A DNA stretch of 64,000 nucleotides from Rikenellaceae bacterium (lineage in GTDB: Bacteria; Bacteroidota; Bacteroidia; Bacteroidales; Rikenellaceae): assembly GCA_015059965.1 (NCBI GenBank), contig SUZM01000006.1, positions 1-64,000 on the forward strand, given 5' to 3'. Below the pieces are notes generated by a model. It ran no database searches. It saw only the letters and a list, made by a program, of their open reading frames with translations, and was not told the DNA's origin. The translations under genes were made by a program, and so were the position numbers. Positions 1 to 64,000 of the stretch are shown piece by piece. The first letter of the stretch is position 1. Each line of letters begins with the position of its first letter.

Positions 1-96
<96 letters not shown>

Positions 97-98
97 TA

Positions 99-129
99 AG
101 CCAATCCTTTTAAGGGTTGGCTTTTTTTG
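99..129 (+). terminator. Intrinsic terminator of the rRNA operon
   Basis: AGCCAATCC pairs with GGGTTGGCT (one G-U pair), followed by a run of seven T residues. It lies just after the 5S gene. Its right half (TTTTAAGGGTTGGCT) is repeated downstream near 440 and 735 inside the repeat array. Confidence 0.85.
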
Positions 130-130
130 T

Positions 131-1150
131 TAAAAAGCCCAACCTTTTCGGATTCGCCCACCAAACTTGGTGGGCTTTGGCTTAAAGAGGCGGCTTGAGC
201 CGCAGATGTAGCAGACAATCCCTCTAAATCCCCCTTTGGAAAGGGGGACTTATTGTTTACTATCACTCCTTCCTTGAAAGGAGGGGCTTACTATTTTGAT
301 ACAACAAGCAATCCTTTCGGATTCGCCCACCAAACTTGGTGGGCTTTGGCTTAAAGAGGCGGCTTGAGCCGCAGATGTTGCATACAATCCCTCTAAATCC
401 CCCTTTGAAAAGGGGGACTTTCTGTTTACCATCGCAAACGCTTTTAAGGGTTGGCTCTTTTGTGTTTGTAAATCAATGCTAAAAGGTATTTCCGACAGAA
501 TCGGGAATTGGCTTAAAGAGGCGGCTTGAGCCGCAGTTGTTGCAGACAATCCCTCTAAATCCCCCTTTGAAAAGGGGGACTTACTATTTTGATACAACAA
601 GCAATCCTTTCGGATTCGCCCACCAAACTTGGTGGGCTTTGGCTTAAAGAGGCGGCTGTGCCGCAGATGTAGCATACAATCCCTCTAAATTCCCCTTTGA
701 AAAGGGGGATTTACTGTTTACCATCGCAAACGCTTTTAAGGGTTGGCTCTTTTGTGTTTGTAAATCAATGTTAAAAGGTATTTCCGACAGAATCGGAAAT
801 TGGCTTAAAGAGGCGGCTGTGCCGCAGATGTAGCAGACAATCCACCCCAACCCCCTCCTTTACGCCGATAAATCGTCGTTTCTGCTACTGCGCCTCGGCA
901 TAGTGCAAATAAGTTTGCCCTCTGCGCTCGGTTTGCGACGCAGTTGATAAGGAGGGGCTTATGAGGCCAATCCAAACGGGTTGACCTTTTTTTGTGCCCT
1001 CAAGTGAGCAGATGCCTGGGTGCTTTGATTGTCGATCTGTGGCTTAAAGAGGCGGCTGTGCCGCAGATGTTGCAGACAATCCCTCTAAATCCCCCTTTGA
1101 AAAGGGGGACTTTCTGATTGCCACCCCTCCCTTCATCAAGGAGGGAGGGG
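131..1150. repeat. Repeat array containing six inverted copies of the 5S rRNA 3' end
   Basis: The 16-mer GGCTTAAAGAGGCGGC, the exact reverse complement of the 5S 3' end plus the next few bases, starts at 179, 348, 510, 641, 802 and 1041. Each copy continues as a small hairpin (GCGGC-TTGA-GCCGC or GCGGCTGTGCCGC) and ACAATCC; all but the copy at 802 then have C/T-rich CTCTAAATCCCCCTTTG. Two spacer types alternate: one has the palindrome GCCCACCAA-AC-TTGGTGGGC (156-175 and later), the other has copies of the 5S terminator right arm and a TTTCCGACAGAATCGG segment. ORFs called here are repeat translations, not genes. Confidence 0.85.
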
Positions 1151-1533
1151 CTTTTTCTATCTTTTTGTGGGCACTTTATATCGTGAGTTTCGGCCTACAG
1201 CTTGAGGGAACCGGCCCTTTTTGTGGGCAAGTGTAACGCCGGGGATCCCTTGCGAGTGGAATATTTTCGACTTAAGGATTTTTTTGCTATCTTTAGATGT
1301 TGTTTAAGAAGCTCTTTAATTTGTTCGCGAAATTTTTTTGTGGCAGTTTTTTCGTCTGTTTTGAGGCGCGTGGAGGGTTTTATGTAACATACATCACAAG
1401 CAAAAAGAGTCGAAAAGCGGCTAAATGAGCGATTCAAATAAATTTTTGCGGCTTTTTATGTAGTTTTTGGGTGGGGTGGTGCGTCTAATTGGTAAAGACC
1501 CACGAAAAAGGAGATGGGAAAAGATAAAAAATT
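1151..1533. other. AT-rich intergenic region upstream of the sigma factor
   Basis: No convincing gene. Short ORFs on both strands (1195-1437 minus, 1202-1387 plus) overlap each other and resemble nothing I recognise. A segment near 1311 reads AAGCTCTTTAATTTG, which resembles a BoxA antitermination element, but no rRNA gene follows, so I do not call it. The region presumably holds the promoter of the sigma-factor gene, but I see no clean TAnnTTTG with a matching upstream box. Confidence 0.4.
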
Positions 1534-2025
1534 ATGAAATCGGAGAAAGAATTTACAGATATGGTGCAGGCACATAAAGGGACGATCTACTCGGTCTGCT
1601 ACCTCTTTTCGCAGCAGGCGGAAGAGGTGGACGATCTCTTCCAGGAGGTGCTGATCAACCTCTGGCAGGGCTTTGAGCGCTTTGAGGGGCGCAGTGCTCT
1701 AAGCACCTGGGTGTGGCGGGTGAGTCTGAATACCTGCATCACCGCTGACCGCAAAAAGCGGCAACGCTCGAAGGTCGATTCCCTTGAGGTGCAGTTCAAC
1801 CTCTACGCCGACAACGATGCGGAGAGCCGTCAAATCCGTCAATTGCATGAGCGCATCCGCACCCTTCAGCCCTTCGATCGCGCCATTGTCCTGTTGTGGC
1901 TCGAGGGGATGCCCTACGAGGAGATCGCCGCGATTGTCGGCATCAGCGTGAAAAATGTCTCGGTGCGCCTCTATCGCATCAAAGAGAGCTTGAAACAGAT
2001 GTCAAACCCCCAAAAAGATGAGTAA
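1534..2025 (+). CDS. ECF-type RNA polymerase sigma factor
   Basis: The 163-residue protein has the two-domain layout of sigma-70 group 4 (ECF) factors. Region 2 is at about residues 8-75, with the helix containing DDLFQEVLINLWQGF, then the region 2.3/2.4 STWVWRVSLNTCI segment. Region 4 is at about residues 105-155, with a helix-turn-helix YEEIAAIVGISVKNVSVRLYR. The length is normal for the family. Its start (ATG 1534) follows an AGGAGATGGGAAAAG purine stretch. The next gene begins 3 bases after the stop and encodes a membrane protein, so the pair is probably one operon. Which signal it answers to, and its target promoters, cannot be read from the sequence. No FecR-type anti-sigma factor is present. 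Confidence 0.9.
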   Translation: MKSEKEFTDMVQAHKGTIYSVCYLFSQQAEEVDDLFQEVLINLWQGFERFEGRSALSTWVWRVSLNTCITADRKKRQRSKVDSLEVQFNLYADNDAESRQIRQLHERIRTLQPFDRAIVLLWLEGMPYEEIAAIVGISVKNVSVRLYRIKESLKQMSNPQKDE

Positions 2026-2028
2026 GCT

Positions 2029-2610
2029 ATGCAGACGAACGAATTGAACGATATGCGGGAGCAACTGGAACTCCTGAAACGCAAAGTGGAGCGCGAGGAG
2101 CGACTGGGCGAGAAGCAGATTCGCCACGCCATGCGCCAAAAGGTGTCGCACATCAACCGCCAGGGGTGGTTCTTCGTGATCCTCTCGTTGGTGAGCATCC
2201 CCTTCTTTATCTGGTCGCGTAACGTGCTCCCCGTGAGCGAACTTTTCTGCTGGGTGACCTGTGGATTCCTGGCCTTGGCTGCCCTCTACACCCATTTGAT
2301 CCATAGCGAATTATCGGCTGAGGTTATCGCCCGTGAGCACCTCATGACCGTAGCGCGCAAACTCATCTCGCTCAAGCAGAACTACAACCGTTGGCTCCTT
2401 TTCTCGATCCCCTTTGTGGTGGTGTGGATCTTCTGGTATGTCCGCGAGCTGCGAGCCATTCTCTCGCCCGAGATCTTCTCTTCGGCGATGATCAGTTGTG
2501 CCGTCGGCGGAGTGATCGGTGGAGTGATCGGCTTCCATAAGCACATGCAGGTGCAGCGCTCCTGCTCCGAACTCTTGGAGCAGATCGAAGAGGTGAGTGG
2601 CGAGGAGTAA
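2029..2610 (+). CDS. Predicted membrane protein next to ECF sigma factor
   Basis: I do not recognise a named family. The 193-residue protein has an N-terminal charged coiled-coil-like stretch (residues 1-40, rich in E, K, R and L), then about four hydrophobic segments: near 48-62 (WFFVILSLVSIPFFIW), 68-85, 122-140 (LFSIPFVVVWIFWYV) and 150-170 with a GVIGGVIGF glycine motif. It ends in an acidic tail. It starts 3 bases after the sigma-factor stop, which implies translational coupling. In Bacteroidetes, ECF factors are often paired with a membrane regulator, so a role in holding the sigma factor is possible. That is inference only; there is no known anti-sigma domain. Confidence 0.7.
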   Translation: MQTNELNDMREQLELLKRKVEREERLGEKQIRHAMRQKVSHINRQGWFFVILSLVSIPFFIWSRNVLPVSELFCWVTCGFLALAALYTHLIHSELSAEVIAREHLMTVARKLISLKQNYNRWLLFSIPFVVVWIFWYVRELRAILSPEIFSSAMISCAVGGVIGGVIGFHKHMQVQRSCSELLEQIEEVSGEE

Positions 2611-2655
2611 CCTGCGGAGAGCGCTTTTTGCCGACCGGATCTCCCGGGAATGGCT

Positions 2656-2696
2656 TGCTGCAGCCTCGTCCTCAGCCTTGGGGCGAGGCTGCAGCA
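2656..2696. terminator. Strong hairpin after the sigma-factor operon
   Basis: A perfect 13-bp stem (TGCTGCAGCCTCG with CGAGGCTGCAGCA) closes a 15-base loop. It has no T tract directly after it, so it may be a factor-assisted terminator or an RNA-stabilising hairpin rather than a classical intrinsic terminator. Confidence 0.5.
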
Positions 2697-2836
2697 TCCT
2701 CTTATGGCCAGGATCGGCTCGCGCGATTATCCGTCTGCTCCCTCTTCGGCCCCTCTTTTGGGGTTTTCTGATGGGGGAAACCAACTCAAGAATCTGATAA
2801 AAGAGTCCCTTTGCCCTCCTTTTTTTATCATTTTAT

Positions 2837-2867
2837 TTTGTCAGTTCATTTTTTTATTCTACCTTTG
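2837..2867 (+). promoter_or_regulatory. Promoter of tRNA-Glu / rpsT unit
   Basis: TTTG at 2837-2840, a 19-base spacer, and TACCTTTG at 2860-2867 match the Bacteroidetes -33/-7 consensus. The tRNA begins 40 bases downstream. Confidence 0.75.
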
Positions 2868-2906
2868 CACCGCTAAAGTTCCGCATTGTCGGGACAATAG
2901 TGGTAA

Positions 2907-2978
2907 GGCCCATTCGTCTATCGGTTAGGACGCAAGATTTTCATTCTTGAAAGAGGAGTTCGACTCTCCTATGGGCTA
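2907..2978 (+). tRNA. tRNA-Glu (TTC)
   Basis: Full cloverleaf: acceptor GGCCCAT pairs with ATGGGCT (one G-U), the anticodon stem CAAGA/TCTTG holds loop TTTTCAT with anticodon TTC at 2940-2942, the T-arm is GAGGAGTTCGACTCTCC-like, and the discriminator is A at 2978. No encoded CCA. It sits between a clear promoter and a structured segment leading to rpsT. Confidence 0.93.
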
Positions 2979-2980
2979 CA

Positions 2981-3215
2981 TAACGAGGGGGCCGTAAGAT
3001 CGGGCCTTGTTCGCAGAGGGGCGAGGAGCCTCGCACGAAGCGGATGGTGACCGTCAAACGACCTCAACGGGTGAAAAGAGAATTTTAGGAGCGGACCGAA
3101 TGGTCTATCCGAAAGCGGCCACGGCCGTAACGAGTGCGGAGAAGGTGCAAAACTTCGCGAGGGGTGAAAGGGTATTGACGGGGGATTGAACCCGGCCCGA
3201 AGGCTCTAAAAAAAT
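2981..3215 (+). ncRNA. Candidate structured RNA between tRNA-Glu and rpsT
   Basis: This GC-rich stretch is too structured to be an ordinary spacer. TCGGGCC (3000-3006) pairs with GGCCCGA (3194-3200), closing about 200 bases. Inside are GCGAG-GAGC-CTCGC flanked by TTCG/CGAA, GACC-GAAT-GGTC and CGGCC-AC-GGCCG. A run of A residues follows before the rpsT start. The 60-codon ORF through it has no sensible protein character. It may be a leader of rpsT or a separate RNA processed from the tRNA transcript. I cannot match it to RNase P, tmRNA, SRP or a riboswitch I know. Confidence 0.45.
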
Positions 3216-3269
3216 GGCACCCTTAACAAGAAACCGAAAAAGTAAAAAATAAAAAAAACTAAAACGATT

Positions 3270-3521
3270 ATGGCAAACCATAAGTCTTCGAAGAAGAGAA
3301 TCCGTCAGACTGTGACCAAGCGTGCTCACAACCGTCTGTATCACAAGACCGCTCGCAATGCCGTGAAGGCCCTGCGCAACACCACCGAGAAGTCGGCCGC
3401 TGAGGCTCTGCTTCCCAAGGTAACCGCTATGCTGGACAAGTTGGCTAAGCACAACATCATCCACAAGAACAAGGCCGGTAACCTGAAGGGTGCTCTCCAG
3501 CTTCACGTTAACGCCCTCTAA
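3270..3521 (+). CDS. rpsT: 30S ribosomal protein S20
   Basis: The 83-residue, very basic, Lys/Arg/Ala-rich protein begins [13 protein letters not shown] and carries the family's helical core with conserved [10 protein letters not shown] near the C terminus. It binds 16S rRNA early in 30S assembly. Length is normal. It lies downstream of tRNA-Glu and the structured segment 2981-3215, and no other promoter is obvious, so it may be co-transcribed with the tRNA. S20 synthesis is post-transcriptionally controlled in E. coli; whether the leader here does this is inference. A strong terminator follows 19 bases after the stop. Confidence 0.95.
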
Positions 3522-3540
3522 TCGAGCGTCGATAATGCTA

Positions 3541-3570
3541 ACCCTCCCCAATTGGGAGGGTATTTTTTTT
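3541..3570 (+). terminator. Intrinsic terminator of rpsT
   Basis: ACCCTCCC pairs with GGGAGGGT around the loop CAATT, followed by ATTTTTTTTG. Confidence 0.9.
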
Positions 3571-3627
3571 GCCCCTTTCCCTCCTGCAGATCGCACACGG
3601 CAGTACTCTACACGCAACGGAACGATG

Positions 3628-3743
3628 GTTTTGCAAGCGCACCATCGCAGGTGGCGTGGTGTAGTGGTGTTGGTTGTGTGCTTGCACATAATGCCATACA
3701 CCACTACGCCACGAATGCTACGGAGTAGTTCGCTTTGCAAAAC
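3628..3743. repeat. 116-bp cloverleaf-like palindrome, copy 1
   Basis: Bounded by GTTTTGCAAGCG and CGCTTTGCAAAAC, with a long central hairpin (arms GGCGTGGTGTAGTGGTGT and ACACCACTACGCCAC) and a side hairpin on each flank (CACC-GGTG on the left, CGAA..GTAGTTCG on the right). It is over 90% identical to copy 2 at 4087-4202, and the similarity runs on into the adjacent terminator and tRNA 3' fragment. ORFs on both strands are shadows of the repeat. Confidence 0.8.
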
Positions 3744-3748
3744 AAAAA

Positions 3749-3772
3749 CGGACAAATCGTAAGATTTGTCCG
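3749..3772 (-). terminator. Terminator downstream of a truncated tRNA-fMet 3' fragment
   Basis: CGGACAAATC-GTAA-GATTTGTCCG with the complementary T tract at 3744-3748 on the minus strand. Nearly identical to the terminator of the intact tRNA-fMet at 4209-4236. Confidence 0.7.
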
Positions 3773-3778
3773 TTAAGG

Positions 3779-3885
3779 TAGCGGGAGGAGGGTTGACTGC
3801 GCTTCGCTTGTCTTCAATCTCTCGCGACTCGGCAAAGCATGCTAGGCATGCTCTGCTCTCGCTGCTCGGATTGTCCGAACCTCCG
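3779..3885 (-). pseudogene. Degenerate tRNA-fMet 3' half, interrupted
   Basis: TAGCGGGAGGAGG (3779-3791) equals the last 13 bases of the intact tRNA-fMet (reverse strand). CGAACCTCCG (3876-3885) equals its T-loop/T-stem. About 84 bp of foreign sequence, starting TTGACTGCGCT (3793-3803), separates them. The 5' half of the tRNA is absent. The same TTGACTGCGCT follows a tRNA-Lys fragment at 53709. Confidence 0.6.
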
Positions 3886-3908
3886 GTTCTCGTCCTCTCC
3901 CTATATGT

Positions 3909-3946
3909 AAAACCAAAGGGATAGTGTAAACTATCCCTTTGGTTTT
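3909..3946 (-). terminator. Terminator-like hairpin of second tRNA-fMet fragment
   Basis: AAAACCAAAGGGATAG pairs perfectly with CTATCCCTTTGGTTTT around TGTAAA. It lies directly after (minus strand) the fragment at 3949. Its sequence differs from the other two terminators in the locus, and the minus-strand T tract is part of the stem only. Confidence 0.6.
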
Positions 3947-3948
3947 AG

Positions 3949-4052
3949 TAGCGGGAGGAGGACTCGAACGGCGAAGCTGTCGCGGGGATACCTAAAGCGC
4001 AGACCGAAGGTCGAGCAATAAACAGATTATTATCCCCGCAACCTCCGACCTT
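3949..4052 (-). pseudogene. Degenerate tRNA-fMet 3' half with a 70-bp insert in the T-loop
   Basis: 3949-3969 is identical to the last 21 bases of the intact tRNA-fMet, and 4040-4052 (AACCTCCGACCTT) is identical to the adjoining T-stem and variable loop. Between them are exactly 70 bases (3970-4039), with AAC present on both sides. The insert has 9-bp terminal inverted arms GCGGGGATA/TATCCCCGC near its ends. Upstream tRNA parts (D arm, anticodon) are missing, so it is not a functional tRNA. Confidence 0.65.
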
Positions 4053-4086
4053 CAGTGAGCAGTGCTCTATACGCAACGGAAGGATG

Positions 4087-4202
4087 GTTTTGCAAGCGTA
4101 CCATCGCAGGTGGCGTGGTGTAGTGGTGTTGGTTGTGTGCTTGCACACAATGCCATACACCACTACGCCACGAATGCTACGGAGTAGTTCGCTTTGCAAA
4201 AC
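4087..4202. repeat. 116-bp cloverleaf-like palindrome, copy 2
   Basis: Second copy of the element at 3628-3743, same length and same GTTTTG/CAAAAC ends. It abuts the T tract of the tRNA-fMet terminator. A related element of different arm sequence lies in the same position after tRNA-Lys (53977-54100). Confidence 0.8.
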
Positions 4203-4236
4203 AAAAAAAACGGACAAATCTTGCGACTTGTCCGTT
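4203..4236 (-). terminator. Intrinsic terminator of tRNA-fMet
   Basis: On the minus strand AACGGACAAGTC-GCAA-GATTTGTCCGTT (one G-U type mismatch) is followed by eight T residues. Begins 5 bases after the tRNA 3' end. Confidence 0.85.
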
Positions 4237-4240
4237 AAGG

Positions 4241-4313
4241 TAGCGGGAGGAGGACTCGAACCTCCGACCTTTGGGTTATGAGCCCAACGAGCTGCCAACT
4301 GCTCCATCCCGCG
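4241..4313 (-). tRNA. Initiator tRNA-Met (CAT)
   Basis: Minus-strand cloverleaf with D stem GAGC/GCTC, anticodon loop CTCATAA on a stem with three G-C pairs (GGG/CCC) next to the loop, and T arm GGAGG-TTCGAGT-CCTCC. The first base C1 is not paired with T72. The mismatch at 1-72 and the GGG/CCC anticodon stem mark an initiator rather than an elongator tRNA. The discriminator is A; CCA is not encoded. Confidence 0.92.
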
Positions 4314-4358
4314 ATGTATCGTTGAATGCGTTACCGCGATTCTTCATTTTTGATAGTG

Positions 4359-4390
4359 CAAAGATAATACAAATTTTTGGCTTCTCCAAA
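4359..4390 (-). promoter_or_regulatory. Promoter of tRNA-fMet
   Basis: On the minus strand TTTG (4387-4390), a 20-base spacer and TATCTTTG (4359-4366) match the Bacteroidetes consensus. The tRNA begins 46 bases downstream. Confidence 0.75.
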
Positions 4391-4516
4391 TTTAAAATTC
4401 ATCCCAACGCCTCGGTTGCGCCGCATGATGGGTGCAATAGGTTGATTATGAGGGGGAAATGGAATGTTGAAAAAATTTAAAAAATTTTGAAAATTCCTTT
4501 GGCCCGAGCCCGTTTC

Positions 4517-5002
4517 TTATCGTTTGCGGCAGTACTCCTCCATGGTGAAGGGGTATGGATACTTCTCGCCATGGGGGTGGTGTTCGCTGGCGATGAGCTC
4601 CCAGGCCGCAGGATCCCAGGCGGGGAAGGCCGTGTCGCCGTCGTAGGGGTGGTGTACGCGGGTGAGGAGGAATCGGTCGGCTATAGGCAGGGCCTGGGCA
4701 TAAATCTGCGCCCCACCGATAATAAATACCTCCTCATCGGCCGAGAAGAGGGCCAGCGCTTCCTCGAGGGAGTGAACGACCGTGCAGCCGTCGATTTCGA
4801 GTTCGCTCTGGCGCGAGATGACCACGTTGTGGCGGTTGGGCAGGGGGCGGCCGAGCGACTCAAAGGTCTTGCGCCCCATGATGACGGGATGGCCCGAGGT
4901 GTGGGCCTTGAAGTGCTTCAGGTCCTCGCTGATGTGCCACAGCAGGCTGTTCTTATCGCCGATGGTGCCATTCTCGGCCACGGCCACGATGATTGAGATC
5001 AT
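4517..5002 (-). CDS. folA: Dihydrofolate reductase
   Basis: The 161-residue protein reduces dihydrofolate to tetrahydrofolate with NADPH. It begins MISIIVAVAENGTIGDKNSLLWH, the family's substrate-binding start. The acidic residue of LLWHISEDLKHFK, the GRKTFESLGRPLPNR nucleotide-binding loop and the FIIGGAQIY glycine pair are in the expected order. Length is typical. thyA lies upstream on the same strand, 254 bases away across a large palindrome; a separate promoter (5028-5058) points to independent transcription. Thymidylate synthase makes the dihydrofolate that this enzyme recycles. Confidence 0.96.
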   Translation of the reverse strand: MISIIVAVAENGTIGDKNSLLWHISEDLKHFKAHTSGHPVIMGRKTFESLGRPLPNRHNVVISRQSELEIDGCTVVHSLEEALALFSADEEVFIIGGAQIYAQALPIADRFLLTRVHHPYDGDTAFPAWDPAAWELIASEHHPHGEKYPYPFTMEEYCRKR

Positions 5003-5027
5003 AGGTTAAAATTCGAAATTCAACATC

Positions 5028-5058
5028 CAAAATTAGCAAACTTGTGGCAAATAACAAA
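5028..5058 (-). promoter_or_regulatory. Promoter of folA
   Basis: Minus strand TTTG (5055-5058), 19-base spacer, TAATTTTG (5028-5035). The ATG is 25 bases beyond the -7 box. Confidence 0.6.
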
Positions 5059-5117
5059 AAATATGCTTAATTTTGTTGAGTCGTCTGGTTTCGCGCGGCA
5101 ACTTGTGGTCGTGAAAA

Positions 5118-5216
5118 GATGAACCCGGACGGGTAGTATGAAGTGCCCCCAAAAGTTTACACAAAAAACTTTTGGGGGCACTTCAACTACTTCGTGTACG
5201 ACTCGTTCGGGTTATC
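5118..5216. repeat. Large palindrome between thyA and folA
   Basis: A perfect 20-bp inner stem (TGAAGTGCCCCCAAAAGTTT, 5139-5158, with 5166-5185) closes a 7-base loop. Imperfect outer arms follow (GATGAACCCGGACGGGTAGTA against TACGACTCGTTCGGGTTATC), with an 11-base bulge. It may terminate thyA transcription. TATCTTTG (5213-5220, plus strand) overlaps its edge, but no plus-strand gene follows. Confidence 0.8.
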
Positions 5217-5256
5217 TTTGCGCTGAGTTAAATATATCGCTTATCGATCAAAAAAA

Positions 5257-6150
5257 TCAAAAGGACATCTCACCCTTGATGGCGGGGTAGGGGTCGTAGC
5301 CCTCCAATTGGAAATCCTCGTAGCGGAAGTCGAAGATCGACCGTACCTCGGGGTTGAGTCGCAGCGTGGGCAGGGGACGGGGGGTGCGTTGCAGTTGCAG
5401 GTCGGCCTGCTCCAGGTGGTTCAGGTAGAGGTGAGTATCGCCCAGGGTGTGGATGAACTCTCCGGGCTCGAGACCGCATTCGTGGGCGATCATCATCGTC
5501 AGCAGGGCATAGCTCGCGATATTGAATGGAACGCCCAAGAAGGTATCGGCACTGCGCTGGTAGAGTTGGCAGGAGAGTTTGCCTTCGGCGACATAGAACT
5601 GGAACAAGACGTGGCAGGGGGGGAGAGCCATCTGCTCCACCTCGGCGACATTCCAGGCCGAAACTAAGATGCGGCGCGAGTTAGGGTTCTCCCGAATGAG
5701 GCGGATCGCTTCGCGGATCTGGTCGATCGATCCCCCCTCGGGGCGGGGCCAGCTGCGCCACTGGTAGCCGTAGACGTGGTTCAGGTCGCCGTAGCGGTAG
5801 CCCGGCAGCGGCGACTCCTCTCCGGCCCGCTGTAGAAACTCCTCGCGCTCAAGGGGGCGCTCTCCGGCGGCTGCGCAGCACTCCGTGTAGTAGCGGTAGG
5901 CATCGTTATCCCAGATGTGGACACCGTTCTCCACCAGGTAGCGGATGTTCGTGTCGCCTCGGAGGAACCAGAGCAGTTCGTGGATGATTCCCTTCAGGAA
6001 GACCTTTTTGGTGGTCAGCAGGGGGAAGCCCTCGCGGAGGTTGAAGCGCATCTGGTGGCCGAAGACACTCATGGTGCCCGTACCGGTACGGTCGCCCTTG
6101 GTGATGCCCTCTTGGCGGATGCGGCGCAGAAGATCGAGGTATTGTTTCAT
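5257..6150 (-). CDS. thyA: Thymidylate synthase
   Basis: Converts dUMP to dTMP with methylene-tetrahydrofolate. Recognisable blocks are [20 protein letters not shown] near the N terminus, the catalytic [13 protein letters not shown] with Cys at about residue 179, the [23 protein letters not shown] dUMP-binding block and [13 protein letters not shown]. At 297 residues it is about 33 longer than the E. coli enzyme. The extra residues lie in the small domain (about 88-125, [16 protein letters not shown]), as in the longer Lactobacillus-type enzymes. It is the last gene of a minus-strand run DUF4290 - thioredoxin-like - lpxH-like - thyA, with 24 bases to the previous stop. Confidence 0.97.
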
Positions 6151-6174
6151 GGGTGTCTCTTATGTGTGTGGGGG

Positions 6175-6912
6175 CTATTGGAGTTGCTCCAATTTCAGCT
6201 CGCCCCGGTCGTTCAAGGTGGCGTAGGAGGCCTTCTCTTCCCAGCATCCGAGATGGAGGATGCGGGGGTTCTCGGTCAGGCGATCCACGGCAATATGCAT
6301 GTGGCCGAAGAGGTAGTAATCGACCTCGGGGTGGGTGGCGTAGTGTGCCCGGGCGTAGTCGCGCAGCGGTTCGGTGAAGGAGGCCTTGAGGGGCTCCTTG
6401 GCGTGTGATTTGCGCGATTTCCCGCTCCACCAGCGGCCGAATTTCAGGGCTGCATCGGGGTGGATGAGGCGCTGGAAGAGCCAGCGCAGAGTTTGCGAAC
6501 GGAAACAGCGGTTCATCAGCCAGAGGAGCGAACCCCGCTTCACGCGCATATTATCTCCATGGGCCAGAAAGAGGCTTCGGTCTTTCAGCCGCAGGATCTC
6601 GGGCCGGAGGTGGATCTCCACACCGCACTCCCGACAGAGGTAGTCGCCCACCCACATATCGTGGTTGCCGGGAAAGAAGATCACGCGGATGCCGCGCTCC
6701 GAGAGCTCGGCCAGTTTGCCCAAGGTGCGGACACACCCCTGGGGAACAACCCGTTTGTACTCGAACCAGAAGTCGAAGAGATCGCCCAGCAGCACAACAG
6801 CCTCGGCATCCTCCGCAATGCGGTCGAGCCAGGCGACGAAGCGCTTCTCGCATTGGCGTTGCTCCTCAGGAGTCCCCGCGCCGAGGTGGATATCAGCGGC
6901 AAAGTAGATCAT
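6175..6912 (-). CDS. lpxH: UDP-2,3-diacylglucosamine diphosphatase-like metallophosphoesterase
   Basis: The 245-residue calcineurin-like phosphoesterase has all metal-binding blocks: ADIHLG at 5-10, LLGDLFDFW near 42-50, FFPGNHDMW near 80, LAHGDN near 116 and FGHMHIA near 203. LpxH hydrolyses UDP-2,3-diacylglucosamine to lipid X in lipid A synthesis at the inner membrane. Length and the Arg-rich middle (KRGSLLWLMNRCFRSQ) fit LpxH-type proteins of Bacteroidetes. It has GNHD where E. coli LpxH has GNRD, so a different phosphoesterase substrate is possible. Neighbours (thyA, thioredoxin-like) do not help to settle this. Confidence 0.75.
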   Translation of the reverse strand: MIYFAADIHLGAGTPEEQRQCEKRFVAWLDRIAEDAEAVVLLGDLFDFWFEYKRVVPQGCVRTLGKLAELSERGIRVIFFPGNHDMWVGDYLCRECGVEIHLRPEILRLKDRSLFLAHGDNMRVKRGSLLWLMNRCFRSQTLRWLFQRLIHPDAALKFGRWWSGKSRKSHAKEPLKASFTEPLRDYARAHYATHPEVDYYLFGHMHIAVDRLTENPRILHLGCWEEKASYATLNDRGELKLEQLQ

Positions 6913-6927
6913 GGCGGCCTAAGGAGG

Positions 6928-8046
6928 TTAAAGCAGGGAGTCTATTTTGCGGTCGAGGGCCTCGCCGTAGAGATTTTGGCCCACGATCTCGCCCGACCGG
7001 TCGATCAGAAAGTTCATCGGCAGCTTGCTCACCTGGTAGAGGCGGCAGGCGATGGAGTTCTCCCCCTGCAGGTCGCTCACCGAGATCCAAGGCAGCTGTT
7101 GCTCCTGGACGGTGTTGATCCAGAGGGCCTTCGAGATATCAACGGCCACCTGGTAGATCTCAAACCCGCGATCGTGGTATTTCTCATAGCTCTTCTTCAG
7201 CTCGGCATTCAGGGCGTTGCTGTTGCCCAGCTGTGCCGACCAGAAGTCGAGCAGGATTACCTGCCCCTCAAGCGAGGAGAGGCGTACCCGCTTGCCGTAC
7301 ATATCGCTGAGCTCCAGATCGGGAAACGAGGCCTCTTTGACATTCGAGAGCAGTTGCTGCTGTTGCTCCATGCGCTCGATCTCGCGCTGGAGCGCCTTCA
7401 CATAGGAGGACTCGGGGTAGCTCTCGGCCACTGCTTCGGCCACGGTGCGGTAGTAGATCACGTCGCTCTCCGAATTGAAGAGGTAGCTGTCGCCCGGCAG
7501 GCGCTGGTAGAGGGCGTAGATGGCGGCCAGCGAGGCCTTATTCTCCACCACAAAGCGCAACTGGTCGCGCTTGGTCTGGCGGAAGAGTTCGGCATACTCC
7601 TCCATCACGCGCTGTTGCTCTTTGCCCGAGCTGCGGGCGTGGAGGGCTGCCAGACGATCCAACTGTTGCAGTTGGTTGGTGTAGTGGCTGTAGAATTCGC
7701 GCAGCAGGGCCGACTCGTCGCTCCCCTCGACCGTATAGTTGTGGGTGATGCTCCCCAGCGAGTTCACCTCCACGCGGTCGCCGGCCTGCAGCAACAAGGG
7801 CACCTGTTCGGCACCGCAGCGCAGCAGGTAGAGTTCGGGGTCGGCAGCCGCCTCGCGGAGGGTCAGGCGATAGGAGCCCGTCTCATCCAGGCGGATCGAA
7901 TCGGTTGTGGAGCTCTGTCCGGGGCGCGAATGCTCCACATAGAGCATCTTCTGCTCGTGGCCGACCAGGCGTCCCGAGATTTCGAGTTTCGAGGAGTGGC
8001 AGCTGCACAGCAGGGCAACGGCCGAAAGTATCAGGATCTTCTTCAT
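6928..8046 (-). CDS. Thioredoxin-fold lipoprotein (DUF4369-type) lacking the CXXC motif
   Basis: I take the start at the second Met (MKKILILSAVALLCSCH), which gives a lipoprotein signal with Cys as the likely lipidation site. Residues about 20-115 resemble the DUF4369 beta domain found ahead of AhpC/TSA-thioredoxin domains in Bacteroidetes. Residues about 235-372 form the thioredoxin-like domain (VILLDFWSAQLGNSNALN ... KLPMNFLIDRSGEIV). The cis-proline is kept, but the place of the usual WCxxC reads SAQLGNSN, so the redox cysteines are missing. It may have become a binding or scaffold protein in the periplasm. Same run as lpxH and thyA. Confidence 0.8.
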   Translation of the reverse strand: MKKILILSAVALLCSCHSSKLEISGRLVGHEQKMLYVEHSRPGQSSTTDSIRLDETGSYRLTLREAAADPELYLLRCGAEQVPLLLQAGDRVEVNSLGSITHNYTVEGSDESALLREFYSHYTNQLQQLDRLAALHARSSGKEQQRVMEEYAELFRQTKRDQLRFVVENKASLAAIYALYQRLPGDSYLFNSESDVIYYRTVAEAVAESYPESSYVKALQREIERMEQQQQLLSNVKEASFPDLELSDMYGKRVRLSSLEGQVILLDFWSAQLGNSNALNAELKKSYEKYHDRGFEIYQVAVDISKALWINTVQEQQLPWISVSDLQGENSIACRLYQVSKLPMNFLIDRSGEIVGQNLYGEALDRKIDSLL

Positions 8047-8116
8047 TGACTCAGTCATCTGTTAGGTTCTTGAGGAGACAAATATAACCATTTTTTTTGA
8101 ATATCTCTCTGCCCGC

Positions 8117-8836
8117 CTATTTGGTCGGGGTGTGTGGGCGGTTGTTTTTCTGGAAGGAGCGTTGCTGGAAGCCGTTGCGGTTTTTCTGCTGCGCATGGTT
8201 CTTTTGGGCGCCTCCGTTCTGCTGACGTCCCTTCTGCTGACGTGCCGGAAGGTCTTGTCTGTAGTTGCTTCGGAGGTTATTGATCGCCTCTTCGTTGATT
8301 TCGATCTCGCCATTGGACATGCGGCGTATATCTTTTAGGATCACCTCGTTGTTCGGGTGCTCCTGGTTGTATTCGTAGCTCTTGGTGCGCATGTAGCGGG
8401 CCAGGTTGTCGATCGTCTGCGACACCCCTTCGGGCGAGGCCTCCGTATCGGAGAGCGAGCGGATCATCCGCTCCACATACTTGCCGTAGTGTTTGTAGGT
8501 GATGCGCCCCTGCGAGTAACTCATCCGACGCGGGGTTACGGTCAGCTCCTCGCGCGAGGGGCGGGGGTAGGGAGAGTCTACATCGAGCCGGAAATCGGAC
8601 ATGATGAAGAGGTGATCCCAGAGTTTGTGGGCGAAGTCGGCCGTGTCGCGCAGCATCGGGAAGAGGTTGCCCATCACGGCGATCACGGCTCGCGCCTGGC
8701 GATTGCGCTCCTTGCGATCTTCGATTTCGAGCAGCGTGTCGACCATTTCATGAATGTGGCGCCCATACTCGGGCAGAAACAATTTTCTGCGGCTGTTGTT
8801 GTAATTTTTTCTCATGCGCGTGTTGCTGTTTTCCAA
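8117..8836 (-). CDS. DUF4290 family protein with basic Q/N-rich tail
   Basis: A 239-residue protein of the Bacteroidetes family DUF4290. Residues about 15-185 form a helical domain with conserved stretches (LPEYGRHIHEMVD, VIAVMGNLFP, KLWDHLFIMSDF, GKYVERMI). From about residue 190 the sequence becomes low-complexity and basic (QQKGRQQNGGAQKN, NRNGFQQRSFQKNN), as in disordered nucleic-acid-binding tails. No catalytic motif is visible and the function is unknown. It is the first gene of the run leading to thyA, and the gap to the next gene is 70 bases. Confidence 0.8.
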   Translation of the reverse strand: MENSNTRMRKNYNNSRRKLFLPEYGRHIHEMVDTLLEIEDRKERNRQARAVIAVMGNLFPMLRDTADFAHKLWDHLFIMSDFRLDVDSPYPRPSREELTVTPRRMSYSQGRITYKHYGKYVERMIRSLSDTEASPEGVSQTIDNLARYMRTKSYEYNQEHPNNEVILKDIRRMSNGEIEINEEAINNLRSNYRQDLPARQQKGRQQNGGAQKNHAQQKNRNGFQQRSFQKNNRPHTPTK

Positions 8837-8990
8837 TCTTTTTGAGTGCCGAAGGGTTGAAAACCGATTCTTTCCCTTCCTTCCTAAAATCCCCTTATCA
8901 GGCCCGGCAGTGGGTCGTTTGGTCCGGGCAAATCCTCCTTTTGGCCCTCTTCGGACCCGCTGTCAGAAGCTGGTGGCTTCACCTCGGGGA

Positions 8991-9023
8991 TTTGGTTTGA
9001 AAACGGATATTGTCGTAACTTTG
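8991..9023 (+). promoter_or_regulatory. Promoter of the sigma-54-activator-like gene
   Basis: TTTG (8991-8994), 21-base spacer, TAACTTTG (9016-9023). The start codon follows at 9059. Confidence 0.65.
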
Positions 9024-9058
9024 GTACAAAAGTAAGCATTTTTTTATAAAAACAAAGT

Positions 9059-10195
9059 ATGGCCCGAGTTTTAATTTTGGAACAATCAAAAAGTATGCGA
9101 AATACGCTCCGCGAGCGTCTGGAGTATGAGGGGTTTGCCACCGAGGCGGCCGAGAGCGGCGATCAGGCCCGGGATCTCTGCTCCGAGCACCGTTTCGATG
9201 CCCTGATCGTCGGCGAGGGGAGCGATGCCGACCCCATGGGACTCCCCTTCATAGTCTTGGATTGCGACCCCTCGATCGAGCGGGCCATCCGGGCCTTTCG
9301 CAGTGGGGCGAGCGACTATCTCACGCGTCCGATCGACATGAATCGCCTCCTGGGCTCGCTGCGCACCATCACCGAGCCCATTGCAGAGGAGCCCTCCTCC
9401 GTGGTCACGACGCGTCCTCCGCGGGCTCGAAGGGCCAAGACCGGAGCGGTGGAGCCCATCATCGGCTCCTCTCCCCAAATCGAGCGGGTGAAGCACCTGA
9501 TCGAGCGGGTTGCCCCCTCGGAGGCGCGTGTGCTCATCACGGGCGAGAACGGTACGGGCAAGGAGCTCGTGGCGCGGTGGCTCCATGCCAAGAGTCCCCG
9601 CGCTGCGGCCCCCTTTGTGGAGGTAAATTGCGCGGCCATCCCCTCCGAGCTGATCGAGAGCGAGCTCTTTGGCCATGAGCGGGGAGCCTTCACCTCGGCC
9701 ATTCGGCAGCGCAAGGGCAAGTTCGAGCAGGCCGATGGCGGGACCCTCTTCATGGACGAGATCGGCGATATGTCCCTCTCGGCCCAGGCCAAGGTCTTAC
9801 GCGCCCTGCAGGAGAGCCGGATCAGTCGCGTAGGAAGCGATAAGGATGTTGAGGTCAATGTTCGTGTCGTGGCGGCCACGAATAAGGATCTTCTTGAGGA
9901 GATTCGCCGCGGGAATTTCCGTGAGGATCTTTATCATCGCCTGAGTGTGATTCTGATTCGTGTCCCGGCATTGCGCGACCGCGCCGAGGATATTCCCCGC
10001 TTGGTGAGCTACTTCCTGGAGAAGATCTGTGCCGAGCATCGCATTGCCCCCAAATCCATCTCCCAGGAGGCGCTCTCGTTGCTGAGCGCCATGCCTTGGA
10101 GCGGCAATATTCGCGAGCTGCACAACGTGGTCGAGCGCCTGGTGATCCTCTCGGGAGAGTCGATCTCGGCTAACGACGTGAAGTGCTATTGCTGA
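9059..10195 (+). CDS. Sigma-54 activator-type AAA+ protein with degenerate receiver, no HTH
   Basis: The 378-residue protein has an N-terminal receiver-like domain (1-115) and a sigma-54 interaction AAA+ domain (about 135-368). The AAA+ part has Walker A GENGTGKE, Walker B LFMDEIGD, sensor VVAATNKDL and the arginine-finger region FREDLYHRL. The sigma-54 contact loop reads GAFTSA instead of GAFTGA. The receiver lacks the acidic pair (starts LILEQSKSM) and the phospho-acceptor Asp (LIVGEGSD). The chain ends at NDVKCYC, right after the AAA+ lid, so the usual Fis-type DNA-binding domain is absent. Any regulation is therefore likely phosphorylation-independent and may need a partner. Confidence 0.85.
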   Translation: MARVLILEQSKSMRNTLRERLEYEGFATEAAESGDQARDLCSEHRFDALIVGEGSDADPMGLPFIVLDCDPSIERAIRAFRSGASDYLTRPIDMNRLLGSLRTITEPIAEEPSSVVTTRPPRARRAKTGAVEPIIGSSPQIERVKHLIERVAPSEARVLITGENGTGKELVARWLHAKSPRAAAPFVEVNCAAIPSELIESELFGHERGAFTSAIRQRKGKFEQADGGTLFMDEIGDMSLSAQAKVLRALQESRISRVGSDKDVEVNVRVVAATNKDLLEEIRRGNFREDLYHRLSVILIRVPALRDRAEDIPRLVSYFLEKICAEHRIAPKSISQEALSLLSAMPWSGNIRELHNVVERLVILSGESISANDVKCYC

Positions 10196-10273
10196 GCAGG
10201 AGGCGTAGCGTCACCATTGACCTTTGTATCCGGATTTTTGGTTTTAGAGAGGCCGATTTGTTCTTAAAAGAGA

Positions 10274-10317
10274 GGAGCGCGGATGGATTGTACTTGCGTA
10301 CATTCCATTCGCGCTCC
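10274..10317. terminator. Bidirectional terminator palindrome with GTAC-N4-GTAC apex
   Basis: GGAGCGCG-ATGGA pairs with TCCAT-CGCGCTCC. The apex is GTACTTGCGTAC. Outer arms GATTTGTTC (near 10256) and GGACAAATC (near 10329) can also pair. It lies between convergent genes and belongs to the palindrome family described for 18155, 41017, 43413 and 60741-61098. Confidence 0.7.
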
Positions 10318-10355
10318 GCGATTACAAGGACAAATCTGCCCTTTAAAATCAGAAA

Positions 10356-10814
10356 TTACTTGATGATGCCCGAGATCAGGAAGGTGGCGGCTACCGTCAG
10401 AATGGCGTAGAGCTCGGGGAATGCAGCCAGAATCAGGGTCTTACCCATCACGTCGTGGCCGTTACCCGTAGCAACGATACCGTTCGAGCAGACCTTGGCC
10501 TGATAGATCGAGGCGGCCAGGTTTACGAGGCCGACCAGCATACCGGCGCCGAAGATGGCGGCACCCTGCAGCATGGTGGGAGCAGCCAGGAAGCCCTGAA
10601 CCATGAAGAAGCAGACGAATCCGTAGAGACCCTGCGAACCGGGAAGTGCCGAGAGAATCATGTAGCTACCGAAAGCCGAGGGATTCTTCTTCATGGCACC
10701 TACCGATGCCTGACCGCACATTGCCGTGCCGATTGCCGATGCAATACCTGCCAAACCTACCATCATTACTACGCCGAGGTAGGCCAAAATCAATGCCATA
10801 GTGTTCGTTTCCAT
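10356..10814 (-). CDS. atpK: V-type ATP synthase subunit K (proteolipid)
   Basis: The 152-residue membrane-ring subunit has four transmembrane helices as two fused hairpins. The first hairpin carries LPGSQGLYGFV and lacks the acidic ion-binding residue. The second has AAFPELYAIL with the Glu. These blocks and YQAKVCSNGI match the positions that bind sodium in Enterococcus hirae NtpK (T64/Q65, Q110, E139), with Ser for Thr. Ion passage through this ring is coupled to ATP hydrolysis or synthesis. It is the last gene of the V-ATPase operon, 25 bases after subunit I. Confidence 0.95.
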   Translation of the reverse strand: METNTMALILAYLGVVMMVGLAGIASAIGTAMCGQASVGAMKKNPSAFGSYMILSALPGSQGLYGFVCFFMVQGFLAAPTMLQGAAIFGAGMLVGLVNLAASIYQAKVCSNGIVATGNGHDVMGKTLILAAFPELYAILTVAATFLISGIIK

Positions 10815-10839
10815 AATTTTTTAGTTTTTTGTTTGTTTT

Positions 10840-12669
10840 TTATTTGTTTGTTTGATTCTCTTTTTTCAGGGGCTCGAAATTGCGTGAGGCCATCTCGAAG
10901 CCGGCATTTTTATAAAACTCCACGAAGGTAAGTCGCATCGGGTGTACGAACGACGAGATCGCAGACATGAAGAGGTTGATACCGTGGCCGATTAAAAGAA
11001 TCGGGAGCATAATGAGGATGCGCACCACGATATTGGCCCCCTCGGGGACAAAGCCCTCGGCCAGCGAGTTGAATACCAGGGCCAGTACACCGCCCGAGAG
11101 GCCGATAGCGAAGAGACGAATGTAGGAGAGGACATCCGACAACAGACCGGTGATGTTGTTGTAGAGGTCCCACAAGCCTGAACCGATATTCATCAACGGG
11201 TTGCGGCGCATGTTGTTGAGCAACAGCATCAGCACGAAGCCCAGACCGACAGCGGCATAGAAGGCGGGTGATGAGGCCGTAAAGCCCGGAATCTCCATTC
11301 CGAACATCGGAAGACCCACCGCCAGCGAACCGGCCAGCAGGACAATCAGCCAGCCCAGTGTGCCGAAGCAGGAGGTGAATCCGAAGGTGCGCCACTGACC
11401 CCAGACGTTGATCATCAGTCCGAAGATGATCTGCACCATACCGATGGCCAGGGCGATGGAGAAGAACTGACCCTGGAAGTCGAAGAACGAAATCGAGGGG
11501 AAGAACTCTCCGAGGCTCAGACCGAAGAACGAGCCGCAGAAGCCTCCGAAGAGGATCGTCGAGAGTGAGCACATCGTGGCAAACCAGCCTGCGCGACGCA
11601 TCATACCCGGTTCGGGATTCTTCTTCAGGATCGCCAGGGCCAACAGCAGCAGGATCAGACCGTAGCCCGCATCGTTCAGGCATATGCCGAAGAAGAGCAT
11701 GTAGAACGGTGCGAAGAAGGGTGTCAGGTCGATCGTGCCGTACTTCGGACGGGCATACATATCGCCCACCATCTCGAAGATGCGCGAGTACCAGCCGTTG
11801 GTGAGTTTCACGGGGGTATCATCCTCGGGGGTGGGGTCCCCCTTCAGGTAGACTACGTTGGGATACTCCTCCAGCAGGGCATCAACCTTTGCCGAGGTCT
11901 CGGCCTCGGCCCATCCGCGCAGGATGAGCAGGGTGCCATCGGCCTCGGTTACGGCCGTCGAGGTGATCTTGCTGTTTCCGAGCTGCTCCTTCAGGCGGGC
12001 CACGCCGGCCGTGAGCATCTCCCGCGAAGCGGCAATGCGGGCATAGTCACGCTCCAGGGTCTCGATCTCGTTGCGGCAGGCGGCAATCAGCTGCTCGGCC
12101 TCGCGGATATCCATCGCCGGCAGACGTACCTCCTGGGCATCGAGCGAGAGCTCACCCCCTTGACCGATCACGGCGAAGTAGGTGTTGCCTCCCCCCTCGT
12201 TCAGGGCCTCGAAGGTGTACCCCTCGGGGACCTCTGTAGCTTCGAAGCTGCTCGTCGGACCGAAGAAGAGACGGATCTTCACTCCCCCCTCAACAAGTGC
12301 CTGCAACTCCTTGGGGTTGAATTCGCCCCAGGGGCGCAACTCATCGGCCGCCTTCTCGAGTTTGCCGAGTTCGGTGTTCAGTCGGGCCGTTTCGCGCAAC
12401 AGGCGGTTGTAGGCATCGTAGGCCTCCTCGGCCGAGGCGTAGGCCTCGCCCTGAATTGAGGCGTTCTGCTCACGTTCCAGCCACTGCTCGGCGCTCTCCA
12501 GGGCCTTGGCGTAGCCCTCGATTCGCAGCACAAGCTGTCGCTCCTCCTCCCCGGGCTCCCAACCCGTGGTGGTGATATCGACCAGACCCAGCTCGCGGAG
12601 GCGTTCGATGAAGTCTTCGCTCTGTGCCCGATAGAGCACAAAGTCGTATTTTGACATTCTGGCTATCAT
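10840..12669 (-). CDS. atpI: V-type ATP synthase subunit I
   Basis: The 609-residue stator/a-type subunit forms the ion half-channels beside the proteolipid ring. The N-terminal half (to about 290) is soluble and helical with coiled-coil stretches. The C-terminal half has about seven membrane helices, beginning near PFYMLFFGICLNDAGYG, and includes the Arg-bearing LSYIRLFAIGLSGG helix. The first ATG overlaps the stop of subunit D by ATGA; a second ATG four codons later (MSKYDFVLYR) is equally possible. Length is normal for the family. Confidence 0.94.
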   Translation of the reverse strand: MIARMSKYDFVLYRAQSEDFIERLRELGLVDITTTGWEPGEEERQLVLRIEGYAKALESAEQWLEREQNASIQGEAYASAEEAYDAYNRLLRETARLNTELGKLEKAADELRPWGEFNPKELQALVEGGVKIRLFFGPTSSFEATEVPEGYTFEALNEGGGNTYFAVIGQGGELSLDAQEVRLPAMDIREAEQLIAACRNEIETLERDYARIAASREMLTAGVARLKEQLGNSKITSTAVTEADGTLLILRGWAEAETSAKVDALLEEYPNVVYLKGDPTPEDDTPVKLTNGWYSRIFEMVGDMYARPKYGTIDLTPFFAPFYMLFFGICLNDAGYGLILLLLALAILKKNPEPGMMRRAGWFATMCSLSTILFGGFCGSFFGLSLGEFFPSISFFDFQGQFFSIALAIGMVQIIFGLMINVWGQWRTFGFTSCFGTLGWLIVLLAGSLAVGLPMFGMEIPGFTASSPAFYAAVGLGFVLMLLLNNMRRNPLMNIGSGLWDLYNNITGLLSDVLSYIRLFAIGLSGGVLALVFNSLAEGFVPEGANIVVRILIMLPILLIGHGINLFMSAISSFVHPMRLTFVEFYKNAGFEMASRNFEPLKKENQTNK

Positions 12670-13274
12670 AACATAGAGCCCTCCTCGGCTTGCTGTTGTT
12701 TGGTTTTTACAATCTTCTGGGCAGATTTCGAGAGGTTCTCCTCATCCTCCATGAAGCGTTTGATCTTGCGTATGGCATCCTCATAGCCGGGAATCTGTAC
12801 CTTCTCGTAGAGGTTTACCTTCTGAGTGGTTTTGCGGCGCGCGTAGTCCAGGAGCTCCATCTTGCGATTGAAGACCTCGAATTCGATTCCCAGGCGGGCG
12901 AGCGATTTGAGGATCTCAATCCCCTCGGCATACCAGATGGGCGAGGTGAAGAGATCGTAGTCACGCTCCTCGAATTCTACATCTTTTAGGACAGGCGTGC
13001 GCACGCCTGCGATCTTTTGAACGTCTAACTCAACGTCTTTGATGCGCAGCAGGTCACAATCAAACTCTCCCCACAGAGCCACCATGTAGTCGTAGGAGGC
13101 CTTCAGGCGCTCCAGCTCCTCGAGGTAGCCTTGTGCAGAGTCCTTCGCCCGTTTCACCTCGGAGCGCAGAGCCGACTCCTTCGACTTGATGGTCGGAAGG
13201 GCCTTCTGGCGCATCTTGAGCTGTTTGCCCAGTTCGCCGAGCGAGGTCTTGTTGTATTGAAATTTGATTGCCAT
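12666..13274 (-). CDS. atpD: V-type ATP synthase subunit D
   Basis: The 202-residue central-shaft subunit is a long antiparallel coiled coil. The sequence is rich in K, E, L and R from end to end, with the family pattern KTSLGELGKQLKMRQKALPTIKSKE at the N terminus and a C-terminal helix FNRKMELLDYARRKTTQKVNLYE. It couples rotation of the ring to the A/B catalytic head. Its stop overlaps the start of subunit I, and 13 bases separate it from subunit B. Confidence 0.94.
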   Translation of the reverse strand: MAIKFQYNKTSLGELGKQLKMRQKALPTIKSKESALRSEVKRAKDSAQGYLEELERLKASYDYMVALWGEFDCDLLRIKDVELDVQKIAGVRTPVLKDVEFEERDYDLFTSPIWYAEGIEILKSLARLGIEFEVFNRKMELLDYARRKTTQKVNLYEKVQIPGYEDAIRKIKRFMEDEENLSKSAQKIVKTKQQQAEEGSML

Positions 13275-13287
13275 AGGCCGTTATTGC

Positions 13288-14607
13288 TTACGCTTTCCAG
13301 TACTTTTCAATCAGCTCGGCCTTGATGGCTACCTCCTCCTTCGAGAAGAAGGCGGCGAAGAGCTCCCAGGCGGTGTCGAGCATCTCCTCGATCTCGATGT
13401 TCACGTCGATCGAGAGCAGCTTCTCGGAGTAGTCGTGAGCAAACTTCAGCGAACGCTCGTCATAGTCCGAGAGGTCGAAACCGTTCTCGAGCTTGGTCTT
13501 GGCATTGGCGGCATCGGCAAACAGACGCACGCAGGCATTCATCACCTGGGGGTGGTCCTCGCGGGTCTTCTTACCAATTACCAACTGCTTCAGACGCGAA
13601 AGCGAACGGAAGGGGTCTACGATAACCTTACCCGTATCGGAGTCGTTGCGCAGGAAGAGCTGACCCTCCGTGATGTAACCCGTGTTATCGGGAATGGCGT
13701 GCGTGATATCGCCACCCGAGAGGGTCGTTACGGCGATGATGGTGATCGAACCGCCGTTCGGCAGCTGCACGGCCTTCTCGTAGATCTTGGCCAGATCCGA
13801 GTAGAGCGAACCGGGCATCGAGTCCTTCGACGGGATCTGGTCCATACGGTTCGAGACGATGGCCAGGGCATCGGCGTAGAGGGTCATATCGGTCAGCAGC
13901 ACCAGTACCTTCTCGCCCTTATCCACGGCGAAGTACTCGGCAGCCGTCAGGGCCATGTCGGGCACCAGCAGACGCTCCACAGGAGGATTCTCGGTCGTGT
14001 TGACGAACGATACGATGCGGTCCAGGGCACCGGCGTTCTCGAAGACCGACTTGAAGTAGAGGAAGTCGTCGTTCGTCAGACCCATACCGCCCAGGATGAT
14101 CTTGTCGGCCTTGGCACGCAGGGCCACATTGGCCATCACGGCGTTATAGGGCTGGTCGGGGTCGGCGAAGAAGGGGATCTTCTGACCCGATACGATCGTG
14201 TTGTTGAGGTCGATACCGGCAATACCCGTGGCGATCAGCTCCGAAGGCTGAATACGACGGAACGGATTCACCGTCGGACCGCCGATCTCGCGGGCCTCGC
14301 CCTCGAGCTGCTCACCGCCCTCCAGGGGCTCGCCGTAAGCGTTGAAGAAGCGGCCGGCCAGGTTGTCCGAAACCTTGAGCTTGGGGGGCTCGCCGTGGAA
14401 GATCACCTCCGAGTTGGTGGCCAGACCCTCCGTTCCGGCGAAGACCTGCAGGGTGACGTTCTCACCCATGATCTTTACCACCTGAGCCAACTTGCCGCCT
14501 ACGGTAGCCAGCTCGTCATTACCTACGCCCGAGGCCTTCAGCGTAACGGTCGCCTTGGTAATGTTGTCGATTTTCGTATAGATTTTCTGAAATGCGCGTG
14601 TTGTCAT
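13288..14607 (-). CDS. atpB: V-type ATP synthase subunit B
   Basis: The 439-residue non-catalytic partner of subunit A in the hexameric head. It has the family's beta-barrel N terminus, the EVIFHGEPPKLKVSDNLAGRFFN block and IATGIAGIDLNNTIVSGQKIP, where a Walker A lysine motif is absent, as expected for B. MILLTDMTLYADAL-type and RMDQIPSKDSMPGSLYSDL blocks contribute to the nucleotide interface. Length is close to the usual 430-470 residues. It is 12 bases from subunit A in the operon. Confidence 0.96.
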   Translation of the reverse strand: MTTRAFQKIYTKIDNITKATVTLKASGVGNDELATVGGKLAQVVKIMGENVTLQVFAGTEGLATNSEVIFHGEPPKLKVSDNLAGRFFNAYGEPLEGGEQLEGEAREIGGPTVNPFRRIQPSELIATGIAGIDLNNTIVSGQKIPFFADPDQPYNAVMANVALRAKADKIILGGMGLTNDDFLYFKSVFENAGALDRIVSFVNTTENPPVERLLVPDMALTAAEYFAVDKGEKVLVLLTDMTLYADALAIVSNRMDQIPSKDSMPGSLYSDLAKIYEKAVQLPNGGSITIIAVTTLSGGDITHAIPDNTGYITEGQLFLRNDSDTGKVIVDPFRSLSRLKQLVIGKKTREDHPQVMNACVRLFADAANAKTKLENGFDLSDYDERSLKFAHDYSEKLLSIDVNIEIEEMLDTAWELFAAFFSKEEVAIKAELIEKYWKA

Positions 14608-14619
14608 ACCTAAGTAAAC

Positions 14620-16371
14620 TTAATTGGCGTTCGATACATACTCTTCGATCTGACGCTTGTAGTCGAAGTACTTCTCCGACTCATACTCGGCGTAGTTCAT
14701 CTGACGGAAGAGGTTGATAAGACCCTTGAAGAAGCGCGAGCAGGCCTCGAAATCGGCAAAGGTGAAATCCTTGCGGCAGACATCGAGTACCATGTTGTAC
14801 ATCAGCTTCTGACGCTCGATCGGGCAGTTGGCGTCGATATCATCGAAGGCATCCTGCTGCAGGATCACAAAGTCGATGAGCTCCGACTTCCAGAAACGCT
14901 CGTGGTACTCCACCGGTACGCCATCGTCTCCCAGAATGTTGATCTGGTCGTTGGCCTCCTTACCGCGCTGCACCAGTGTCTTGCCGGCATAGACCTTCTC
15001 GGCCCAGCCCTTCTCGATGCGCTCATCCAGGTAGCTCGATACCTCGGGGTACTCCAGATACTTCGAGTAGGACTCCAGGGGGTCGATGGCGGGGTAGCGC
15101 TTCGAGTCGGCACGACCCTGCGAGAGGGCGTAGAAGCAGCGGGCGGCCTTCTTCGTCGATTCGGTTACGGGCTCCTTGAGGTTACCACCGGCGGGCGATA
15201 CCGTACCGAGGAAGGTTACCGAACCCGTCTGGCCGTTGGTGAGCTTCACCAGACCGGCACGGGCGTAGAAGTTCGAGATGATGGCCGAGAGGTCCATCGG
15301 GAAGGCATCCTGACCCGGAAGCTCCTCCAGACGGTTCGACATCTCACGCAGAGCCTGAGCCCAACGCGACGTGGAGTCGGCCATTACGAGCACCTTCAGA
15401 CCCATGGCGCGGTAGTACTCGCCAATGGTCATACCCGTATATACCGAGGCCTCACGGGCCGCCACGGGCATGTTCGACGTATTACAGATGATAATGGTAC
15501 GCTCCATGAGCTTGTGGCCCGTGCGGGGATCCACCAGCTCGGGGAACTCCTTGAAGATCTCCACTACCTCGTTGGCACGCTCACCGCACGCCACGATGAT
15601 GATCACATCGGCCTCAGCCTGCTTCGAGATGGCGTGCTGCAACACCGTCTTACCGGCACCGAAGGGACCCGGGATAAAGCCCGTACCGCCCTCGGCCAGG
15701 GGGTTGAAGGTGTCGATGGCGCGCACACCGGTCTCCATCACACGCGACGGACGGGGCTTCTCCGTATAGGCCTTGATGGCCTTCTTCACGGGCCACTTCT
15801 GCACCATCGTAATGTTGTGCTCCTTGCCCTCCGAATCGACGATTACGGCCACCGTATCGGTTACTTTGTAGGTGCCGGCTTTGGCCACGCTCTTGACCGT
15901 ATAGCTGCCCTCCATCACGAAGGGAACCATAATCTTGTGCTTCACCCACTGCTCCTTGACCTCGCCAAGCCACGAGGCGGCGGCAACCTTGTCGCCGGCC
16001 TTGGCCAACGGCTCAAACTCCCACTCCTTGTCGAAGTCGATCGGCTCGGTGATCGAACCGCGGTTGATAAAGAGTCCCTCCATCTTCTCGAGGTCGTTCT
16101 GCAGGCCGTCGTAGTTCTTCGACAGGAGACCCGGGGCGAGGGTAGCCTCCAGCATGTGGTTCTCGAACTCTACCTTGTCGCCGATTTTCAGGCCTCGCGT
16201 CGAGTCGAAAACCTGGACGTAGGCGTTGTCGCCCACGACCTTGATGACCTCGGCCATCATTCGGGTATCACCGCAATATACGAAGCAGATCTCGTTCTGG
16301 GCAACGGGGCCGTCCACCTTCGCGATCACGATATTGGAGATGATACCATTAACTTTTCCTAAGGTTTTCAT
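14620..16371 (-). CDS. atpA: V-type ATP synthase subunit A (catalytic)
   Basis: The 583-residue catalytic subunit has the P-loop GPFGAGKTV at about residue 237, the family-specific insertion domain before it (EFEPLAKAGDKVAAASWLGEV) and the downstream blocks IIVACGERANEV, VMADSTSRWAQALRE and LPGQDAFPMDLSAI. It hydrolyses or makes ATP at the A/B interface. Length is normal. It follows the DUF2764 gene by 6 bases. Confidence 0.97.
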   Translation of the reverse strand: MKTLGKVNGIISNIVIAKVDGPVAQNEICFVYCGDTRMMAEVIKVVGDNAYVQVFDSTRGLKIGDKVEFENHMLEATLAPGLLSKNYDGLQNDLEKMEGLFINRGSITEPIDFDKEWEFEPLAKAGDKVAAASWLGEVKEQWVKHKIMVPFVMEGSYTVKSVAKAGTYKVTDTVAVIVDSEGKEHNITMVQKWPVKKAIKAYTEKPRPSRVMETGVRAIDTFNPLAEGGTGFIPGPFGAGKTVLQHAISKQAEADVIIIVACGERANEVVEIFKEFPELVDPRTGHKLMERTIIICNTSNMPVAAREASVYTGMTIGEYYRAMGLKVLVMADSTSRWAQALREMSNRLEELPGQDAFPMDLSAIISNFYARAGLVKLTNGQTGSVTFLGTVSPAGGNLKEPVTESTKKAARCFYALSQGRADSKRYPAIDPLESYSKYLEYPEVSSYLDERIEKGWAEKVYAGKTLVQRGKEANDQINILGDDGVPVEYHERFWKSELIDFVILQQDAFDDIDANCPIERQKLMYNMVLDVCRKDFTFADFEACSRFFKGLINLFRQMNYAEYESEKYFDYKRQIEEYVSNAN

Positions 16372-16377
16372 ATCGTT

Positions 16378-17220
16378 TTATTGTTTATTTATCAAATCTT
16401 TGGCTTCGAGCTCACCGAGCAGGCGGTCGAACATGCGGCGGCCGCGCTCCTTGTCCAGCAGCGTCCAGCGGGCCACGATGTTCATGCGCACCAGGTACGA
16501 GAGAATGAAGTCGATGTTGAAGTAGTCGTAGACCGCGAGCTCCAGGCTCTCGTTCCAACGAATCAGGTCGATCTTGTGCTCCTTCTCCACGAGGTTCTGC
16601 TCCTCGTTTACGGCAGCAAGCACGGTGTCGATGTAGGGGAGTTCGCCTCTGAGTCCGAAATCGGCAGCCGAAGAGCGGCGCAGCTGTTCGGTGATGGCAT
16701 CACGGCCGATAAGCACCTCGCCGGCATCTCGTCCCACGGCGCGGGCCGTGGCGGCCGCTGCGATGTTACGCAGCGTGCGGTCGAACTCGGCCCAAGCCCT
16801 CAGGAAGCGGCTTTTCGAGCGAGCGCAGGCGCGGTAGTAGGCCTCCATGAGGCTCTTCTCGAAGCGTACCGAGGTATCTATGCGGCGCTCCTCTTCGTCC
16901 GCCTCTTCCTCTTCGCCCCGGTAGGCCTCCACGATCTCACGCACCTCGGCCGGCAGGCGTGCAGGGTTCTCCAGCGCCTCCTTGATCTCCTCGGCCGAGA
17001 GGTTGCCCAGCGGGTTGTGGGCCGTGCGGCCGGCGCGGGCAGCGATCAGGTTTTCGCAGTCGTAGTAGCCATAGAGGAGCTCCAGGGCTTTGCGATCGCG
17101 ATCGCTCAGATCGTTGAGGATCTCCTCGCGAATCGCCCCCAAATCGAAACCCTTGGCCTCCGTGTCGAGCGCATATTCGCGCAGACCGGCTACCAGACAA
17201 TAATAGTTTTTATCGAACAT
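16378..17220 (-). CDS. DUF2764 protein of V-ATPase operon (probable subunit C replacement)
   Basis: The 280-residue soluble, helix-rich protein has no catalytic motif. Members of DUF2764 lie between subunits E and A in V-ATPase operons of Bacteroidetes and spirochaetes, in the place of subunit C. The start MFDKNYYCLVAGLREYALD and the Arg/Glu-rich middle (ACARSKSRFLRAWAEFDRTL) fit that family. By position it may link the central shaft to the ring, as subunit C/d does; this is inference from gene order. It is 9 bases after subunit E. Confidence 0.8.
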   Translation of the reverse strand: MFDKNYYCLVAGLREYALDTEAKGFDLGAIREEILNDLSDRDRKALELLYGYYDCENLIAARAGRTAHNPLGNLSAEEIKEALENPARLPAEVREIVEAYRGEEEEADEEERRIDTSVRFEKSLMEAYYRACARSKSRFLRAWAEFDRTLRNIAAAATARAVGRDAGEVLIGRDAITEQLRRSSAADFGLRGELPYIDTVLAAVNEEQNLVEKEHKIDLIRWNESLELAVYDYFNIDFILSYLVRMNIVARWTLLDKERGRRMFDRLLGELEAKDLINKQ

Positions 17221-17229
17221 GAAGGTCGA

Positions 17230-17844
17230 TTATTTTGCGTACAACAGTTCGGCCACCTTCTCGCGCAGGTACTCCTTCATCAGGGCGTCGAAATCCTCGT
17301 CCGAGAACGAGATGTAGTAACCGCCCTCCTTCTGACCTACCTTGAAGCCGCTCTTTACGTCGGCCGAGTAGCCTACCTCGATGCCGGCCGTGAGCAGCTC
17401 CTTGGCTGCCTGTGCGAATGCGGCATCCAGCTGAGCCTTCTCCTTCTCGGGCAGCAGGGCCTTGAGCTCCACCTTGCCCGAGGCGGCGCCGTCCCAATTC
17501 TTGGCTACGGCGATGAGCATCTCCTTGATGAAGGCGGCATCCATCGTGGCGGCCTTCACCCCCTCGGCGGTGCTCTTGGCGATGATCATCGTGGCGATCT
17601 CCGACTTGATCTTCGAGACGGCCTGCTTGCCCGCAAGGGCGATCTCGGTCATCGAGTTCTTCTCCACATCCAGGGCTCTCTTCTCGGCCTGCTTGATGAT
17701 GGCTTCGGCTTGGGCCTCGGCCTCGGCCACGATCTTCTGCGCCTCGGCCTTGGCCTCGGTTACCAGACGCTCGGCCTCCGAGCGACCCTTCTCCAACCCT
17801 TCGGCATAGAGCGTGCGGGTCAGCTGTTGCAGTTTGTTTTCCAT
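17230..17844 (-). CDS. atpE: V-type ATP synthase subunit E
   Basis: The 204-residue peripheral-stalk subunit has a long Ala/Glu/Lys-rich N-terminal helix (residues 5-75, e.g. AERLVTEAKAEAQKIVAEAE) and a globular C-terminal part with KSGFKVGQKEGGYYISFSDEDF, the fold that caps subunits A/B. First gene of the operon E-DUF2764-A-B-D-I-K. A clear promoter lies about 145 bases upstream. Subunit F is not present in the operon. Confidence 0.92.
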   Translation of the reverse strand: MENKLQQLTRTLYAEGLEKGRSEAERLVTEAKAEAQKIVAEAEAQAEAIIKQAEKRALDVEKNSMTEIALAGKQAVSKIKSEIATMIIAKSTAEGVKAATMDAAFIKEMLIAVAKNWDGAASGKVELKALLPEKEKAQLDAAFAQAAKELLTAGIEVGYSADVKSGFKVGQKEGGYYISFSDEDFDALMKEYLREKVAELLYAK

Positions 17845-17989
17845 AGAATTTTAGGTTTTATATTAAATTATTTATTCTTCTTTCCTATCGGTTTGCGATT
17901 GGTTTTGATATTTGGTCCTCTCGGACGGCTGTTTTTCTCTGTTTGGAGACGATTTGGAACCAATTTTTATTGCAGGCTCTAAATCCGGA

Positions 17990-18020
17990 CAAAGATAATA
18001 AAATTTTGTGAATCTGCAAA
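17990..18020 (-). promoter_or_regulatory. Promoter of V-ATPase operon
   Basis: Minus strand TTTG (18017-18020), 19-base spacer, TATCTTTG (17990-17997). It gives a leader of about 140 bases before subunit E, AT-rich with no clear fold. Confidence 0.7.
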
Positions 18021-18154
18021 TAGAAAAAATGATTCCGACAAAGCACGAGAAAAAAGATGCGAAACATTGTTGCAATTATACCTCTAGGGGGGGCAACGGG
18101 CCTTTGGCCCTGAAAATTTCAATTTTTTAGCCGAGCGGCTTTCGACTGAACACA

Positions 18155-18202
18155 GCAAGCCCGGAATGGGGAGTACCGACGTACAACCCATTCCGGGCTT
18201 GC
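18155..18202. terminator. Palindrome with GTAC-N4-GTAC apex, after DUF4301 gene
   Basis: Perfect 16-bp arms GCAAGCCCGGAATGGG and CCCATTCCGGGCTTGC around an apex containing GTACCGACGTAC. Probably ends transcription of the DUF4301 gene. Same family as 10274 and 60741. Confidence 0.75.
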
Positions 18203-18230
18203 AAGGCAAGGTGAAATCTGCCCTATGAAA

Positions 18231-19673
18231 TTAGCAATTTTGGTGCTGGGGGCGCAGCAGATCCTGTACCACCTTTACGGGCGAGAAGGTGGCAATGGGC
18301 ACATCCACAAAGACGGTGTTCCACTTCGCCATGGCGCCGTTCCACAGTCCGGGCAGCTCCTGGGCGCGGAGTTCTCGTCCGCCGGCCGACTTCGAGGAGA
18401 TGAATCCCGTCTCGGGATCGGTGTATTGGCGCAGGTCGAACTTCGTGCCGTCTGCGCGCTTCACGCCGCAAACCAGATCCACCGGGTTGAAGTGCGTGGC
18501 CTGCTTCATCAGCGGCATATCCTCGGGCGAGATCTGGCTCGACTCGGCAATCTGCAGCGATTGCGTGCCATCCGGATTTCCGACCCAGAAGGGGCCGCCA
18601 CCGGGCTCACCCTCGTTGCGCACCATGCCGCAGAGGCGGATCGGGCGATCGAGAATCTTTTCCAGCAGCGCGCGGTCGTAGTTCTCGGGCAGCTTCGTGC
18701 AGAGACGGTCTTCGATGAAGGCGGCCACCTCTTCGAGGTCGGCCTTGTCGGCGCGCAGCTCCCTGAGGAAGTCGAACGTGAGGCTCTGCAACTCGAGGAG
18801 CAGACCGGCCAGGGCCTTCTTGTAGCGGATGGTGTCGCCCTTGCGCTCGTCGGTCGTTACGTTGTCGATGTTCTTGATGAAGATGATGTCGGCATCAATC
18901 TCGTTGAGATTTTCGATTAAGGCTCCGTGGCCGGCAGGGCGGAAGAGGAGTTTTCCTTCATCGGTACGGAAGAGCGTATTGTCGGGGTTTACGGCCACCG
19001 TGTCGGTCGAGGGTTTCTGCACCGAGAATGAGATTTCGTACTTCAGGCCGAAGCGCTCCTCATAGCGGGCGAGCTGCGCATCCAAGAGGGCTTTGAAGCC
19101 CTCCATGTGCTCCTTCGAGACTGTGAAATGGATCTTGGCCACGCCCTTTGACGAGGCATAGAGAGCTCCCTCCACCAGGTGCTCCTCCACAGCCTTTCGG
19201 CCCCCCTCGGGGTAGGTGTGGAAGGTAACCAGCCCCTTGGGTTTGGCTCCGTAGTCAAGACCCTCTTTGACGATGGCCGAGACCTTCTGTTCGTCGGTGG
19301 CATCGGCCGGGAGGAGAGCCTTCAGCTCGGGCCAGAAGGCGAACTTCTCGAGGTTGTCGATCAGCGTGTCGATGCCCTTGCCGCGCTTCCCCTCATTGAC
19401 AAACTCGAAGAGCTCCTTGAACATGCGCGTGGCAGCCCCCGATGCGGGAACAAACTTTTCGATGCAGAGGTTTGCCGCCTCGGCCTCGTAGCGCTTGGCG
19501 GCCGCAGCTACGGCCTCGTCGGTCAGCACCACGATGCCATCCTCGGGCGATGCTGCCTGGGTAACCTTCAAAAATGGGAATCCCCGCTTGAAATTTTCTA
19601 CCTGCAACTCCACGGCTTCGGGAGTCAGTCCGTGGGCTTTGATTTGCTGCAGATCTTGTTCGGTAAACGACAT
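18231..19673 (-). CDS. DUF4301 family protein
   Basis: A 480-residue soluble protein of the Bacteroidetes family DUF4301. A conserved block PASGAATRMFKELFEFV near residue 75 has the look of a phosphate- or nucleotide-binding segment, and RPAGHGALIENLNEIDADI plus NIDNVTTDERKGDT resemble the sugar-nucleotidyltransferase-type folds to which the family has been likened. The biochemical role is not established. It is monocistronic, divergent from murB and followed by a strong palindromic terminator. Confidence 0.8.
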   Translation of the reverse strand: MSFTEQDLQQIKAHGLTPEAVELQVENFKRGFPFLKVTQAASPEDGIVVLTDEAVAAAAKRYEAEAANLCIEKFVPASGAATRMFKELFEFVNEGKRGKGIDTLIDNLEKFAFWPELKALLPADATDEQKVSAIVKEGLDYGAKPKGLVTFHTYPEGGRKAVEEHLVEGALYASSKGVAKIHFTVSKEHMEGFKALLDAQLARYEERFGLKYEISFSVQKPSTDTVAVNPDNTLFRTDEGKLLFRPAGHGALIENLNEIDADIIFIKNIDNVTTDERKGDTIRYKKALAGLLLELQSLTFDFLRELRADKADLEEVAAFIEDRLCTKLPENYDRALLEKILDRPIRLCGMVRNEGEPGGGPFWVGNPDGTQSLQIAESSQISPEDMPLMKQATHFNPVDLVCGVKRADGTKFDLRQYTDPETGFISSKSAGGRELRAQELPGLWNGAMAKWNTVFVDVPIATFSPVKVVQDLLRPQHQNC

Positions 19674-19799
19674 AAGTTTATGGTTTTTAGGTTGTTTCGG
19701 GTTGGTAGCCAGAGCCTTGCGGACTCCGTTTCGGGGTCGAAAGCGGGAAACTTAAAGAGCTTCGGCCGAAAATTTATGTAAAATTAGTAAAATTATTTC

Positions 19800-19807
19800 T
19801 AACTTTG
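19800..19807 (+). promoter_or_regulatory. -7 box of murB, 5 bases before the start codon
   Basis: TAACTTTG with the murB ATG at 19813. Transcription would begin at or next to the ATG, so the mRNA would be leaderless or nearly so. The -33 box is weak. Confidence 0.5.
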
Positions 19808-19812
19808 CAACT

Positions 19813-20826
19813 ATGAAAAGAGAATTTTACAATCTTTCCCTTCGGGAGCGTAACAGTTTTCATGTCGAGCAGCGGGCCGAGCGCCTTGTGGAGTTCGACT
19901 CCGAGGCCGATCTGCGGGAGATCTTCGCTCATGGAGTGCCCGAGCGCTGGATGGTCCTCTCGGGGGGCAACAATATCCTCTTCACGCAGGATTATCGGGG
20001 GCTGCTTCTGACCCCCGTGGCCCGAAACATTGAGCTTCTGGGTGAAGAGGCGCAAGGGGTCCTGGTGCGTGCCGAGGCCGGCCTGGAGTGGGATGACCTG
20101 GTGGCTTGGGCCGTGGAGCACGACCTGTGGGGATTGGAGAACCTCTCGCTTATTCCCGGAAAGGTAGGGGCTGCTCCGGTGCAGAACATCGGTGCCTATG
20201 GTGCCGAGGCCAAGGATTGTCTGCAGGAGGTGGCCTGCTACCTGCCCGAAGAGGGGGTGGTGCGCACCTTTACAGCTCGGGAGTGTCGCTTCGGCTACCG
20301 CGAGAGCATCTTCAAGCAGGAGCTTAAGGGGCGTGCCATCATTCTGCATGTTACCTTCCGTTTGAGCCGCACTGCGCGGCCCAATATCGGCTATGGGGAT
20401 GTGCAGCGCGAGGTGGAGGCCCGCGGAGGTGCCACGCTGAAGAATATCCGCGAGGCGATCTGCGCCATACGCCGCTCGAAGCTCCCCGATACATCCCTTT
20501 TGGGTAATGCCGGCAGCTTCTTCAAGAATCCGGTGGTGGAGAGGTCAAAGGCCGAAGCCCTGAAATCGAAGTACCCCGAGATGCCGACCTATCCTTCGGC
20601 CGAGGGGCCCGAGCGGGTAAAGTTGGCTGCGGGCTGGCTCATTGATCGGGCCGGCATGAAGGGCTACCGAGAGGGGCGAGTCGGCGTGCACGATCGCCAG
20701 GCGTTGGTCTTGGTGAACCACGGAGGCGCCACGGGCTCGGAGGTGATCGCCCTGGCACGCAAGGTGCAACAACAGGTGAAGGAGACCTTTGGCGTGGAGA
20801 TCGACACCGAGGTCAATATTTTGTAA
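19813..20826 (+). CDS. murB: UDP-N-acetylenolpyruvoylglucosamine reductase
   Basis: This 337-residue FAD enzyme reduces UDP-GlcNAc-enolpyruvate to UDP-MurNAc in peptidoglycan synthesis. FAD-binding blocks are WMVLSGGNNILF and LSLIPGKVGAAPVQNIGAYG; the substrate/proton-donor region is SLLGNAGSFFKNPVV; FGYRESIFK and GWLIDRAGMKGYREG are also conserved. The Tyr loop (type I MurB) is present. Length matches type I enzymes. A -7 promoter box ends 5 bases before the ATG. tilS and holA follow on the same strand. Confidence 0.96.
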   Translation: MKREFYNLSLRERNSFHVEQRAERLVEFDSEADLREIFAHGVPERWMVLSGGNNILFTQDYRGLLLTPVARNIELLGEEAQGVLVRAEAGLEWDDLVAWAVEHDLWGLENLSLIPGKVGAAPVQNIGAYGAEAKDCLQEVACYLPEEGVVRTFTARECRFGYRESIFKQELKGRAIILHVTFRLSRTARPNIGYGDVQREVEARGGATLKNIREAICAIRRSKLPDTSLLGNAGSFFKNPVVERSKAEALKSKYPEMPTYPSAEGPERVKLAAGWLIDRAGMKGYREGRVGVHDRQALVLVNHGGATGSEVIALARKVQQQVKETFGVEIDTEVNIL

Positions 20827-20876
20827 TTTCGAACGAAAACAGAGATCGGGTTGGAGAAGGTTATATCGGGAGTTGT

Positions 20877-22217
20877 ATGTTAATTGAAAATTTTCAGCGT
20901 TATATTGAACACTATGCTCTGGCTCGCCGCGATGAGCGTATTCTGCTCACCGTTTCGGGCGGTGTCGATTCGATGGTGATGCTTGCGCTCTTTATCGAGA
21001 GTGGCTATCGGGTGGGAGTTGCCCACTGCAATTTCCAGCTGCGCGGTGTGGAGAGCGATGAGGATGAGGTGCTGGTGGCCAATGAGGCGGCCCGCTACGG
21101 GGTCCCCTGCTACAACCGTCGTTTCGATACGGTGGGGGAGATGGAGCGCACGGGAGAGTCGATGGAGATGGCTGCCCGTCGTCTGCGCTACGCCTGGTTT
21201 GAGGAGCTCTGCCGCGAGGAGGGGTACGACCGCATCGCCGTGGCACACCATGCCGACGATTCGATCGAGACCTTCTTCATCAACCTCCTGCGCGGCACGG
21301 GCCTGCGCGGCCTGACGGGTATTCACTATCAGAACGGGCGGCTGATCCGTCCCCTGATGTTTGCCGCCCGCAAGGAGATCCTCGAGTACGCCGTGCAGCA
21401 CCGGATTCCCTTCCGCGAGGACTCCACGAACCGTTCGACGAAGCACCTGAGAAATAAAATACGCCTGGGGCTGGTGCCCCGTATTCGCGAGATCAACGCC
21501 AAGTTTACCGATCTGATGCGCCGCAACATCAGCCGGCTGATGGATGCCCAATCCTTTATCGATGCAGCCATCGAGCGGGTGCGCTGCGAGGCGATGAGTT
21601 CCGAGCGGGGAATCGATACGATCCATGTGGAGCGCATCCCCGAGAGTTTTCCGCGCAACTTCGTGATCTACGAACTCTTGAACTCGGCTTACGGCTTCAA
21701 GGGCGATGTGATCGATGCCCTGTGCCATGCCCTGGAGCAGGGAACGACGGGCCGACGTTTCTACGCCCGTGAGCATGTGGCCTACATCGACCGCGGAGAG
21801 ATCCTCGTTACGCGCATTGCGGCCGGGGACAGTTGCGAAGTCAAGGTTGAGGAGCGGGCGCTGCGCAGCTACTGCGGCAACTCGGTGCTCTACTACGAAA
21901 AGGTGGATATCGGCACGATCAAGGATTTTGGCGTGCCGCCCCACATCGCGCAGCTCGATGCCGACAAATTGCACTATCCCCTCACGTTGCGCCGCTGGCG
22001 GGAGGGTGATTGGTTTGTCCCCTTTGGCATGAGCGGCAAGCGCAAGGTGAGCGATTTTTTGATCGACAACAAGGTCTCGATGGCCGAAAAGGAGCGACAG
22101 TTTGTCCTCCTTTCGGGGGAGGATATTGTCTGGGTCGTGGGGCGCAGAATCGACGATCGTTATCGCCTTACGCGCGACACGGACACCGTCCTCAGGATTG
22201 TCAAAGAGATCTTGTAA
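20877..22217 (+). CDS. tilS: tRNA(Ile)-lysidine synthase
   Basis: Attaches lysine to C34 of the CAU-anticodon tRNA-Ile so that it reads AUA. The 446-residue protein has the PP-loop SGGVDSM at about residue 29, then HCNFQLRGVES, the HHADDSIETFFINLLRGTG block and RPLMFAARKEILEYA. The C-terminal domain WREGDWFVPFGMSGKRKVSDF binds the tRNA. Length is typical for Bacteroidetes. It lies 50 bases after murB. Confidence 0.95.
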   Translation: MLIENFQRYIEHYALARRDERILLTVSGGVDSMVMLALFIESGYRVGVAHCNFQLRGVESDEDEVLVANEAARYGVPCYNRRFDTVGEMERTGESMEMAARRLRYAWFEELCREEGYDRIAVAHHADDSIETFFINLLRGTGLRGLTGIHYQNGRLIRPLMFAARKEILEYAVQHRIPFREDSTNRSTKHLRNKIRLGLVPRIREINAKFTDLMRRNISRLMDAQSFIDAAIERVRCEAMSSERGIDTIHVERIPESFPRNFVIYELLNSAYGFKGDVIDALCHALEQGTTGRRFYAREHVAYIDRGEILVTRIAAGDSCEVKVEERALRSYCGNSVLYYEKVDIGTIKDFGVPPHIAQLDADKLHYPLTLRRWREGDWFVPFGMSGKRKVSDFLIDNKVSMAEKERQFVLLSGEDIVWVVGRRIDDRYRLTRDTDTVLRIVKEIL

Positions 22218-22253
22218 TCTCGTCTCTAACCCCTTAACTTACAACCTTCTGCA

Positions 22254-23327
22254 ATGGCAAAAAGTTCGGTACGATTCAAAGATACGGTAGCCGCCTACGA
22301 GCGGCTGACAGGTGAGGTGAAGGCACGAAAGTTCGCCCCGATCTATCTGCTGATGGGTGAGGAGGCCTACTTCATTGACTCGCTCTGCGACCTGTTGGCC
22401 TCGACGATTCTTCCCGATGAGGCGGCGCGGGCCTTCAGCCAGTATGTGGTCTACGGACGTGATGTCGAGGCGGGGCAGGTGGTGAACCTCTGCCGTCAGA
22501 TGCCCATGACCGGATCGCACCAGGTGGTTATCGTCAAAGAGGCGCAGCAGTTGCAGAAGATCGAGAAACTCTCCTACTATACCGAATCTCCCACGCCGAC
22601 GACCATCCTGGTGGTCTGCCACAAGGGTAAGAGTGTCGATAAGCGTTCGGCCTTCTACAAGGGGGTGGTAAAGTGTGGCGCCGTCTTAGAGTCGGTGCGC
22701 CCCTACGACAGCGAGATTGCCGGCTGGCTTGCCGGTTTTGTCGCCTCGAAAGGGTGTCGGATCGAGCAGAAGGCCCTCACCATGCTGACCGACCACCTGG
22801 GAGCCGACATCTCGAAGATCTCCAACGAATTGCAAAAACTCCTCCTCTCACTCCCGGAGGGGACCCGTGAGATTCGCGATGTGCACATCGAACAACACAT
22901 CGGCATCTCAAAGGATTTCAATAATTTCGAGCTCTGCAAGGCGGTCATTACCCGCGACATGGAGCGGGCTTTGCGCATCGCCGACCACTTCGCCCGTAAC
23001 CCGAAGGACAACCCTGCACTGCTGACCATCATGGCCCTCTTCGGTCAGTTTCGCAGCCTCTTTTTGATCAACTATCTGCGTTGGCAGGCCAAGTATAAGG
23101 CGATCTCCTTCCCGCCCGATGCCGAGTTGATGCGCATCGTGAAGGTAAACAACTTCTACGCCCTCTCGGAGTTGAAGCAGTGTGCCACGCTGTGGCCCAA
23201 CAAAAAGGTCTTTTCCATCCTGGGCCTTCTGCGCGAGTACGATGCCAAATCGAAGGGGCTCGGTGCCGGACAGATCTCGGATGGCGAATTGCGCCGCGAA
23301 CTCCTCCTAAAGATATTTCTATTATAG
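22254..23327 (+). CDS. holA: DNA polymerase III subunit delta
   Basis: The 357-residue clamp-loader arm opens the sliding clamp. The N-terminal domain begins with FAPIYLLMGEEAYFIDSLCD, followed by a degenerate nucleotide fold (MPMTGSHQVVIVKEAQQL) without a P-loop, and the C-terminal collar helices with ISKISNELQKLLLSL and RSLFLINYL. Length is normal. It acts with the dnaX product encoded at 61322. It starts 36 bases after tilS and is probably co-transcribed. Confidence 0.93.
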   Translation: MAKSSVRFKDTVAAYERLTGEVKARKFAPIYLLMGEEAYFIDSLCDLLASTILPDEAARAFSQYVVYGRDVEAGQVVNLCRQMPMTGSHQVVIVKEAQQLQKIEKLSYYTESPTPTTILVVCHKGKSVDKRSAFYKGVVKCGAVLESVRPYDSEIAGWLAGFVASKGCRIEQKALTMLTDHLGADISKISNELQKLLLSLPEGTREIRDVHIEQHIGISKDFNNFELCKAVITRDMERALRIADHFARNPKDNPALLTIMALFGQFRSLFLINYLRWQAKYKAISFPPDAELMRIVKVNNFYALSELKQCATLWPNKKVFSILGLLREYDAKSKGLGAGQISDGELRRELLLKIFLL

Positions 23328-23463
23328 ATAGATTCCTATTATAGATCGTGTGAGTGGGCAGGTCTGGTGTGAGGGGATGAAACGGTGAAGAATTGAGATA
23401 CCAAATATAACTTACAGGGGAGCCGGTTCGGTTGAGCCGAAACCACCCGATTGTGGCAAAGCG
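23328..23463 (+). other. Intergenic spacer holA to PLP-fold-like gene
   Basis: A G-rich 136-base gap. A short hairpin GGTTCGG-TTGAG-CCGAAACC lies at about 23422-23441, close before the next start codon. No gene or clear promoter is visible. Confidence 0.4.
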
Positions 23464-24180
23464 ATGAAGGCGATATTCCAACAGATAATTCACGTCTGCG
23501 GACGTGAGGTCCGCTTCTTAAGAGAGCATCTTGGCGAGGTGGAGCAGGCTTGGTTTGCCCTCTTTCGATCGCCCTTGAGGCTCTCCGATGAGGCTGTCGA
23601 GAGCGAGATTCTGCGCATGTTGGAGCGCGAGCACTGCTCGAAGGCGTACTCCACCTACCTTCGGTTAGAGGTGGATGGAGAGGGGCAGTGGCGGCTGCAA
23701 ATCGAGGGCGACTCCCTCTACCGGGGTTATGTGCTCCGAGCCCTGAGGCCCGATGCCGTGGTCATTCGTTTCGAGCTCCCCTTCGAGGGGCTGCCGACCA
23801 CGGCGGCGGCGCAGAGTTGGCAGACGGCCCTCTGCATGGGGCGAAGCCGTAAGGTACATTCGGTGGTGCGCATGTCCGAAGATCTGACCCTGCTGGAGGG
23901 GGATGGGGCTCCGCTCTTTGCCGTGGCTGCCCGCACGGTCTACACCTCGCGCGAACCCCGCGGAGTGGAGGGGCGCCTGGCCCGCGAGGCGATCCGCAGA
24001 GCGGGCTATCCGCTGGAGATCATCCCCCTCAGGCGCGACCATCTGCCCGATATCGAGGAGCTCTTCTATGTCGATCACCGGGGTGTTACGGCCTTCGGTA
24101 TTTGCGACGATAAACCCATGATGGCGGCTGTGGCGGCCCGCGTAGCCGAGCAAATGGAGAAGATTGTCCGTAAAAAATAG
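23464..24180 (+). CDS. Divergent class IV aminotransferase-like protein
   Basis: A 238-residue protein without a confident family match. The second half follows the order of PLP fold-type IV enzymes: RSRKVHSVVRMSEDL (a Lys where the PLP-binding Lys would lie), GDGAPLFAVAARTVYTS (like the EG-NIF-YTP strand), GVEGRLAREAIRRAGYPLE (like GVLPG-RR) and IEELFYVDHRGVTAF (like DEVFxTNSxxGxxPV). Several usual residues are replaced, so activity is doubtful. The family would include BCAT and PabC-type lyases. Downstream genes give no pathway. Confidence 0.45.
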   Translation: MKAIFQQIIHVCGREVRFLREHLGEVEQAWFALFRSPLRLSDEAVESEILRMLEREHCSKAYSTYLRLEVDGEGQWRLQIEGDSLYRGYVLRALRPDAVVIRFELPFEGLPTTAAAQSWQTALCMGRSRKVHSVVRMSEDLTLLEGDGAPLFAVAARTVYTSREPRGVEGRLAREAIRRAGYPLEIIPLRRDHLPDIEELFYVDHRGVTAFGICDDKPMMAAVAARVAEQMEKIVRKK

Positions 24181-24203
24181 AAATCAAAGCCGCAAGGGCT
24201 ACC

Positions 24204-24211
24204 TATCTTTG
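24204..24211 (+). promoter_or_regulatory. -7 promoter box and hairpin before small membrane protein
   Basis: TATCTTTG ends 33 bases before the ATG at 24245. It is followed at once by GGTTTG...CAAACC (24211-24233), a possible operator or leader hairpin. This placement argues against the longer ORF that starts at 24164. Confidence 0.5.
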
Positions 24212-24244
24212 GTTTGTCAAACGCAAACAAACCAAAATCACGCG

Positions 24245-24817
24245 ATGAAAAAAATTCTATGTTGGCTTCTGCTGCTGGTGGCAGTGGGGGCTCTGCTGCG
24301 TGCCTATGTTGTGGCCCGGCAGGAGATTGTTCGTCTCAAGGCAAACCAATCGGCGCTTGGCGAGCAGATCGCCCATTACGAAACGCGCCTGGGCGACTCG
24401 GCCGCCTCATGCCGGGTGCTGAGGCTCCGCTGTCGAGAGTATGAGGAGCTTCGGGCGCAGGATGCAGCCGAGATTCGGCAGCTGGGAATCCGCTTACGGC
24501 GCACGGAGGCGATGGCCCGCACCTCGCTCTCGACCACGGTGGAGAGCGCTGCCCCCTTGCGCGATACGCTGCGCCTCTACGACACGTTGCGCCTGTTTCG
24601 TTGGCAGGATCCGTGGGTTGAGGTGGCCGGAGAGATCGACGGCGACACGGTACGTTGCCGGGTGGTGAGTGTCGATACCCTGTTGCAGGTTGTCCACCGC
24701 GTGCCGCGTCGCTTCTGGTTCATCCGCTGGGGCACCAAGGCCATTCGGCAGGAGATCGTAAGCAAAAATCCGCATACCCGGGTGGTGTATGCGGAGTATG
24801 TTGCCCTGGAGCGGTAG
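24245..24817 (+). CDS. Membrane-anchored coiled-coil protein (DUF6549-like)
   Basis: I choose the Met at 24245 (MKKILCWLLLLVAVGALLRAYV) because a promoter -7 box lies just before it, and the longer ORF has an unlikely N terminus. The result is a 190-residue protein with one N-terminal membrane helix, a coiled-coil region (about 25-95, EIVRLKANQSALGEQIAHYE) and a C-terminal beta-rich part ending RRFWFIRWGTKAIRQEIVSKN. This is reminiscent of small Bacteroidetes proteins often seen in phage or mobile regions (DUF6549), but there are no phage genes nearby. Function unknown. It converges with mqnC, with 7 bases between the stops and no terminator in between. Confidence 0.65.
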   Translation: MKKILCWLLLLVAVGALLRAYVVARQEIVRLKANQSALGEQIAHYETRLGDSAASCRVLRLRCREYEELRAQDAAEIRQLGIRLRRTEAMARTSLSTTVESAAPLRDTLRLYDTLRLFRWQDPWVEVAGEIDGDTVRCRVVSVDTLLQVVHRVPRRFWFIRWGTKAIRQEIVSKNPHTRVVYAEYVALER

Positions 24818-24824
24818 CGCCCTC

Positions 24825-25913
24825 TTAACGGTAGCGGTAGAGCTGATCCCTGAGGCGGGGCGTGAAGCCCGCCTCACGGATGGCCTGCTGAATCCCCTCG
24901 GCCGTGAAACGGTTGTCGGCACCGGCCGACGAGACCACATGCTCCTCGATCATGATCGACCCCATGTCATTGGCTCCGCTGTGCAGGGCCACCTGGGCCG
25001 TCTGCTTGCCCACCGTGAGCCACGAGGCCTGGATGTTGGGGATGTTATGGAGCACGATGCGGCTCATGGCGATCAGGCGCAGGTACTCCAGCGGGGAGAA
25101 GCGGGTCTGGATGCCCTGCTTCTCGAGCGCGGTGCCCGAGGAGCGGAAGATCCAGGGGATGAAGGCCGTGAAGCCGCGCGCAGAGGCGGGCTTTGTGGCT
25201 TGGAGGTCTCGCAGCGTGAGCAGGTGGTCGATCCGCTGATGCGGGGTCTCGATGTGGCCGTACATCATGGTGGCCGTCGTCGGAATGTCGAGCTCATGCG
25301 CTTCGTGCATCACCTTCAGCCACTCTTCGACCGAGGGCTTGGCCGGAGAGAGTCGGCGGCGCACCTCGCTGTCGAGGATCTCGGCTCCGGCTCCGGGCAG
25401 CGTGTCGAGTCCTGCACGGTGCAGGCGCTCCAAGGTCTGGCGAGTTGTCAGGCCGCTGATGCGGGCGATGTGGCTGATCTCGGGGGCTCCGAGGGCGTTG
25501 AGGCGCAGGGTGGGGTAGTGCTCTTTCAGGTCGCGGAAGAGCTCCTCGTAGAAGTCGATTCCCAGGTCGGGGTGCAACCCTCCCTGCAGCAGAAGCTGAT
25601 CGCCTCCGAATCGAAAGGTCTCCTCGATCTTTTGGTAGTACTCCTCACGCGAGGTGATGAAGTGCAGCTCTTGCTGATGGGGTTTGCAGTGGAAGTTGCA
25701 GAAGCGGCAGCCCGAGATGCAGACGTTGGTGATGTTTACGTTGCGGTCGATCTGCCAGGTGACCACTTCGGGATCGGGAACCGTTCTCCGGCGCAGGGTG
25801 TCGGCCACGGCACAGAGCTTCTCGAGCGGAGCCTCATCGTAGAGTCTGTAGGCCTCCTCGCGGCTCAGCGGCGTATGATCCAATGCTTTGGTGTATAGGG
25901 TCTCAAGAGTCAT
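24825..25913 (-). CDS. mqnC: Cyclic dehypoxanthinyl futalosine synthase (radical SAM)
   Basis: A radical SAM enzyme of the futalosine route to menaquinone. The 362-residue protein has the CISGCRFC cluster (CxxxCxxC) near residue 66, the LLQGGLHPDLGIDFYEELF block typical of MqnC, GAGAEILDSEVRRRLSP and FTAFIPWIFRSSGTAL. The length fits. MqnE is the closest alternative, but the FIPW block and the GLHP motif favour MqnC. No other mqn gene is in the window; the gene ends a run metH-metF-amidohydrolase-rnr-mqnC with an 8-base gap after rnr. Confidence 0.88.
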   Translation of the reverse strand: MTLETLYTKALDHTPLSREEAYRLYDEAPLEKLCAVADTLRRRTVPDPEVVTWQIDRNVNITNVCISGCRFCNFHCKPHQQELHFITSREEYYQKIEETFRFGGDQLLLQGGLHPDLGIDFYEELFRDLKEHYPTLRLNALGAPEISHIARISGLTTRQTLERLHRAGLDTLPGAGAEILDSEVRRRLSPAKPSVEEWLKVMHEAHELDIPTTATMMYGHIETPHQRIDHLLTLRDLQATKPASARGFTAFIPWIFRSSGTALEKQGIQTRFSPLEYLRLIAMSRIVLHNIPNIQASWLTVGKQTAQVALHSGANDMGSIMIEEHVVSSAGADNRFTAEGIQQAIREAGFTPRLRDQLYRYR

Positions 25914-25921
25914 CTTTAGCG

Positions 25922-28051
25922 CTATTTGGCAAGTTCAAAGTCGATGATTCTGCGGTGCAGGTCGGTATTTTTGACCCGCACCGTAAGGCGATCGCCCAAG
26001 GTGTAGCGCTTGCCGGTGCTGTGGCCCCGAATCTCGTAGCGCTCCTCGTCGAAGTGGTAGAAGTCGTCCTGCAATTCGCGCAGGTGGAGCAGCCCCTCGA
26101 TGTGGGTCTCCTCCAGCTCGACGTAGATCCCCCACTCGGTGAGCCCCGAGATGCGACCCTCGAAGTTCCGCTCCTTCTTGTCGGCAAGGAACTCTACGGC
26201 CTTATACTTGATCGAGGCGCGTTCGGCCTCCGAGGCGAGGATCTCGCGCTCGTTGGCGTGGTCGCAGAGCTCGTCCAGGGAGCGGCGGTCGGCCGAGTGT
26301 CCTCCGGCCAGGTAGTGGGCCAGCAGGCGGTGAACCAGCACGTCGGGGTAGCGGCGGATGGGCGAGGTGAAGTGGGTGTAGAAGGGGAAGGCGAGGCCGT
26401 AGTGGCCGATGTTGTTGGTCGAATACTCGGCCTTGGCCATCGAGCGCACGGCCAGAATCTGCACGGCATTCTCCTCGGGGCGGCCCGCTATTCCCTGCAG
26501 GAGCTTGTTCATCTCTTTGGCTACGGCACGACCCTTTTGGGCCTTGAAGTAGTGGCCGAAGCGGAGGATGAAAGAACGGAAGCGTTCGAGCTTCTCGGGC
26601 GAGGGGTTGTCGTGTACGCGGTAGACCATCGTGCGGGGCACGCGGCGCCCGTTCTTTATGCTGTGGGCGCAGAACTCCGCCACGCGGCGGTTGGCCAGGA
26701 GCATAAACTCTTCGATCAGCTGATTGGCCTCCTGCTGCACCTTGGCGTAGACCCCTAAGGGGCGCCCCTTCTCATCGAGGCGAAACTTCATCTCCTCGCG
26801 GTTGAAGGCTACGGCGCCGTGGCGGAATCGCTCGCGGCGCATCTTCTGTGCCAGCCGGTGCAAAATCGAAATCTCCTCGGCATAGGGGCCCTCTCCGCTT
26901 TCGATGATCTGCTGTGCCTCTTCGTAGGCGAAGCGGTGGTCGGAGCGGATTACTGTCCGGCCCAGCCATTGCTCCTGCACCTCGGCCTCATCGTTAAGCG
27001 TGAAGAGGGCCGAGAAGCAACACTTCTCCTCTCCGGGGCGCAACGAGCAGATCTCGTTGCAGAGCCTCTCGGGGAGCATCGGCACCGTTCGATCGACCAG
27101 ATAGACCGAGGTGCCGCGTTCGCGGGCCTCGCGGTCGATCACCGAATCGGGGGTAACGTAGTGGCTCACATCGGCAATGTGAACGCCCACCTCCCAGAGA
27201 CCTTCGCTTATCTTTCTGATCGAGAGGGCATCATCGAAATCTTTGGCATCCGCCGGGTCGATCGTGAAGGTCGTTACCTCGCGGAAATCGCGACGGGCGG
27301 CCAACTCCTGGTCGTCGATCCGATCCGATATGGCAGCCGCAGCCTCCTCGACCTCCTTCTCAAAGCGGTAGGGGAGGTCGTACTCGGCCAGAATGGCGTG
27401 CATCTCGGCATCGTTGTCCCCCGAGGGCCCCAGATTCTCGACCAACTCGCCGATGGGCGATTTCGACCCCTCGGGCCACTCCTTGATGCGGACCAGGAGC
27501 TTGTCGCCCGGCTCTACATCGGGATGGGCCTTGCGAGGCAGGTAGATGTCGATCGCCGTGCGGTGCGTCTGGCAGCAGACGAAGATCGCCGAGCGGTCGA
27601 TCTCGGCTACCCCCACATAGTTGCGCGAAGAGCGTTCGAGGATTGCGAGGATCTCGCCCTCGTGTTCGCCGTTCTTCGAGGTGTGGATGATCGACAGCTC
27701 CACACGATCGCCATCGAGGGCATTCAGGGCGTTTCCGCTGTGGACGAAGATGTCGTTTTCGATCCCCTCGACGCGCACATAGACGGCTCCTGAGGCCGTG
27801 CGGTCGGCAATTCCCTCATAGCGGGGGCGCATGCGGCAGCCCAGGCGGTATTTGTCGCGCCCGACCAGCATGGCCGTACCCTCGGCCACCAGTTCGTCCA
27901 AAATGGCCATCGTCTCGCGACGTCCCTGACGGTCGTTGCCTCCCGAGGCCGAGGCGAGGTGTTTGATCGAAAATTTATTGTTAGGGAACTCCTTGAGCAG
28001 CTGTAGGATGGTGCTGCGGCGGTCGTTTCGTATGTGTTGTTTCTTTGCCAT
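25922..28051 (-). CDS. rnr: Ribonuclease R
   Basis: A 709-residue 3'-5' exoribonuclease that degrades structured RNA. The order is an N-terminal winged-helix segment (residues 1-60, FSIKHLASASGG), two cold-shock RNA-binding domains, the RNB catalytic domain beginning near residue 265 (IDPADAKDFDDALSI with the magnesium-binding Asp residues) and an S1 domain at about 625-700 (GRISGLTEWGIYVELEE). The Lys-rich tail of E. coli RNase R is missing, and the protein is accordingly shorter. It starts 7 bases after the amidohydrolase gene. Confidence 0.96.
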   Translation of the reverse strand: MAKKQHIRNDRRSTILQLLKEFPNNKFSIKHLASASGGNDRQGRRETMAILDELVAEGTAMLVGRDKYRLGCRMRPRYEGIADRTASGAVYVRVEGIENDIFVHSGNALNALDGDRVELSIIHTSKNGEHEGEILAILERSSRNYVGVAEIDRSAIFVCCQTHRTAIDIYLPRKAHPDVEPGDKLLVRIKEWPEGSKSPIGELVENLGPSGDNDAEMHAILAEYDLPYRFEKEVEEAAAAISDRIDDQELAARRDFREVTTFTIDPADAKDFDDALSIRKISEGLWEVGVHIADVSHYVTPDSVIDREARERGTSVYLVDRTVPMLPERLCNEICSLRPGEEKCCFSALFTLNDEAEVQEQWLGRTVIRSDHRFAYEEAQQIIESGEGPYAEEISILHRLAQKMRRERFRHGAVAFNREEMKFRLDEKGRPLGVYAKVQQEANQLIEEFMLLANRRVAEFCAHSIKNGRRVPRTMVYRVHDNPSPEKLERFRSFILRFGHYFKAQKGRAVAKEMNKLLQGIAGRPEENAVQILAVRSMAKAEYSTNNIGHYGLAFPFYTHFTSPIRRYPDVLVHRLLAHYLAGGHSADRRSLDELCDHANEREILASEAERASIKYKAVEFLADKKERNFEGRISGLTEWGIYVELEETHIEGLLHLRELQDDFYHFDEERYEIRGHSTGKRYTLGDRLTVRVKNTDLHRRIIDFELAK

Positions 28052-28058
28052 AATCTCT

Positions 28059-29159
28059 CTATTTCAAAAAGTCGAGCGCCAGGCGTCTCATCAGTTCGAT
28101 TCCCGGGGAGATTGCCTGCTCATCGGGGTTGAAGTGTGGAGTGTGGGTGCGCCCTGCTGCGGAGCCTACGCCCAGGCGATAGAAGAGGGCGGGGTAGTGG
28201 AGCCCGTAGCGGCCGAAATCCTCGGAGGTGGGACGTCTGTCGAGAAGGCGGGTCGCAAAGCCCGCCTCGCGGGCCAGCGCCTCGGCCCGGGTTGTGAGTC
28301 CGGGGTGGTTCTCCACGGCGGGGTAGCCGGGCGAAATGTCGAGCCTCAGGGCCATCTGCTCCTCCTGCGAGAGCTGCTCGCAGAGGGCGTGGAGCTGCCG
28401 GTGAAGCGGTTCGCGGTCGCTCTCCGCAAAGATGCGCATCGTCCCCTCCAGGTGAACCTCGTCGGGGATGACGTTGGTGGCTCCGGGAGCCTCCACACGG
28501 CCGATCGAGAGGATGCGCTCCGGGGTGTTGAGTGCCGTGACGGCCATGATCAGCCGTGCAGCGGCGCGTACCGTATCTTGTGTGCGGTGGCGCAGGGCGG
28601 CGTGTCCGCCACGTCCCGAGACGGTGAAGCGCAACTCATCGTTACCGGCCATGTAGCATCCGCTGCGAAAGCCGAACTCGCCCACCTCCAGATCGGGCTC
28701 TACATGCTCTCCCACTACGGCCCGAACCTCATAGCCGGCGAAGGGATCCTCCTCCAATACCCGCTTGGCCCCTCCCGGATTGAGCTCTTCGCCGGGCTGA
28801 AAGAGTCCGAAAATCGTCCCTTCGAACGCCTCGTTTTTTAGTGCGCAGAGTGTTCCATAGAGAATTGCGGCGTGCATGTCGTGGCCACAGGCGTGCATCA
28901 CCCCCTCGTTTTGGGAGCGCCAGGCGGTATTGGCCTGCTCGCCGATGGGCAGGGCATCGATGTCGGCACGCAGCACCACGGCATGGCTCAGCTCCCCGCG
29001 GCCTTCGATTCGGGCCAGGATGCCGGTCTGGGCGATGGGCCTCCAGGCGATACCGGCCTCGGTGAGGGCGTGGGCGATGTATTGTGCCGTTTGGTGCTCC
29101 TCGAACGAGAGCTCGGGGTGGCGGTGCAGGTGGCGACGAAATTCTACGGGCGAAATCAT
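28059..29159 (-). CDS. M20 family amidohydrolase (N-acyl amino acid hydrolase type)
   Basis: A 366-residue zinc peptidase-type hydrolase. It has RRHLHRHPELSFEEHQTAQ at the N terminus, the metal-binding HACGHDMHAA (His and Cys ligands), the general-base FQPGEELNPGGA and the dimerisation domain with SGRGGHAALRHRTQDTV, then RRPTSEDFGRYG and the final THTPHFNPDE. This matches the M20D group that removes acyl groups from amino acids (hippurate or IAA-amino-acid hydrolase-like); the exact substrate cannot be told. Same strand as metF, 69 bases behind it. Confidence 0.9.
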   Translation of the reverse strand: MISPVEFRRHLHRHPELSFEEHQTAQYIAHALTEAGIAWRPIAQTGILARIEGRGELSHAVVLRADIDALPIGEQANTAWRSQNEGVMHACGHDMHAAILYGTLCALKNEAFEGTIFGLFQPGEELNPGGAKRVLEEDPFAGYEVRAVVGEHVEPDLEVGEFGFRSGCYMAGNDELRFTVSGRGGHAALRHRTQDTVRAAARLIMAVTALNTPERILSIGRVEAPGATNVIPDEVHLEGTMRIFAESDREPLHRQLHALCEQLSQEEQMALRLDISPGYPAVENHPGLTTRAEALAREAGFATRLLDRRPTSEDFGRYGLHYPALFYRLGVGSAAGRTHTPHFNPDEQAISPGIELMRRLALDFLK

Positions 29160-29228
29160 GGCGTAAATATCGGGTTTTTCGATCTCAATTTGGCATCAAA
29201 ACGGTTACAAAGCGGTAACAGACTCCTT

Positions 29229-30194
29229 TTAGAAGAGCTCTTTGGCAATTTGGATGATGTTGTCGGCCTTGCCCATGGGGTAGTAGTGGAGCACGGGGAT
29301 GCCGGCGGCCTTCAGGGCGCGGCTCTGGTGAATGGCCCACTCGGTACCGATCCGGCGAACGGCCTGCGGATTGTCGGCATGGGCGCGTACCTCCTTTACA
29401 AGCTCTTCGGGCAGGTGGCAGCCGAAGGTGCGGGGCAGCAGCTCGAGGTGCTTGACGGTGGCCAGGGGCTTGATTCCCGGGATAATAGGGACCATGATCC
29501 CCGCCTCGCGGCAGCGGCGCACATAGTCGAAGAAGATATTGGTGTCGTAGCAGAGCTGGGTAACCACATACTCGGCTCCGGCATCGACCTTGGCCTTCAG
29601 GGCGGCGATGTCGGCCTCGGGAGAGAGGGCTTCGCTGTGGGTCTCGGGGTAGCCTGCCACACCGATCGAGAAACGCGAGTGGTGGCACTGCTCCACCTCG
29701 CCATCGACAAACTCTCCGCGGTTCATGGCGGCAATCTGCTTCACGAGTCCCAGGGCATTGGCATGTCCCTGGGGGTGGGCAACGAAACTCTTTTCGTTCT
29801 GTGAGGGGTCGCCGCGCAGGGCCAGGACGTTGTTCAGCCCCAGGAAGTCGAGGTCGATCAGCGCATCTTCAATGTCGTAGCGCGACTGTCCGCCGCAGAT
29901 CAGGTGGGGCACCACCTCGACCTTGTAGCGGTCGCGGATGGCGGCCGAGATGCCGACCGTACCCGGGCGACGTCTTACGGCATGCCACTCGGGGGTGCCG
30001 TCCGCCCGCAGCGTCTGCTTGATCCCTTCGCGGTGGCAGGTGATGTTGATGTAGGCGGGGTCGAACTCCATCAGCGGGTCGATGGCGCGAAAGACCGACT
30101 CCTTGCCATCGCCCTTCAAGGGCGGAAGGAGTTCGAAGGCGAAGCGTGTACGTCCCGAGTTGCGGGCCCCGTGTATGATGTCCAGTACGTTCAT
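29229..30194 (-). CDS. metF: Methylenetetrahydrofolate reductase
   Basis: Reduces 5,10-methylene-THF to 5-methyl-THF, the methyl donor for the metH product encoded directly upstream. The 321-residue FAD enzyme has FAFELLPPLKGDG at the N terminus (Glu for catalysis), YINITCHRE, LALRGDPSQ, EYVVTQLCYDTNIFFDYV and VPIIPGIKPLA in order. Length is normal. The gap to metH is 3 bases, so the two are surely one operon. I see no SAM or cobalamin riboswitch upstream. Confidence 0.96.
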   Translation of the reverse strand: MNVLDIIHGARNSGRTRFAFELLPPLKGDGKESVFRAIDPLMEFDPAYINITCHREGIKQTLRADGTPEWHAVRRRPGTVGISAAIRDRYKVEVVPHLICGGQSRYDIEDALIDLDFLGLNNVLALRGDPSQNEKSFVAHPQGHANALGLVKQIAAMNRGEFVDGEVEQCHHSRFSIGVAGYPETHSEALSPEADIAALKAKVDAGAEYVVTQLCYDTNIFFDYVRRCREAGIMVPIIPGIKPLATVKHLELLPRTFGCHLPEELVKEVRAHADNPQAVRRIGTEWAIHQSRALKAAGIPVLHYYPMGKADNIIQIAKELF

Positions 30195-30197
30195 TGT

Positions 30198-33100
30198 TTA
30201 GTCGGTTACGTTGTTGGGTAAGCGGCGGCGCACCTCTTCGGGCTCCACATTCATCTTTCGGGCATAGTCCAAAAGCTGTTTTGTGTCGATGCGTCCCACC
30301 GAGAAGTAGTGGCCGTCCGAGAGCATCAGACCGCAGAGGGCCTCGCCGGGTGTGATCATGAAGTTCTCCGTCAGGCGCATCTCGGTAAACTGCTCGGCCC
30401 GCAGCAGGTCGAAGATCGTGCGCTTAAGGGCATGGTCGGGGGTGGCGGGGTAGCCGAAGGCCATCCTCAGCCCGCGATAGGCACCGCCGATGATCTGTTC
30501 GGGGGTCAGCTGTTGCCCCGCGGCGTAGCCCCACATCTCACACCGGACGAAGCTGTGCACACTCTCGGCAAAGGCCTCCGTCAGGCGGTCGGCCAGAAGC
30601 TTTGAGAGGATGGCCGAGTAGTCGTCGCCCGCCGCCTTGAACTCCTCGGTGAGCTTTTGCAGCCCCACGCCGGCCGTCAGGGCAAAGGCGGCCACATAGT
30701 CCGTCTTCGAGCCCTTGCCCTCGGCCACGAAGTCGGCCACCGAGCAGTGCTCCTCACCAAGGGTCTGGTTGCGCAGCATGGGCAGCTGGTAGCTCTTCCC
30801 CTTCGTATCCTTAAGGATGATCTCCTCCTTGCCGCCAACAGCGGGGAAGATCCCCACCACACCCTGCAGTTTGAGCAGCTTCTCTTTTTTAATTCGCTCC
30901 AGCAGGGCTCGGGCATCGGCCAGGAGCTTGCGGGCCTCCTCGCCACGTTCGGGGTGCTCCAGCACCTCGGGGTAGTGGCCCTTGATCCCCCAGGCCGGGA
31001 AGAAGAAGTTCCAGTCGATCAGGGGCTCCACGGCCTCGATCTCATAGTCGTTGAAGACTACGCGGCCGGTATGGGCAGGAAGAAGGACCTCTGTCAGCGG
31101 CTTTCTTTGGGCCTGCTTGCGGGCCTCGATGATCGGGACGAACTCCCGGACGGAGGTTCGCCGTTGGTACTCCTCGCGGAGGAGCTCCTGCTCCTGGCGG
31201 AGTTGCAACAGATACCCCTCACGGTTTGAACCCATCAGTTCGGCCATGACGCGCACGTTGTCGCTTGCCGAACCCACATGGATCACCGCTCCGCGGTACT
31301 TCGGGGCGATCTTCAGGGCTGTATGCAGCTTTGAGGTGGTGGCTCCGCCGATCAGGACCGGAATCTCGGCTCCGCGGCGTTCCAACTCCTCGCAGACGTG
31401 GATCATCTCTTCGAGCGAGGGGGTGATCAGACCGCTCAGTCCGATGGCATCGACCTCCAAGCGCAGCGCCTCATCGACAATGCGCTGTGGCTCGACCATC
31501 ACCCCCAGGTCGTGGATCGCATAGCCGCCACAGGCCATCACCACGCTGACGATATTTTTGCCGATGTCGTGCACATCACCCTTGACGGTGGCCAGCAGAA
31601 TGCGGCCGCTGCTCTTGCCCGACTCGTGACCCGCTTCGATATAGGGGGTCAGCACGGAGACGGCCTTTTTCATCACGCGGGCCGTCTTGACGACCTGCGG
31701 CAGGAACATCTTGCCGGCTCCGAAGAGTTGTCCCACCTCCTCCATGGCGGGCATCAGTACTCCGTCGATTACCGCCATCGGAGACATCAGCTCCCGGTAG
31801 GCCTCCAGCGTATCGGCCTCGATGTGGTCCGAAATGCCCTTTATCATGGCGTGGCGGATGCGCTCCTTCAGCGGAGCTTTGCGCCACTCGGCCACCTCCT
31901 CTGCGGGGAGATTTTCGGCCACCGACTTCAACTCTTGGGCATACTCGGCGAGTCGCTCCGAGGCGTCTGCGCGGCGGCAGAGCAGCACATCCTCCACCCG
32001 CTCGAGCAGCTTCGGCTCGATCGTGGAGTAGATTTGCAGCATCTGGGTATTGACAATACCCATATCCATGCCCGCCTCGATGGCGTGGAAGAGGAAGGCC
32101 GAGTGCATCGCTTCGCGCACGGTATTGTTGCCGCGGAAGGCGAACGAGAGGTTGCTCACGCCACCAGAGATCTTCACCTTCGGGCAGTGGGCCTTGATCC
32201 AGCGCACGGCCTCGATGAAATCCAGCGCGTAGCGGTTGTGGGCCTCGATCCCCGTGGCTACGGCCAGAATATTGGGGTCGAAGATGATATCCTCGGCCGG
32301 GAATCCATCCGAGGTCAGCAGGCGGTAGGCGCGTTCGGCTACGGCAATCTTACGGGCGTAGGTGTCGGCCTGCCCCTGCTCGTCGAAGAGCATCACCACA
32401 ACGGCGGCTCCGTAGCGATGGCACTCGCGGGCCCGCTGAAGGAGGCGCTGCTCGCCCTCCTTCAGGGAGAGCGAATTGACGATGCTCTTGCCCTGCGTGG
32501 CCCGCAGTCCCGCCTCCAGGACCTCCCATTTCGAGGAGTCGATCATCACCGGTACGCGGGCGATCTCGGGTTCCGAGGCCATCAGATTCAGGAAGTGGCG
32601 CATGGCGCGCGGTCCGTCGATCAGGCCATCATCCATGCAGACATCTACAACCTGAGCTCCGGCCTCCACCTGGGCCCGGGCCACCGACAGGGCCTCCTCG
32701 TACTTCTCTTCGCGGATCAGCCGGGCAAATTTGGCCGAACCGGCGACATTGGTGCGCTCACCCACATTCACGAAGTTTTGCTCGGGGGTAATTCGAAGGG
32801 GCTCCAGGCCGCTGAGCGAGCTCTGGCGATCGATAGTCGGCAGCGGTCGGGGGCGATAGTCGGAGACGATCTTTTGCAACTCGAAGATGTGTTCGGGTGT
32901 GGTACCGCAGCAGCCTCCCACGATGTTCAGCAGACCGCGCTTGAGGTACTCCTCCACATCGCGGGCAAACATCTCGGGGGTCTCGTCGTAGCCCCCCATC
33001 ACGTTTGGCAGTCCGGCATTGGGGTGGGCCGAGATGCGGCAGTCGGCCTCCGCGGCAAGGCGCTCCAGGTAGGGCAGCAGCTGACGGGCTCCGAAGGCAC

Positions 33101-33830
33101 AGTTGAATCCTACGCTAAGCAGCGGATAGTGCTTCAGCGAGGTGTAGAAGCCCTCGACGGTCTGCCCCGAGAGGGTGCGACCGCCATCCGAGAGGGTTCC
33201 CGAGAGCATTACCTCGATCTCTCGGCCGAGCTCCTCTTCGAGTGCCGAGATGGCGTAGAGGGCCGCCTTGGCGTTCAGCGTGTCGAAGACCGTCTCAACC
33301 AACAGCAGGTCGGCACCTCCCTCCAGCAGCCCCAAGGCCTGGTCGCGGTAGGCTGCCGCGAGCTCCTCGAAACTAATCTCGCGGGCCGCGGGGTTCTGCA
33401 CATCGGCCGACATTGAGGCTGTGCGGTTTGTGGGGCCCATCGAACCCGCCACAAAGCGGGGCTTCGAGGGGTTGCGGTGCGTGTAGTCGTCAGCCGCCTC
33501 GCGGGCAATACGGGCTGCGGCGGCAGCGATCTCGCGGGCATGGTGCTCCAAACCGTAATCGCGAAGCGAGATGGCGTTGGCATTGAACGAGTCGGTGGTG
33601 ATCAGGTCGGCTCCGGCCTTCAGGTAGCGCTGGTGAATCTCGCGAATCACCTCGGGACGTGTGAGGGCCAAGAGGTCGTTGCACCCCTTCAGATCGCACG
33701 ACCAATCCCGGAATCGCTCACCGCGGAAATCGGCCTCGGTCAGGCCGTAGGGCTGAATCATGGTCCCCAGACCACCGTCCAGGAGCAGGATGCGCTCCTG
33801 CAAGGCGTTATGTAATGCGTTGGTTTTCAC
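30198..33830 (-). CDS. metH: Cobalamin-dependent methionine synthase
   Basis: Transfers methyl from methyl-THF via cobalamin to homocysteine. The 1210-residue protein carries all four modules: the homocysteine domain (1-325, zinc site with GGCCGTTPEH near 310), the pterin domain (about 345-620, NVGERTNVAGSAKF), the B12 cap and cobalamin domain (about 640-890, with KGDVHDIGKNIV near 745 holding the axial His), and the SAM-binding reactivation domain (about 900-1210, with RGLRMAFGYPATPDH). Length is normal. Glutaminyl cyclase lies upstream, 8 bases away, and metF downstream. Confidence 0.98.
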   Translation of the reverse strand: MKTNALHNALQERILLLDGGLGTMIQPYGLTEADFRGERFRDWSCDLKGCNDLLALTRPEVIREIHQRYLKAGADLITTDSFNANAISLRDYGLEHHAREIAAAAARIAREAADDYTHRNPSKPRFVAGSMGPTNRTASMSADVQNPAAREISFEELAAAYRDQALGLLEGGADLLLVETVFDTLNAKAALYAISALEEELGREIEVMLSGTLSDGGRTLSGQTVEGFYTSLKHYPLLSVGFNCAFGARQLLPYLERLAAEADCRISAHPNAGLPNVMGGYDETPEMFARDVEEYLKRGLLNIVGGCCGTTPEHIFELQKIVSDYRPRPLPTIDRQSSLSGLEPLRITPEQNFVNVGERTNVAGSAKFARLIREEKYEEALSVARAQVEAGAQVVDVCMDDGLIDGPRAMRHFLNLMASEPEIARVPVMIDSSKWEVLEAGLRATQGKSIVNSLSLKEGEQRLLQRARECHRYGAAVVVMLFDEQGQADTYARKIAVAERAYRLLTSDGFPAEDIIFDPNILAVATGIEAHNRYALDFIEAVRWIKAHCPKVKISGGVSNLSFAFRGNNTVREAMHSAFLFHAIEAGMDMGIVNTQMLQIYSTIEPKLLERVEDVLLCRRADASERLAEYAQELKSVAENLPAEEVAEWRKAPLKERIRHAMIKGISDHIEADTLEAYRELMSPMAVIDGVLMPAMEEVGQLFGAGKMFLPQVVKTARVMKKAVSVLTPYIEAGHESGKSSGRILLATVKGDVHDIGKNIVSVVMACGGYAIHDLGVMVEPQRIVDEALRLEVDAIGLSGLITPSLEEMIHVCEELERRGAEIPVLIGGATTSKLHTALKIAPKYRGAVIHVGSASDNVRVMAELMGSNREGYLLQLRQEQELLREEYQRRTSVREFVPIIEARKQAQRKPLTEVLLPAHTGRVVFNDYEIEAVEPLIDWNFFFPAWGIKGHYPEVLEHPERGEEARKLLADARALLERIKKEKLLKLQGVVGIFPAVGGKEEIILKDTKGKSYQLPMLRNQTLGEEHCSVADFVAEGKGSKTDYVAAFALTAGVGLQKLTEEFKAAGDDYSAILSKLLADRLTEAFAESVHSFVRCEMWGYAAGQQLTPEQIIGGAYRGLRMAFGYPATPDHALKRTIFDLLRAEQFTEMRLTENFMITPGEALCGLMLSDGHYFSVGRIDTKQLLDYARKMNVEPEEVRRRLPNNVTD

Positions 33831-33838
33831 TTTTTCGC

Positions 33839-34636
33839 TTATTTCTCAATGAGTTCTATTTCGTAAAGACGGCTCCAATTTTTGCCCGTGACGAAGATGC
33901 GCCCCGTGGCGGCATCGTAGGCGATACCGTTCAGCACATCGGTCTGAGGGGTGCGCTCCGACTCGGGCAGCAACCCCTCGAGGTTGATGAGCCCCTCGAC
34001 CACACCCGTTCGAGGGTCGATGATGACAATGTGGTCCGTGGTGTAGACGTTGGCCCAGATCTTTCCGTCGATCCACTCCAACTCGTTCAAAAAGTCGAGC
34101 GCTTCCCCCCTGAGGGTTACCGTTATCGCCCCCTCGCGTTTGAAGGTTGAGGGGTCGAGGCGGCGGATTGTGGCGCTGCCGTCCGAAAGGTAGAGCTTTT
34201 CACCGTCGGAGGTGAGGCCCCACCCCTCGCCCGGGTAGCGCAGGGTGCGCACCTCTTTTAGCGAAACGAGGTCGTAGACATGGGCCGTATTCTCCATCCA
34301 GGTCAACTGAAAGAGCTCCCCGCCCACGATGGCGATCCCCTCGCCAAACTCGTGGCGGCTGAGGTGGGCCACCTTTTCGCTGCGACCCGTCGTAAGGTCG
34401 TGCTTCAAAAGGCGCGACTCGCCCTTCTGACCGGTTCCCTCCCAGAGGAATCCTTCGTGGAACAGCAGCCCTTGGGTGTAGTTCTCTGTGGCGTGGGGGT
34501 AGCTCTCGACCACGCGATAGCCGTACTCCTTGGGCTCAATCGGCCCTTGGGGCACCTCGACGCTCGATTGGCGGGTGCGGGCTCCACAAGCAACCAAGAG
34601 GGCAATAAGCCCGATATAGCTCAAAAGTTGTCTCAT
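33839..34636 (-). CDS. Glutaminyl-peptide cyclotransferase, lipoprotein
   Basis: Forms N-terminal pyroglutamate on exported proteins. The 265-residue sequence begins with a lipoprotein signal (MRQLLSYIGLIALLVAC, lipobox LVAC). It then follows the bacterial/plant-type glutamine cyclotransferase beta-propeller: SYPHATENYTQGLLFHEGFLWEGTG, LTWMENTAHVYD, LSDGSATIRRLDP, LNELEWIDGKIWANVY and VLNGIAYDAATGRIFVTGKNW. In Bacteroidetes many secreted proteins begin with Gln after signal cleavage, which fits a periplasmic role. First gene of the metH run; a -7 box lies at 34666-34673. Confidence 0.92.
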   Translation of the reverse strand: MRQLLSYIGLIALLVACGARTRQSSVEVPQGPIEPKEYGYRVVESYPHATENYTQGLLFHEGFLWEGTGQKGESRLLKHDLTTGRSEKVAHLSRHEFGEGIAIVGGELFQLTWMENTAHVYDLVSLKEVRTLRYPGEGWGLTSDGEKLYLSDGSATIRRLDPSTFKREGAITVTLRGEALDFLNELEWIDGKIWANVYTTDHIVIIDPRTGVVEGLINLEGLLPESERTPQTDVLNGIAYDAATGRIFVTGKNWSRLYEIELIEK

Positions 34637-34665
34637 CTTTCTTTTAATATAGGTGTATATTCGCG

Positions 34666-34725
34666 CAAAGGTATAAAATAATTCCCAATAGCTGATTTAT
34701 AATTCCCAATTATTTCTTACCTTTG
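34666..34725. promoter_or_regulatory. Divergent promoters, cyclotransferase/metH run and S37 peptidase
   Basis: TACCTTTG on the minus strand (34666-34673) serves the cyclotransferase gene, and TACCTTTG on the plus strand (34718-34725) serves the peptidase. Neither has a clean -33 box. Two direct copies of AATTCCCAAT lie between them (about 34680 and 34701). Confidence 0.5.
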
Positions 34726-34744
34726 TTCTAAACTATTGACTTCA

Positions 34745-36037
34745 ATGATGAGAAAATTACGATTTTTAGTGCTTGCCCTGGTGGCTTTGGTAGCTGTCGG
34801 CGAGCTTGCGGCTCAGGAGATGGAGGCCCGCATTAAGGCCCTGGAGGGGATTTGTGAAGTGAAGCCCCTGCCGGCAGGCGAGTTTAAGGAGAAGTATGAG
34901 GTGATGCTCAAGCAACCTCTCGATTGGGCCGACTCCGCGGCCGGGGAGTTCCGGCAGCGTGTGGTGGTGATGCACGTCGGGGAGGATCGCCCCACGATGC
35001 TCATCACGCAGGGCTACGGAGCGGGATTTGCCCTGCGCGAGGGTTATCGCGAAGAGATCTCGCGCCTCTTTAACACCAACATCGTCTTTGTCGAGCACCG
35101 CTATTTCGATCGCTCGATGCCCGAGAATCCCAACTGGGACTACCTGACGGCTGAGAACTCGGCACACGACCTGCATGCCATCAAGAGCCTCTTTGCACAA
35201 CTCTATCCCGAGAAGTGGATCGCCTCGGGTATCAGCAAGGGCGGCACCACGACGATGCTCTACGCCACCTTCTATCCCGGCGATGTCGATATCTATGTTC
35301 CCTATGTGGGACCCGTCTGCACGGGGCGTGAGGATGGCCGTTTCAGCCCCTTCCTGCAGGAGGTCTCGACCCCCGAGAAGCGGGCCGTTGTCGAGGATTT
35401 CCAGAAGGAGCTCCTCCGTCGCAAAGATCGCCTGATGCCCCTCTTCGAGCAGTATTGCACGGATCACAAGCTCTCCTTCCGCATCCCCTTGCGTGAGGTC
35501 TTCGACTACTGCGTCTTGGAGTACTCCTTCTCGCTTTGGCAGTGGGGAACCGATCCGGCAACCATCCCCGCCCTGACGGCTTCGGATGAGGAGCTTGCGG
35601 ACCACCTGCTGAAGGCTGTGGGGCCCGACTACTTCGCTATCGGTGGAGAGAATGCCTCCTTCTTCGTGCAGGCGGCCAAGGAGCTCGGCTATTACCCCTA
35701 CGACCTCCGTCCCTTCAAGGGCCTTATCGAGTTGAAATCGGCGAAGGACTATCTGCGCCGCATCTTCGTGCCCGAGGAGCTCCGCGAGGTGAAGTTTGAC
35801 AGGACGCTCTACAAGAAGATGCGCAAGTATCTCAAACAGAACGACCCGAAGATGCTGCTGGTCTATGGCGAGGATGACCCCTGGACCGCTCCGGGTGCCG
35901 GCTGGGCCGCCGAGGGCAAGCAGCACATGCACTACTTTGTCGATCCGGGCGGCAGCCACCGAGCCCGCATCCTGACTCTGCCCGATGAGCAGAAGTATCT
36001 GGCCATTGCCCTGATCAGCAAGTGGCTCAAGGAGTAA
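34745..36037 (+). CDS. Secreted S37-family serine peptidase
   Basis: I start at ATG 34745; the ORF-track start is a TTG. A signal peptide (MRKLRFLVLALVALVAVGELAAQ) leads into a 430-residue alpha/beta-hydrolase of peptidase family S37 (PS-10 / tripeptidyl aminopeptidase type). The nucleophile elbow is SGISKGGTT near residue 162; the other triad members are likely Asp in VYGEDDPWTAPG and His in DPGGSHRARI. Blocks VFVEHRYFDRSMP and DLHAIKSLFA are conserved. It probably acts in the periplasm on peptides. Monocistronic with its own terminator. Confidence 0.88.
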   Translation: MMRKLRFLVLALVALVAVGELAAQEMEARIKALEGICEVKPLPAGEFKEKYEVMLKQPLDWADSAAGEFRQRVVVMHVGEDRPTMLITQGYGAGFALREGYREEISRLFNTNIVFVEHRYFDRSMPENPNWDYLTAENSAHDLHAIKSLFAQLYPEKWIASGISKGGTTTMLYATFYPGDVDIYVPYVGPVCTGREDGRFSPFLQEVSTPEKRAVVEDFQKELLRRKDRLMPLFEQYCTDHKLSFRIPLREVFDYCVLEYSFSLWQWGTDPATIPALTASDEELADHLLKAVGPDYFAIGGENASFFVQAAKELGYYPYDLRPFKGLIELKSAKDYLRRIFVPEELREVKFDRTLYKKMRKYLKQNDPKMLLVYGEDDPWTAPGAGWAAEGKQHMHYFVDPGGSHRARILTLPDEQKYLAIALISKWLKE

Positions 36038-36061
36038 TCCTCCTTTGAGGGATCAAAAAAA

Positions 36062-36092
36062 ACTGCAATCTTTATCGGATTGCAGTTTTTTT
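36062..36092. terminator. Bidirectional terminator
   Basis: ACTGCAATC-N7-GATTGCAGT followed by TTTTTT and preceded by AAAAAAA. It serves both the S37 peptidase (plus) and the DUF2723 gene (minus). Confidence 0.9.
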
Positions 36093-36107
36093 GTGGCAGT
36101 CGGACTC

Positions 36108-39100
36108 CTACTCCTGGCTATCGAGCAACGAGTAGTCGGTACCGAAGTTGTAGAGCTCCTCCTCGAGGTAGCCCAACGAGCGGTAGTAGTCGTTCAGGTC
36201 GCGGCCCACCTCGCGGCGGTCAGCCATCACGGCCAGCTGGTAGATCACCTCCAGCTGCTCGAGCTTCTCGATCAAGGCGTTCTCGACCAGGATACCCTGC
36301 GCCCCCTCGAAGCCCAGGTAGTAGTCGATATACTCCATTACGCACTGGGCATATTCGCGCAGCAGGGCATCGCCCCGCTCATTCTCACCCAGGGCGTAGT
36401 AGGCCTCGATGAAGGGCAGCGTATTCGACTCCGAGAAGCGCACCTGCTTTGTGGGCAGGCGGCGAAGACCCTCTTCCAAAAGCGCCAGGGCCTTTTCGTC
36501 CTCGCCGCGGCGGATCAGCTCCTTGGCCACGCGGGCAAAGCCCTCGCGGGCCTTCGAGGCCGAGAGGTTGTATTGGATGAAGCTGTCGGCATAGACCTCC
36601 TCATCCTCGAGATTGCCGTAGCGGAAGGTCTCCATCAGCAGCGGGTAGGCGTAGTCGGGGTCGATGCGACCGATATCCCACGCCGCCTCATAGGGCGTGA
36701 GGATCGGCACGAAGCGGTAGGCGTAGCCGTCGTATTGCAGGTAGTCCATCAGCGAGGGATTCGACGTGCCGTCCTCGTTGTAGCGCTTCGAGCTCAGCCC
36801 CTGCAGGATATAGGGTTGCGTGAAGTAGAGCGGGCGCTCCCAGTTGAAGTTGGCCAGCAGATCCAGCAGCATCAGTTCGCTCTTGTAGATCACCCCTTTG
36901 TTGATCTGGAAGTAGATCGTATCGACCATCAGGTGGGCATCCTCCTCCTTGACGATTCCCGAGCGGAGGGCATTCTCCTTGTTTACGGGCAGGGCGAAGA
37001 GGTTGGCGGGCAGGTAGTCGGCCATCGTGCCGTCGATCAGCGGCACCTGTGTGCGGGGATCGTCGTTGGCCACGAAGGCGATCGCCTCCTTAAGCTCTAC
37101 GGGGCGATCCACCACCGGATCGACAAAGACCTGCTCGTTGCAGTGGGTGTACTTGTGGCGCGGCAGCGAGAAGGGGACTCCGGCGGCCTCGTTGGCGCGT
37201 GTCTTCATCTCGTCGATGTACCACTCGCCACCTAAGTAGCTCGTGTTCATGATGCGCACATCGGGTCTTACGCCGTCCACCTCCTGGTTGAACCACAGGG
37301 GGAAGGTGTCGTTGTCGCCGTAGTTCAGGATGATGGAGTTCGGGAGGGTCGATTGCAGGTAGTTCCAACCCAGATCGCGGGCAAAGGTGCGTCCCGAACG
37401 GTCGTGGTCGTCCCAGTTCTCGGCGCAGAGGATGCCCGGTACGGCAAGGGCCAGCAGGGTGGCTGCGCCGGCAAGGGCCGTCGTGTCGCGACGGGTGAGC
37501 CACCTCAGTCCGTCGCGCAGGGCCATCACACCCAGACCGATCCAGATCGAGAAGGCGTAGAACGATCCGGCATAGATGTAGTCGCGTTCTCGGGGCTCGT
37601 TGGGTGAGGTGTTGAAGTAGAGTACCAGGACGATACCCATCATCAGGAAGAGCCACATCACGACCGTAAAGTTGCGCTGGTCGCGGTTCAACTGGTAGAT
37701 CAGTCCGATAAGACCCAACAAGAAAGGTAGAAAATAGTAGGCGTTGCGGCCACGGTTCTCGCGTACCTCGCGCGGAAGAAACTCCTCGTCCTGCGGCCCG
37801 ATGTAGAGCTCGTCGATAAAGTCGATTCCCGAGCGCCAGTTGCCATCCAGAATGGTCTCATGCAGGGCCTGGGTATCGCTCTGTCGGCCTACGAAATTCC
37901 AGAGGAAGTAGCGCCAATACATGTAGTTGAGCTGGTAGGAGAAGAAGAAGTTGAGGTTCTCGCGGAATGTCGGCTCCACCACCATGCGGATGCGTTCGCC
38001 GTCGTTGTATCGCACCTGGCGGCCGTATTCGAGCACCGTCTCGTAGATCGGACGGCCCTGCTCGTCGCGCATGACGTTGCCCTGCTCATCGCGCACCAAC
38101 TCCTCCTTGGTGCGGTGGGCTGCCCAGGGCTTGTAGTCGCGATCCGTGTAGCGGGAGTCCCACATGCGGGGGAAGAGGTGCATGAACTGCGGGTCGTGGA
38201 CTGTGGAGGTGAGCACCTCGGCCGAATGGTATCGGCCGTCGTCGCCCACATAGTAGGTGGTCTTGGTGTTGTAGTCCACGGCCGGTGCCGAGTAGTAGGC
38301 GCCGTAAAGAAGCGGTTTTTGTCCGTATTGGTCGCGGTTCAGCAGGCTCAGCAGGGCGTGCGGATTGTTCGGGTTGTTGCTGTTCATCGGCGGGTTGGCC
38401 ACGGCGCGAATCGTTACGGTGGCGTAGGAGGAGAAGCCGATCAGCACAAGCGTCAGGGCCAGCAGCAGCGTGTTGGCGAGGACCTTCCCCCGGCGATGGG
38501 TGTACCATACGCTCCACCCGAGCAGGGCGAAGAGGCCTGCGGCGAAGAGCACCATGCCCGAGTTGATGGGCATGCCCAGCGTATTGACACAGAACAGATC
38601 GACCATTGCGCCGATATAGACCGTGTAGGGGATGATCAGGTTGTTCAAAAAGATCAGGATGGCTCCGGCCGTGAGGGTGGCATAGAAGAGCCCGCGCCAG
38701 GTCGGCTCGGGAGTCTTGCGGAAGTAGTAGATGAAGACCAGAGCGGGGATGGTCAGCAGGTTCAGCAGGTGGATGCCGATCGAGAGGCCCATCAGGTAGG
38801 CAATCAGGATGATCCAGCGGTTGGCATGGGGCTCATCGGCCTGCTCCTCCCACTTGAGCATCAGCCAGACGACCAGGGCCGTGAACATCGACGAGAGGGC
38901 ATAGACCTCCCCCTCGACGGCCGAGAACCAGAAGGTGTCGGTGAAGGTGTAGGCCAGGGCACCTATCGTTCCGGCGCCCAGCACGGCCCACTTCTCGGGG
39001 TCGGTGAGTTCGCGGCCTCGGGCGTAAAGGCGCCTTCCCAAATGGGTGATCGTCCAAAAGAGGAACAATATGGTGAAGGCCGAGGCGATGCTGTTCAGGG

Positions 39101-39335
39101 CATTGACCATGTGGGGCACATAGTGGGTCGAGGGGGCCAGCAGGGTAGCCAGGCGTGCCAGGAGCATGAACAAGGGGGCCCCGGGAGGGTGTCCCACCTC
39201 CAACTTGTAGGAGGTGGCGATAAATTCGGAGCAGTCCCAAAGGCTGGTCGAGGGCTCCATGGTCATCAGGTAAACCGCTGCAGCGATGGCGAAGACCAGC
39301 CAGCCGATTCGGTTGTTCCAGGTTTTGAAATTCAT
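36108..39335 (-). CDS. DUF2723 / GT117-type multipass membrane protein
   Basis: A 1075-residue membrane protein. The N-terminal half (about 1-590) has ten or more membrane helices and the family start WLVFAIAAAVYLMTMEPSTSLWDCSEFIATSYKLEVGHPPGAP, in which the Asp-Cys-Ser-Glu and HPPGAP parts resemble the catalytic loop of GT-C glycosyltransferases. The C-terminal part (about 640-1075) is soluble and ends with helical, TPR-like repeats. Members are assigned to glycosyltransferase family 117, but the product is not established. It may glycosylate exported proteins or envelope glycans. Single gene. Confidence 0.85.
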   Translation of the reverse strand: MNFKTWNNRIGWLVFAIAAAVYLMTMEPSTSLWDCSEFIATSYKLEVGHPPGAPLFMLLARLATLLAPSTHYVPHMVNALNSIASAFTILFLFWTITHLGRRLYARGRELTDPEKWAVLGAGTIGALAYTFTDTFWFSAVEGEVYALSSMFTALVVWLMLKWEEQADEPHANRWIILIAYLMGLSIGIHLLNLLTIPALVFIYYFRKTPEPTWRGLFYATLTAGAILIFLNNLIIPYTVYIGAMVDLFCVNTLGMPINSGMVLFAAGLFALLGWSVWYTHRRGKVLANTLLLALTLVLIGFSSYATVTIRAVANPPMNSNNPNNPHALLSLLNRDQYGQKPLLYGAYYSAPAVDYNTKTTYYVGDDGRYHSAEVLTSTVHDPQFMHLFPRMWDSRYTDRDYKPWAAHRTKEELVRDEQGNVMRDEQGRPIYETVLEYGRQVRYNDGERIRMVVEPTFRENLNFFFSYQLNYMYWRYFLWNFVGRQSDTQALHETILDGNWRSGIDFIDELYIGPQDEEFLPREVRENRGRNAYYFLPFLLGLIGLIYQLNRDQRNFTVVMWLFLMMGIVLVLYFNTSPNEPRERDYIYAGSFYAFSIWIGLGVMALRDGLRWLTRRDTTALAGAATLLALAVPGILCAENWDDHDRSGRTFARDLGWNYLQSTLPNSIILNYGDNDTFPLWFNQEVDGVRPDVRIMNTSYLGGEWYIDEMKTRANEAAGVPFSLPRHKYTHCNEQVFVDPVVDRPVELKEAIAFVANDDPRTQVPLIDGTMADYLPANLFALPVNKENALRSGIVKEEDAHLMVDTIYFQINKGVIYKSELMLLDLLANFNWERPLYFTQPYILQGLSSKRYNEDGTSNPSLMDYLQYDGYAYRFVPILTPYEAAWDIGRIDPDYAYPLLMETFRYGNLEDEEVYADSFIQYNLSASKAREGFARVAKELIRRGEDEKALALLEEGLRRLPTKQVRFSESNTLPFIEAYYALGENERGDALLREYAQCVMEYIDYYLGFEGAQGILVENALIEKLEQLEVIYQLAVMADRREVGRDLNDYYRSLGYLEEELYNFGTDYSLLDSQE

Positions 39336-39367
39336 ATTTCTGTTTTTTTAGTGCATAATCAAAGCAA

Positions 39368-39375
39368 CAAAGGTA
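39368..39375 (-). promoter_or_regulatory. -7 box of DUF2723 gene
   Basis: TACCTTTG on the minus strand, 33 bases before the start codon. No clear -33 box. Confidence 0.45.
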
Positions 39376-39512
39376 ACGATTAAACGAGAAAATACCGCCA
39401 TTATTTTCGGATTTTTGCCTCAAAAACCAAAAATCGGCGGAAATGGAGGATAAAAATGAGTGAAGAGTGATTTTTCTTTTGGGTAAAGGGGGGATATTTA
39501 GATGGAATTGCT

Positions 39513-39520
39513 TACTTTTG
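39513..39520 (+). promoter_or_regulatory. -7 box of cysS
   Basis: TACTTTTG fits TAnnTTTG, 17 bases before ATG 39538. No clear -33 box. Confidence 0.45.
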
Positions 39521-39537
39521 CAAAAAATTTTTAATTG

Positions 39538-41019
39538 ATGAGCATGAAACAAAAAATAATGTTGTACAATACTCTCTCCCGTCGCAAGGAGGAGTTTTCG
39601 ACCATTCATGAGGGGCGTGTGGGTATGTATGTCTGCGGCCCCACGGTCTATGGCGATCCCCACCTCGGACACGCCCGCCCGGCCGTTACTTTCGACCTGC
39701 TGTTCCGCTACCTGCAGAGCGAGGGCTATAAGGTGCGCTATGTGCGCAATATTACGGATGTGGGCCACCTGGAGCACGATGCCGACGAGGGCGAGGATAA
39801 GATTGCCAAGAAGGCCCGACTCGAGCAGCTCGAGCCCATGGAGGTCGCCCACTACTATACGGAGCGTTATCACCGTGCCATGGACGAGCTGAATGTGCTG
39901 ACCCCCTCGATCGAGCCCCACGCCTCGGGCCACATCATCGAGCAGATCGACTTCGTGAAGCGCATCCTCGAGGCCGGCTATGCCTACGAGTCGAACGGCT
40001 CGATCTACTTCGACGTGGAGGCCTACAACCGCAAATTCAACTACGGCCGCCTCTCGGGTCGCAACCTGGACGATATTCTGACCAACACGCGCGAGTTGGA
40101 CGGCCAGAGCGATAAGCGCCACTCCTTCGACTTTGCCCTTTGGAAGAAGGCCTCGCCCGAACACATCATGCGTTGGCCCTCGCCCTGGAGTGACGGATTC
40201 CCCGGCTGGCACATGGAGTGCTCGGCCATGAGCACCAAATACTTAGGTGAGCAGTTCGATATCCACGGTGGCGGCATGGACCTCATGTTCCCCCACCATG
40301 AGTGCGAGATCGCCCAGGCCACAGCGGGCCTCGGCCACGACTCGGCCCGCTATTGGGTGCACAACAATATGATCACCATCAACGGTCAGAAGATGGGCAA
40401 GTCGCTCGGTAACTTCATCACCCTCGAGGAGCTCTTCAACGGTACGCACAAGATGCTTCAGCAGGCCTACTCGCCGATGACGATCCGTTTCTTTGTCCTC
40501 CAGGCTCACTACCGTTCGACCCTTGACTTCTCGAACGAGGCCCTGCAGGCGGCCGAGAAGGGTCTTGATCGCCTGATGAAGGGGGTGGAGACCCTCTCCA
40601 AGATCAAGCCCGCAGCCGTTTCGACGGTTAATCCTGCGGAGCTCGAGGCGCGCTGTGCCGCTGCCATGGCCGACGACCTGAACTCGCCCATGGTCATCTC
40701 GGCTCTCTTCGACTGGGTGCGCATCATCAACCAGCTCTCGGACGGTCAGCAGACCCTTACGGCCGAGGATCTGGAGACGCTGAAGGCTGTGGTAAAGCGC
40801 TACGTCTTCGATATCCTGGGCCTGCGCGACGAGAAGTCTGCCGCCTCGCAGGGGGGTAAGGATTTGGTAAGCCCTCTGGTTACGATGCTTCTGGATATGC
40901 GCATGGAGGCCAAGGCCAATAAGGATTGGGCCACCTCGGACAAGATTCGCAATTCGCTCACCGAGATTGGTATTCGGGTGAAAGACCGTAAGGACGGTTA
41001 CGACTGGGAGATAGAATAA
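39538..41019 (+). CDS. cysS: Cysteinyl-tRNA synthetase
   Basis: Charges tRNA-Cys. I start at ATG 39538; the ORF-track start is TTG, and a further ATG two codons downstream is possible. The protein (about 493 residues) has the zinc Cys of YVCGPTVYG, the HIGH-type PHLGHARP, the zinc-site blocks [10 protein letters not shown] and HHECEIAQ and the KMSKS-type [10 protein letters not shown]. The C-terminal anticodon-binding domain is complete. Length is normal. The stop codon is the first triplet of a 122-bp palindrome that probably terminates transcription. Confidence 0.97.
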
Positions 41020-41138
41020 AAAGCATCTACCGAGGTGTTTTCTGCGTTGCAAAAGGATTTTGGTTGCTCACATACGCCCAAGTATGCTCCGCCCCAAAAT
41101 CCTTTTGCGCCTTGAAAATCCACTCACTATGCTTTTTA
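41017..41138. repeat. Palindrome after cysS with CATACGCCCAAGTATG apex
   Basis: Outer arms TAAAAAGCAT and ATGCTTTTTA, middle arms GCAAAAGGATTTTGG and CCAAAATCCTTTTGC, and the apex CATACGCCCAAGTATG flanked by TTGCTCA and CTCCGCC. The same apex context (TGCTCATTTACGCCC..GTAAACTCCGC) occurs at 43413-43514. Confidence 0.8.
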
Positions 41139-41270
41139 GGCGCCCCCACCGCTTAAAAATAGCTCGCAATATCCTCTTTTTGAGGCTCAGGGGGCATCTT
41201 GCGAGGAGCGAAAGGATGCAAATGAAGTGGCAGGCTCCTCGAATTTTATAGGTTAGGTAAATTAGGTATT

Positions 41271-42695
41271 ATGACAAAGTTCTTTACAAAACGGTGGGGG
41301 CAGACCCCCTCCGTGGCAGTATCGTTGATTCCGCTCGGGGTATTGGCCCTCTTGTTGTTTTTGGTGATTCGCGCCTTTGGCAGCGATTCGATTATGGGTG
41401 GCAGCCAGATTGCGCTGCTCTCGGCCGCCTCGATCTGTGTGATGCTCTCGGTGGGTATCTATGGGGTTTCGTGGGCCCGGCTTGAGGACTCGATTGTGGA
41501 GCATATTCGCTCCTCGGCCTCGGCCATCATCATTCTGCTTTTGATCGGTTCGATTGCCGGAACCTGGATGGTCAGTGGCGTTGTGCCCACGCTGATTTGC
41601 TATGGACTGGAGGTGCTGCACCCCTCGTGGTTCCTGGCCGCCTCGTGTCTGATTTGTGCCTTTGTCTCGCTGATGACGGGTAGTTCGTGGACCACGATTG
41701 CCACGATCGGCGTTGCGCTGATGGGTATCGGCCGGGCGATGGAGTTCTCGGAAGGGTGGGTTGCCGGAGCCATTATCTCGGGGGCCTACTTCGGCGATAA
41801 ACTCTCGCTGTTGTCGGACACCACGGTCTTGGCCTCCTCGACCTGCGAGGTGCCCCTCTTCAGCCATGTCCGCTATATGCTCTATACGACCATCCCCTCG
41901 ATGGTGATCGCGCTCTTGGTCTTCCTGGGGGTGAGCCTGACGCATGCTTCGTCGGGGGCGGGCGATGTGGCTCTCTATGCCGAAGCGCTCCATCGGACGT
42001 TTCGGATTACCCCCTGGCTGTTGGTGGTACCGGTTGCAACGGGCCTTTTGATTTGGCGCAAACTGCCGGCCATTGTTACCCTTTTTGTCGCCACGCTGCT
42101 GGCGGCTGTGGCGCTGGTGATCTTTCAGCCTGAGCTCATTCCGAGCCTGGCCGGAGCCGGCGAGGGTGGCCCGATGACGGGCTTTCGCGGGGTGATGACT
42201 GCCTGTTTCGGCTCCACGTCGCTCGAAACCGGCGTGGAGGCGGTGGATGAATTGGTCGCCACACGCGGCATGAGCGGGATGATGAATACCGTGTGGTTGA
42301 TTCTCTGCGCCATGTGTTTTGGCGGAGTGATGACCGGCAGCGGGATGTTGCAGGCCCTTACGGGGCTCTTCCTGCGCTTTGTGCGTCGGGCTGCGGGCTC
42401 GGTGGCGGCAACCGTCTTTGCGGGGGTGAGTTTCAACCTCATTACGGCCGACCAGTATATCTCGATCATCCTGACGGGCCGCCTCTTCAAGGGGCTCTAT
42501 CGGGAGCGAGGCCTGGAGGCTCGTCTGTTGAGCCGTGCGGTCGAGGACTCGGCCACCGTAACCTCGGTCTTGGTCCCCTGGAACTCCTGCGGTATGACCC
42601 AGGCGACGGTTCTGGGGGTAGCGACCTTTACCTATCTGCCCTACTGTATCTTCAACTACCTGAGCCCCCTGATGTCGATTTTGTGGCAACAATAG
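41271..42695 (+). CDS. nhaC: Na+/H+ antiporter, NhaC family
   Basis: A 474-residue inner-membrane protein with about eleven hydrophobic helices. Family blocks include LLIGSIAGTWMVSGVVPTLI, LMTGSSWTTIATIG, GAIISGAYFGDKLSLLSDTT, and SFNLITADQYISIILTGRLF followed by EDSATVTSVLVPWNSCG. It exchanges sodium and protons across the membrane. Its upstream region (41139-41270) has no clear promoter. The neighbouring HAD gene starts 25 bases after its stop. Confidence 0.93.
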   Translation: MTKFFTKRWGQTPSVAVSLIPLGVLALLLFLVIRAFGSDSIMGGSQIALLSAASICVMLSVGIYGVSWARLEDSIVEHIRSSASAIIILLLIGSIAGTWMVSGVVPTLICYGLEVLHPSWFLAASCLICAFVSLMTGSSWTTIATIGVALMGIGRAMEFSEGWVAGAIISGAYFGDKLSLLSDTTVLASSTCEVPLFSHVRYMLYTTIPSMVIALLVFLGVSLTHASSGAGDVALYAEALHRTFRITPWLLVVPVATGLLIWRKLPAIVTLFVATLLAAVALVIFQPELIPSLAGAGEGGPMTGFRGVMTACFGSTSLETGVEAVDELVATRGMSGMMNTVWLILCAMCFGGVMTGSGMLQALTGLFLRFVRRAAGSVAATVFAGVSFNLITADQYISIILTGRLFKGLYRERGLEARLLSRAVEDSATVTSVLVPWNSCGMTQATVLGVATFTYLPYCIFNYLSPLMSILWQQ

Positions 42696-42720
42696 GCTAT
42701 AAGATAGCAAAAAAATAGCG

Positions 42721-43368
42721 ATGATAAAGTTAGTAATCTTTGACCTGGATGGAACCCTGCTCGAGACGGTGGGCGATCTGGCCGCTTCGTGCAATGCGGT
42801 GCTGCGCCGTTATGGGCTTCCGGAGCACGACTATACGGCTTATCGCCGTTTCGTAGGTAACGGCGTGCGCAAACTTTGTGAGCGAGCCCTGCCCGAGCAG
42901 TGGCGCACCGAGGCGCAGATTGATCGCATACGCGATGAGTTTGTGGCCTACTACACGGCACACATCGACTGCCACTCCTACGCCTATGAGGGGATATCCA
43001 ATCTTCTGGAGGAGTTGGTCGCCCGAGGGATTAAGGTGGCCGTGGTCTCCAATAAGTTTCAGCAGGGGACCGATCTGTTGATCCGGAAGTTTTTCCCGGA
43101 GATTCCCTTTGTGGCGGTCTTCGGAAATCGTCCCGAGGTGCCTCTCAAACCCAATCCGGCAGCTGATCTGGAGGTGCTGCGCCTGGCGGGCGTGGCCCCC
43201 GAGGAGGCCCTGCACCTGGGTGACACGGCTTCGGATATTCGCGCGGCCAAGGCTGCCGGTATTGGTGCCGTGGGCGTTTCGTGGGGCTTTCGTTCGCGCG
43301 AGGAGCTCCTAGAGGCGGGGGCCGATCGGGTGATCGACCGTGCCGAGGAGTTGCTCGCCATGGTGTGA
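42721..43368 (+). CDS. gph: HAD phosphatase, phosphoglycolate phosphatase-like
   Basis: The 215-residue HAD hydrolase has motif I FDLDGTLLE (Asp8, Asp10), motif II VVSNK, motif III Lys in PLKPNPAAD and motif IV HLGDTASDIRAAK. The cap is the helical C1 type (RRYGLPEHDYTAYRRFVGNGV), closest to phosphoglycolate phosphatase. It removes phosphate from small metabolites; the substrate could be 2-phosphoglycolate from DNA repair or another sugar phosphate. Probably co-transcribed with nhaC. Confidence 0.85.
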   Translation: MIKLVIFDLDGTLLETVGDLAASCNAVLRRYGLPEHDYTAYRRFVGNGVRKLCERALPEQWRTEAQIDRIRDEFVAYYTAHIDCHSYAYEGISNLLEELVARGIKVAVVSNKFQQGTDLLIRKFFPEIPFVAVFGNRPEVPLKPNPAADLEVLRLAGVAPEEALHLGDTASDIRAAKAAGIGAVGVSWGFRSREELLEAGADRVIDRAEELLAMV

Positions 43369-43412
43369 AGATCGTAAGCGGAGGTCTATCTGCCTCATGA
43401 CAGGAAGCTCTC

Positions 43413-43514
43413 TAACAAGGTGATTTCTGCGTTACGCTTGCCCTCAAAATGCTCATTTACGCCCGGTAAACTCCGCTTTTTCGGGCTTCGCAAGCCTTGA
43501 AATCCCTCTTGTTA
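43413..43514. repeat. Palindrome with TTTACGCCCGGTAAA apex, after HAD phosphatase gene
   Basis: Outer arms TAACAAG/CTTGTTA, inner arms GCTTGC/GCAAGC and apex TTTACGCCCGGTAAA flanked by TGCTCA and CTCCGC. Close relative of the element at 41017-41138: GATTTCTGCGTT and CCTTGAAATC occur at matching positions. Confidence 0.75.
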
Positions 43515-43651
43515 AACAACTTCAAACAATCAGGGGCTGTCTAACAAGTCCAAATTTCACGATTTCACCCCTGTCAGAAGTGCATCTGGCAGGGGTGATG
43601 TGCATTTTTAAGACTCCTTAGACAGCCTCTTTTGGGATGCACGGCTCGGCC
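43515..43651. other. Intergenic with CTGTCTAACAAG / GACAGCC pairing
   Basis: GGCTGTCTAAC (near 43534) pairs with the AGACAGCC segment near 43619, and CACCCCTGTCAGAAGTG can pair with GGCAGGGGTG (43563-43598). This looks like a hairpin terminator for the convergent genes on both sides. No gene. Confidence 0.5.
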
Positions 43652-43906
43652 TTACGACTTTGCGGAGCGCCGTGTGAAGAGTGAGAGGATCAGCAACAGC
43701 ACAACAGCCCCGATGACCGAGGAGATGAAGGTGCCGACCGTACCCACCGGGAACCAGCCGAAGAACGAGACGAGCCAGCCGCCCAGAAAACCGCCGATCA
43801 GACCTATGATCAGGTTGATGATCAGCCCCGAGCTGTCGCCCTTGACGATGAGGTTGGCGATCCATCCGGCCGCCAAACCGATCAACAGATACCAAATAAA
43901 AGACAT
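43652..43906 (-). CDS. GlsB/YeaQ/YmgE-type membrane protein
   Basis: An 84-residue, very hydrophobic protein with three membrane helices and the family's repeated glycine patterns (LIGLAAGWIANLIVKG, LIIGLIGGFLGGWL, VGTFISSVIGAVVLLLIL). These transglycosylase-associated/GlsB proteins are induced by general stress in other bacteria; the molecular role is unclear. The PepSY-like gene lies 29 bases upstream on the same strand, so the two may share a transcript. Confidence 0.88.
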   Translation of the reverse strand: MSFIWYLLIGLAAGWIANLIVKGDSSGLIINLIIGLIGGFLGGWLVSFFGWFPVGTVGTFISSVIGAVVLLLILSLFTRRSAKS

Positions 43907-43935
43907 AGCCCTTCTTTTTTAGGTGAAACGAACCG

Positions 43936-44370
43936 TTATTTGCTTCCCTTGATGAAATCACCCTCCTTGTCGAAGTCGATCCATACCCCATTCGAGAGGC
44001 CTGTGCGGAAGCCCTCCTTGGTCTGCTTCATCGCCAGAATCTCCTGATCGGGGTAGTGCTTTTTCAGATAGGCAGCGGCCGTTGCGGGGAGTACGCCGGT
44101 GGGGATCGATCCCTGCTTCATGATGATCTCGGTGCAGTTGCCCGTGCCCCCTTCGAAGCAGATGTGGTTGCCGTTGTCGAACCAGACTGTGTACTTGTCC
44201 CAGGAGTTCTCGCGGTTGAGCTCCACCTCGCGAATGGTCTCGCCGGTGAAGAAGCGTTGGACAAACTCCTGCGCGTTTTGCGGAAGTTTGTCGAAGGTGG
44301 TCTTCTCGGGGGCTGCCAGCGCGGTCAGCGAGAGGGCGGCTCCCATCAGGCAAAGGAATAATTTTTTCAT
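43936..44370 (-). CDS. Secreted PepSY-like (DUF2874) protein
   Basis: I choose the Met giving MKKLFLCLMGAALSLTALA, a signal peptide; a Met two codons upstream is also possible. The mature part (about 125 residues) has two beta-alpha repeats of the PepSY/DUF2874 type: LPQNAQEFVQRFFTG..IREVELNRE..YTVWFDNG and LPATAAAYLKKHYPDQEILAMKQ..GFRTGLSNGVWIDFD. These small periplasmic proteins are common in Bacteroidetes; the family fold resembles beta-lactamase inhibitor protein. Binding function unknown. Confidence 0.82.
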   Translation of the reverse strand: MKKLFLCLMGAALSLTALAAPEKTTFDKLPQNAQEFVQRFFTGETIREVELNRENSWDKYTVWFDNGNHICFEGGTGNCTEIIMKQGSIPTGVLPATAAAYLKKHYPDQEILAMKQTKEGFRTGLSNGVWIDFDKEGDFIKGSK

Positions 44371-44433
44371 CAGCATAAATTTTAATTGGTTAAACACCCT
44401 GCGCTGCTGCAAAGAGCGTTCCAAGTCGAGGGG

Positions 44434-44958
44434 TCAGGAGAACTCTTTTAAGATGCAACCGATCAGAAAACTCGACAGAGCCACCCCGAAACTCACGGCA
44501 ACCATCTCGCCGAAATGGCGGCGAAAGCTCGTGCCGCATACCTTGGTATAGAGATAGCTGTAGAGGGCGATGACTCCTAATGCCACGGCGAGCATTACCC
44601 CCAGGGCGATGCCTGCGCGGCGAAAGAGCAGGTAGGGGAGTATGAGCAGTGAGACGGTTATCAGGTAGCTGACTCCCGTGCAGAGGGCTGCCCGGCGGGG
44701 ACACTTGCGCGGGGCCGGATCGCAGCGCGTGGAGAGGTACTCCGAGGCGGCCATCGAGAGTGCGGCGGCTATCCCCGTGATGGCTCCTGTGAGGGCCACC
44801 AGGCGCGTGCTCTCGAGGGCAAAGCTGAAGCCGGCCAGTGCCCCCGTGAACTCCACCAGAGCATCGTTCAGCCCCAGGACGATGGAGCTGCAGTAGATGA
44901 GCGGAAAATTCCCGGCCGGCTTTTTGTGGGGGCTCTTATCTCTCTTTTCGGACGGCAT
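44434..44958 (-). CDS. VIT1/CCC1-type membrane transporter
   Basis: I prefer the Met at 44958 (MPSEKRDKSPHKKPAG), since the longer ORF adds an improbable N terminus. The 174-residue protein has about five membrane helices. The first, GLNDALVEFTGALAGFSFAL, carries the DALVEFTGALAG block with Asp and Glu typical of the VIT1/CCC1 family, followed by GAITGIAAALSMAASEYLSTR. Family members move iron or manganese across membranes. The cytosolic metal-binding domain of plant VIT1 is mostly lacking. Manganese catalase is encoded nearby, but a link is speculative. Confidence 0.78.
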   Translation of the reverse strand: MPSEKRDKSPHKKPAGNFPLIYCSSIVLGLNDALVEFTGALAGFSFALESTRLVALTGAITGIAAALSMAASEYLSTRCDPAPRKCPRRAALCTGVSYLITVSLLILPYLLFRRAGIALGVMLAVALGVIALYSYLYTKVCGTSFRRHFGEMVAVSFGVALSSFLIGCILKEFS

Positions 44959-45121
44959 TTTGGCGGGTGTAATGAGGACTCGCGCAACGGGGCAAGAATT
45001 TTGCCAAACCGTCCCTCTTTTCGCTGCGTTGAAATTTATCTTTCCCAAGGCCCTCTCTGGTATGGATCGTGCAGGGGCGGTGAGCAGAACAACACTGTTT
45101 TACAACCATAATTTTAGACTT

Positions 45122-46369
45122 ATGAAAAAAAGATTGTTTACCCTCGCCCTTCTGCCTCTGCTCTTTGCGGGCGGGGTGCTCTTTACCTCGTGCGATGACG
45201 ACGACAACGACGGCTGGATGATCTACTCGCCGTGCATCACCTTTAAGAACGTCTCGGAAGTCGAGCCCTTCATCCAGAGCGGGATCTTCGGTTCGGTGGC
45301 CCCCGGGGCCTCGACCTCCTTTACGTTCCATGCCGCCAAGGGGCAGCGCCTGATGTTGGCTGCGATGTACAGCTACTCGAACGACCTCTTCTTTGCCCCC
45401 GAGAATCCCGGAATCGAACTCTTCGACAATGCCGGAGTGCCCCGCACGGGTGTTGTGGCCGATGCCGTGGCCCTGTGGGATAACGGTACGCGCCAAAATG
45501 AGGCTCCCGGGGCTGAAATTCTCCATCCGGGTGCGGCCCAATCGGGTACGGTGAGCCGTATCGAGGGCATCGACGAGCAGGGTAACAGCTACGTTAAGGC
45601 CTCTGAGCTGATGGAGGTGAGCCTGAGCTTCGCCCCCGAGCAGTCGCTCTTCACCTGCACGATCCGCAACCTCTCGGCCGGCACGGCGAACGAAACCCCC
45701 TTCTCGTCGGGTGTCTATGCCATCTCGAATGTGCTGCAGGATAAGCTCGTGGAGGAGACTCCGCTCTTTACACGCGGTGAGGCCTCGTCGGCACCCCTGA
45801 CGGCCCTTGCCGAGTCGGGCAATGTGCTTCCGCTGGCCGAGTGGCTCGAGGAGCAGACGGGGATCTTCACTACCCTGAACGGGGCTTTGGTGGTGATCTA
45901 CGACGGAGATCAAAACCCGATCTATACGCTTGGTTCGATTGATGAGGGCCGGGGGCTTGCTTCGCTGGCCCAGAAGGGCGATCCGAAGGCTCTGGCCGAT
46001 GCCCTGCGCCGGCTCTCCTCTGTGCGCAATGTCTACTATACCTCTGATGTGGTCTTGCCGGGTAAGTCGGTGGAGTGCTACTACTCGGCGGCTCCGGGCG
46101 ATCGCATCACCTATGCTCTCATGTTTGGCTACTCGAACGACTGGTTCTTCACCTCGGGCCCCAAGCTCTGGGCTCTGGAGGGGGGTGATCTTACCGATCA
46201 GACCCTGTTGCTCGATGCCGGCGTGGCGGTCAGCCAATACCCCGGAGCCGGTAATGCCCAGTGGCTCTTCGACGGCACTCCGATCCCCGAAAAGCAGCCC
46301 ATTATGCAGGTAGGGAGCACCTATCCGCTTCCCGATCTTGATGAGTTGATCGAGGTAATCATCCGTTAA
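45122..46369 (+). CDS. Lipoprotein with two spondin-like domains
   Basis: Start chosen at MKKRLFTLALLPLLFAG, a lipoprotein signal ending FTSCDDDDND (Cys followed by Asp residues). Two related regions appear. Residues about 30-190 contain GQRLMLAAMYSYSNDLFFAP and AVALWDNGTRQNEAPGAE, as in Spondin_N domains (D-GT-xNE). Residues about 300-415 contain GDRITYALMFGYSNDWFFT and LLDAGVAVSQYPGAGNAQ at matching spacing. Each begins with a Pro-Gly turn before the repeat. Spondin domains occur in bacterial surface or secreted proteins, but the ligand is unknown. Single gene. Confidence 0.7.
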   Translation: MKKRLFTLALLPLLFAGGVLFTSCDDDDNDGWMIYSPCITFKNVSEVEPFIQSGIFGSVAPGASTSFTFHAAKGQRLMLAAMYSYSNDLFFAPENPGIELFDNAGVPRTGVVADAVALWDNGTRQNEAPGAEILHPGAAQSGTVSRIEGIDEQGNSYVKASELMEVSLSFAPEQSLFTCTIRNLSAGTANETPFSSGVYAISNVLQDKLVEETPLFTRGEASSAPLTALAESGNVLPLAEWLEEQTGIFTTLNGALVVIYDGDQNPIYTLGSIDEGRGLASLAQKGDPKALADALRRLSSVRNVYYTSDVVLPGKSVECYYSAAPGDRITYALMFGYSNDWFFTSGPKLWALEGGDLTDQTLLLDAGVAVSQYPGAGNAQWLFDGTPIPEKQPIMQVGSTYPLPDLDELIEVIIR

Positions 46370-46422
46370 TCAAGCAGCTTCGGCTGTCAAATATTCACCT
46401 TTTTAGTTTTAATTTCAACAGT

Positions 46423-46653
46423 ATGGAAAGCAAAAATCAGCACACCCAGGAGAACATGGGTAACCAGAACAAGAGTCAGGATCGCATGCATCCGAATCAG
46501 CCTCGCCACAACGAGACCAACAATGCCTGGAACGAGCACAAGAACGCGCCTTCGGGTCACGCCGCTACGGAGCACAACGATAAGGGCGAGCATTGCGACA
46601 AGCAGACCCCGCATAAGGATAATGGCGGTTGCTGCGGTTCGGAGAAGAGGTAA
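46423..46653 (+). CDS. Small hydrophilic Asn/His/Lys-rich protein
   Basis: A 76-residue protein of low complexity, dominated by N, H, K, E and Q, with no hydrophobic core, ending GGCCGSEKR. It is likely disordered. The two adjacent Cys and many His could bind metal. It has a proper start in an AT-rich leader and a very strong terminator 26 bases after the stop, which favours a real gene. No family recognised. It may belong with the nearby stress-type genes. Confidence 0.55.
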   Translation: MESKNQHTQENMGNQNKSQDRMHPNQPRHNETNNAWNEHKNAPSGHAATEHNDKGEHCDKQTPHKDNGGCCGSEKR

Positions 46654-46678
46654 CCCCTTCTTTGGCGAACAGATGAAA

Positions 46679-46721
46679 GAGGCTGTCGTAACATCTCTGT
46701 TGCGACAGCCTCGCCTTTTTG
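46679..46721 (+). terminator. Intrinsic terminator of small hydrophilic protein gene
   Basis: GAGGCTGTCGTAACA pairs with TGTTGCGACAGCCTC around TCTC, then GCCTTTTTG. Confidence 0.9.
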
Positions 46722-46741
46722 TTCCTCGCCCGGCTTCTCCC

Positions 46742-47032
46742 TTATGGCCGTTTGATGTAGCTCTCCAGGGCGTTTACATACTCTTCAAAGGCTGACGTGC
46801 CCTTTTCGGTGATCCGGCAGCGTGTGCAGGGCCTCTTTCCCTTGAAACTCTTCTCGATGGTGAGATATCCGGCCTTCTCCAGTTTGTCGAGCTGCACGCT
46901 CAGGTTGCCCGCCGTGGCGCCGGTCTCCTGCTTCAGGAAGACAAAGTCGGCCTCTCCGACCCCCACCAGGATCGACATCACGGCCAGCCGCAGCTCCGAG
47001 TGCAGCAGGGGATTGAGCTCCTTGAAAGCCAT
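46742..47032 (-). CDS. Winged-helix transcriptional regulator
   Basis: A 96-residue winged-helix protein of the small MarR/PadR-like kind used in Bacteroidetes (HTH_34 type). The helix-turn-helix is VFLKQETGATAGNLSVQLDKLEKAGY, followed by the wing LTIEKSFKGKRPCTRCRITEKG and a C-terminal helix for dimerisation. It is the last gene of a three-gene minus-strand operon with two membrane proteins. Palindromes GTTTATAAAC and GTTTATAnTATAAAC at the operon promoter are its probable operators. Confidence 0.88.
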   Translation of the reverse strand: MAFKELNPLLHSELRLAVMSILVGVGEADFVFLKQETGATAGNLSVQLDKLEKAGYLTIEKSFKGKRPCTRCRITEKGTSAFEEYVNALESYIKRP

Positions 47033-47033
47033 C

Positions 47034-47630
47034 TTACTCCCCTCTTTGTGCCCCCCTCTTCAGGCGGCAGTTGGCAATGTGTCCCGGAATCACCATCAGC
47101 ACGGCAAAGGCTGCGGCAAAGAGCAGAATGGAGTCAATGCCCTCGACCCATAGGGTGGCGGGGGCCAGCAGCAGCGAGGTCACCAGACCGGCGGTGGTAA
47201 AGGGTCGAAAACCCGTCACCAGACCCGTTATGGCCGTACCCGTGCCCATGAGTACGAGGATGATAAAGAGGATGGCGATCGGTTTTAAAAATGCCACGAT
47301 GCTGAGCATCAGCCCCGCGGCCCCGATCGTCAGCCAGATGTAGCCGGTGATCCGGTCCAGGTGACTCCGGTTGCTCTTCTGTCCGCGAAACCACCCCGAC
47401 CGCCATCCGCAGATCAGGTAGGCTGCCGGAATGATGAACCAGAGGTAGTTCCATGCCGGATTCGATGTTCGGTGCAGGGCGAGCCATACGGCCAGCGCCA
47501 CGGCGATCGTGGTGTAGCCCATCCGCAAAAAGTCGCGCCCGACCTGCTCCTCCAGGCGCGAGCGTGTGCAGTCGATCATGCGGCGGATGAGTGCCAGACT
47601 CTCCTCCGCACTCCAATTTCTCTCTTCCAT
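47034..47630 (-). CDS. Multipass membrane protein in winged-helix operon
   Basis: A 198-residue protein with six hydrophobic segments after an N-terminal helical part (WSAEESLALIRRMIDCTRSRLEEQ). Segments include YTTIAVALAVWLAL, YLWFIIPAAYLICGW, TIGAAGLMLSIVAFL and FIILVLMGTGTAI. No catalytic motif and no family recognised with confidence. Its stop abuts the start of the regulator (1 base between them). Such gene pairs often have the wHTH protein repress its own membrane partner. Confidence 0.7.
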   Translation of the reverse strand: MEERNWSAEESLALIRRMIDCTRSRLEEQVGRDFLRMGYTTIAVALAVWLALHRTSNPAWNYLWFIIPAAYLICGWRSGWFRGQKSNRSHLDRITGYIWLTIGAAGLMLSIVAFLKPIAILFIILVLMGTGTAITGLVTGFRPFTTAGLVTSLLLAPATLWVEGIDSILLFAAAFAVLMVIPGHIANCRLKRGAQRGE

Positions 47631-47654
47631 AACTCTCCGATTTTTCGTTCTGCG

Positions 47655-47843
47655 CTATTTCTCCTCTCGGCCGATCAGCCACTCTCCCAGCTGCAATAGG
47701 AGGATCACTCCCCATCCGCCCAGGACCCAGAGTACCCACCATGTTCCGGGTGAGGTTACCCAATTCACCACGGCCAGAAAGCCGCAAATGACGACGTAGT
47801 AGAGCAGCTCACGCAGAAGCTTTGCTTTTGTTATTTTCTCCAT
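47655..47843 (-). CDS. Small two-helix membrane protein
   Basis: A 62-residue protein with two membrane helices (YYVVICGFLAVVNWV and WWVLWVLGGWGVILLLQLGEWLI), reminiscent of the 2TM domain with its W-GWG pattern. First gene of the wHTH operon, 24 bases before the next gene. Confidence 0.65.
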   Translation of the reverse strand: MEKITKAKLLRELLYYVVICGFLAVVNWVTSPGTWWVLWVLGGWGVILLLQLGEWLIGREEK

Positions 47844-47862
47844 AACCGATTTATTATTATTG

Positions 47863-47961
47863 GTTTATAAACTTCGTTTGCTCGTTTTGGCCCGCCCTCT
47901 GCAAAAGGGTATGACCCTGTTTCCGATTGCAAATATAAATAAGTTTATAATATAAACCAAA
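47863..47961 (-). promoter_or_regulatory. Promoter and putative operators of the winged-helix operon
   Basis: Minus-strand TTTG (47958-47961), a 20-base spacer and TATATTTG (47930-47937). Two palindromes flank it: GTTTATAAAC at 47863-47872 (between promoter and start) and GTTTATAATATAAAC at 47943-47957, inside the promoter spacer and next to the -33 box. The shared half-site GTTTATA suggests a dimeric repressor, most simply the operon's own regulator. Confidence 0.65.
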
Positions 47962-48094
47962 TAATTTTTTATCTTTTTTGTTTTTATGGCATTAAGGATA
48001 ACTTCTCATTGCGCATTTCTCATCCCCAAATCTTCATTGTTCACGGCTAAATAATCGTGCATTGCCTGAGCACAGCCCCCCCCGAGTTTAACAA

Positions 48095-48126
48095 AAACAA
48101 CGGGCCGGACCCCTTGGAGCCCGGCC
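48095..48126 (-). terminator. Terminator of low-GC gene pair
   Basis: On the minus strand GGCCGGGCTCC..GGGGTCCGGCCC forms a GC-rich hairpin followed by GTTGTTTTTGTT. Confidence 0.7.
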
Positions 48127-48144
48127 GGAGCAGTGTATGCTGTG

Positions 48145-48873
48145 TTAATTGCCTCCGCCAGCCTTGGGCGGGCCGGTCAGGTTGCCGCCTTCAACGTAGG
48201 GCAGATCGTCAAACGACTCCTCTTCTTCCTTCAGTGTAATTTCGGGCATATCCTCGATAAATTCGGCAAACGGTAAAAATATTTCGCCTTCAAAATAATT
48301 AAATTTTTTAGCCTTTTGCGACACCTCGAATTTAAAGTTTTTGCGGATTAAACTCTCTAATGTTGCTATTTGCTCGGGTTGAATCACATGATTTATATTT
48401 ACAGGAAACCCGGTTGCCGTTTCAAGAATATTTCCTTTATTGTCTACAACAACATAAACAAAGAGGTACCAATCATGGAATGGAATCAATTCCTCCTCTT
48501 TTGAGAATGCTTCTCGGATGGCATGGTAGAAATAATGTTTATAATAAGTTTGTGGGATGATGATTCCTGCAATTTCATCGACATGTTCAGAATATTCTAC
48601 GGCTGTACCATCTGCATATTGACTTCCTCCCATACGAAAATTTCGCACATCCTGCATAATTACACTATATTCGCCCCATTTTTGAGCCAATTCTTCAAAA
48701 CGCCCACGGAATTGTTCTCGCTTTTCCATAACACGTTCCGAATCATTCTTTATTCTATACGAGATCGAATCTATAGTTATAATTTTCCCATCACGGTAAT
48801 GCAGATAATCCACTTGTGACATCACCGGATATACTATAAATAGTGCTATGACTATAAAAAGAATTCGTTTCAT
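48145..48873 (-). CDS. Secreted protein of unknown function (low GC)
   Basis: A 242-residue protein with a signal peptide (MKRILFIVIALFIVYPVMSQ). The mature part is rich in Y, F, E and K, with a central IIIPQTYYKHYFYHAIREAFSKEEELIPFHDWYLFVYVVVD and a C-terminal acidic, then Gly/Pro, tail. The segment VYVVVDNKGNILETATGFPVN recalls a TonB-C-like pattern but is not convincing. GC is clearly lower than in flanking genes. It starts 1 base after the stop of the damaged gene 48875-50362, so both may be acquired together. Confidence 0.65.
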   Translation of the reverse strand: MKRILFIVIALFIVYPVMSQVDYLHYRDGKIITIDSISYRIKNDSERVMEKREQFRGRFEELAQKWGEYSVIMQDVRNFRMGGSQYADGTAVEYSEHVDEIAGIIIPQTYYKHYFYHAIREAFSKEEELIPFHDWYLFVYVVVDNKGNILETATGFPVNINHVIQPEQIATLESLIRKNFKFEVSQKAKKFNYFEGEIFLPFAEFIEDMPEITLKEEEESFDDLPYVEGGNLTGPPKAGGGN

Positions 48874-48874
48874 G

Positions 48875-50362
48875 TTATTTGCAATTTTTCATTAGTTCTT
48901 CAAAATTGTTAAATGTGCGACCAAAATCCGATTCAGGATATTTCTCTTTGTCCGAATATTTACTCAAAGTTCGTATTCGATCGCAGACGACATCGTAAGC
49001 ATGAAGGGTCTCGTCTTCATTTAGATCATGTGTTTTATTCCATATTTTTATGAGGTCTAACATTTTTTGTGTTCCTCCAAATTGTCCTACTTTTGTATCA
49101 TATAATCGTCCCAAATCTTCATAGCCCATCCGCCGATATTCATACCACAACCAACAAGCTTTGGCTTCAATCTCATAATTCAATTTATATGAATTAAAGC
49201 TTTCTGAACCAACTTGACTATGCTGGTAGGCATGAACCAACTCTTCAATTAATACATATGGTCTTTGTTGTCCGTTTTCATTCCCATCACCGAAATAGAT
49301 AGTGAATTCATTCCCATCATATCCATTTTTATGCGAATCGGAGTCAACTATAATGGTAATATCCGCCCCAATAGCATCAATCAGGGTTTTTCCCATGCAG
49401 TCGTTATAAATCTCATCCAAAATTTCGGCGACCAGTTCGCTGGTGGTTTGAATATGCTCATTCTTGTCATACTTGCCATCCTTAAGACTACTCTCCTTGC
49501 CCGTGTCGTCACCTATGGGATCATCCGGAATATTTGGTTTTGACGGATCTGTTACCTCCCAGTCGATGGGGTCAGGATCCGTTACCGGATTCTCGAGCTT
49601 GGGTAGACGAACGATCGGAGGAGCTGTAACGATTACAGGTGGAACATCTCCACCATCCAGGTCTTCTAGCGCACTTGATCGGGTCTCATCTCCGACAAAG
49701 ATACGGATATTTTCCACAATGCGGTTGTATTTCTCCACCTCTTCAAGCAACGAGGCATCGTCGGTCGCATCGCCCAAAAACGCATGGGATAGTTGGCGCC
49801 CATCTTCATGGCGTGAAGCGGCCACAGGAAACCCCCGTAGTGTGGTATAGACAATCACTCCCGAAAAGTCCTCTTTGGGCAGACTGTTCAAAAGCCCCTC
49901 TCCGGCATCCTGTTCATAGTTCTCTTCGGTCAGCCGATCGGGGAAATAGAACGCGACATAGGAGGTTGGATTGCGTTCGCGCAACCGCTCCTCGACAACC
50001 ACAAGGCGCGGAAAGACCGTAGAGCGCACCGCCGTGCTGTCGGGCAGATAGTGAACCTGCTCATAATACCTCTCAGCAATCACTTCCACGTCATAACTCT
50101 CGGAAAAATCACACTCCGAGTATTGTGCCCCATCCCACTAGGCTTCGAGGTTGCCCGAATAGAGGATTCCAAAGTCGCCCTCCGAGCGTGTAGCGCGGTT
50201 GCGGGCAGCCTCATGCGTGGCTCGTGCTCGTTTGAGGGTCAGATTTTGAGGTCTCGACAGGTCGGGTTCTGTATAGCCATTCGGCTCTTTGAAGCACCCC
50301 CACAGTTAAAGAGAGAGAATACCGCAAAGAATACCCTTTCTCAATAGAAATTTAGTTTTCAT
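48875..50362 (-). pseudogene. Secreted metallopeptidase-like gene with two in-frame stop codons
   Basis: The ORF track shows only 48875-50089, but the same frame extends upstream to ATG 50362. It starts MKTKFLLRKGILCGILSL, then TAA (50306-50308), then LWGCFKEPNGY (a lipobox-like LWGC). It continues to NLEA, then TAG (50138-50140), then WDGAQYSECDFSESYDVEV, joining the long ORF without a frame change. The intact part is about 405 residues, with a Pro/Asp-rich linker and a C-terminal domain with VLIEELVHAYQHSQVG (HExxH-like, EELVH, possible zinc site) and NYEIEAKACWLWYEYRRMG. The gene is low in GC. It is probably a recent pseudogene unless the stops are read through. Confidence 0.75.
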
Positions 50363-50861
50363 GGTACTTGAATTTAGATATTGGTAATTAATAGATTGGG
50401 TTGTCGGATTTAAAGGGCGCAAGTCTGGTGATCGGACAAGCGAATAAGACACTCCTCGCTCTTTCGGACAGCTCCCGGAACTTAGGAGAGCAGTTGTTGG
50501 GGTACGGTTCTCATAGGCGGAAATTTTTTGGTTCTGGTGTAAAGATAGAAAGGTAAATCGAAAATAGCAAGGGTTGGCGAGGGAAATTTCTTGCATGGCG
50601 TAAAAAAGAGGGTATTTCGCCCGCCAAGCGGGGGAGGGCAGATCGAATGGGCAACAGCCTCATTATGCTCTTCCCGGAAGGGGAAATTTACCTGTTGGAA
50701 TTGGCCGGTGGAAGAAAATGCGGCGCATTACAATTGCCAAGATCGGTCGTCGCCTTTTCGGGGCGGGCTCCAACATCGGTCGCCCGCAAAAGTCTTTTTG
50801 GCAAGTCTTTTGCTTGTCGAGGAGTAACGAACAAGCCAAATTAATATAAAAAAAGAGTATT
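50363..50861. other. Intergenic region upstream of manganese catalase
   Basis: About 500 bases with no convincing gene; short ORFs at 50591 and 50647 on the plus strand look spurious. GCTTGT..ACAAGC (50812-50836) can form a hairpin just before the catalase start, and the segment is G-rich around 50600-50640. A promoter for the low-GC genes (minus) and one for the catalase (plus) must lie here, but I cannot place clear boxes. Confidence 0.4.
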
Positions 50862-51815
50862 ATGTTTTATCATTCCAAAGAGTTACAGTACAAGGCGAGG
50901 GTTTCGCGACCCGATGCCCGTTTTGCCCGACTGATGTTGGAGCAGTTTGGTGGGGCCAATGGTGAGTTGTCGGCCTCGATGCAGTACTTTCTGCAGGCCT
51001 TTGCCTGCCACAACCCCTATCCCGAGAAGTATGATATGCTGATGGACATTGCCACCGAGGAGCTCGGGCACCTCGAGATTGTGGGGGCAACGATTCAGAT
51101 GCTGCTCACCGGGGCCACGGGCAACCTCAAGGAGGTGGCCGAGCGCGGGCCGATCTTCGAGGAGGAGTTTTCGAAGGAGGATTTCATCCATGCCGGCTTT
51201 GCCAATAATCCGCAGTTCGGAGTGGTCTCGGGCGGAGGTCCGATCTTCTCCAACAGCAATGGCTTCCCCTGGCAGGCCACCTACATCAATGCCAACGGCG
51301 ACCTGACCGTTGATCTGCGGTCGAATCTCGCCTCGGAGTCGCGCGCCAAGATCACCTACGAATATCTGATGCAGTTCACCGACGACAAGTATGTGCTCGA
51401 CACGCTCAACTTCCTGATGGCCCGCGAGGTGGCCCACTACCAGCAGTTTGAGGCGGCCTTGGAGGGGATTAAGCCCAACTTCCCGCCGGGAATCTACCAG
51501 TGCGATCCGCGCTATACGAGCTTCTACTCCAACAATTCGACCGATGAGCAGCCCGTGCGTGCCGCCTGGAACAAGGGGCGCAGCACTCAGCTCGATGAGG
51601 AGTGGAACTATATGGGCGATCCGCGCCGAGAGGTGCTGCGCACCCAGGGGCTGACCGAACTCAAGGCCGAGGGGAGTCCCCGCACCCCCTCATCGGTGGA
51701 GGCTCACGACAAGAAACTCGGCAAGAGGCGCGCCGAGGAGATTCGCTCATCGACCCCCAAGGGCGAGCAGTGCTGGTGCGACTACGACGAGGAGCGTGAG
51801 CCCGTTGAGGCGTAG
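50862..51815 (+). CDS. Manganese catalase
   Basis: A 317-residue di-manganese catalase that splits hydrogen peroxide. Ligand blocks are LEQFGGANGELSASMQYF (Glu), IATEELGHLEIVG (Glu and His), then REVAHYQQFEAAL (Glu and His). GSGGGPIFSNSNGFPW-like residues follow the family's substrate channel. A longer C terminus (from about residue 245) is charged and ends GEQCWCDYDEE. A small Ser-rich protein gene follows 70 bases later. It probably serves oxygen or peroxide defence in an otherwise anaerobic organism. Confidence 0.94.
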   Translation: MFYHSKELQYKARVSRPDARFARLMLEQFGGANGELSASMQYFLQAFACHNPYPEKYDMLMDIATEELGHLEIVGATIQMLLTGATGNLKEVAERGPIFEEEFSKEDFIHAGFANNPQFGVVSGGGPIFSNSNGFPWQATYINANGDLTVDLRSNLASESRAKITYEYLMQFTDDKYVLDTLNFLMAREVAHYQQFEAALEGIKPNFPPGIYQCDPRYTSFYSNNSTDEQPVRAAWNKGRSTQLDEEWNYMGDPRREVLRTQGLTELKAEGSPRTPSSVEAHDKKLGKRRAEEIRSSTPKGEQCWCDYDEEREPVEA

Positions 51816-51885
51816 CCCCCGAAACCGCAAGACAACCGGGTCCCGACAGGGCCTGAACAGCGATAACACTAAAATATAAACAGCC

Positions 51886-52083
51886 ATGAAGAGAAGTAAC
51901 ACCAAGACGAAGTCCGAATCCTCGGCTTCGCGTGGCACCGCCAAGAGCGGTAGCCCCTCGTCCGCATCGTCGGATGCCTCCGCTACCAGGGGGACCAACA
52001 GTTCGACTAATGCGGCCAGCCGCGCCAAGGGGTCGCGCAGCAATAATCCCACGGGGATCAACCAGTACACCAAGAAGAGGTGA
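51886..52083 (+). CDS. Small basic Ser/Thr/Lys-rich protein
   Basis: A 65-residue protein, about half Ser, Thr, Lys and Ala, without hydrophobic segments, ending GINQYTKKR. It is likely disordered. The ATG follows an AT-rich leader (TAAAATATAAACAGCC). A GC-rich hairpin (about 52111-52138) follows the stop. Its position behind the catalase suggests stress association, as does its similarity in style, not in sequence, to the 46423 protein. No known family. Confidence 0.5.
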   Translation: MKRSNTKTKSESSASRGTAKSGSPSSASSDASATRGTNSSTNAASRAKGSRSNNPTGINQYTKKR

Positions 52084-52139
52084 TGGGTAGCGTGAACCCT
52101 CGGAGGGGCGGGGTGCCGGCAACTTTTGCGGCATCCCGC

Positions 52140-52170
52140 TTGCGCTTTTCTCCGCTCTTGATTATCTTTG
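52140..52170 (+). promoter_or_regulatory. Promoter of META lipoprotein gene
   Basis: TTG (52140-52142), 20-base spacer, TATCTTTG (52163-52170). ATG at 52187. Confidence 0.6.
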
Positions 52171-52186
52171 CAAACAAAAAAACGCC

Positions 52187-52627
52187 ATGAAGACAAGTAA
52201 CCTGCTGCTCCGCCTGCTGGCGGTGGCACTTCTGATGGTCGGCTGCTGTGCGCCGTGCCGCACCTACCAAAAGCAACAACGCCCTCTGGAGGATACCGAG
52301 TGGCAGCTCATCCAGCTCCACGGCCGCAAGATCACCCCCACGGACGAGAACTTCAGCCTGCGCTTCACGCCGGGCGGCGAGGTGCAGGGCCGAGGTGCCT
52401 GTAACCGCCTGATGGGCAGCTATACGACGACCAAAGAGCGCTCGCTGAAGATCGGCCCGCTGGCCTCGACCCGCATGTTGTGTCGTGATCCCCATGAATC
52501 GGAGTTCTTCGCCGCCCTCGAAAAGGCTACACACTATGAGATGGACGGCCCGATGATGCTCCTGCTCTCCGATGGAGACCTGCTGGCCATCTTCCAATCG
52601 AAGGCCCCCTCACCCGCACAAGAGTAA
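52187..52627 (+). CDS. META-domain lipoprotein (HslJ-like)
   Basis: A 146-residue lipoprotein with signal LLRLLAVALLMVGC (lipobox MVGC, followed by CAPC). The META domain runs from about residue 34 to the end: EDTEWQLIQLHGRKI, FSLRFTPGGEVQGRGACNRLMGSY and the final LLLSDGDLLAIFQ. GACNRLMG matches the family's GxCNxxxG turn, as in E. coli HslJ. Probably outer-membrane or periplasmic. Family members are linked to heat shock or antibiotic tolerance; the mechanism is unknown. Confidence 0.88.
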   Translation: MKTSNLLLRLLAVALLMVGCCAPCRTYQKQQRPLEDTEWQLIQLHGRKITPTDENFSLRFTPGGEVQGRGACNRLMGSYTTTKERSLKIGPLASTRMLCRDPHESEFFAALEKATHYEMDGPMMLLLSDGDLLAIFQSKAPSPAQE

Positions 52628-53064
52628 CCGCCGGCTCTTTGCCGATGGCAAGTTTTTTGCGCTCACGGTAAATTTGCGGTGGAGCGAGAGATGGTGAATG
52701 GTGGTTTTAGAGTCTAAAGGATCAGACCCCGGAGGGGTCTCAAAAAGCTGCCGTGGTTAAGCGCCTGCGTTAGGGCTTTCCTCTCCGAAATTTGCAGATG
52801 ATCTGTTGTTATGCTCCACCGGAATTTTACAGTGAGCCCAAAACAGCCACGATATGCCACTGGTGCGCCCCTGCGCGGGCTGCTTAACTCATTGAACAAC
52901 AAAAAGGCGAGAAACGATATTTCTCGCCTTTGTTCCATATTTGTTCAAAGGTAATTATATATCATTTTACACCTTGGTGTAAAATGACCTCTTTTTCAGC
53001 CGTCAGGCTGACTAAGTCCCCTGCCCGAGGCGGGGGATTTAGGGGGTGGGTCAGCATTTATAAA
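52628..53064. other. Gene-poor region with several hairpins
   Basis: No gene supported. AGACCCC-GGA-GGGGTCT at 52725-52741 is a terminator-like hairpin without a T tract. AAAGGCGAGAAA..TTTCTCGCCTTT at 52903-52931 is a bidirectional terminator. CATTTTACACC-TT-GGTGTAAAATG at 52963-52986 is an 11-bp-arm palindrome, possibly an operator. TACCTTTG occurs on the minus strand at 52947-52954 (CAAAGGTA) with no gene to serve. A GGGGGATTTAGGGGGTGGG segment near 53030 resembles, in reverse, the CTCTAAATCCCCC repeat of the 5S array. Confidence 0.5.
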
Positions 53065-53081
53065 CACGGCGGATCGCCGTG
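53065..53081 (-). terminator. Hairpin downstream of minus-strand ORF 53231-53566
   Basis: CACGGCG-ATC-CGCCGTG on the minus strand followed by TTTATAA. Confidence 0.5.
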
Positions 53082-53230
53082 AGTAAAAAAAGTGTGCAAA
53101 GAGAATTTCGATCCCTATTGTGTAATCTTGTATATAAGCACCTTGTTCAAATGTATAACCTATATGCACGACAATTGGGCTAATGCTCACGCATATTCTA
53201 TTCAAACTTATGCGTCAAGCAACAACCCTT

Positions 53231-53566
53231 TCACCTCTCCTTGTCGCCCTCTTCTACTGATATTGTGTAACCGTATGACCACTCGCCAAAGTAGTAGCTA
53301 TAGCTTTTCTTCTCGCCGACACGGAGCGTATATGGCCCGTTTACGCTGCGAGATACATTAGTGATACTCAATGTGATATAATCTTCTCCAATTTCGATTA
53401 CATTCACATTATGATTTGGCCTTTTGCTCTGAGCCCAATCAATATATCCGAGTTTTAAGTTTGCTACAGGTATCTCATAGAGATCGTCGCCACCCATATC
53501 TCTACCTGTAACTTCACACTCCTTATATGAGGAGTCAACAAGCTTTAGAATTCTGTTATCAGCCAT
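53231..53566 (-). CDS. Small protein of unknown function
   Basis: A 111-residue polar protein, beta-rich by pattern, e.g. LKLGYIDWAQSKRPNHNVNVIEIGEDYITLSITNVSR and YTLRVGEKKSYSYYFGEWSYGYTISVEEG. It has no signal peptide. Composition is protein-like and AT-richer than flanks. TATTTTTG (minus, 53594-53601) 28 bases before the ATG may be a -7 box. It lies at the edge of the tRNA-Lys repeat array and could be accessory DNA. No family recognised. Confidence 0.55.
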   Translation of the reverse strand: MADNRILKLVDSSYKECEVTGRDMGGDDLYEIPVANLKLGYIDWAQSKRPNHNVNVIEIGEDYITLSITNVSRSVNGPYTLRVGEKKSYSYYFGEWSYGYTISVEEGDKER

Positions 53567-53664
53567 AGTCGCATAGTTTTATTGGGCAAGTTACAAAAAT
53601 AATATCACAATACCAAAAACTTCCTTCAAATTTAGGCTTAACCACCAAAACCACATAAAGCGAA

Positions 53665-53689
53665 AAGGGAAAAACAAAGTTTTTCCCTT
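53665..53689 (-). terminator. Terminator of third tRNA-Lys fragment
   Basis: AAGGGAAAAAC-AAA-GTTTTTCCCTT, with the minus-strand T tract TTTTCGC following. Adjacent to tRNA fragment 53694-53705. Confidence 0.65.
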
Positions 53690-53693
53690 GCAG

Positions 53694-53774
53694 CACCCCC
53701 TCAGGCGCTTGACTGCGCTACTTGCAGTAGGCAGTCGTGTGCTCGAGAGTTTACACCCTCCCAACCTCCCTGGA
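53694..53774 (-). pseudogene. Degenerate tRNA-Lys 3' end, interrupted
   Basis: CACCCCCTCAGG (53694-53705) differs by one base from the 3' end of the intact tRNA-Lys. TTGACTGCGCT follows at 53709-53719, as in the tRNA-fMet array. CCCTGGA at 53768-53774 may be the remaining T-stem. The homology is short, so the call is tentative. Confidence 0.45.
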
Positions 53775-53817
53775 AGGGAGGCGACTCCAGGGTTCTCGCT
53801 CCCTAAGGGCGCACAAA

Positions 53818-53845
53818 AAAGGGAAAGAGTTTCATCTTTCCCTTT
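53818..53845 (-). terminator. Terminator of second tRNA-Lys fragment
   Basis: AAAGGGAAAGA-GTTTCA-TCTTTCCCTTT with the minus-strand T tract (AAAAAA at 53815-53820 on plus). Confidence 0.7.
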
Positions 53846-53848
53846 CAG

Positions 53849-53944
53849 TACCCCCTCAGGGGCTCGAAGGTTGCTTGCAACCTCACCGAGGGAGTGTCGC
53901 AGTCGCCACTTGTGGCGGTGCGGGAGTACGACCGAGGTAACCCT
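53849..53944 (-). pseudogene. Degenerate tRNA-Lys 3' half with a 70-bp insert
   Basis: TACCCCCTCAGGGGCTCGAA (53849-53868) is identical to the last 20 bases of the intact tRNA-Lys on the reverse strand. AACCCT (53939-53944) continues the T-stem. The 70 bases between (53869-53938) contain GGTTGC-TT-GCAACC and CGCCAC-TT-GTGGCG hairpins. The insert length and T-loop position match the fMet fragment at 3949-4052. The right-hand match is only 6 bases, so that border is uncertain. Confidence 0.5.
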
Positions 53945-53976
53945 CCCTAAATTCGAGTCCACTAACGGGGTAGATT

Positions 53977-54100
53977 GTTTTGGGGCAGATGTTGTTCTGC
54001 ATCAGCAGAATATGAGTAGAGTGATGATAGGTGCGAACTTGTGCGCTGACCTATCATCACTCTATTCATTACACGCACCGCGTACAGCTGCCCCCAAAAC
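53977..54100. repeat. 124-bp cloverleaf-like palindrome after tRNA-Lys
   Basis: Ends GTTTTGGGGCAG and CTGCCCCCAAAAC. Central 19-bp arms (GAGTAGAGTGATGATAGGT, 54014-54032, and 54049-54067, one mismatch). Small side hairpins CTGC-ATCA-GCAG on the left and ACGC-ACC-GCGT on the right. The layout matches the 116-bp elements beside tRNA-fMet, with different arm sequences. Confidence 0.7.
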
Positions 54101-54103
54101 AAA

Positions 54104-54129
54104 AAGCGAGAAACTTTCGTTTCTCGCTT
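54104..54129 (-). terminator. Intrinsic terminator of tRNA-Lys
   Basis: AAGCGAGAAAC-GAAA-GTTTCTCGCTT on the minus strand followed by TTTGTTTTGG. Only 3 bases from the tRNA end. Confidence 0.8.
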
Positions 54130-54132
54130 CAG

Positions 54133-54205
54133 TACCCCCTCAGGGGCTCGAACCCTGGACCCCAACATTAAGAGTGTCGTGCTCTACCAACTGAGCTAAA
54201 GAGGC
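54133..54205 (-). tRNA. tRNA-Lys (CTT)
   Basis: Minus-strand cloverleaf: acceptor GCCTCTT with AGGGGGT (G-U pairs), D arm TAGCTCAGTTGGTAGAGC, anticodon loop CTCTTAA (anticodon CTT), T arm CAGGG-TTCGAGC-CCCTG, discriminator A. No CCA encoded. Confidence 0.92.
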
Positions 54206-54230
54206 ATGCAATATCTTTCGATTGCGAGTG

Positions 54231-54262
54231 CAAAGATAAGGCAACTTTTTATTCTGTGCAAA
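54231..54262 (-). promoter_or_regulatory. Promoter of tRNA-Lys
   Basis: Minus-strand TTTG (54259-54262), 20-base spacer, TATCTTTG (54231-54238). The tRNA begins 26 bases later. Confidence 0.75.
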
Positions 54263-54443
54263 TTTTTTTGCAACTTTTTTTCAAAAAAATAAATATTTCT
54301 AGTTTTTCTGTTTTTCTAATTCTGCTTATTCTCTTGAGTATCAACGAGAACTGCCTGGTGGCTGAAAAACCTCTGTTTTGGGGGCTCTTTTCAGCGGTTG
54401 GCGCCATTTCGGCGCTTTGAGGGCGGCTCTCCTCTCTTGGCGG

Positions 54444-55085
54444 TTATTTGGGAGAGATTTCGCGGCGGTTGATCAGGGCGTGGGTGATGGTCAGCTCATC
54501 CACATACTCCAGTTCGTCGCCGAAGCCGATGCCGCGGGCGATGGTGCTCACCTTTACGGCGGGGTATTGGTTGAGGCGGTTCATCAGGTAGAAGGAGGTG
54601 GTTTCGCCCTCGACCGAGGTGGAGATGGCGAGGATTACCTCGCGCACCTCGCCGCGGGCAATGCGTTCGAGCAGCAGGTCGATCTTCAGGTCCGAGGGGG
54701 CGATGCCCTGCATGGGGGAGATCACGCCTCCCAGGACGTGGTAGAGCCCGCGATATTGGCGGGTATGTTCGATCGAGAGGAGGTCGGCCACCTGCTCCAC
54801 CACGCAGATTGTCGAGCGGTCGCGTGTGGGGTCTTCGCAAATGGGGCATCGTTCGCGATCCGAGAGGTTGTTGCAGCAGTTGCAGTGGCGGATTTCGTTG
54901 CGGAAACGGTCGATGCTGCGCGTCATCTCGCCCACCGAGTCGGCCTCCATCTTCAGCAGGTGCATGGCCAGGCGGAGCGCCGTGCGGCGCCCGATTCCCG
55001 GGAGTTTTGAGAACTCCCCGACAACATCTTGCAGGAGTTGGGACACGGCGCTCAGATTACTTCGATATGACGACTTTCCAACCAC
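54444..55085 (-). CDS. recR: Recombination protein RecR
   Basis: A 213-residue protein acting with RecF/RecO to load RecA at gaps. It has the HhH motif FSKLPGIGRRTALRLAMHLL, the four-Cys zinc finger CNCCNNLSDRERCPICEDP and a Toprim domain ICVVEQVADLLSIE ... YRGLYHVLGGVISPMQGI. The ATG at 55085 overlaps batE by 34 bases. Family alignments usually begin close to the VSQLLQDVVGEF stretch, so a GTG start near 55043, just after the batE stop, is an alternative. Confidence 0.95.
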   Translation of the reverse strand: MVGKSSYRSNLSAVSQLLQDVVGEFSKLPGIGRRTALRLAMHLLKMEADSVGEMTRSIDRFRNEIRHCNCCNNLSDRERCPICEDPTRDRSTICVVEQVADLLSIEHTRQYRGLYHVLGGVISPMQGIAPSDLKIDLLLERIARGEVREVILAISTSVEGETTSFYLMNRLNQYPAVKVSTIARGIGFGDELEYVDELTITHALINRREISPK

Positions 55086-55882
55086 CCCTTCTTGCCATCG
55101 GCCAGCGTGATCTCGCTCCAGTCGCCCATCTGCTCGCCCACGTCGAGGGTGGTTCCCTCATGGAGGACGAAGAGGTCGGTGGCGGCCTTATCCGGGGAGC
55201 TCTTTACCGGCACCGAAGTCGAGAGTACCACCGCCTTGTTGCGGCTGATCTGCTCCGAGCGGTCGGCAGCGGCGAAGGCCGTGCAGACCAGGAAGAGGAG
55301 TAGGGCGCAGAGCGTGGTGTAGAATCCCGCCTTGCGCAGGTTGAGCCGTTGCGAGAGGAGGTAGAAGAGTACTGCTCCGAGGGTCAGGGTGAGCAGGATG
55401 AGCGAGAGGATGGTCCAGGCGGTGCCGCTCAGGAGCGAGCGCACGGAGCGCATCCATGTCTTGAGGAAGAACTCGGGGATGGTCTCGATGCGGTCGATCG
55501 TGCGGTTCTCGGCCACCGAGAGGTTGTAGCGGGCATCCTCATCTGCGGGGTTGAGCCTCAGGGCGCGGTGGTAATAGAGGATCGCCTCGCCGAGCTTCTC
55601 CTCCTTGAAGGAGGCATTTCCGAGGTTGTAATAGAGCTTCGAGGAGTGCTCTCCGCGCTCGAGGATCTGGCGGTAGATGCGCGATGCCGTGTGGAAATCG
55701 GAGCGCAGGTAGGCGGTGTTGGCCTCGTCCCACAAGGCGCGGCTGTCGGCCTCTGCGGCTTGGGGGGCGGGAGCCTCGAGACCTCCGCCGGTGGTGTTTT
55801 GCAGGCTGTCGGCAACGGGCTCCTGTCCATAAAGCGTCAGGGCCGCCGCGCATAAGATAAGTGAAGCGAGCAGGCTTTTCAT
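55052..55882 (-). CDS. batE: BatE-like TPR and SH3 protein
   Basis: A 276-residue protein: signal peptide (MKSLLASLILCAAALTLYGQ), two or three TPR units (about 45-125, ALWDEANTAYLRSDFHTASRIYRQIL and SKLYYNLGNASFKEEKLGEAILYYHRALRLNP), two membrane helices (about 155-175 and 190-208) and a C-terminal bacterial SH3 domain (VPVKSSPDKAATDLFVLHEGT ... GKKGWLESRHIEVI). This layout is BatE of the Bacteroides aerotolerance cluster. It follows batD by 6 bases and overlaps recR. Confidence 0.9.
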   Translation of the reverse strand: MKSLLASLILCAAALTLYGQEPVADSLQNTTGGGLEAPAPQAAEADSRALWDEANTAYLRSDFHTASRIYRQILERGEHSSKLYYNLGNASFKEEKLGEAILYYHRALRLNPADEDARYNLSVAENRTIDRIETIPEFFLKTWMRSVRSLLSGTAWTILSLILLTLTLGAVLFYLLSQRLNLRKAGFYTTLCALLLFLVCTAFAAADRSEQISRNKAVVLSTSVPVKSSPDKAATDLFVLHEGTTLDVGEQMGDWSEITLADGKKGWLESRHIEVI

Positions 55883-55888
55883 GGTTCG

Positions 55889-57736
55889 CTATCGTTTTTT
55901 GATGATCGACTCCAGGTGGGAGATCAGCTCCACACCCTCTTTATATACATCGCTCATGCGAGCGGAGGCCATGGGGGCATATTGGGCCTCTTCGCAGCGG
56001 GTGATAATCGAGCAGAAGGATTGCGCCTCGTCGGCGTTCACCCCGCGTTTGAGGAGCTCTTCGCGCACGTTCTCCTTGGTGAGGTTGGCTACCGGGATGT
56101 TGAACTTGTCGCTCATGTACCCCCACAGGGCGCGCGACATCTCCTCGTAGAAGGCGTAGCGGTTCTCCTCCTGCATGGCTCGCTTGGCGGCGCGGAAGCG
56201 CTGCACAGCCACCTTGCTGGCACGTTTGCCGCGAACCAGCACCGCATTACGGCTGTCGCGAATCTGCTTGCGCAGCAGCAGGAAGAGCGCCACGAAGGCT
56301 ACCAGGATCAGGATCACCCACAGGAAGTAGGATCCGCTGAAGAGCAGCGGTTGCCCTTGAGGCTTGAGGTGGGGATTGCCCGACTTGATGAAGCGGATAT
56401 CCTCGCCCAGCAGTCGCACCTCCTCCTTGGTGAGTCCCTTGACAATGCGGGCCTCGCTGCTGCCGCCCCGCTCATCGGGGGTGATGTTGAGCATCAGAGG
56501 TTGGGTTGCCAGGGTTACATACTGCCCCTTTTTGGGGTCGAAGTAGGTGAACTCCACAGGGGGGATCTCATACTCGCCCTCGGCGCGTGCGATGAAGGGG
56601 TACTCGAATTGGCGATAACCCGTGGCACCTCCGGCCGAGCTCTTGATCTGCTCGGTGGTCTTCACGTCATACTGCTCGAAGGAGGCGGGAAGCGAGAGCT
56701 TGGGGGCCTGCAGGAAGCGCAGGTTGCCCGAGCCCGAGAGGCGCAGCGTATAGGTGGCTGCCGAGTTGGCGGCCAGCTGCGTCGAGGGGGGCGTATCGTT
56801 CAGGGTGAAGTGGCCTACGGCACCCGTAAAGCTTGCGGGGGCACCTGCCGGCAACTCCTTGACCTGAAGGGTTACCTTCGGCGAGCGCACCTTGCGGTTT
56901 ACGTTGTAGATGTCGGGCATGTTGCCGAAGAAGGGGTCGCGGCTGCGGTTGTTCTGCACCACGACCTGCGCTACGGCCTCCACCTCGGCGGGCTCGATGG
57001 TCAGCGCTCCGGCCTGCTGCGGGTAGAGCAGGTATTCGCGCAGCACGACACTCTCATAAATCTTGCCGCCGATCGTCTCGCGCTGCTGGGGGTAGTTTTC
57101 GGCATTGAGCTCCTGGGTCCAGAAGCCGTTGAAGGCGGGGAATTTCGCATCGTTGAGCCCGACGAGGGTGATGCGGCGGTAGAGCTTGATGGCCGCCAAT
57201 ACGGGCTCGCCCTTGTATACCGACGAGCGCGACAGGGTTACGCGCAGCAGAATATCGTCGTCGGCCACCTGACCGCGAGGGGTCGAGGCCTCCTCCCGGG
57301 GCCTCTCGGTGCCGGAAGCGGCTCCGGGCTGCTCCTCTTCGCGGATCACCTCCACCTTCACGGGTGAGGTGCGATAGGGGGTGTCGTCCACCAGCACCTC
57401 CGCCACACCGATTGTGAAGGTGCCCGTTTGGGTGGGCATCAGCACATAAGTATAGGTGTACTCATGGGTCTGGGTTACCGAGCCGTTGATGTACTGCACG
57501 CTCGACCCGCGGTAGACCGAGGGGCCGGCAATCACATCAAAGCCCTCGAACGAGGGGGCCTCGAAGGTGTCGTCGTCGGGCTTGGCGTTGAGTTTGAACT
57601 CCACACGGAAAGCCTCACCGGCGGCCACCAGCATGGGGGCATTGGCCGTAAAGCTGACCTTTTCGGCCGCTAAGGCGAGGGTCGTCCACAGCACCATTCC
57701 CAGAATCAGGACCAGATGTCTAAAAAATGCCTTCAT
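55889..57736 (-). CDS. batD: BatD family protein
   Basis: A 615-residue envelope protein with signal peptide (MKAFFRHLVLILGMVLWTTLALA), several Ig-like beta domains (residues about 25-420; LVAAGEAFRVEFKLNAKPDD, PSVYRGSSVQYINGSVTQTHEYTYTYV) and one membrane helix (about 455-475, YFLWVILILVAFVALFLL) followed by a cytoplasmic helical domain. BatD is linked to aerotolerance and envelope integrity in Bacteroides. Usually batA/B/C and moxR lie ahead of it; here fumarase does, so this batDE pair is detached from the rest. Confidence 0.92.
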   Translation of the reverse strand: MKAFFRHLVLILGMVLWTTLALAAEKVSFTANAPMLVAAGEAFRVEFKLNAKPDDDTFEAPSFEGFDVIAGPSVYRGSSVQYINGSVTQTHEYTYTYVLMPTQTGTFTIGVAEVLVDDTPYRTSPVKVEVIREEEQPGAASGTERPREEASTPRGQVADDDILLRVTLSRSSVYKGEPVLAAIKLYRRITLVGLNDAKFPAFNGFWTQELNAENYPQQRETIGGKIYESVVLREYLLYPQQAGALTIEPAEVEAVAQVVVQNNRSRDPFFGNMPDIYNVNRKVRSPKVTLQVKELPAGAPASFTGAVGHFTLNDTPPSTQLAANSAATYTLRLSGSGNLRFLQAPKLSLPASFEQYDVKTTEQIKSSAGGATGYRQFEYPFIARAEGEYEIPPVEFTYFDPKKGQYVTLATQPLMLNITPDERGGSSEARIVKGLTKEEVRLLGEDIRFIKSGNPHLKPQGQPLLFSGSYFLWVILILVAFVALFLLLRKQIRDSRNAVLVRGKRASKVAVQRFRAAKRAMQEENRYAFYEEMSRALWGYMSDKFNIPVANLTKENVREELLKRGVNADEAQSFCSIITRCEEAQYAPMASARMSDVYKEGVELISHLESIIKKR

Positions 57737-57812
57737 GAAAACTTAAGTCTCTAATATGCACTTTACGCAACGAAAAAACGGTTGTTTTTCGTATGTGTCA
57801 TAAACAAAGAAT

Positions 57813-57850
57813 CTTTGGGGATTGTCCTTAACAGCGGACAATCCCCAAAG
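57813..57850 (-). terminator. Terminator of fumarase gene
   Basis: CTTTGGGGATTGTCC pairs perfectly (15 bp) with GGACAATCCCCAAAG around an 8-base loop. Downstream on the minus strand is ATTCTTTGTTTATG. Confidence 0.75.
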
Positions 57851-57865
57851 TTTCGGCTTCACCGA

Positions 57866-59479
57866 TTAGTGCTTGAAGTCGGCGAAGAAGTCGTTGCCCT
57901 TGTCATCCACGATGATAAAGGCGGGGAAGTTTTCTACATAAATCTTGCGGACAGCCTCCATGCCGAGCTCGGGGAAGTCCACCACCTCGACCGACTTGAT
58001 CGAGTTCTTGGCCAGAATGGCGGCGGGACCACCAATCGAACCGAGGTAGAAGCCGCCGTTGGCCTGGCAGGCGTCGGTCACCTCCTGCGAGCGGTTGCCC
58101 TTGGCTACCATCACCATCGAACCGCCATGCTTCTGGAAGAGGTCTACATAGGGATCCATACGGCCGGCCGTCGTGGGGCCGAACGAACCCGAAGCCATGC
58201 CCTGCGGGGTCTTGGCCGGTCCGGCGTAGTATACCGGGTGCTTCTTGAAGTACTCGGGCATCGGCTTACCCTCGTCGAGCATCTGCTTGATGCGGGCGTG
58301 GGCGATGTCGCGGGCCACGATCAGCGTACCCTTCAGGTTCAGACGGGTCTTGATGGGGTACTTCGACAAAATCTCTCGTACCTTGTCCATGCCCTCATCG
58401 AGGTCGATCTCCACGGCGGGGCTCATGGCGGGAGCCTCGGCGGGCAGGAAGCGGGCGGGGTTCTTCTCCAGCTGCTCGAGGAAGATACCCTCGGGGGTGA
58501 TCTTGGCCTTGATGTTGCGGTCGGCCGAGCAGCTTACGCCGATGGCCACGGGGCACGAAGCGGCGTGGCGCGGAGCGCGAATCACGCGCACGTCGTGTAC
58601 CAGATACTTGCCACCGAACTGGGCACCTACGCCGCTCTGCTGGCAGATCTTGAGCACCTTCTCCTCCCACTCCAGGTCGCGGAAGCAACGGCCCCCCTCA
58701 TTACCCGAGGTGGGGAGCTCGTCCAGATAGCCTGCCGAGGCCTTCTTTACGGTTGCGAGGCACATCTCGGCCGAGGTGCCGCCGATGCAGATTGCGAGGT
58801 GATAGGGCGGACAGGCCGAGGTACCGAGGTCCTTGATGTGCTCGGTGATGAACTTCGTGAGCGAAGCCTCGTTCAAGAGGGCCTTGGTCTGCTGATAGAG
58901 GAAGGTCTTGTTGGCCGAACCACCACCCTTGGTGATGAAGAGGAACTCATACTCCATACCGGGCTTTCCGGCGTAGAGGTCGATCTGTGCGGGCAGGTTG
59001 GTGGCCGAGTTCTTCTCGTCGGTCATCGTGAAGGGGACCACCTGCGAATAGCGCAGGTTGCGCTCCTGATAGGTCTCATAGACACCGCGCGAGATGTGCT
59101 CGGCATCATCGGCGCCGGTCCACACATCCTCGCCCTTGTGGCCGATGCAGATGGCCGTACCCGTATCCTGGCAGGTGGGCAGCTCGCCTTCGGCGGCCAC
59201 ACACTGGTTCAGGAGCATGGTGTAGGCTACAAACTTGTCGTTGTCCGTAGCCTCGGGATCCTCCAGGATGTTGCGGAGCTTCTGCAGGTGTGAAGCTCTG
59301 AGGTAGAACGAAACGTCGCTGTAGGCGGCCTTCGACAGCACCTCCAGACCCTTGGGGTCTACCTTGAGAATCTTGCGGCCGTCACACTCGACAACCTTCA
59401 CATAATCCTTCGTCAAAAGACGATACTCGGTCTTGTCCTCCACGATGGGGTAGGGCTCCTGATAGATAAAATCTGCCAT
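57866..59479 (-). CDS. Fumarate hydratase, class I (Fe-S)
   Basis: Interconverts fumarate and malate, using a [4Fe-4S] cluster. The 537-residue protein joins the alpha and beta parts of the class I enzyme. It has [17 protein letters not shown] (first cluster Cys), [20 protein letters not shown], the [19 protein letters not shown] block, and the C-terminal [24 protein letters not shown]. Length is typical for single-chain forms. Its promoter is strong. In anaerobic Bacteroidales it serves the reductive branch to succinate. Confidence 0.95.
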
Positions 59480-59554
59480 GGTTTTCTCTTATTTTGTTTT
59501 GTATTCTTGTTTGCAGCAAAATCGATGGTGCGCATATTTTGCGCCACATCTTCG

Positions 59555-59586
59555 CAAAGGTACAAAAAGAATCAGGAATTGACAAA
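59555..59586 (-). promoter_or_regulatory. Promoter of fumarase gene
   Basis: Minus-strand TTTG (59583-59586), 20-base spacer, TACCTTTG (59555-59562). Confidence 0.7.
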
Positions 59587-59655
59587 ATGATTTGCTTAAA
59601 TGTTGAGGAATCGGTAATTTTTTTGTGAAAGATAGGAGTTTTTCAAAATATTTAG

Positions 59656-59663
59656 TAACTTTG
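59656..59663 (+). promoter_or_regulatory. -7 box of fba
   Basis: TAACTTTG, 79 bases before ATG 59743. The -33 element is unclear. Confidence 0.5.
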
Positions 59664-59742
59664 CGCAGTTTTTGAATCCTTGCGGATTGGGAAGACAAAC
59701 CAAGAGATTATTTTCAAGTTAAACCAAATAAATAGAATCGTT

Positions 59743-60741
59743 ATGATTTCGTACAAGGAACTGGGCCTCGTGAACACCCGTGAGATGTTCAAGAAGGCCG
59801 TTGACGGCGGCTATGCCATTCCCGCCTTCAACTTCAACAACATGGAGCAGCTTCAGGCCATCATTATGGCCTCGGCAGAGACCAAGTCGCCCGTGATCCT
59901 CCAGGTGTCGAAGGGTGCTCGTCAGTATGCCAACCAGACCCTGCTGCGCTACATGGCCGAGGGTGCCGTGGAGTATGCCAAGGAGCTGGGTTGGGAGAAT
60001 CCCCAGATCGTGCTGCACCTCGACCACGGCGACAGCTTCGAGACCTGCAAGAGCTGCATCGACATGGGCTTCTCGTCGGTGATGATCGACGGTTCGCACC
60101 TCCCCTATGAGGAGAACGTGGCCCTGACGAAGAAGGTTGTGGAGTATGCCCACCAGTTCGACGTAACCGTTGAGGGTGAGCTCGGCGTGCTGGCCGGTGT
60201 GGAGGATGAGGTTTGCGCCGAGGAGAGCCACTACACCAAGCCCGAGGAGGTTGTAGACTTCGTAACCAAGACCGGTTGCGACTCGCTGGCCATCTCGATC
60301 GGTACCTCGCACGGTGCCTATAAGTTCACCCCCGAGCAGTGCACGCTCGATCCCCAGACCGGTCGTCTGGTTCCCCCTCCCTTGGCATTCGACGTACTGG
60401 CCGCCATCGAGGAGCAGCTGCCCGGCTTCCCCATCGTACTGCACGGTTCGTCGTCGGTACCCCAGGACGAGGTAGATACCATCAACAAGTACGGTGGTGC
60501 CCTGAAGGCCGCCGTGGGTATCCCCGAGGAGCAGCTCCGAAAGGCTGCCAAGAGCGCGGTTTGCAAGATCAACATCGACTCCGACTCGCGTCTGGCCATG
60601 ACCGCCGCCGTGCGTGAGGTCTTCGCCACCAAGCCCGCCGAGTTCGACCCCCGCAAGTATCTGGGTCCCGCCCGCGACAACATGAAGAAGCTCTATATCC
60701 ACAAGATTATCAACGTGTTGGGTTCGGATAACAAAGCTTAA
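59743..60741 (+). CDS. fba: Fructose-bisphosphate aldolase, class II
   Basis: Cleaves fructose 1,6-bisphosphate to DHAP and glyceraldehyde 3-phosphate, zinc-dependent. The start MISYKELGLVNTREMF is taken at 59743, because the longer ORF adds a non-homologous N terminus. The 332-residue protein has AIPAFNFNNMEQLQAI, the zinc-binding HLDHGDSFETC, GFSSVMIDGSH, VEGELGVLAG, SIGTSHGAYKF (second zinc His) and LHGSSSVP, INIDSDSRLAM. Strong codon use and a strong terminator suggest high expression. Confidence 0.97.
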   Translation: MISYKELGLVNTREMFKKAVDGGYAIPAFNFNNMEQLQAIIMASAETKSPVILQVSKGARQYANQTLLRYMAEGAVEYAKELGWENPQIVLHLDHGDSFETCKSCIDMGFSSVMIDGSHLPYEENVALTKKVVEYAHQFDVTVEGELGVLAGVEDEVCAEESHYTKPEEVVDFVTKTGCDSLAISIGTSHGAYKFTPEQCTLDPQTGRLVPPPLAFDVLAAIEEQLPGFPIVLHGSSSVPQDEVDTINKYGGALKAAVGIPEEQLRKAAKSAVCKINIDSDSRLAMTAAVREVFATKPAEFDPRKYLGPARDNMKKLYIHKIINVLGSDNKA

Positions 60742-60866
60742 TTTGTCGTGATAAGGCCGCACCTGCGGCACATCCCAAACAAAGCCCGAATGGAATGTAC
60801 ATCGAGTACTATCCATCCGGGCTTTTTATTGCGATGCCCCGCATCTGCGACCTTCTGACGACAAAT
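60741..60866. repeat. 126-bp palindrome after fba, GTAC-N5-GTAC apex
   Basis: Ends ATTTGTCG and CGACAAAT. Middle arms (AAGGCCGCACCTGCGG and CCGCATCTGCGACCTT) and inner arms AAAGCCCGAATGGA/TCCATCCGGGCTTT, with the T tract TTTTTA after the inner hairpin, so it also serves as the fba terminator. Confidence 0.85.
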
Positions 60867-60886
60867 TTAATCGCTGACCATCCCTT

Positions 60887-60935
60887 GTGAGCCCCGAATG
60901 GAACATACGCCAAGTATGCCCCATCCGGGGCTCAC
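60887..60935. repeat. Palindrome with CATACGCCAAGTATG apex
   Basis: GTGAGCCCCGAATGG and CCATCCGGGGCTCAC (one mismatch) around ACATACGCCAAGTATGCC. Same family as the flanking copies. Confidence 0.85.
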
Positions 60936-60974
60936 TGCACGATAGTTGCAACTACCCCCTTCTGACACGAAATG

Positions 60975-61098
60975 ATTTTTGTGAAAGACCGCATCTGCGG
61001 CACATCCCAAACAAAGCCCGAATGGAATGTACATCAAGTACTATCCATCCGGGCTTTTTATTGCGATGCCCCGCATCTGCGACCTTCTGACGACAAAT
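60975..61098. repeat. Second copy of the fba palindrome
   Basis: Nearly identical to 60741-60866 (one difference within the inner hairpin, and ATTTTTGTG instead of ATTTGTCGTG at the left end). Ends CGACAAAT. Confidence 0.85.
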
Positions 61099-61306
61099 CA
61101 GAGCTGCAATAATCTGTAATTTTTTGCTGGGGGAATTGGACTGTCTGGGGGAACTGGGGAGGCTGAGGAAACTGGAAAGGCTGGGGAAACTGGACAGACT
61201 GTGGAATTTTTACGCTGTCAAGCAAATAATTGCTCATTGCTCATTGCTCATTTGCCGTCAGCTAAAATAATTGCTCATTACTCATTGCTCATTACTAATT
61301 ATTTTG
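61099..61306. repeat. Two short tandem-repeat tracts upstream of dnaX
   Basis: 61127-61205: about four degenerate copies of a 17-18 base unit with consensus CTGGGGGAACTGGANAG. 61224-61296: copies of a heptamer family (TGCTCAT, TACTCAT), five or more, in two blocks separated by TTGCCGTCAGCTAAAATAA. No gene. The second tract ends at the dnaX promoter. Confidence 0.75.
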
Positions 61307-61314
61307 TACCTTTG
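61285..61314 (+). promoter_or_regulatory. Promoter of dnaX
   Basis: TTG (61285-61287), 19-base spacer, TACCTTTG (61307-61314), with the ATG only 7 bases later. The mRNA would have almost no leader. The -33 box lies in the heptamer repeat. Confidence 0.65.
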
Positions 61315-61321
61315 TGGGGTT

Positions 61322-63106
61322 ATGGAGAATTTTGTAGTCAGTGCCCGCAAATATCGTCCGGCGACCTTTGAGTCGGTGGTGGGGCAGAAGCATATTACGG
61401 CGACCCTAAGAAATGCCATCGAAAGGGGTCAGTTGGCGCATGCCTACCTCTTCTGCGGTCCGCGAGGCGTGGGCAAGACCACCTGCGCCCGTATCTTTGC
61501 CAAGGCAATCAACTGTCTGAATCCCAATGGTTCGGAGGCCTGCAACCAGTGTGAGTCGTGTCGCAGCTTCAACGAGAACCGCTCGCTCAACATACACGAG
61601 CTGGATGCCGCCTCGAACAACTCGGTGGACGACATTCGCGCCCTGATCGAGCAGGTGCGCATCATTCCGCAGGTGGGGCGCTACTCGCTCTTCATCATCG
61701 ACGAGGTGCACATGCTCTCGCAGGCGGCCTTCAACGCCTTTCTGAAGACGCTGGAGGAGCCTCCGCAGCATGCCATCTTCATCTTGGCCACCACCGAGAA
61801 GCACAAGATTATCCCGACGATTCTCTCGCGTTGTCAGATCTACGATTTCAACCGCATCCGTGTGGAGGATGGCGTGGAGTATCTGCGTTACATTGCCGCG
61901 AAGGAGGGGGTTGCGGCCGACGACGAGTCGCTGAACCTCATAGCCCAAAAGGCTGATGGCGGTATGCGTGATGCCCTTTCGATGTTCGATAAGGCGGTCT
62001 CGTTCTGTGGCCGGGAGCTGAACTATCGGGAGGTGGCCCGCACGCTCAACGTGCTGGACTACGACACCTACTTTGCCGTTACCGAGCAACTCCTCGGGGG
62101 CAACTACATTGAGGCCCTGCTCTCCTTCGACCGCGTGCTGCAGCGCGGATTTGCCGGCCAAACCTTCCTCTCGGGGCTGAATCGTCACCTGCGCGACCTG
62201 CTGGTGGCCAAGAATCCGGCCACGGTCAAATTGATCGAGATGACCGGCACGCTCATGGAGCGTTATGCCAAGCAGGCGGCGGCCTGCGATGTGAGCTTCC
62301 TGTTCGGGGCGATTGATGTGTTGACCGACCTGGACGGAAAGATCCGACAATCGTCGAACCAACGACTGCTTGTCGAGCTGGGACTGATGAAAATTGCCGG
62401 TCTCGGCCAAAAAAAAAATAGCGACACTCCAATCGCGGTAGCTGCCGAGTACCCGCTCCCCGAGTTGAGCCCGGCGGCTCCGGCCCCGCAACCCGCGCAG
62501 CCGCTTTCTCGTCCGGCCCCGCAACCTGCACAGCCGGCCCCGCAACCGGAACCCCGCCCCGTGGTGCAGGCCGAGCCGCCCAAACCGCAGCCGGCCTCGC
62601 CGGCCGAGCCGCAGTCGGCACCCCGCACCGAGACTCCCCGGCCGCGTCAGGCGCGTACCCCTCTGGTGTCGCTCTCGGAGTTGATGGGGGGAGGACGACC
62701 TGCGGAGGAGCCCTCGGCTCATGAGGCTCAGTTGCAGGAGCAGGTGGACGAGCAGTGTGAGCAGAAGCTCCACCAGGCGCGTGCCGCCCTGCTGGAGGCG
62801 ATTCGTGAGATGCGACCCCGCTTTGCCGCGGTCTTTTCGGAGATGCGCTTCAGCGAGAATCGCGTGGCGATTACAGTCCCCACAAGCGAACTTCGGGAGG
62901 AGATTCTGCGTTCGCGAACCGAACTTCTCGGTCGCCTGATGGAGGTGGCCGACGTAAAGTGCCCCTTGGAGCTCGAGATCACGCTCAACGAGCAGATGCG
63001 TCCTTCGCTGCCCATTCGTCTCGAAGACCGCCTGGGTTACCTCAGCGAACGAAGCGCCGATCTTCAAGCACTCAGAGTTGCCCTAAGCCTCGAAGCCGAG
63101 AGTTAG
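61322..63106 (+). CDS. dnaX: DNA polymerase III subunits gamma and tau
   Basis: Start chosen at MENFVVSARKYRPATFESVVGQ, the family's N terminus. The 594-residue protein has Walker A CGPRGVGKTT near 46, four zinc Cys (CLNPNG..ACNQCESC), Walker B IIDEVHML and sensor TTEKHKIIPTILSRCQ, with the collar domain to about residue 360. After this come a Pro/Ala/Gln-rich linker (about 380-440) and a C-terminal domain. At codons 363-366 the gene has C-A10-T (62408-62419), read CAA AAA AAA AAT. In the -1 frame the next codon is TAG, so slippage would yield a 366-residue gamma form. Confidence 0.96.
   Translation: MENFVVSARKYRPATFESVVGQKHITATLRNAIERGQLAHAYLFCGPRGVGKTTCARIFAKAINCLNPNGSEACNQCESCRSFNENRSLNIHELDAASNNSVDDIRALIEQVRIIPQVGRYSLFIIDEVHMLSQAAFNAFLKTLEEPPQHAIFILATTEKHKIIPTILSRCQIYDFNRIRVEDGVEYLRYIAAKEGVAADDESLNLIAQKADGGMRDALSMFDKAVSFCGRELNYREVARTLNVLDYDTYFAVTEQLLGGNYIEALLSFDRVLQRGFAGQTFLSGLNRHLRDLLVAKNPATVKLIEMTGTLMERYAKQAAACDVSFLFGAIDVLTDLDGKIRQSSNQRLLVELGLMKIAGLGQKKNSDTPIAVAAEYPLPELSPAAPAPQPAQPLSRPAPQPAQPAPQPEPRPVVQAEPPKPQPASPAEPQSAPRTETPRPRQARTPLVSLSELMGGGRPAEEPSAHEAQLQEQVDEQCEQKLHQARAALLEAIREMRPRFAAVFSEMRFSENRVAITVPTSELREEILRSRTELLGRLMEVADVKCPLELEITLNEQMRPSLPIRLEDRLGYLSERSADLQALRVALSLEAES
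62408..62421 (+). promoter_or_regulatory. Predicted slippage site in dnaX (A10 then TAG in -1 frame)
   Basis: Ten A residues (62409-62418) are followed by TAG in the -1 frame (62419-62421). Transcript slippage adding one A, or ribosome -1 slippage, ends translation as QKKK-stop right after clamp-loader domain III. Thermus thermophilus dnaX uses a similar A9 run. Confidence 0.65.
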
Positions 63107-63159
63107 AGCCTGCAAACATTTGGAACCGAATAGAATAAAACGAAAAACGGAAAAAAGAT

Positions 63160-64000
63160 ATGGAGATTAAAAACTTTGTTGAAGAGTTGGAGTGGCGCGG
63201 AATGATCCACACGATCATGCCCGGAGCCAAGGAGCAGTTGCAGAAAGAGATGACCACGGCCTACCTGGGTATCGACCCCACGGCCGACTCGTTACACATC
63301 GGCCACCTGGTGGGTGTGATGATCCTCAAGCACTTCCAGTTGTGTGGCCATCGTCCTTTGGCTCTGGTGGGTGGTGCTACGGGAATGATCGGAGACCCGA
63401 GTGGCAAGTCGCAGGAGCGTAACCTGCTCGACGAGGCTACGTTGCGCCACAACCAGGAGGCGATCAAGCGTCAGCTCTCGAAACTTCTGGATTTCGACTC
63501 CGATGCCCCCAATGCCGCCCGTCTGGTCAATAACTACGACTGGATGAAGGAGTTTTCGTTCCTCGATTTCATTCGTGATATCGGCAAACTGATCACGGTG
63601 AACTACATGATGGCCAAGGATTCGGTCAAGAAGCGTTTCAACGGTGAGGGCGACGGTATGTCCTTCACGGAGTTCACCTACCAGCTGGTACAGGGCTACG
63701 ACTTCCTCTATCTCTACCAGAACTACGGCTGCAAGGTGCAGCTCGGCGGTTCGGATCAGTGGGGCAACATCACCACCGGCACGGAGCTTATTCGTCGCAA
63801 GCTCGATGGTGAGGCCTTTGCCATCACCTGTCCGCTGATCACGAAGGCCGATGGTACGAAGTTCGGTAAGACCGAAAGCGGCAACGTCTGGCTCGATCCC
63901 CGCTACACCTCCCCCTATAAGTTCTACCAGTTCTGGCTCAACGTCTCGGACGAGGATGCCAAGCGCTACATCAAGATCTTCACGCTGCTGGGCCGCGAGG
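63160..64000 (+). CDS. tyrS: Tyrosyl-tRNA synthetase (3' end outside window)
   Basis: The ORF is open to the window edge (280 codons seen) and so is missing from the ORF track. The translation has the HIGH motif ([14 protein letters not shown]), the Tyr-binding [30 protein letters not shown] with [13 protein letters not shown], and the KMSKS-type KFGKTESGN. It charges tRNA-Tyr. The start ATG 63160 is 53 bases after the dnaX stop, with GGAAAAAAG before it. Likely co-transcribed with dnaX. Confidence 0.96.

Follow-up and report, generated by a model that had tools for sequence, protein, structure and literature searches.

What leaves copies of a tRNA gene's own 3′ end in the DNA behind it? The question is raised by the tRNA-Lys locus of a Rikenellaceae bacterium, which lies in the 64,000-nucleotide stretch analysed here (the window), the start of one contig of a 1.95 Mb genome. 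Read leftward from tRNA-Lys, the original prediction placed a terminator, a palindrome, an interrupted fragment of the tRNA 3′ end, a terminator, a second fragment and a terminator. The sequence and a terminator scan bore out this order, and the coordinates assigned to the parts were off by at most a few bases. The elements run as terminator, palindrome, body, exact 3′ copy, terminator, second unit, degenerate copy and terminator:

54132–54205, minus strand: tRNA-Lys(CTT) (ARAGORN and Rfam)
54103–54130, minus strand: terminator adjoining tRNA-Lys (terminator scan)
53977–54100, minus strand: 124-bp palindrome GTTTTGGGG...CCCCAAAAC behind tRNA-Lys (predicted fold)
53951–53971, plus strand: inverted degenerate copy of the tRNA-Lys 3′ end (score 12)
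53939–53944, minus strand: AGGGTT, a T-stem-like half ahead of the insert (sequence and class-wide test)
53869–53938, minus strand: 70-bp body of class B (sequence)
53848–53868, minus strand: exact 21-nt copy of the tRNA-Lys 3′ end, TTCGAGCCCCTGAGGGGGTAC (sequence match)
about 53815–53846, minus strand: second terminator-like hairpin with a T run (seen by eye; not called by the terminator scan)
53790–53813, plus strand: inverted degenerate copy of the tRNA-Lys 3′ end, opening the second unit (score 11)
53712–53789, minus strand: class E body of the second unit, containing a REP-like hairpin (element shared by 29 stretches)
53694–53711, minus strand: degenerate second copy of the tRNA-Lys 3′ end (16/18 by eye; score 14)
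53665–53689, minus strand: third terminator (terminator scan)

The repeated core is the last 21 nt of tRNA-Lys, from the T-loop to C74, and with its flank the identity grows to 25 nt, reaching position 53844. The palindrome has a predicted fold of −64.7 kcal/mol for 133 nt, with an outer stem and three hairpins, a layout that recurs at other loci. Rfam matches over the gathering score were limited to 5S and tRNA in the window, and to tRNA at six further unit-bearing loci. The bodies fall into families that were distinguished by eye (A, B, E, H and others; the letters are our own). Class B is the first Lys insert, and bodies related to it were found behind tRNA-Lys of other genomes and behind a tRNA-Ser (L063). 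The class E element of the second unit is present in 29 stretches of Alistipes, Rikenellaceae and Bacteroidales records, mostly 100–110 bp after tRNA-Lys. At about 449–487 of L091, a class E element with a 3′-like fragment has no tRNA in the upstream DNA examined, and it is possibly detached.

The tRNA-fMet locus of the same window had been predicted to share this architecture, with two fragments copying the local tRNA. Both the order and the two local copies were recovered:

4239–4313, minus strand: tRNA-Met, the fMet gene (ARAGORN and Rfam)
4087–4202, minus strand: palindrome behind tRNA-fMet (sequence and predicted fold)
3970–4039, minus strand: 70-bp body of class A (class A family comparison)
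3948–3969, minus strand: exact 22-nt copy of the tRNA-fMet 3′ end (sequence match)
3885–3901, plus strand: inverted degenerate copy of the tRNA-fMet 3′ end (score 11)
3778–3791, minus strand: second, 14-nt copy of the tRNA-fMet 3′ end (sequence match)

The two loci thus have a common layout and different inserted families. The equal insert length of 70 bp, which the original prediction had listed among the shared features, is coincidental, because the Lys insert belongs to class B and the fMet insert to class A, whose bodies range from about 55 to 101 nt. The right border of the Lys insert had been placed on the six bases AGGGTT. These are weak evidence alone, and a likeness to the T-stem is found across the class A elements: over 37 of them, the 7 nt before GTT matched the T-stem of the adjoining tRNA at a mean of 3.19 of 7 positions, compared with 2.53 after permutation (none of 5000 permutations was as high).

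A survey of the DNA downstream of every tRNA gene had been proposed as the check on these observations. We found 39 tRNA genes in the genome, each taken with its downstream DNA, of which 38 gave testable loci. A direct own copy was required to score at least 14 within 700 bp downstream, and the 3′ ends of the other tRNAs served as the control. Direct own copies were present at 12 of 38 loci, against 0.9% for the 3′ ends of other tRNAs, and inverted own copies (score of at least 12) at 8 of 38 (21%), against 1.8% in the control. The pattern therefore recurs, and own 3′ copies behind tRNAs far exceed chance. Exact copies of 17–28 nt lie behind Thr, Gly, both Lys, fMet, Pro, Glu and three Ser tRNAs, and those at the Asp and Leu loci are shorter or shifted. 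In the array downstream of tRNA-Asp (L013; G000:C7), a run of N falls within the tandem units; several tRNA units were also seen at contig ends, and such repeats may break assemblies.

Relatives carry the same pattern, with own copies at 6 of 41 loci in G015, 3 of 9 in G014 and 8 of 29 in G046. They were also present at 4 of 21 loci in G032, from another family within Bacteroidales; two more distant genomes gave none among 13 loci each, and G026 showed an array of tRNA-like repeats only. This row of weak repeats (G026:C3:7994–9733; L259, L262), partly 106 bp apart, adjoins tRNA-Val genes in another family of the order. In the named collection, the records with the Lys element of the window were mostly Alistipes MAGs, many of them from ruminant gut, and the bacterium is accordingly treated as an Alistipes. 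About a third of the tRNA genes in gut Alistipes carry folded, gene-free units downstream. These units measure about 160–320 bp across loci, and tandem arrays occur.

The closest known arrangement is the long-known repeat of the E. coli tyrT locus. In tyrT/tyrV, 178-bp repeats (RtT RNA, RF00391, rttR) are, as here, tandem non-coding units behind a tRNA. Each closes with an exact copy of the terminal 19 nt of tRNA-Tyr, broken in its T-loop, and the Alistipes units likewise copy their own tRNA: at the 12 of 38 loci, the unit ends in the 3′ end of the adjoining tRNA, broken in the T-loop. A partial inverted copy is present inside the tyrT/tyrV unit as well (score 10, below the threshold used here). 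The RtT repeats concern one tRNA in the locus read, whereas those of Alistipes involve many tRNAs and several body families, with visible gain and loss. Unlike in Alistipes, no terminator was seen between the tRNA and the unit at the E. coli tyrT locus. The RF00391 covariance model gave no match over the cut-off in 31 genomes (the E. coli control was positive) or in the unit-bearing loci, and local alignment of nine bodies to RtT against shuffles was not significant (p 0.04 to 0.8). Membership of the RtT family by sequence was rejected on these two results. The units would thus resemble the tyrT repeat in their workings, while family membership lacks sequence support. We found no useful description of tRNA-flanking repeats in Bacteroidetes in an open-access subset of the literature.

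Class A is the family of the fMet insert. Its bodies have a 9-bp stem, GCGNGGATA/TATCCNCGC, and a closing hairpin that adjoins the T-loop. One pair of this stem is GC, CG or AU across 31 sequences and is broken in none. The inserts ahead of class A bodies usually fold as an outer stem around three hairpins, and 36 of 37 had z < −3 relative to shuffled sequence (median −5.8). The two tRNA-Pro units of G046 share the same inner hairpins, and the outer stem has changed on both sides and still pairs. Class H has a terminal AGTAGCC ahead of AATC. The right end of class A was found in 43 of 121 genomes of the genus (the reversed control pattern gave 0); the class A stem pattern occurred in this genome only within a 149-genome sample of the order, as did the exact class H pattern, which is very strict, within a sample of the phylum.

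Compensatory changes of this kind would fit structured RNAs. The units could be conserved as RNA by-products of RtT type, either freed from the tRNA transcript or expressed from their own promoters, or they could serve as back-up terminators or processing signals; the 3′ copies would then be recognition sites for tRNA-processing enzymes. E. coli has the same anatomy with an annotated RNA, and an involvement in the stringent response has been suggested there (PMC2965389). An intrinsic terminator ahead of each unit, however, should leave most of the unit poorly transcribed, a search of the Lys array for promoter-like sites found none (a weak test for this phylum), and the units are patchy in presence among close relatives. 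We therefore regard an RNA function of this sort as rather unlikely. The position of the folded structures right behind strong terminators would favour a role as DNA, either a folded single strand or a cruciform, over that of an abundant RNA.

The ends of the copies bear on how they arise. With true tandem tRNA genes excluded, most copies start either no more than one base from the T-loop TTCGA or four to five bases inside it, and the start varies by body class (about 0 or +1 versus +4 or +5). Many end just past the discriminator base, often within a base of C74. Such limits would be explained if a transposase or reverse transcriptase inserted DNA behind C74 and duplicated a long target of about 17–22 bp, from the T-loop to C74, so that the 3′ copy is made locally. 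The same process would account for the class-dependent starts and for a single body family being joined to many tRNA ends: class A bodies stand behind 14 different tRNAs and are followed in each case by the matching 3′ end, usually at 21–25 of 23–25 bases. Yet several identities extend beyond C74, and the terminators and palindromes ahead of class A bodies vary between tRNAs, so that the inserted DNA is not one conserved element. No enzyme of this type was found, short of a systematic search. Transposition with long target duplication is, in our view, an unlikely origin.

Gain and loss could be followed at two right flanks of tRNA-Lys that were compared across genomes. Empty and occupied sites, as known from integrative elements, were present at both. 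The first flank is empty in G020; in G014 a 159-bp unit precedes it, and in L106 another unit, of 163 bp. G003 has the second flank empty, and differing units stand before it in L092, L117, G015 and L095. In every insertion compared, the tRNA is intact, a terminator comes with the unit, and the displaced 3′ copy is followed by the older terminator. Units of about 154–163 bp are thus gained, lost or exchanged whole at tRNA-Lys. The original prediction had proposed that some process repeatedly builds these structures from the adjoining tRNA. The recurrence at 12 of 38 loci upholds a repeated process; that the units are simply built from the tRNA does not hold, given their non-tRNA bodies and the exchange of whole units between species.

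Direct repeats of a tRNA 3′ end are the usual scar of integration at tRNA sites, and the arrays could be what is left of islands or prophages that used these ends for attachment and then lost their middle parts. The variable restriction-modification genes behind tRNA-Lys in relatives would suit such a history. The units share with integrative elements of tRNA sites an intact tRNA in front, a displaced 3′ end behind, a direct repeat of ~20 bp, and empty and occupied sites. They differ from them in their size of about 160–320 bp, in having no genes (neither cargo nor integrase genes were found between the repeats) and in the presence of one body family at 14 tRNAs. A similar body and a small size at 14 tRNAs are unlike the outcome of random deletions. 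An intact island bounded by these ends was not encountered, and a large island at tRNA-Lys was rejected, as no distant 3′ copy was present in the downstream DNA examined (up to 20 kb) of 20 relatives. A viral origin was also rejected: viral contigs contained no match to the class A stem pattern or the class H pattern, and two right-end matches were without tRNA context and look like chance. We consider descent from decayed islands quite improbable.

Two further observations concern genes next to tRNAs. Directly behind tRNA-Lys, G001 and G002 have restriction-modification genes in place of the repeat unit (L070, 212–2480; L071, 361–2788). Both carry Eco57I/N6 methylases, and G002 also has a match to a HincII endonuclease; the site resembles a variable hotspot. 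Behind a tRNA-Arg (G000:C3:93418–95068; L131, L133), there are two tyrosine recombinase genes. The nearby copy of the tRNA end is only 9 nt, and this pair looks like a different mode of integration.

In G046, the units of tRNA-Lys(TTT) and tRNA-Gln lie about 4 kb apart and inverted, and their 3′ fragments and terminators are swapped. Such a swap is the trace expected of an inversion between two class A bodies. The roughly 4 kb between the two tRNAs (G046:C1:43153–47637; L240) appears to have been inverted via these bodies. An autonomous element between the inverted class A pairs was considered and rejected in favour of inversion, since the interval contains ordinary-looking genes and two tRNA genes. 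Homologous recombination could also have produced the swap, which would suit a scheme that has no mobile unit and in which the arrays grew by local duplication and template switching at palindromes, with replication errors copying the tRNA end forwards and backwards. Tandem units and inverted tRNA-end copies fit this description. It leaves unexplained the single body family behind 14 tRNAs and the arrival of complete units, new terminators included, at sites that are otherwise empty, and we judge it very improbable.

Two other classes of repeat were compared. Like REP and BIME sequences, the units are short, non-coding, palindromic and alike within a genome, and class E has by eye a REP-like hairpin; unlike them, they are tied to tRNA 3′ ends and contain exact tRNA copies. 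With integron attC sites they share imperfect palindromes in arrays that could act as folded single strands. The attC core GTTRRRY does not fit the GTTCGAN of the units (by eye), and neither cassette genes nor an integron integrase were found near the units.

The reading that we prefer, at about even odds of being right, is that the array consists of tRNA-anchored, non-coding units that recombine at the core formed by the tRNA T-arm and 3′ end, encode no protein and are moved in trans. A unit would be made up of the tRNA 3′ end between the T-loop and C74, a terminator, at least one strong multi-branched hairpin and a short body, the last hairpin of which touches the next copy of the T-loop. 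We infer that exchange would proceed by recombination at this core through a tyrosine recombinase of the host or of a mobile element, acting in trans, and that the folded single strand of the unit may assist it. This would make the units minimal integrative elements that encode no protein. Since a unit brings along both the tRNA 3′ end and a terminator, its insertion would leave the tRNA unharmed. A circle with the 3′ end of one tRNA would, on plain integration, spoil a different tRNA, and therefore a second route is needed between different tRNAs. This route may be recombination from body to body, as in G046, or transposition that duplicates the segment from the T-loop to C74; movement to a new tRNA via the bodies is the less certain part of the scheme.

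Recombination at the tRNA core agrees with the excess of own copies (12 of 38 against 0.9%), the empty and occupied sites at tRNA-Lys, the class A bodies behind 14 tRNAs with matching 3′ ends, the swap in G046, the strong folds and the tandem arrays. Six tyrosine recombinases are present in the genome, four of them not XerC/XerD-like, although none is tied to the units. Bodies at different tRNAs resembled one another at 80% on average when they came from a single genome (25 pairs, most of them in G046). Across genomes the mean was 64% where the tRNA was the same, and it was 51% for the remaining pairs. On the other side, no circular form was seen, a large element with the same ends was not found, and part of the exchange at tRNA-Lys could be ordinary homologous recombination. 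More tentatively, and with the chances against it, the units may be a protein-free mobile element that can settle behind any tRNA, flanked by the T-loop-to-C74 segment of that tRNA, maintained as folded DNA and moved in trans, with RtT as an outlying relative or a parallel case.

The units are real, structured, recurrent and dynamic, and they are a much broader variant of a known and little-understood kind. The E. coli tyrT repeat has so far been an isolated oddity of unexplained origin; its anatomy now recurs at many tRNAs of a single genus, and also in a second family of the order. The empty and filled sites, together with a shared body behind many tRNA ends, make the origin and movement of these units directly testable. 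Short repeats of a tRNA 3′ end need not indicate genomic islands, and this family of structured sites may reveal how recombination exploits the T-arms of tRNAs.
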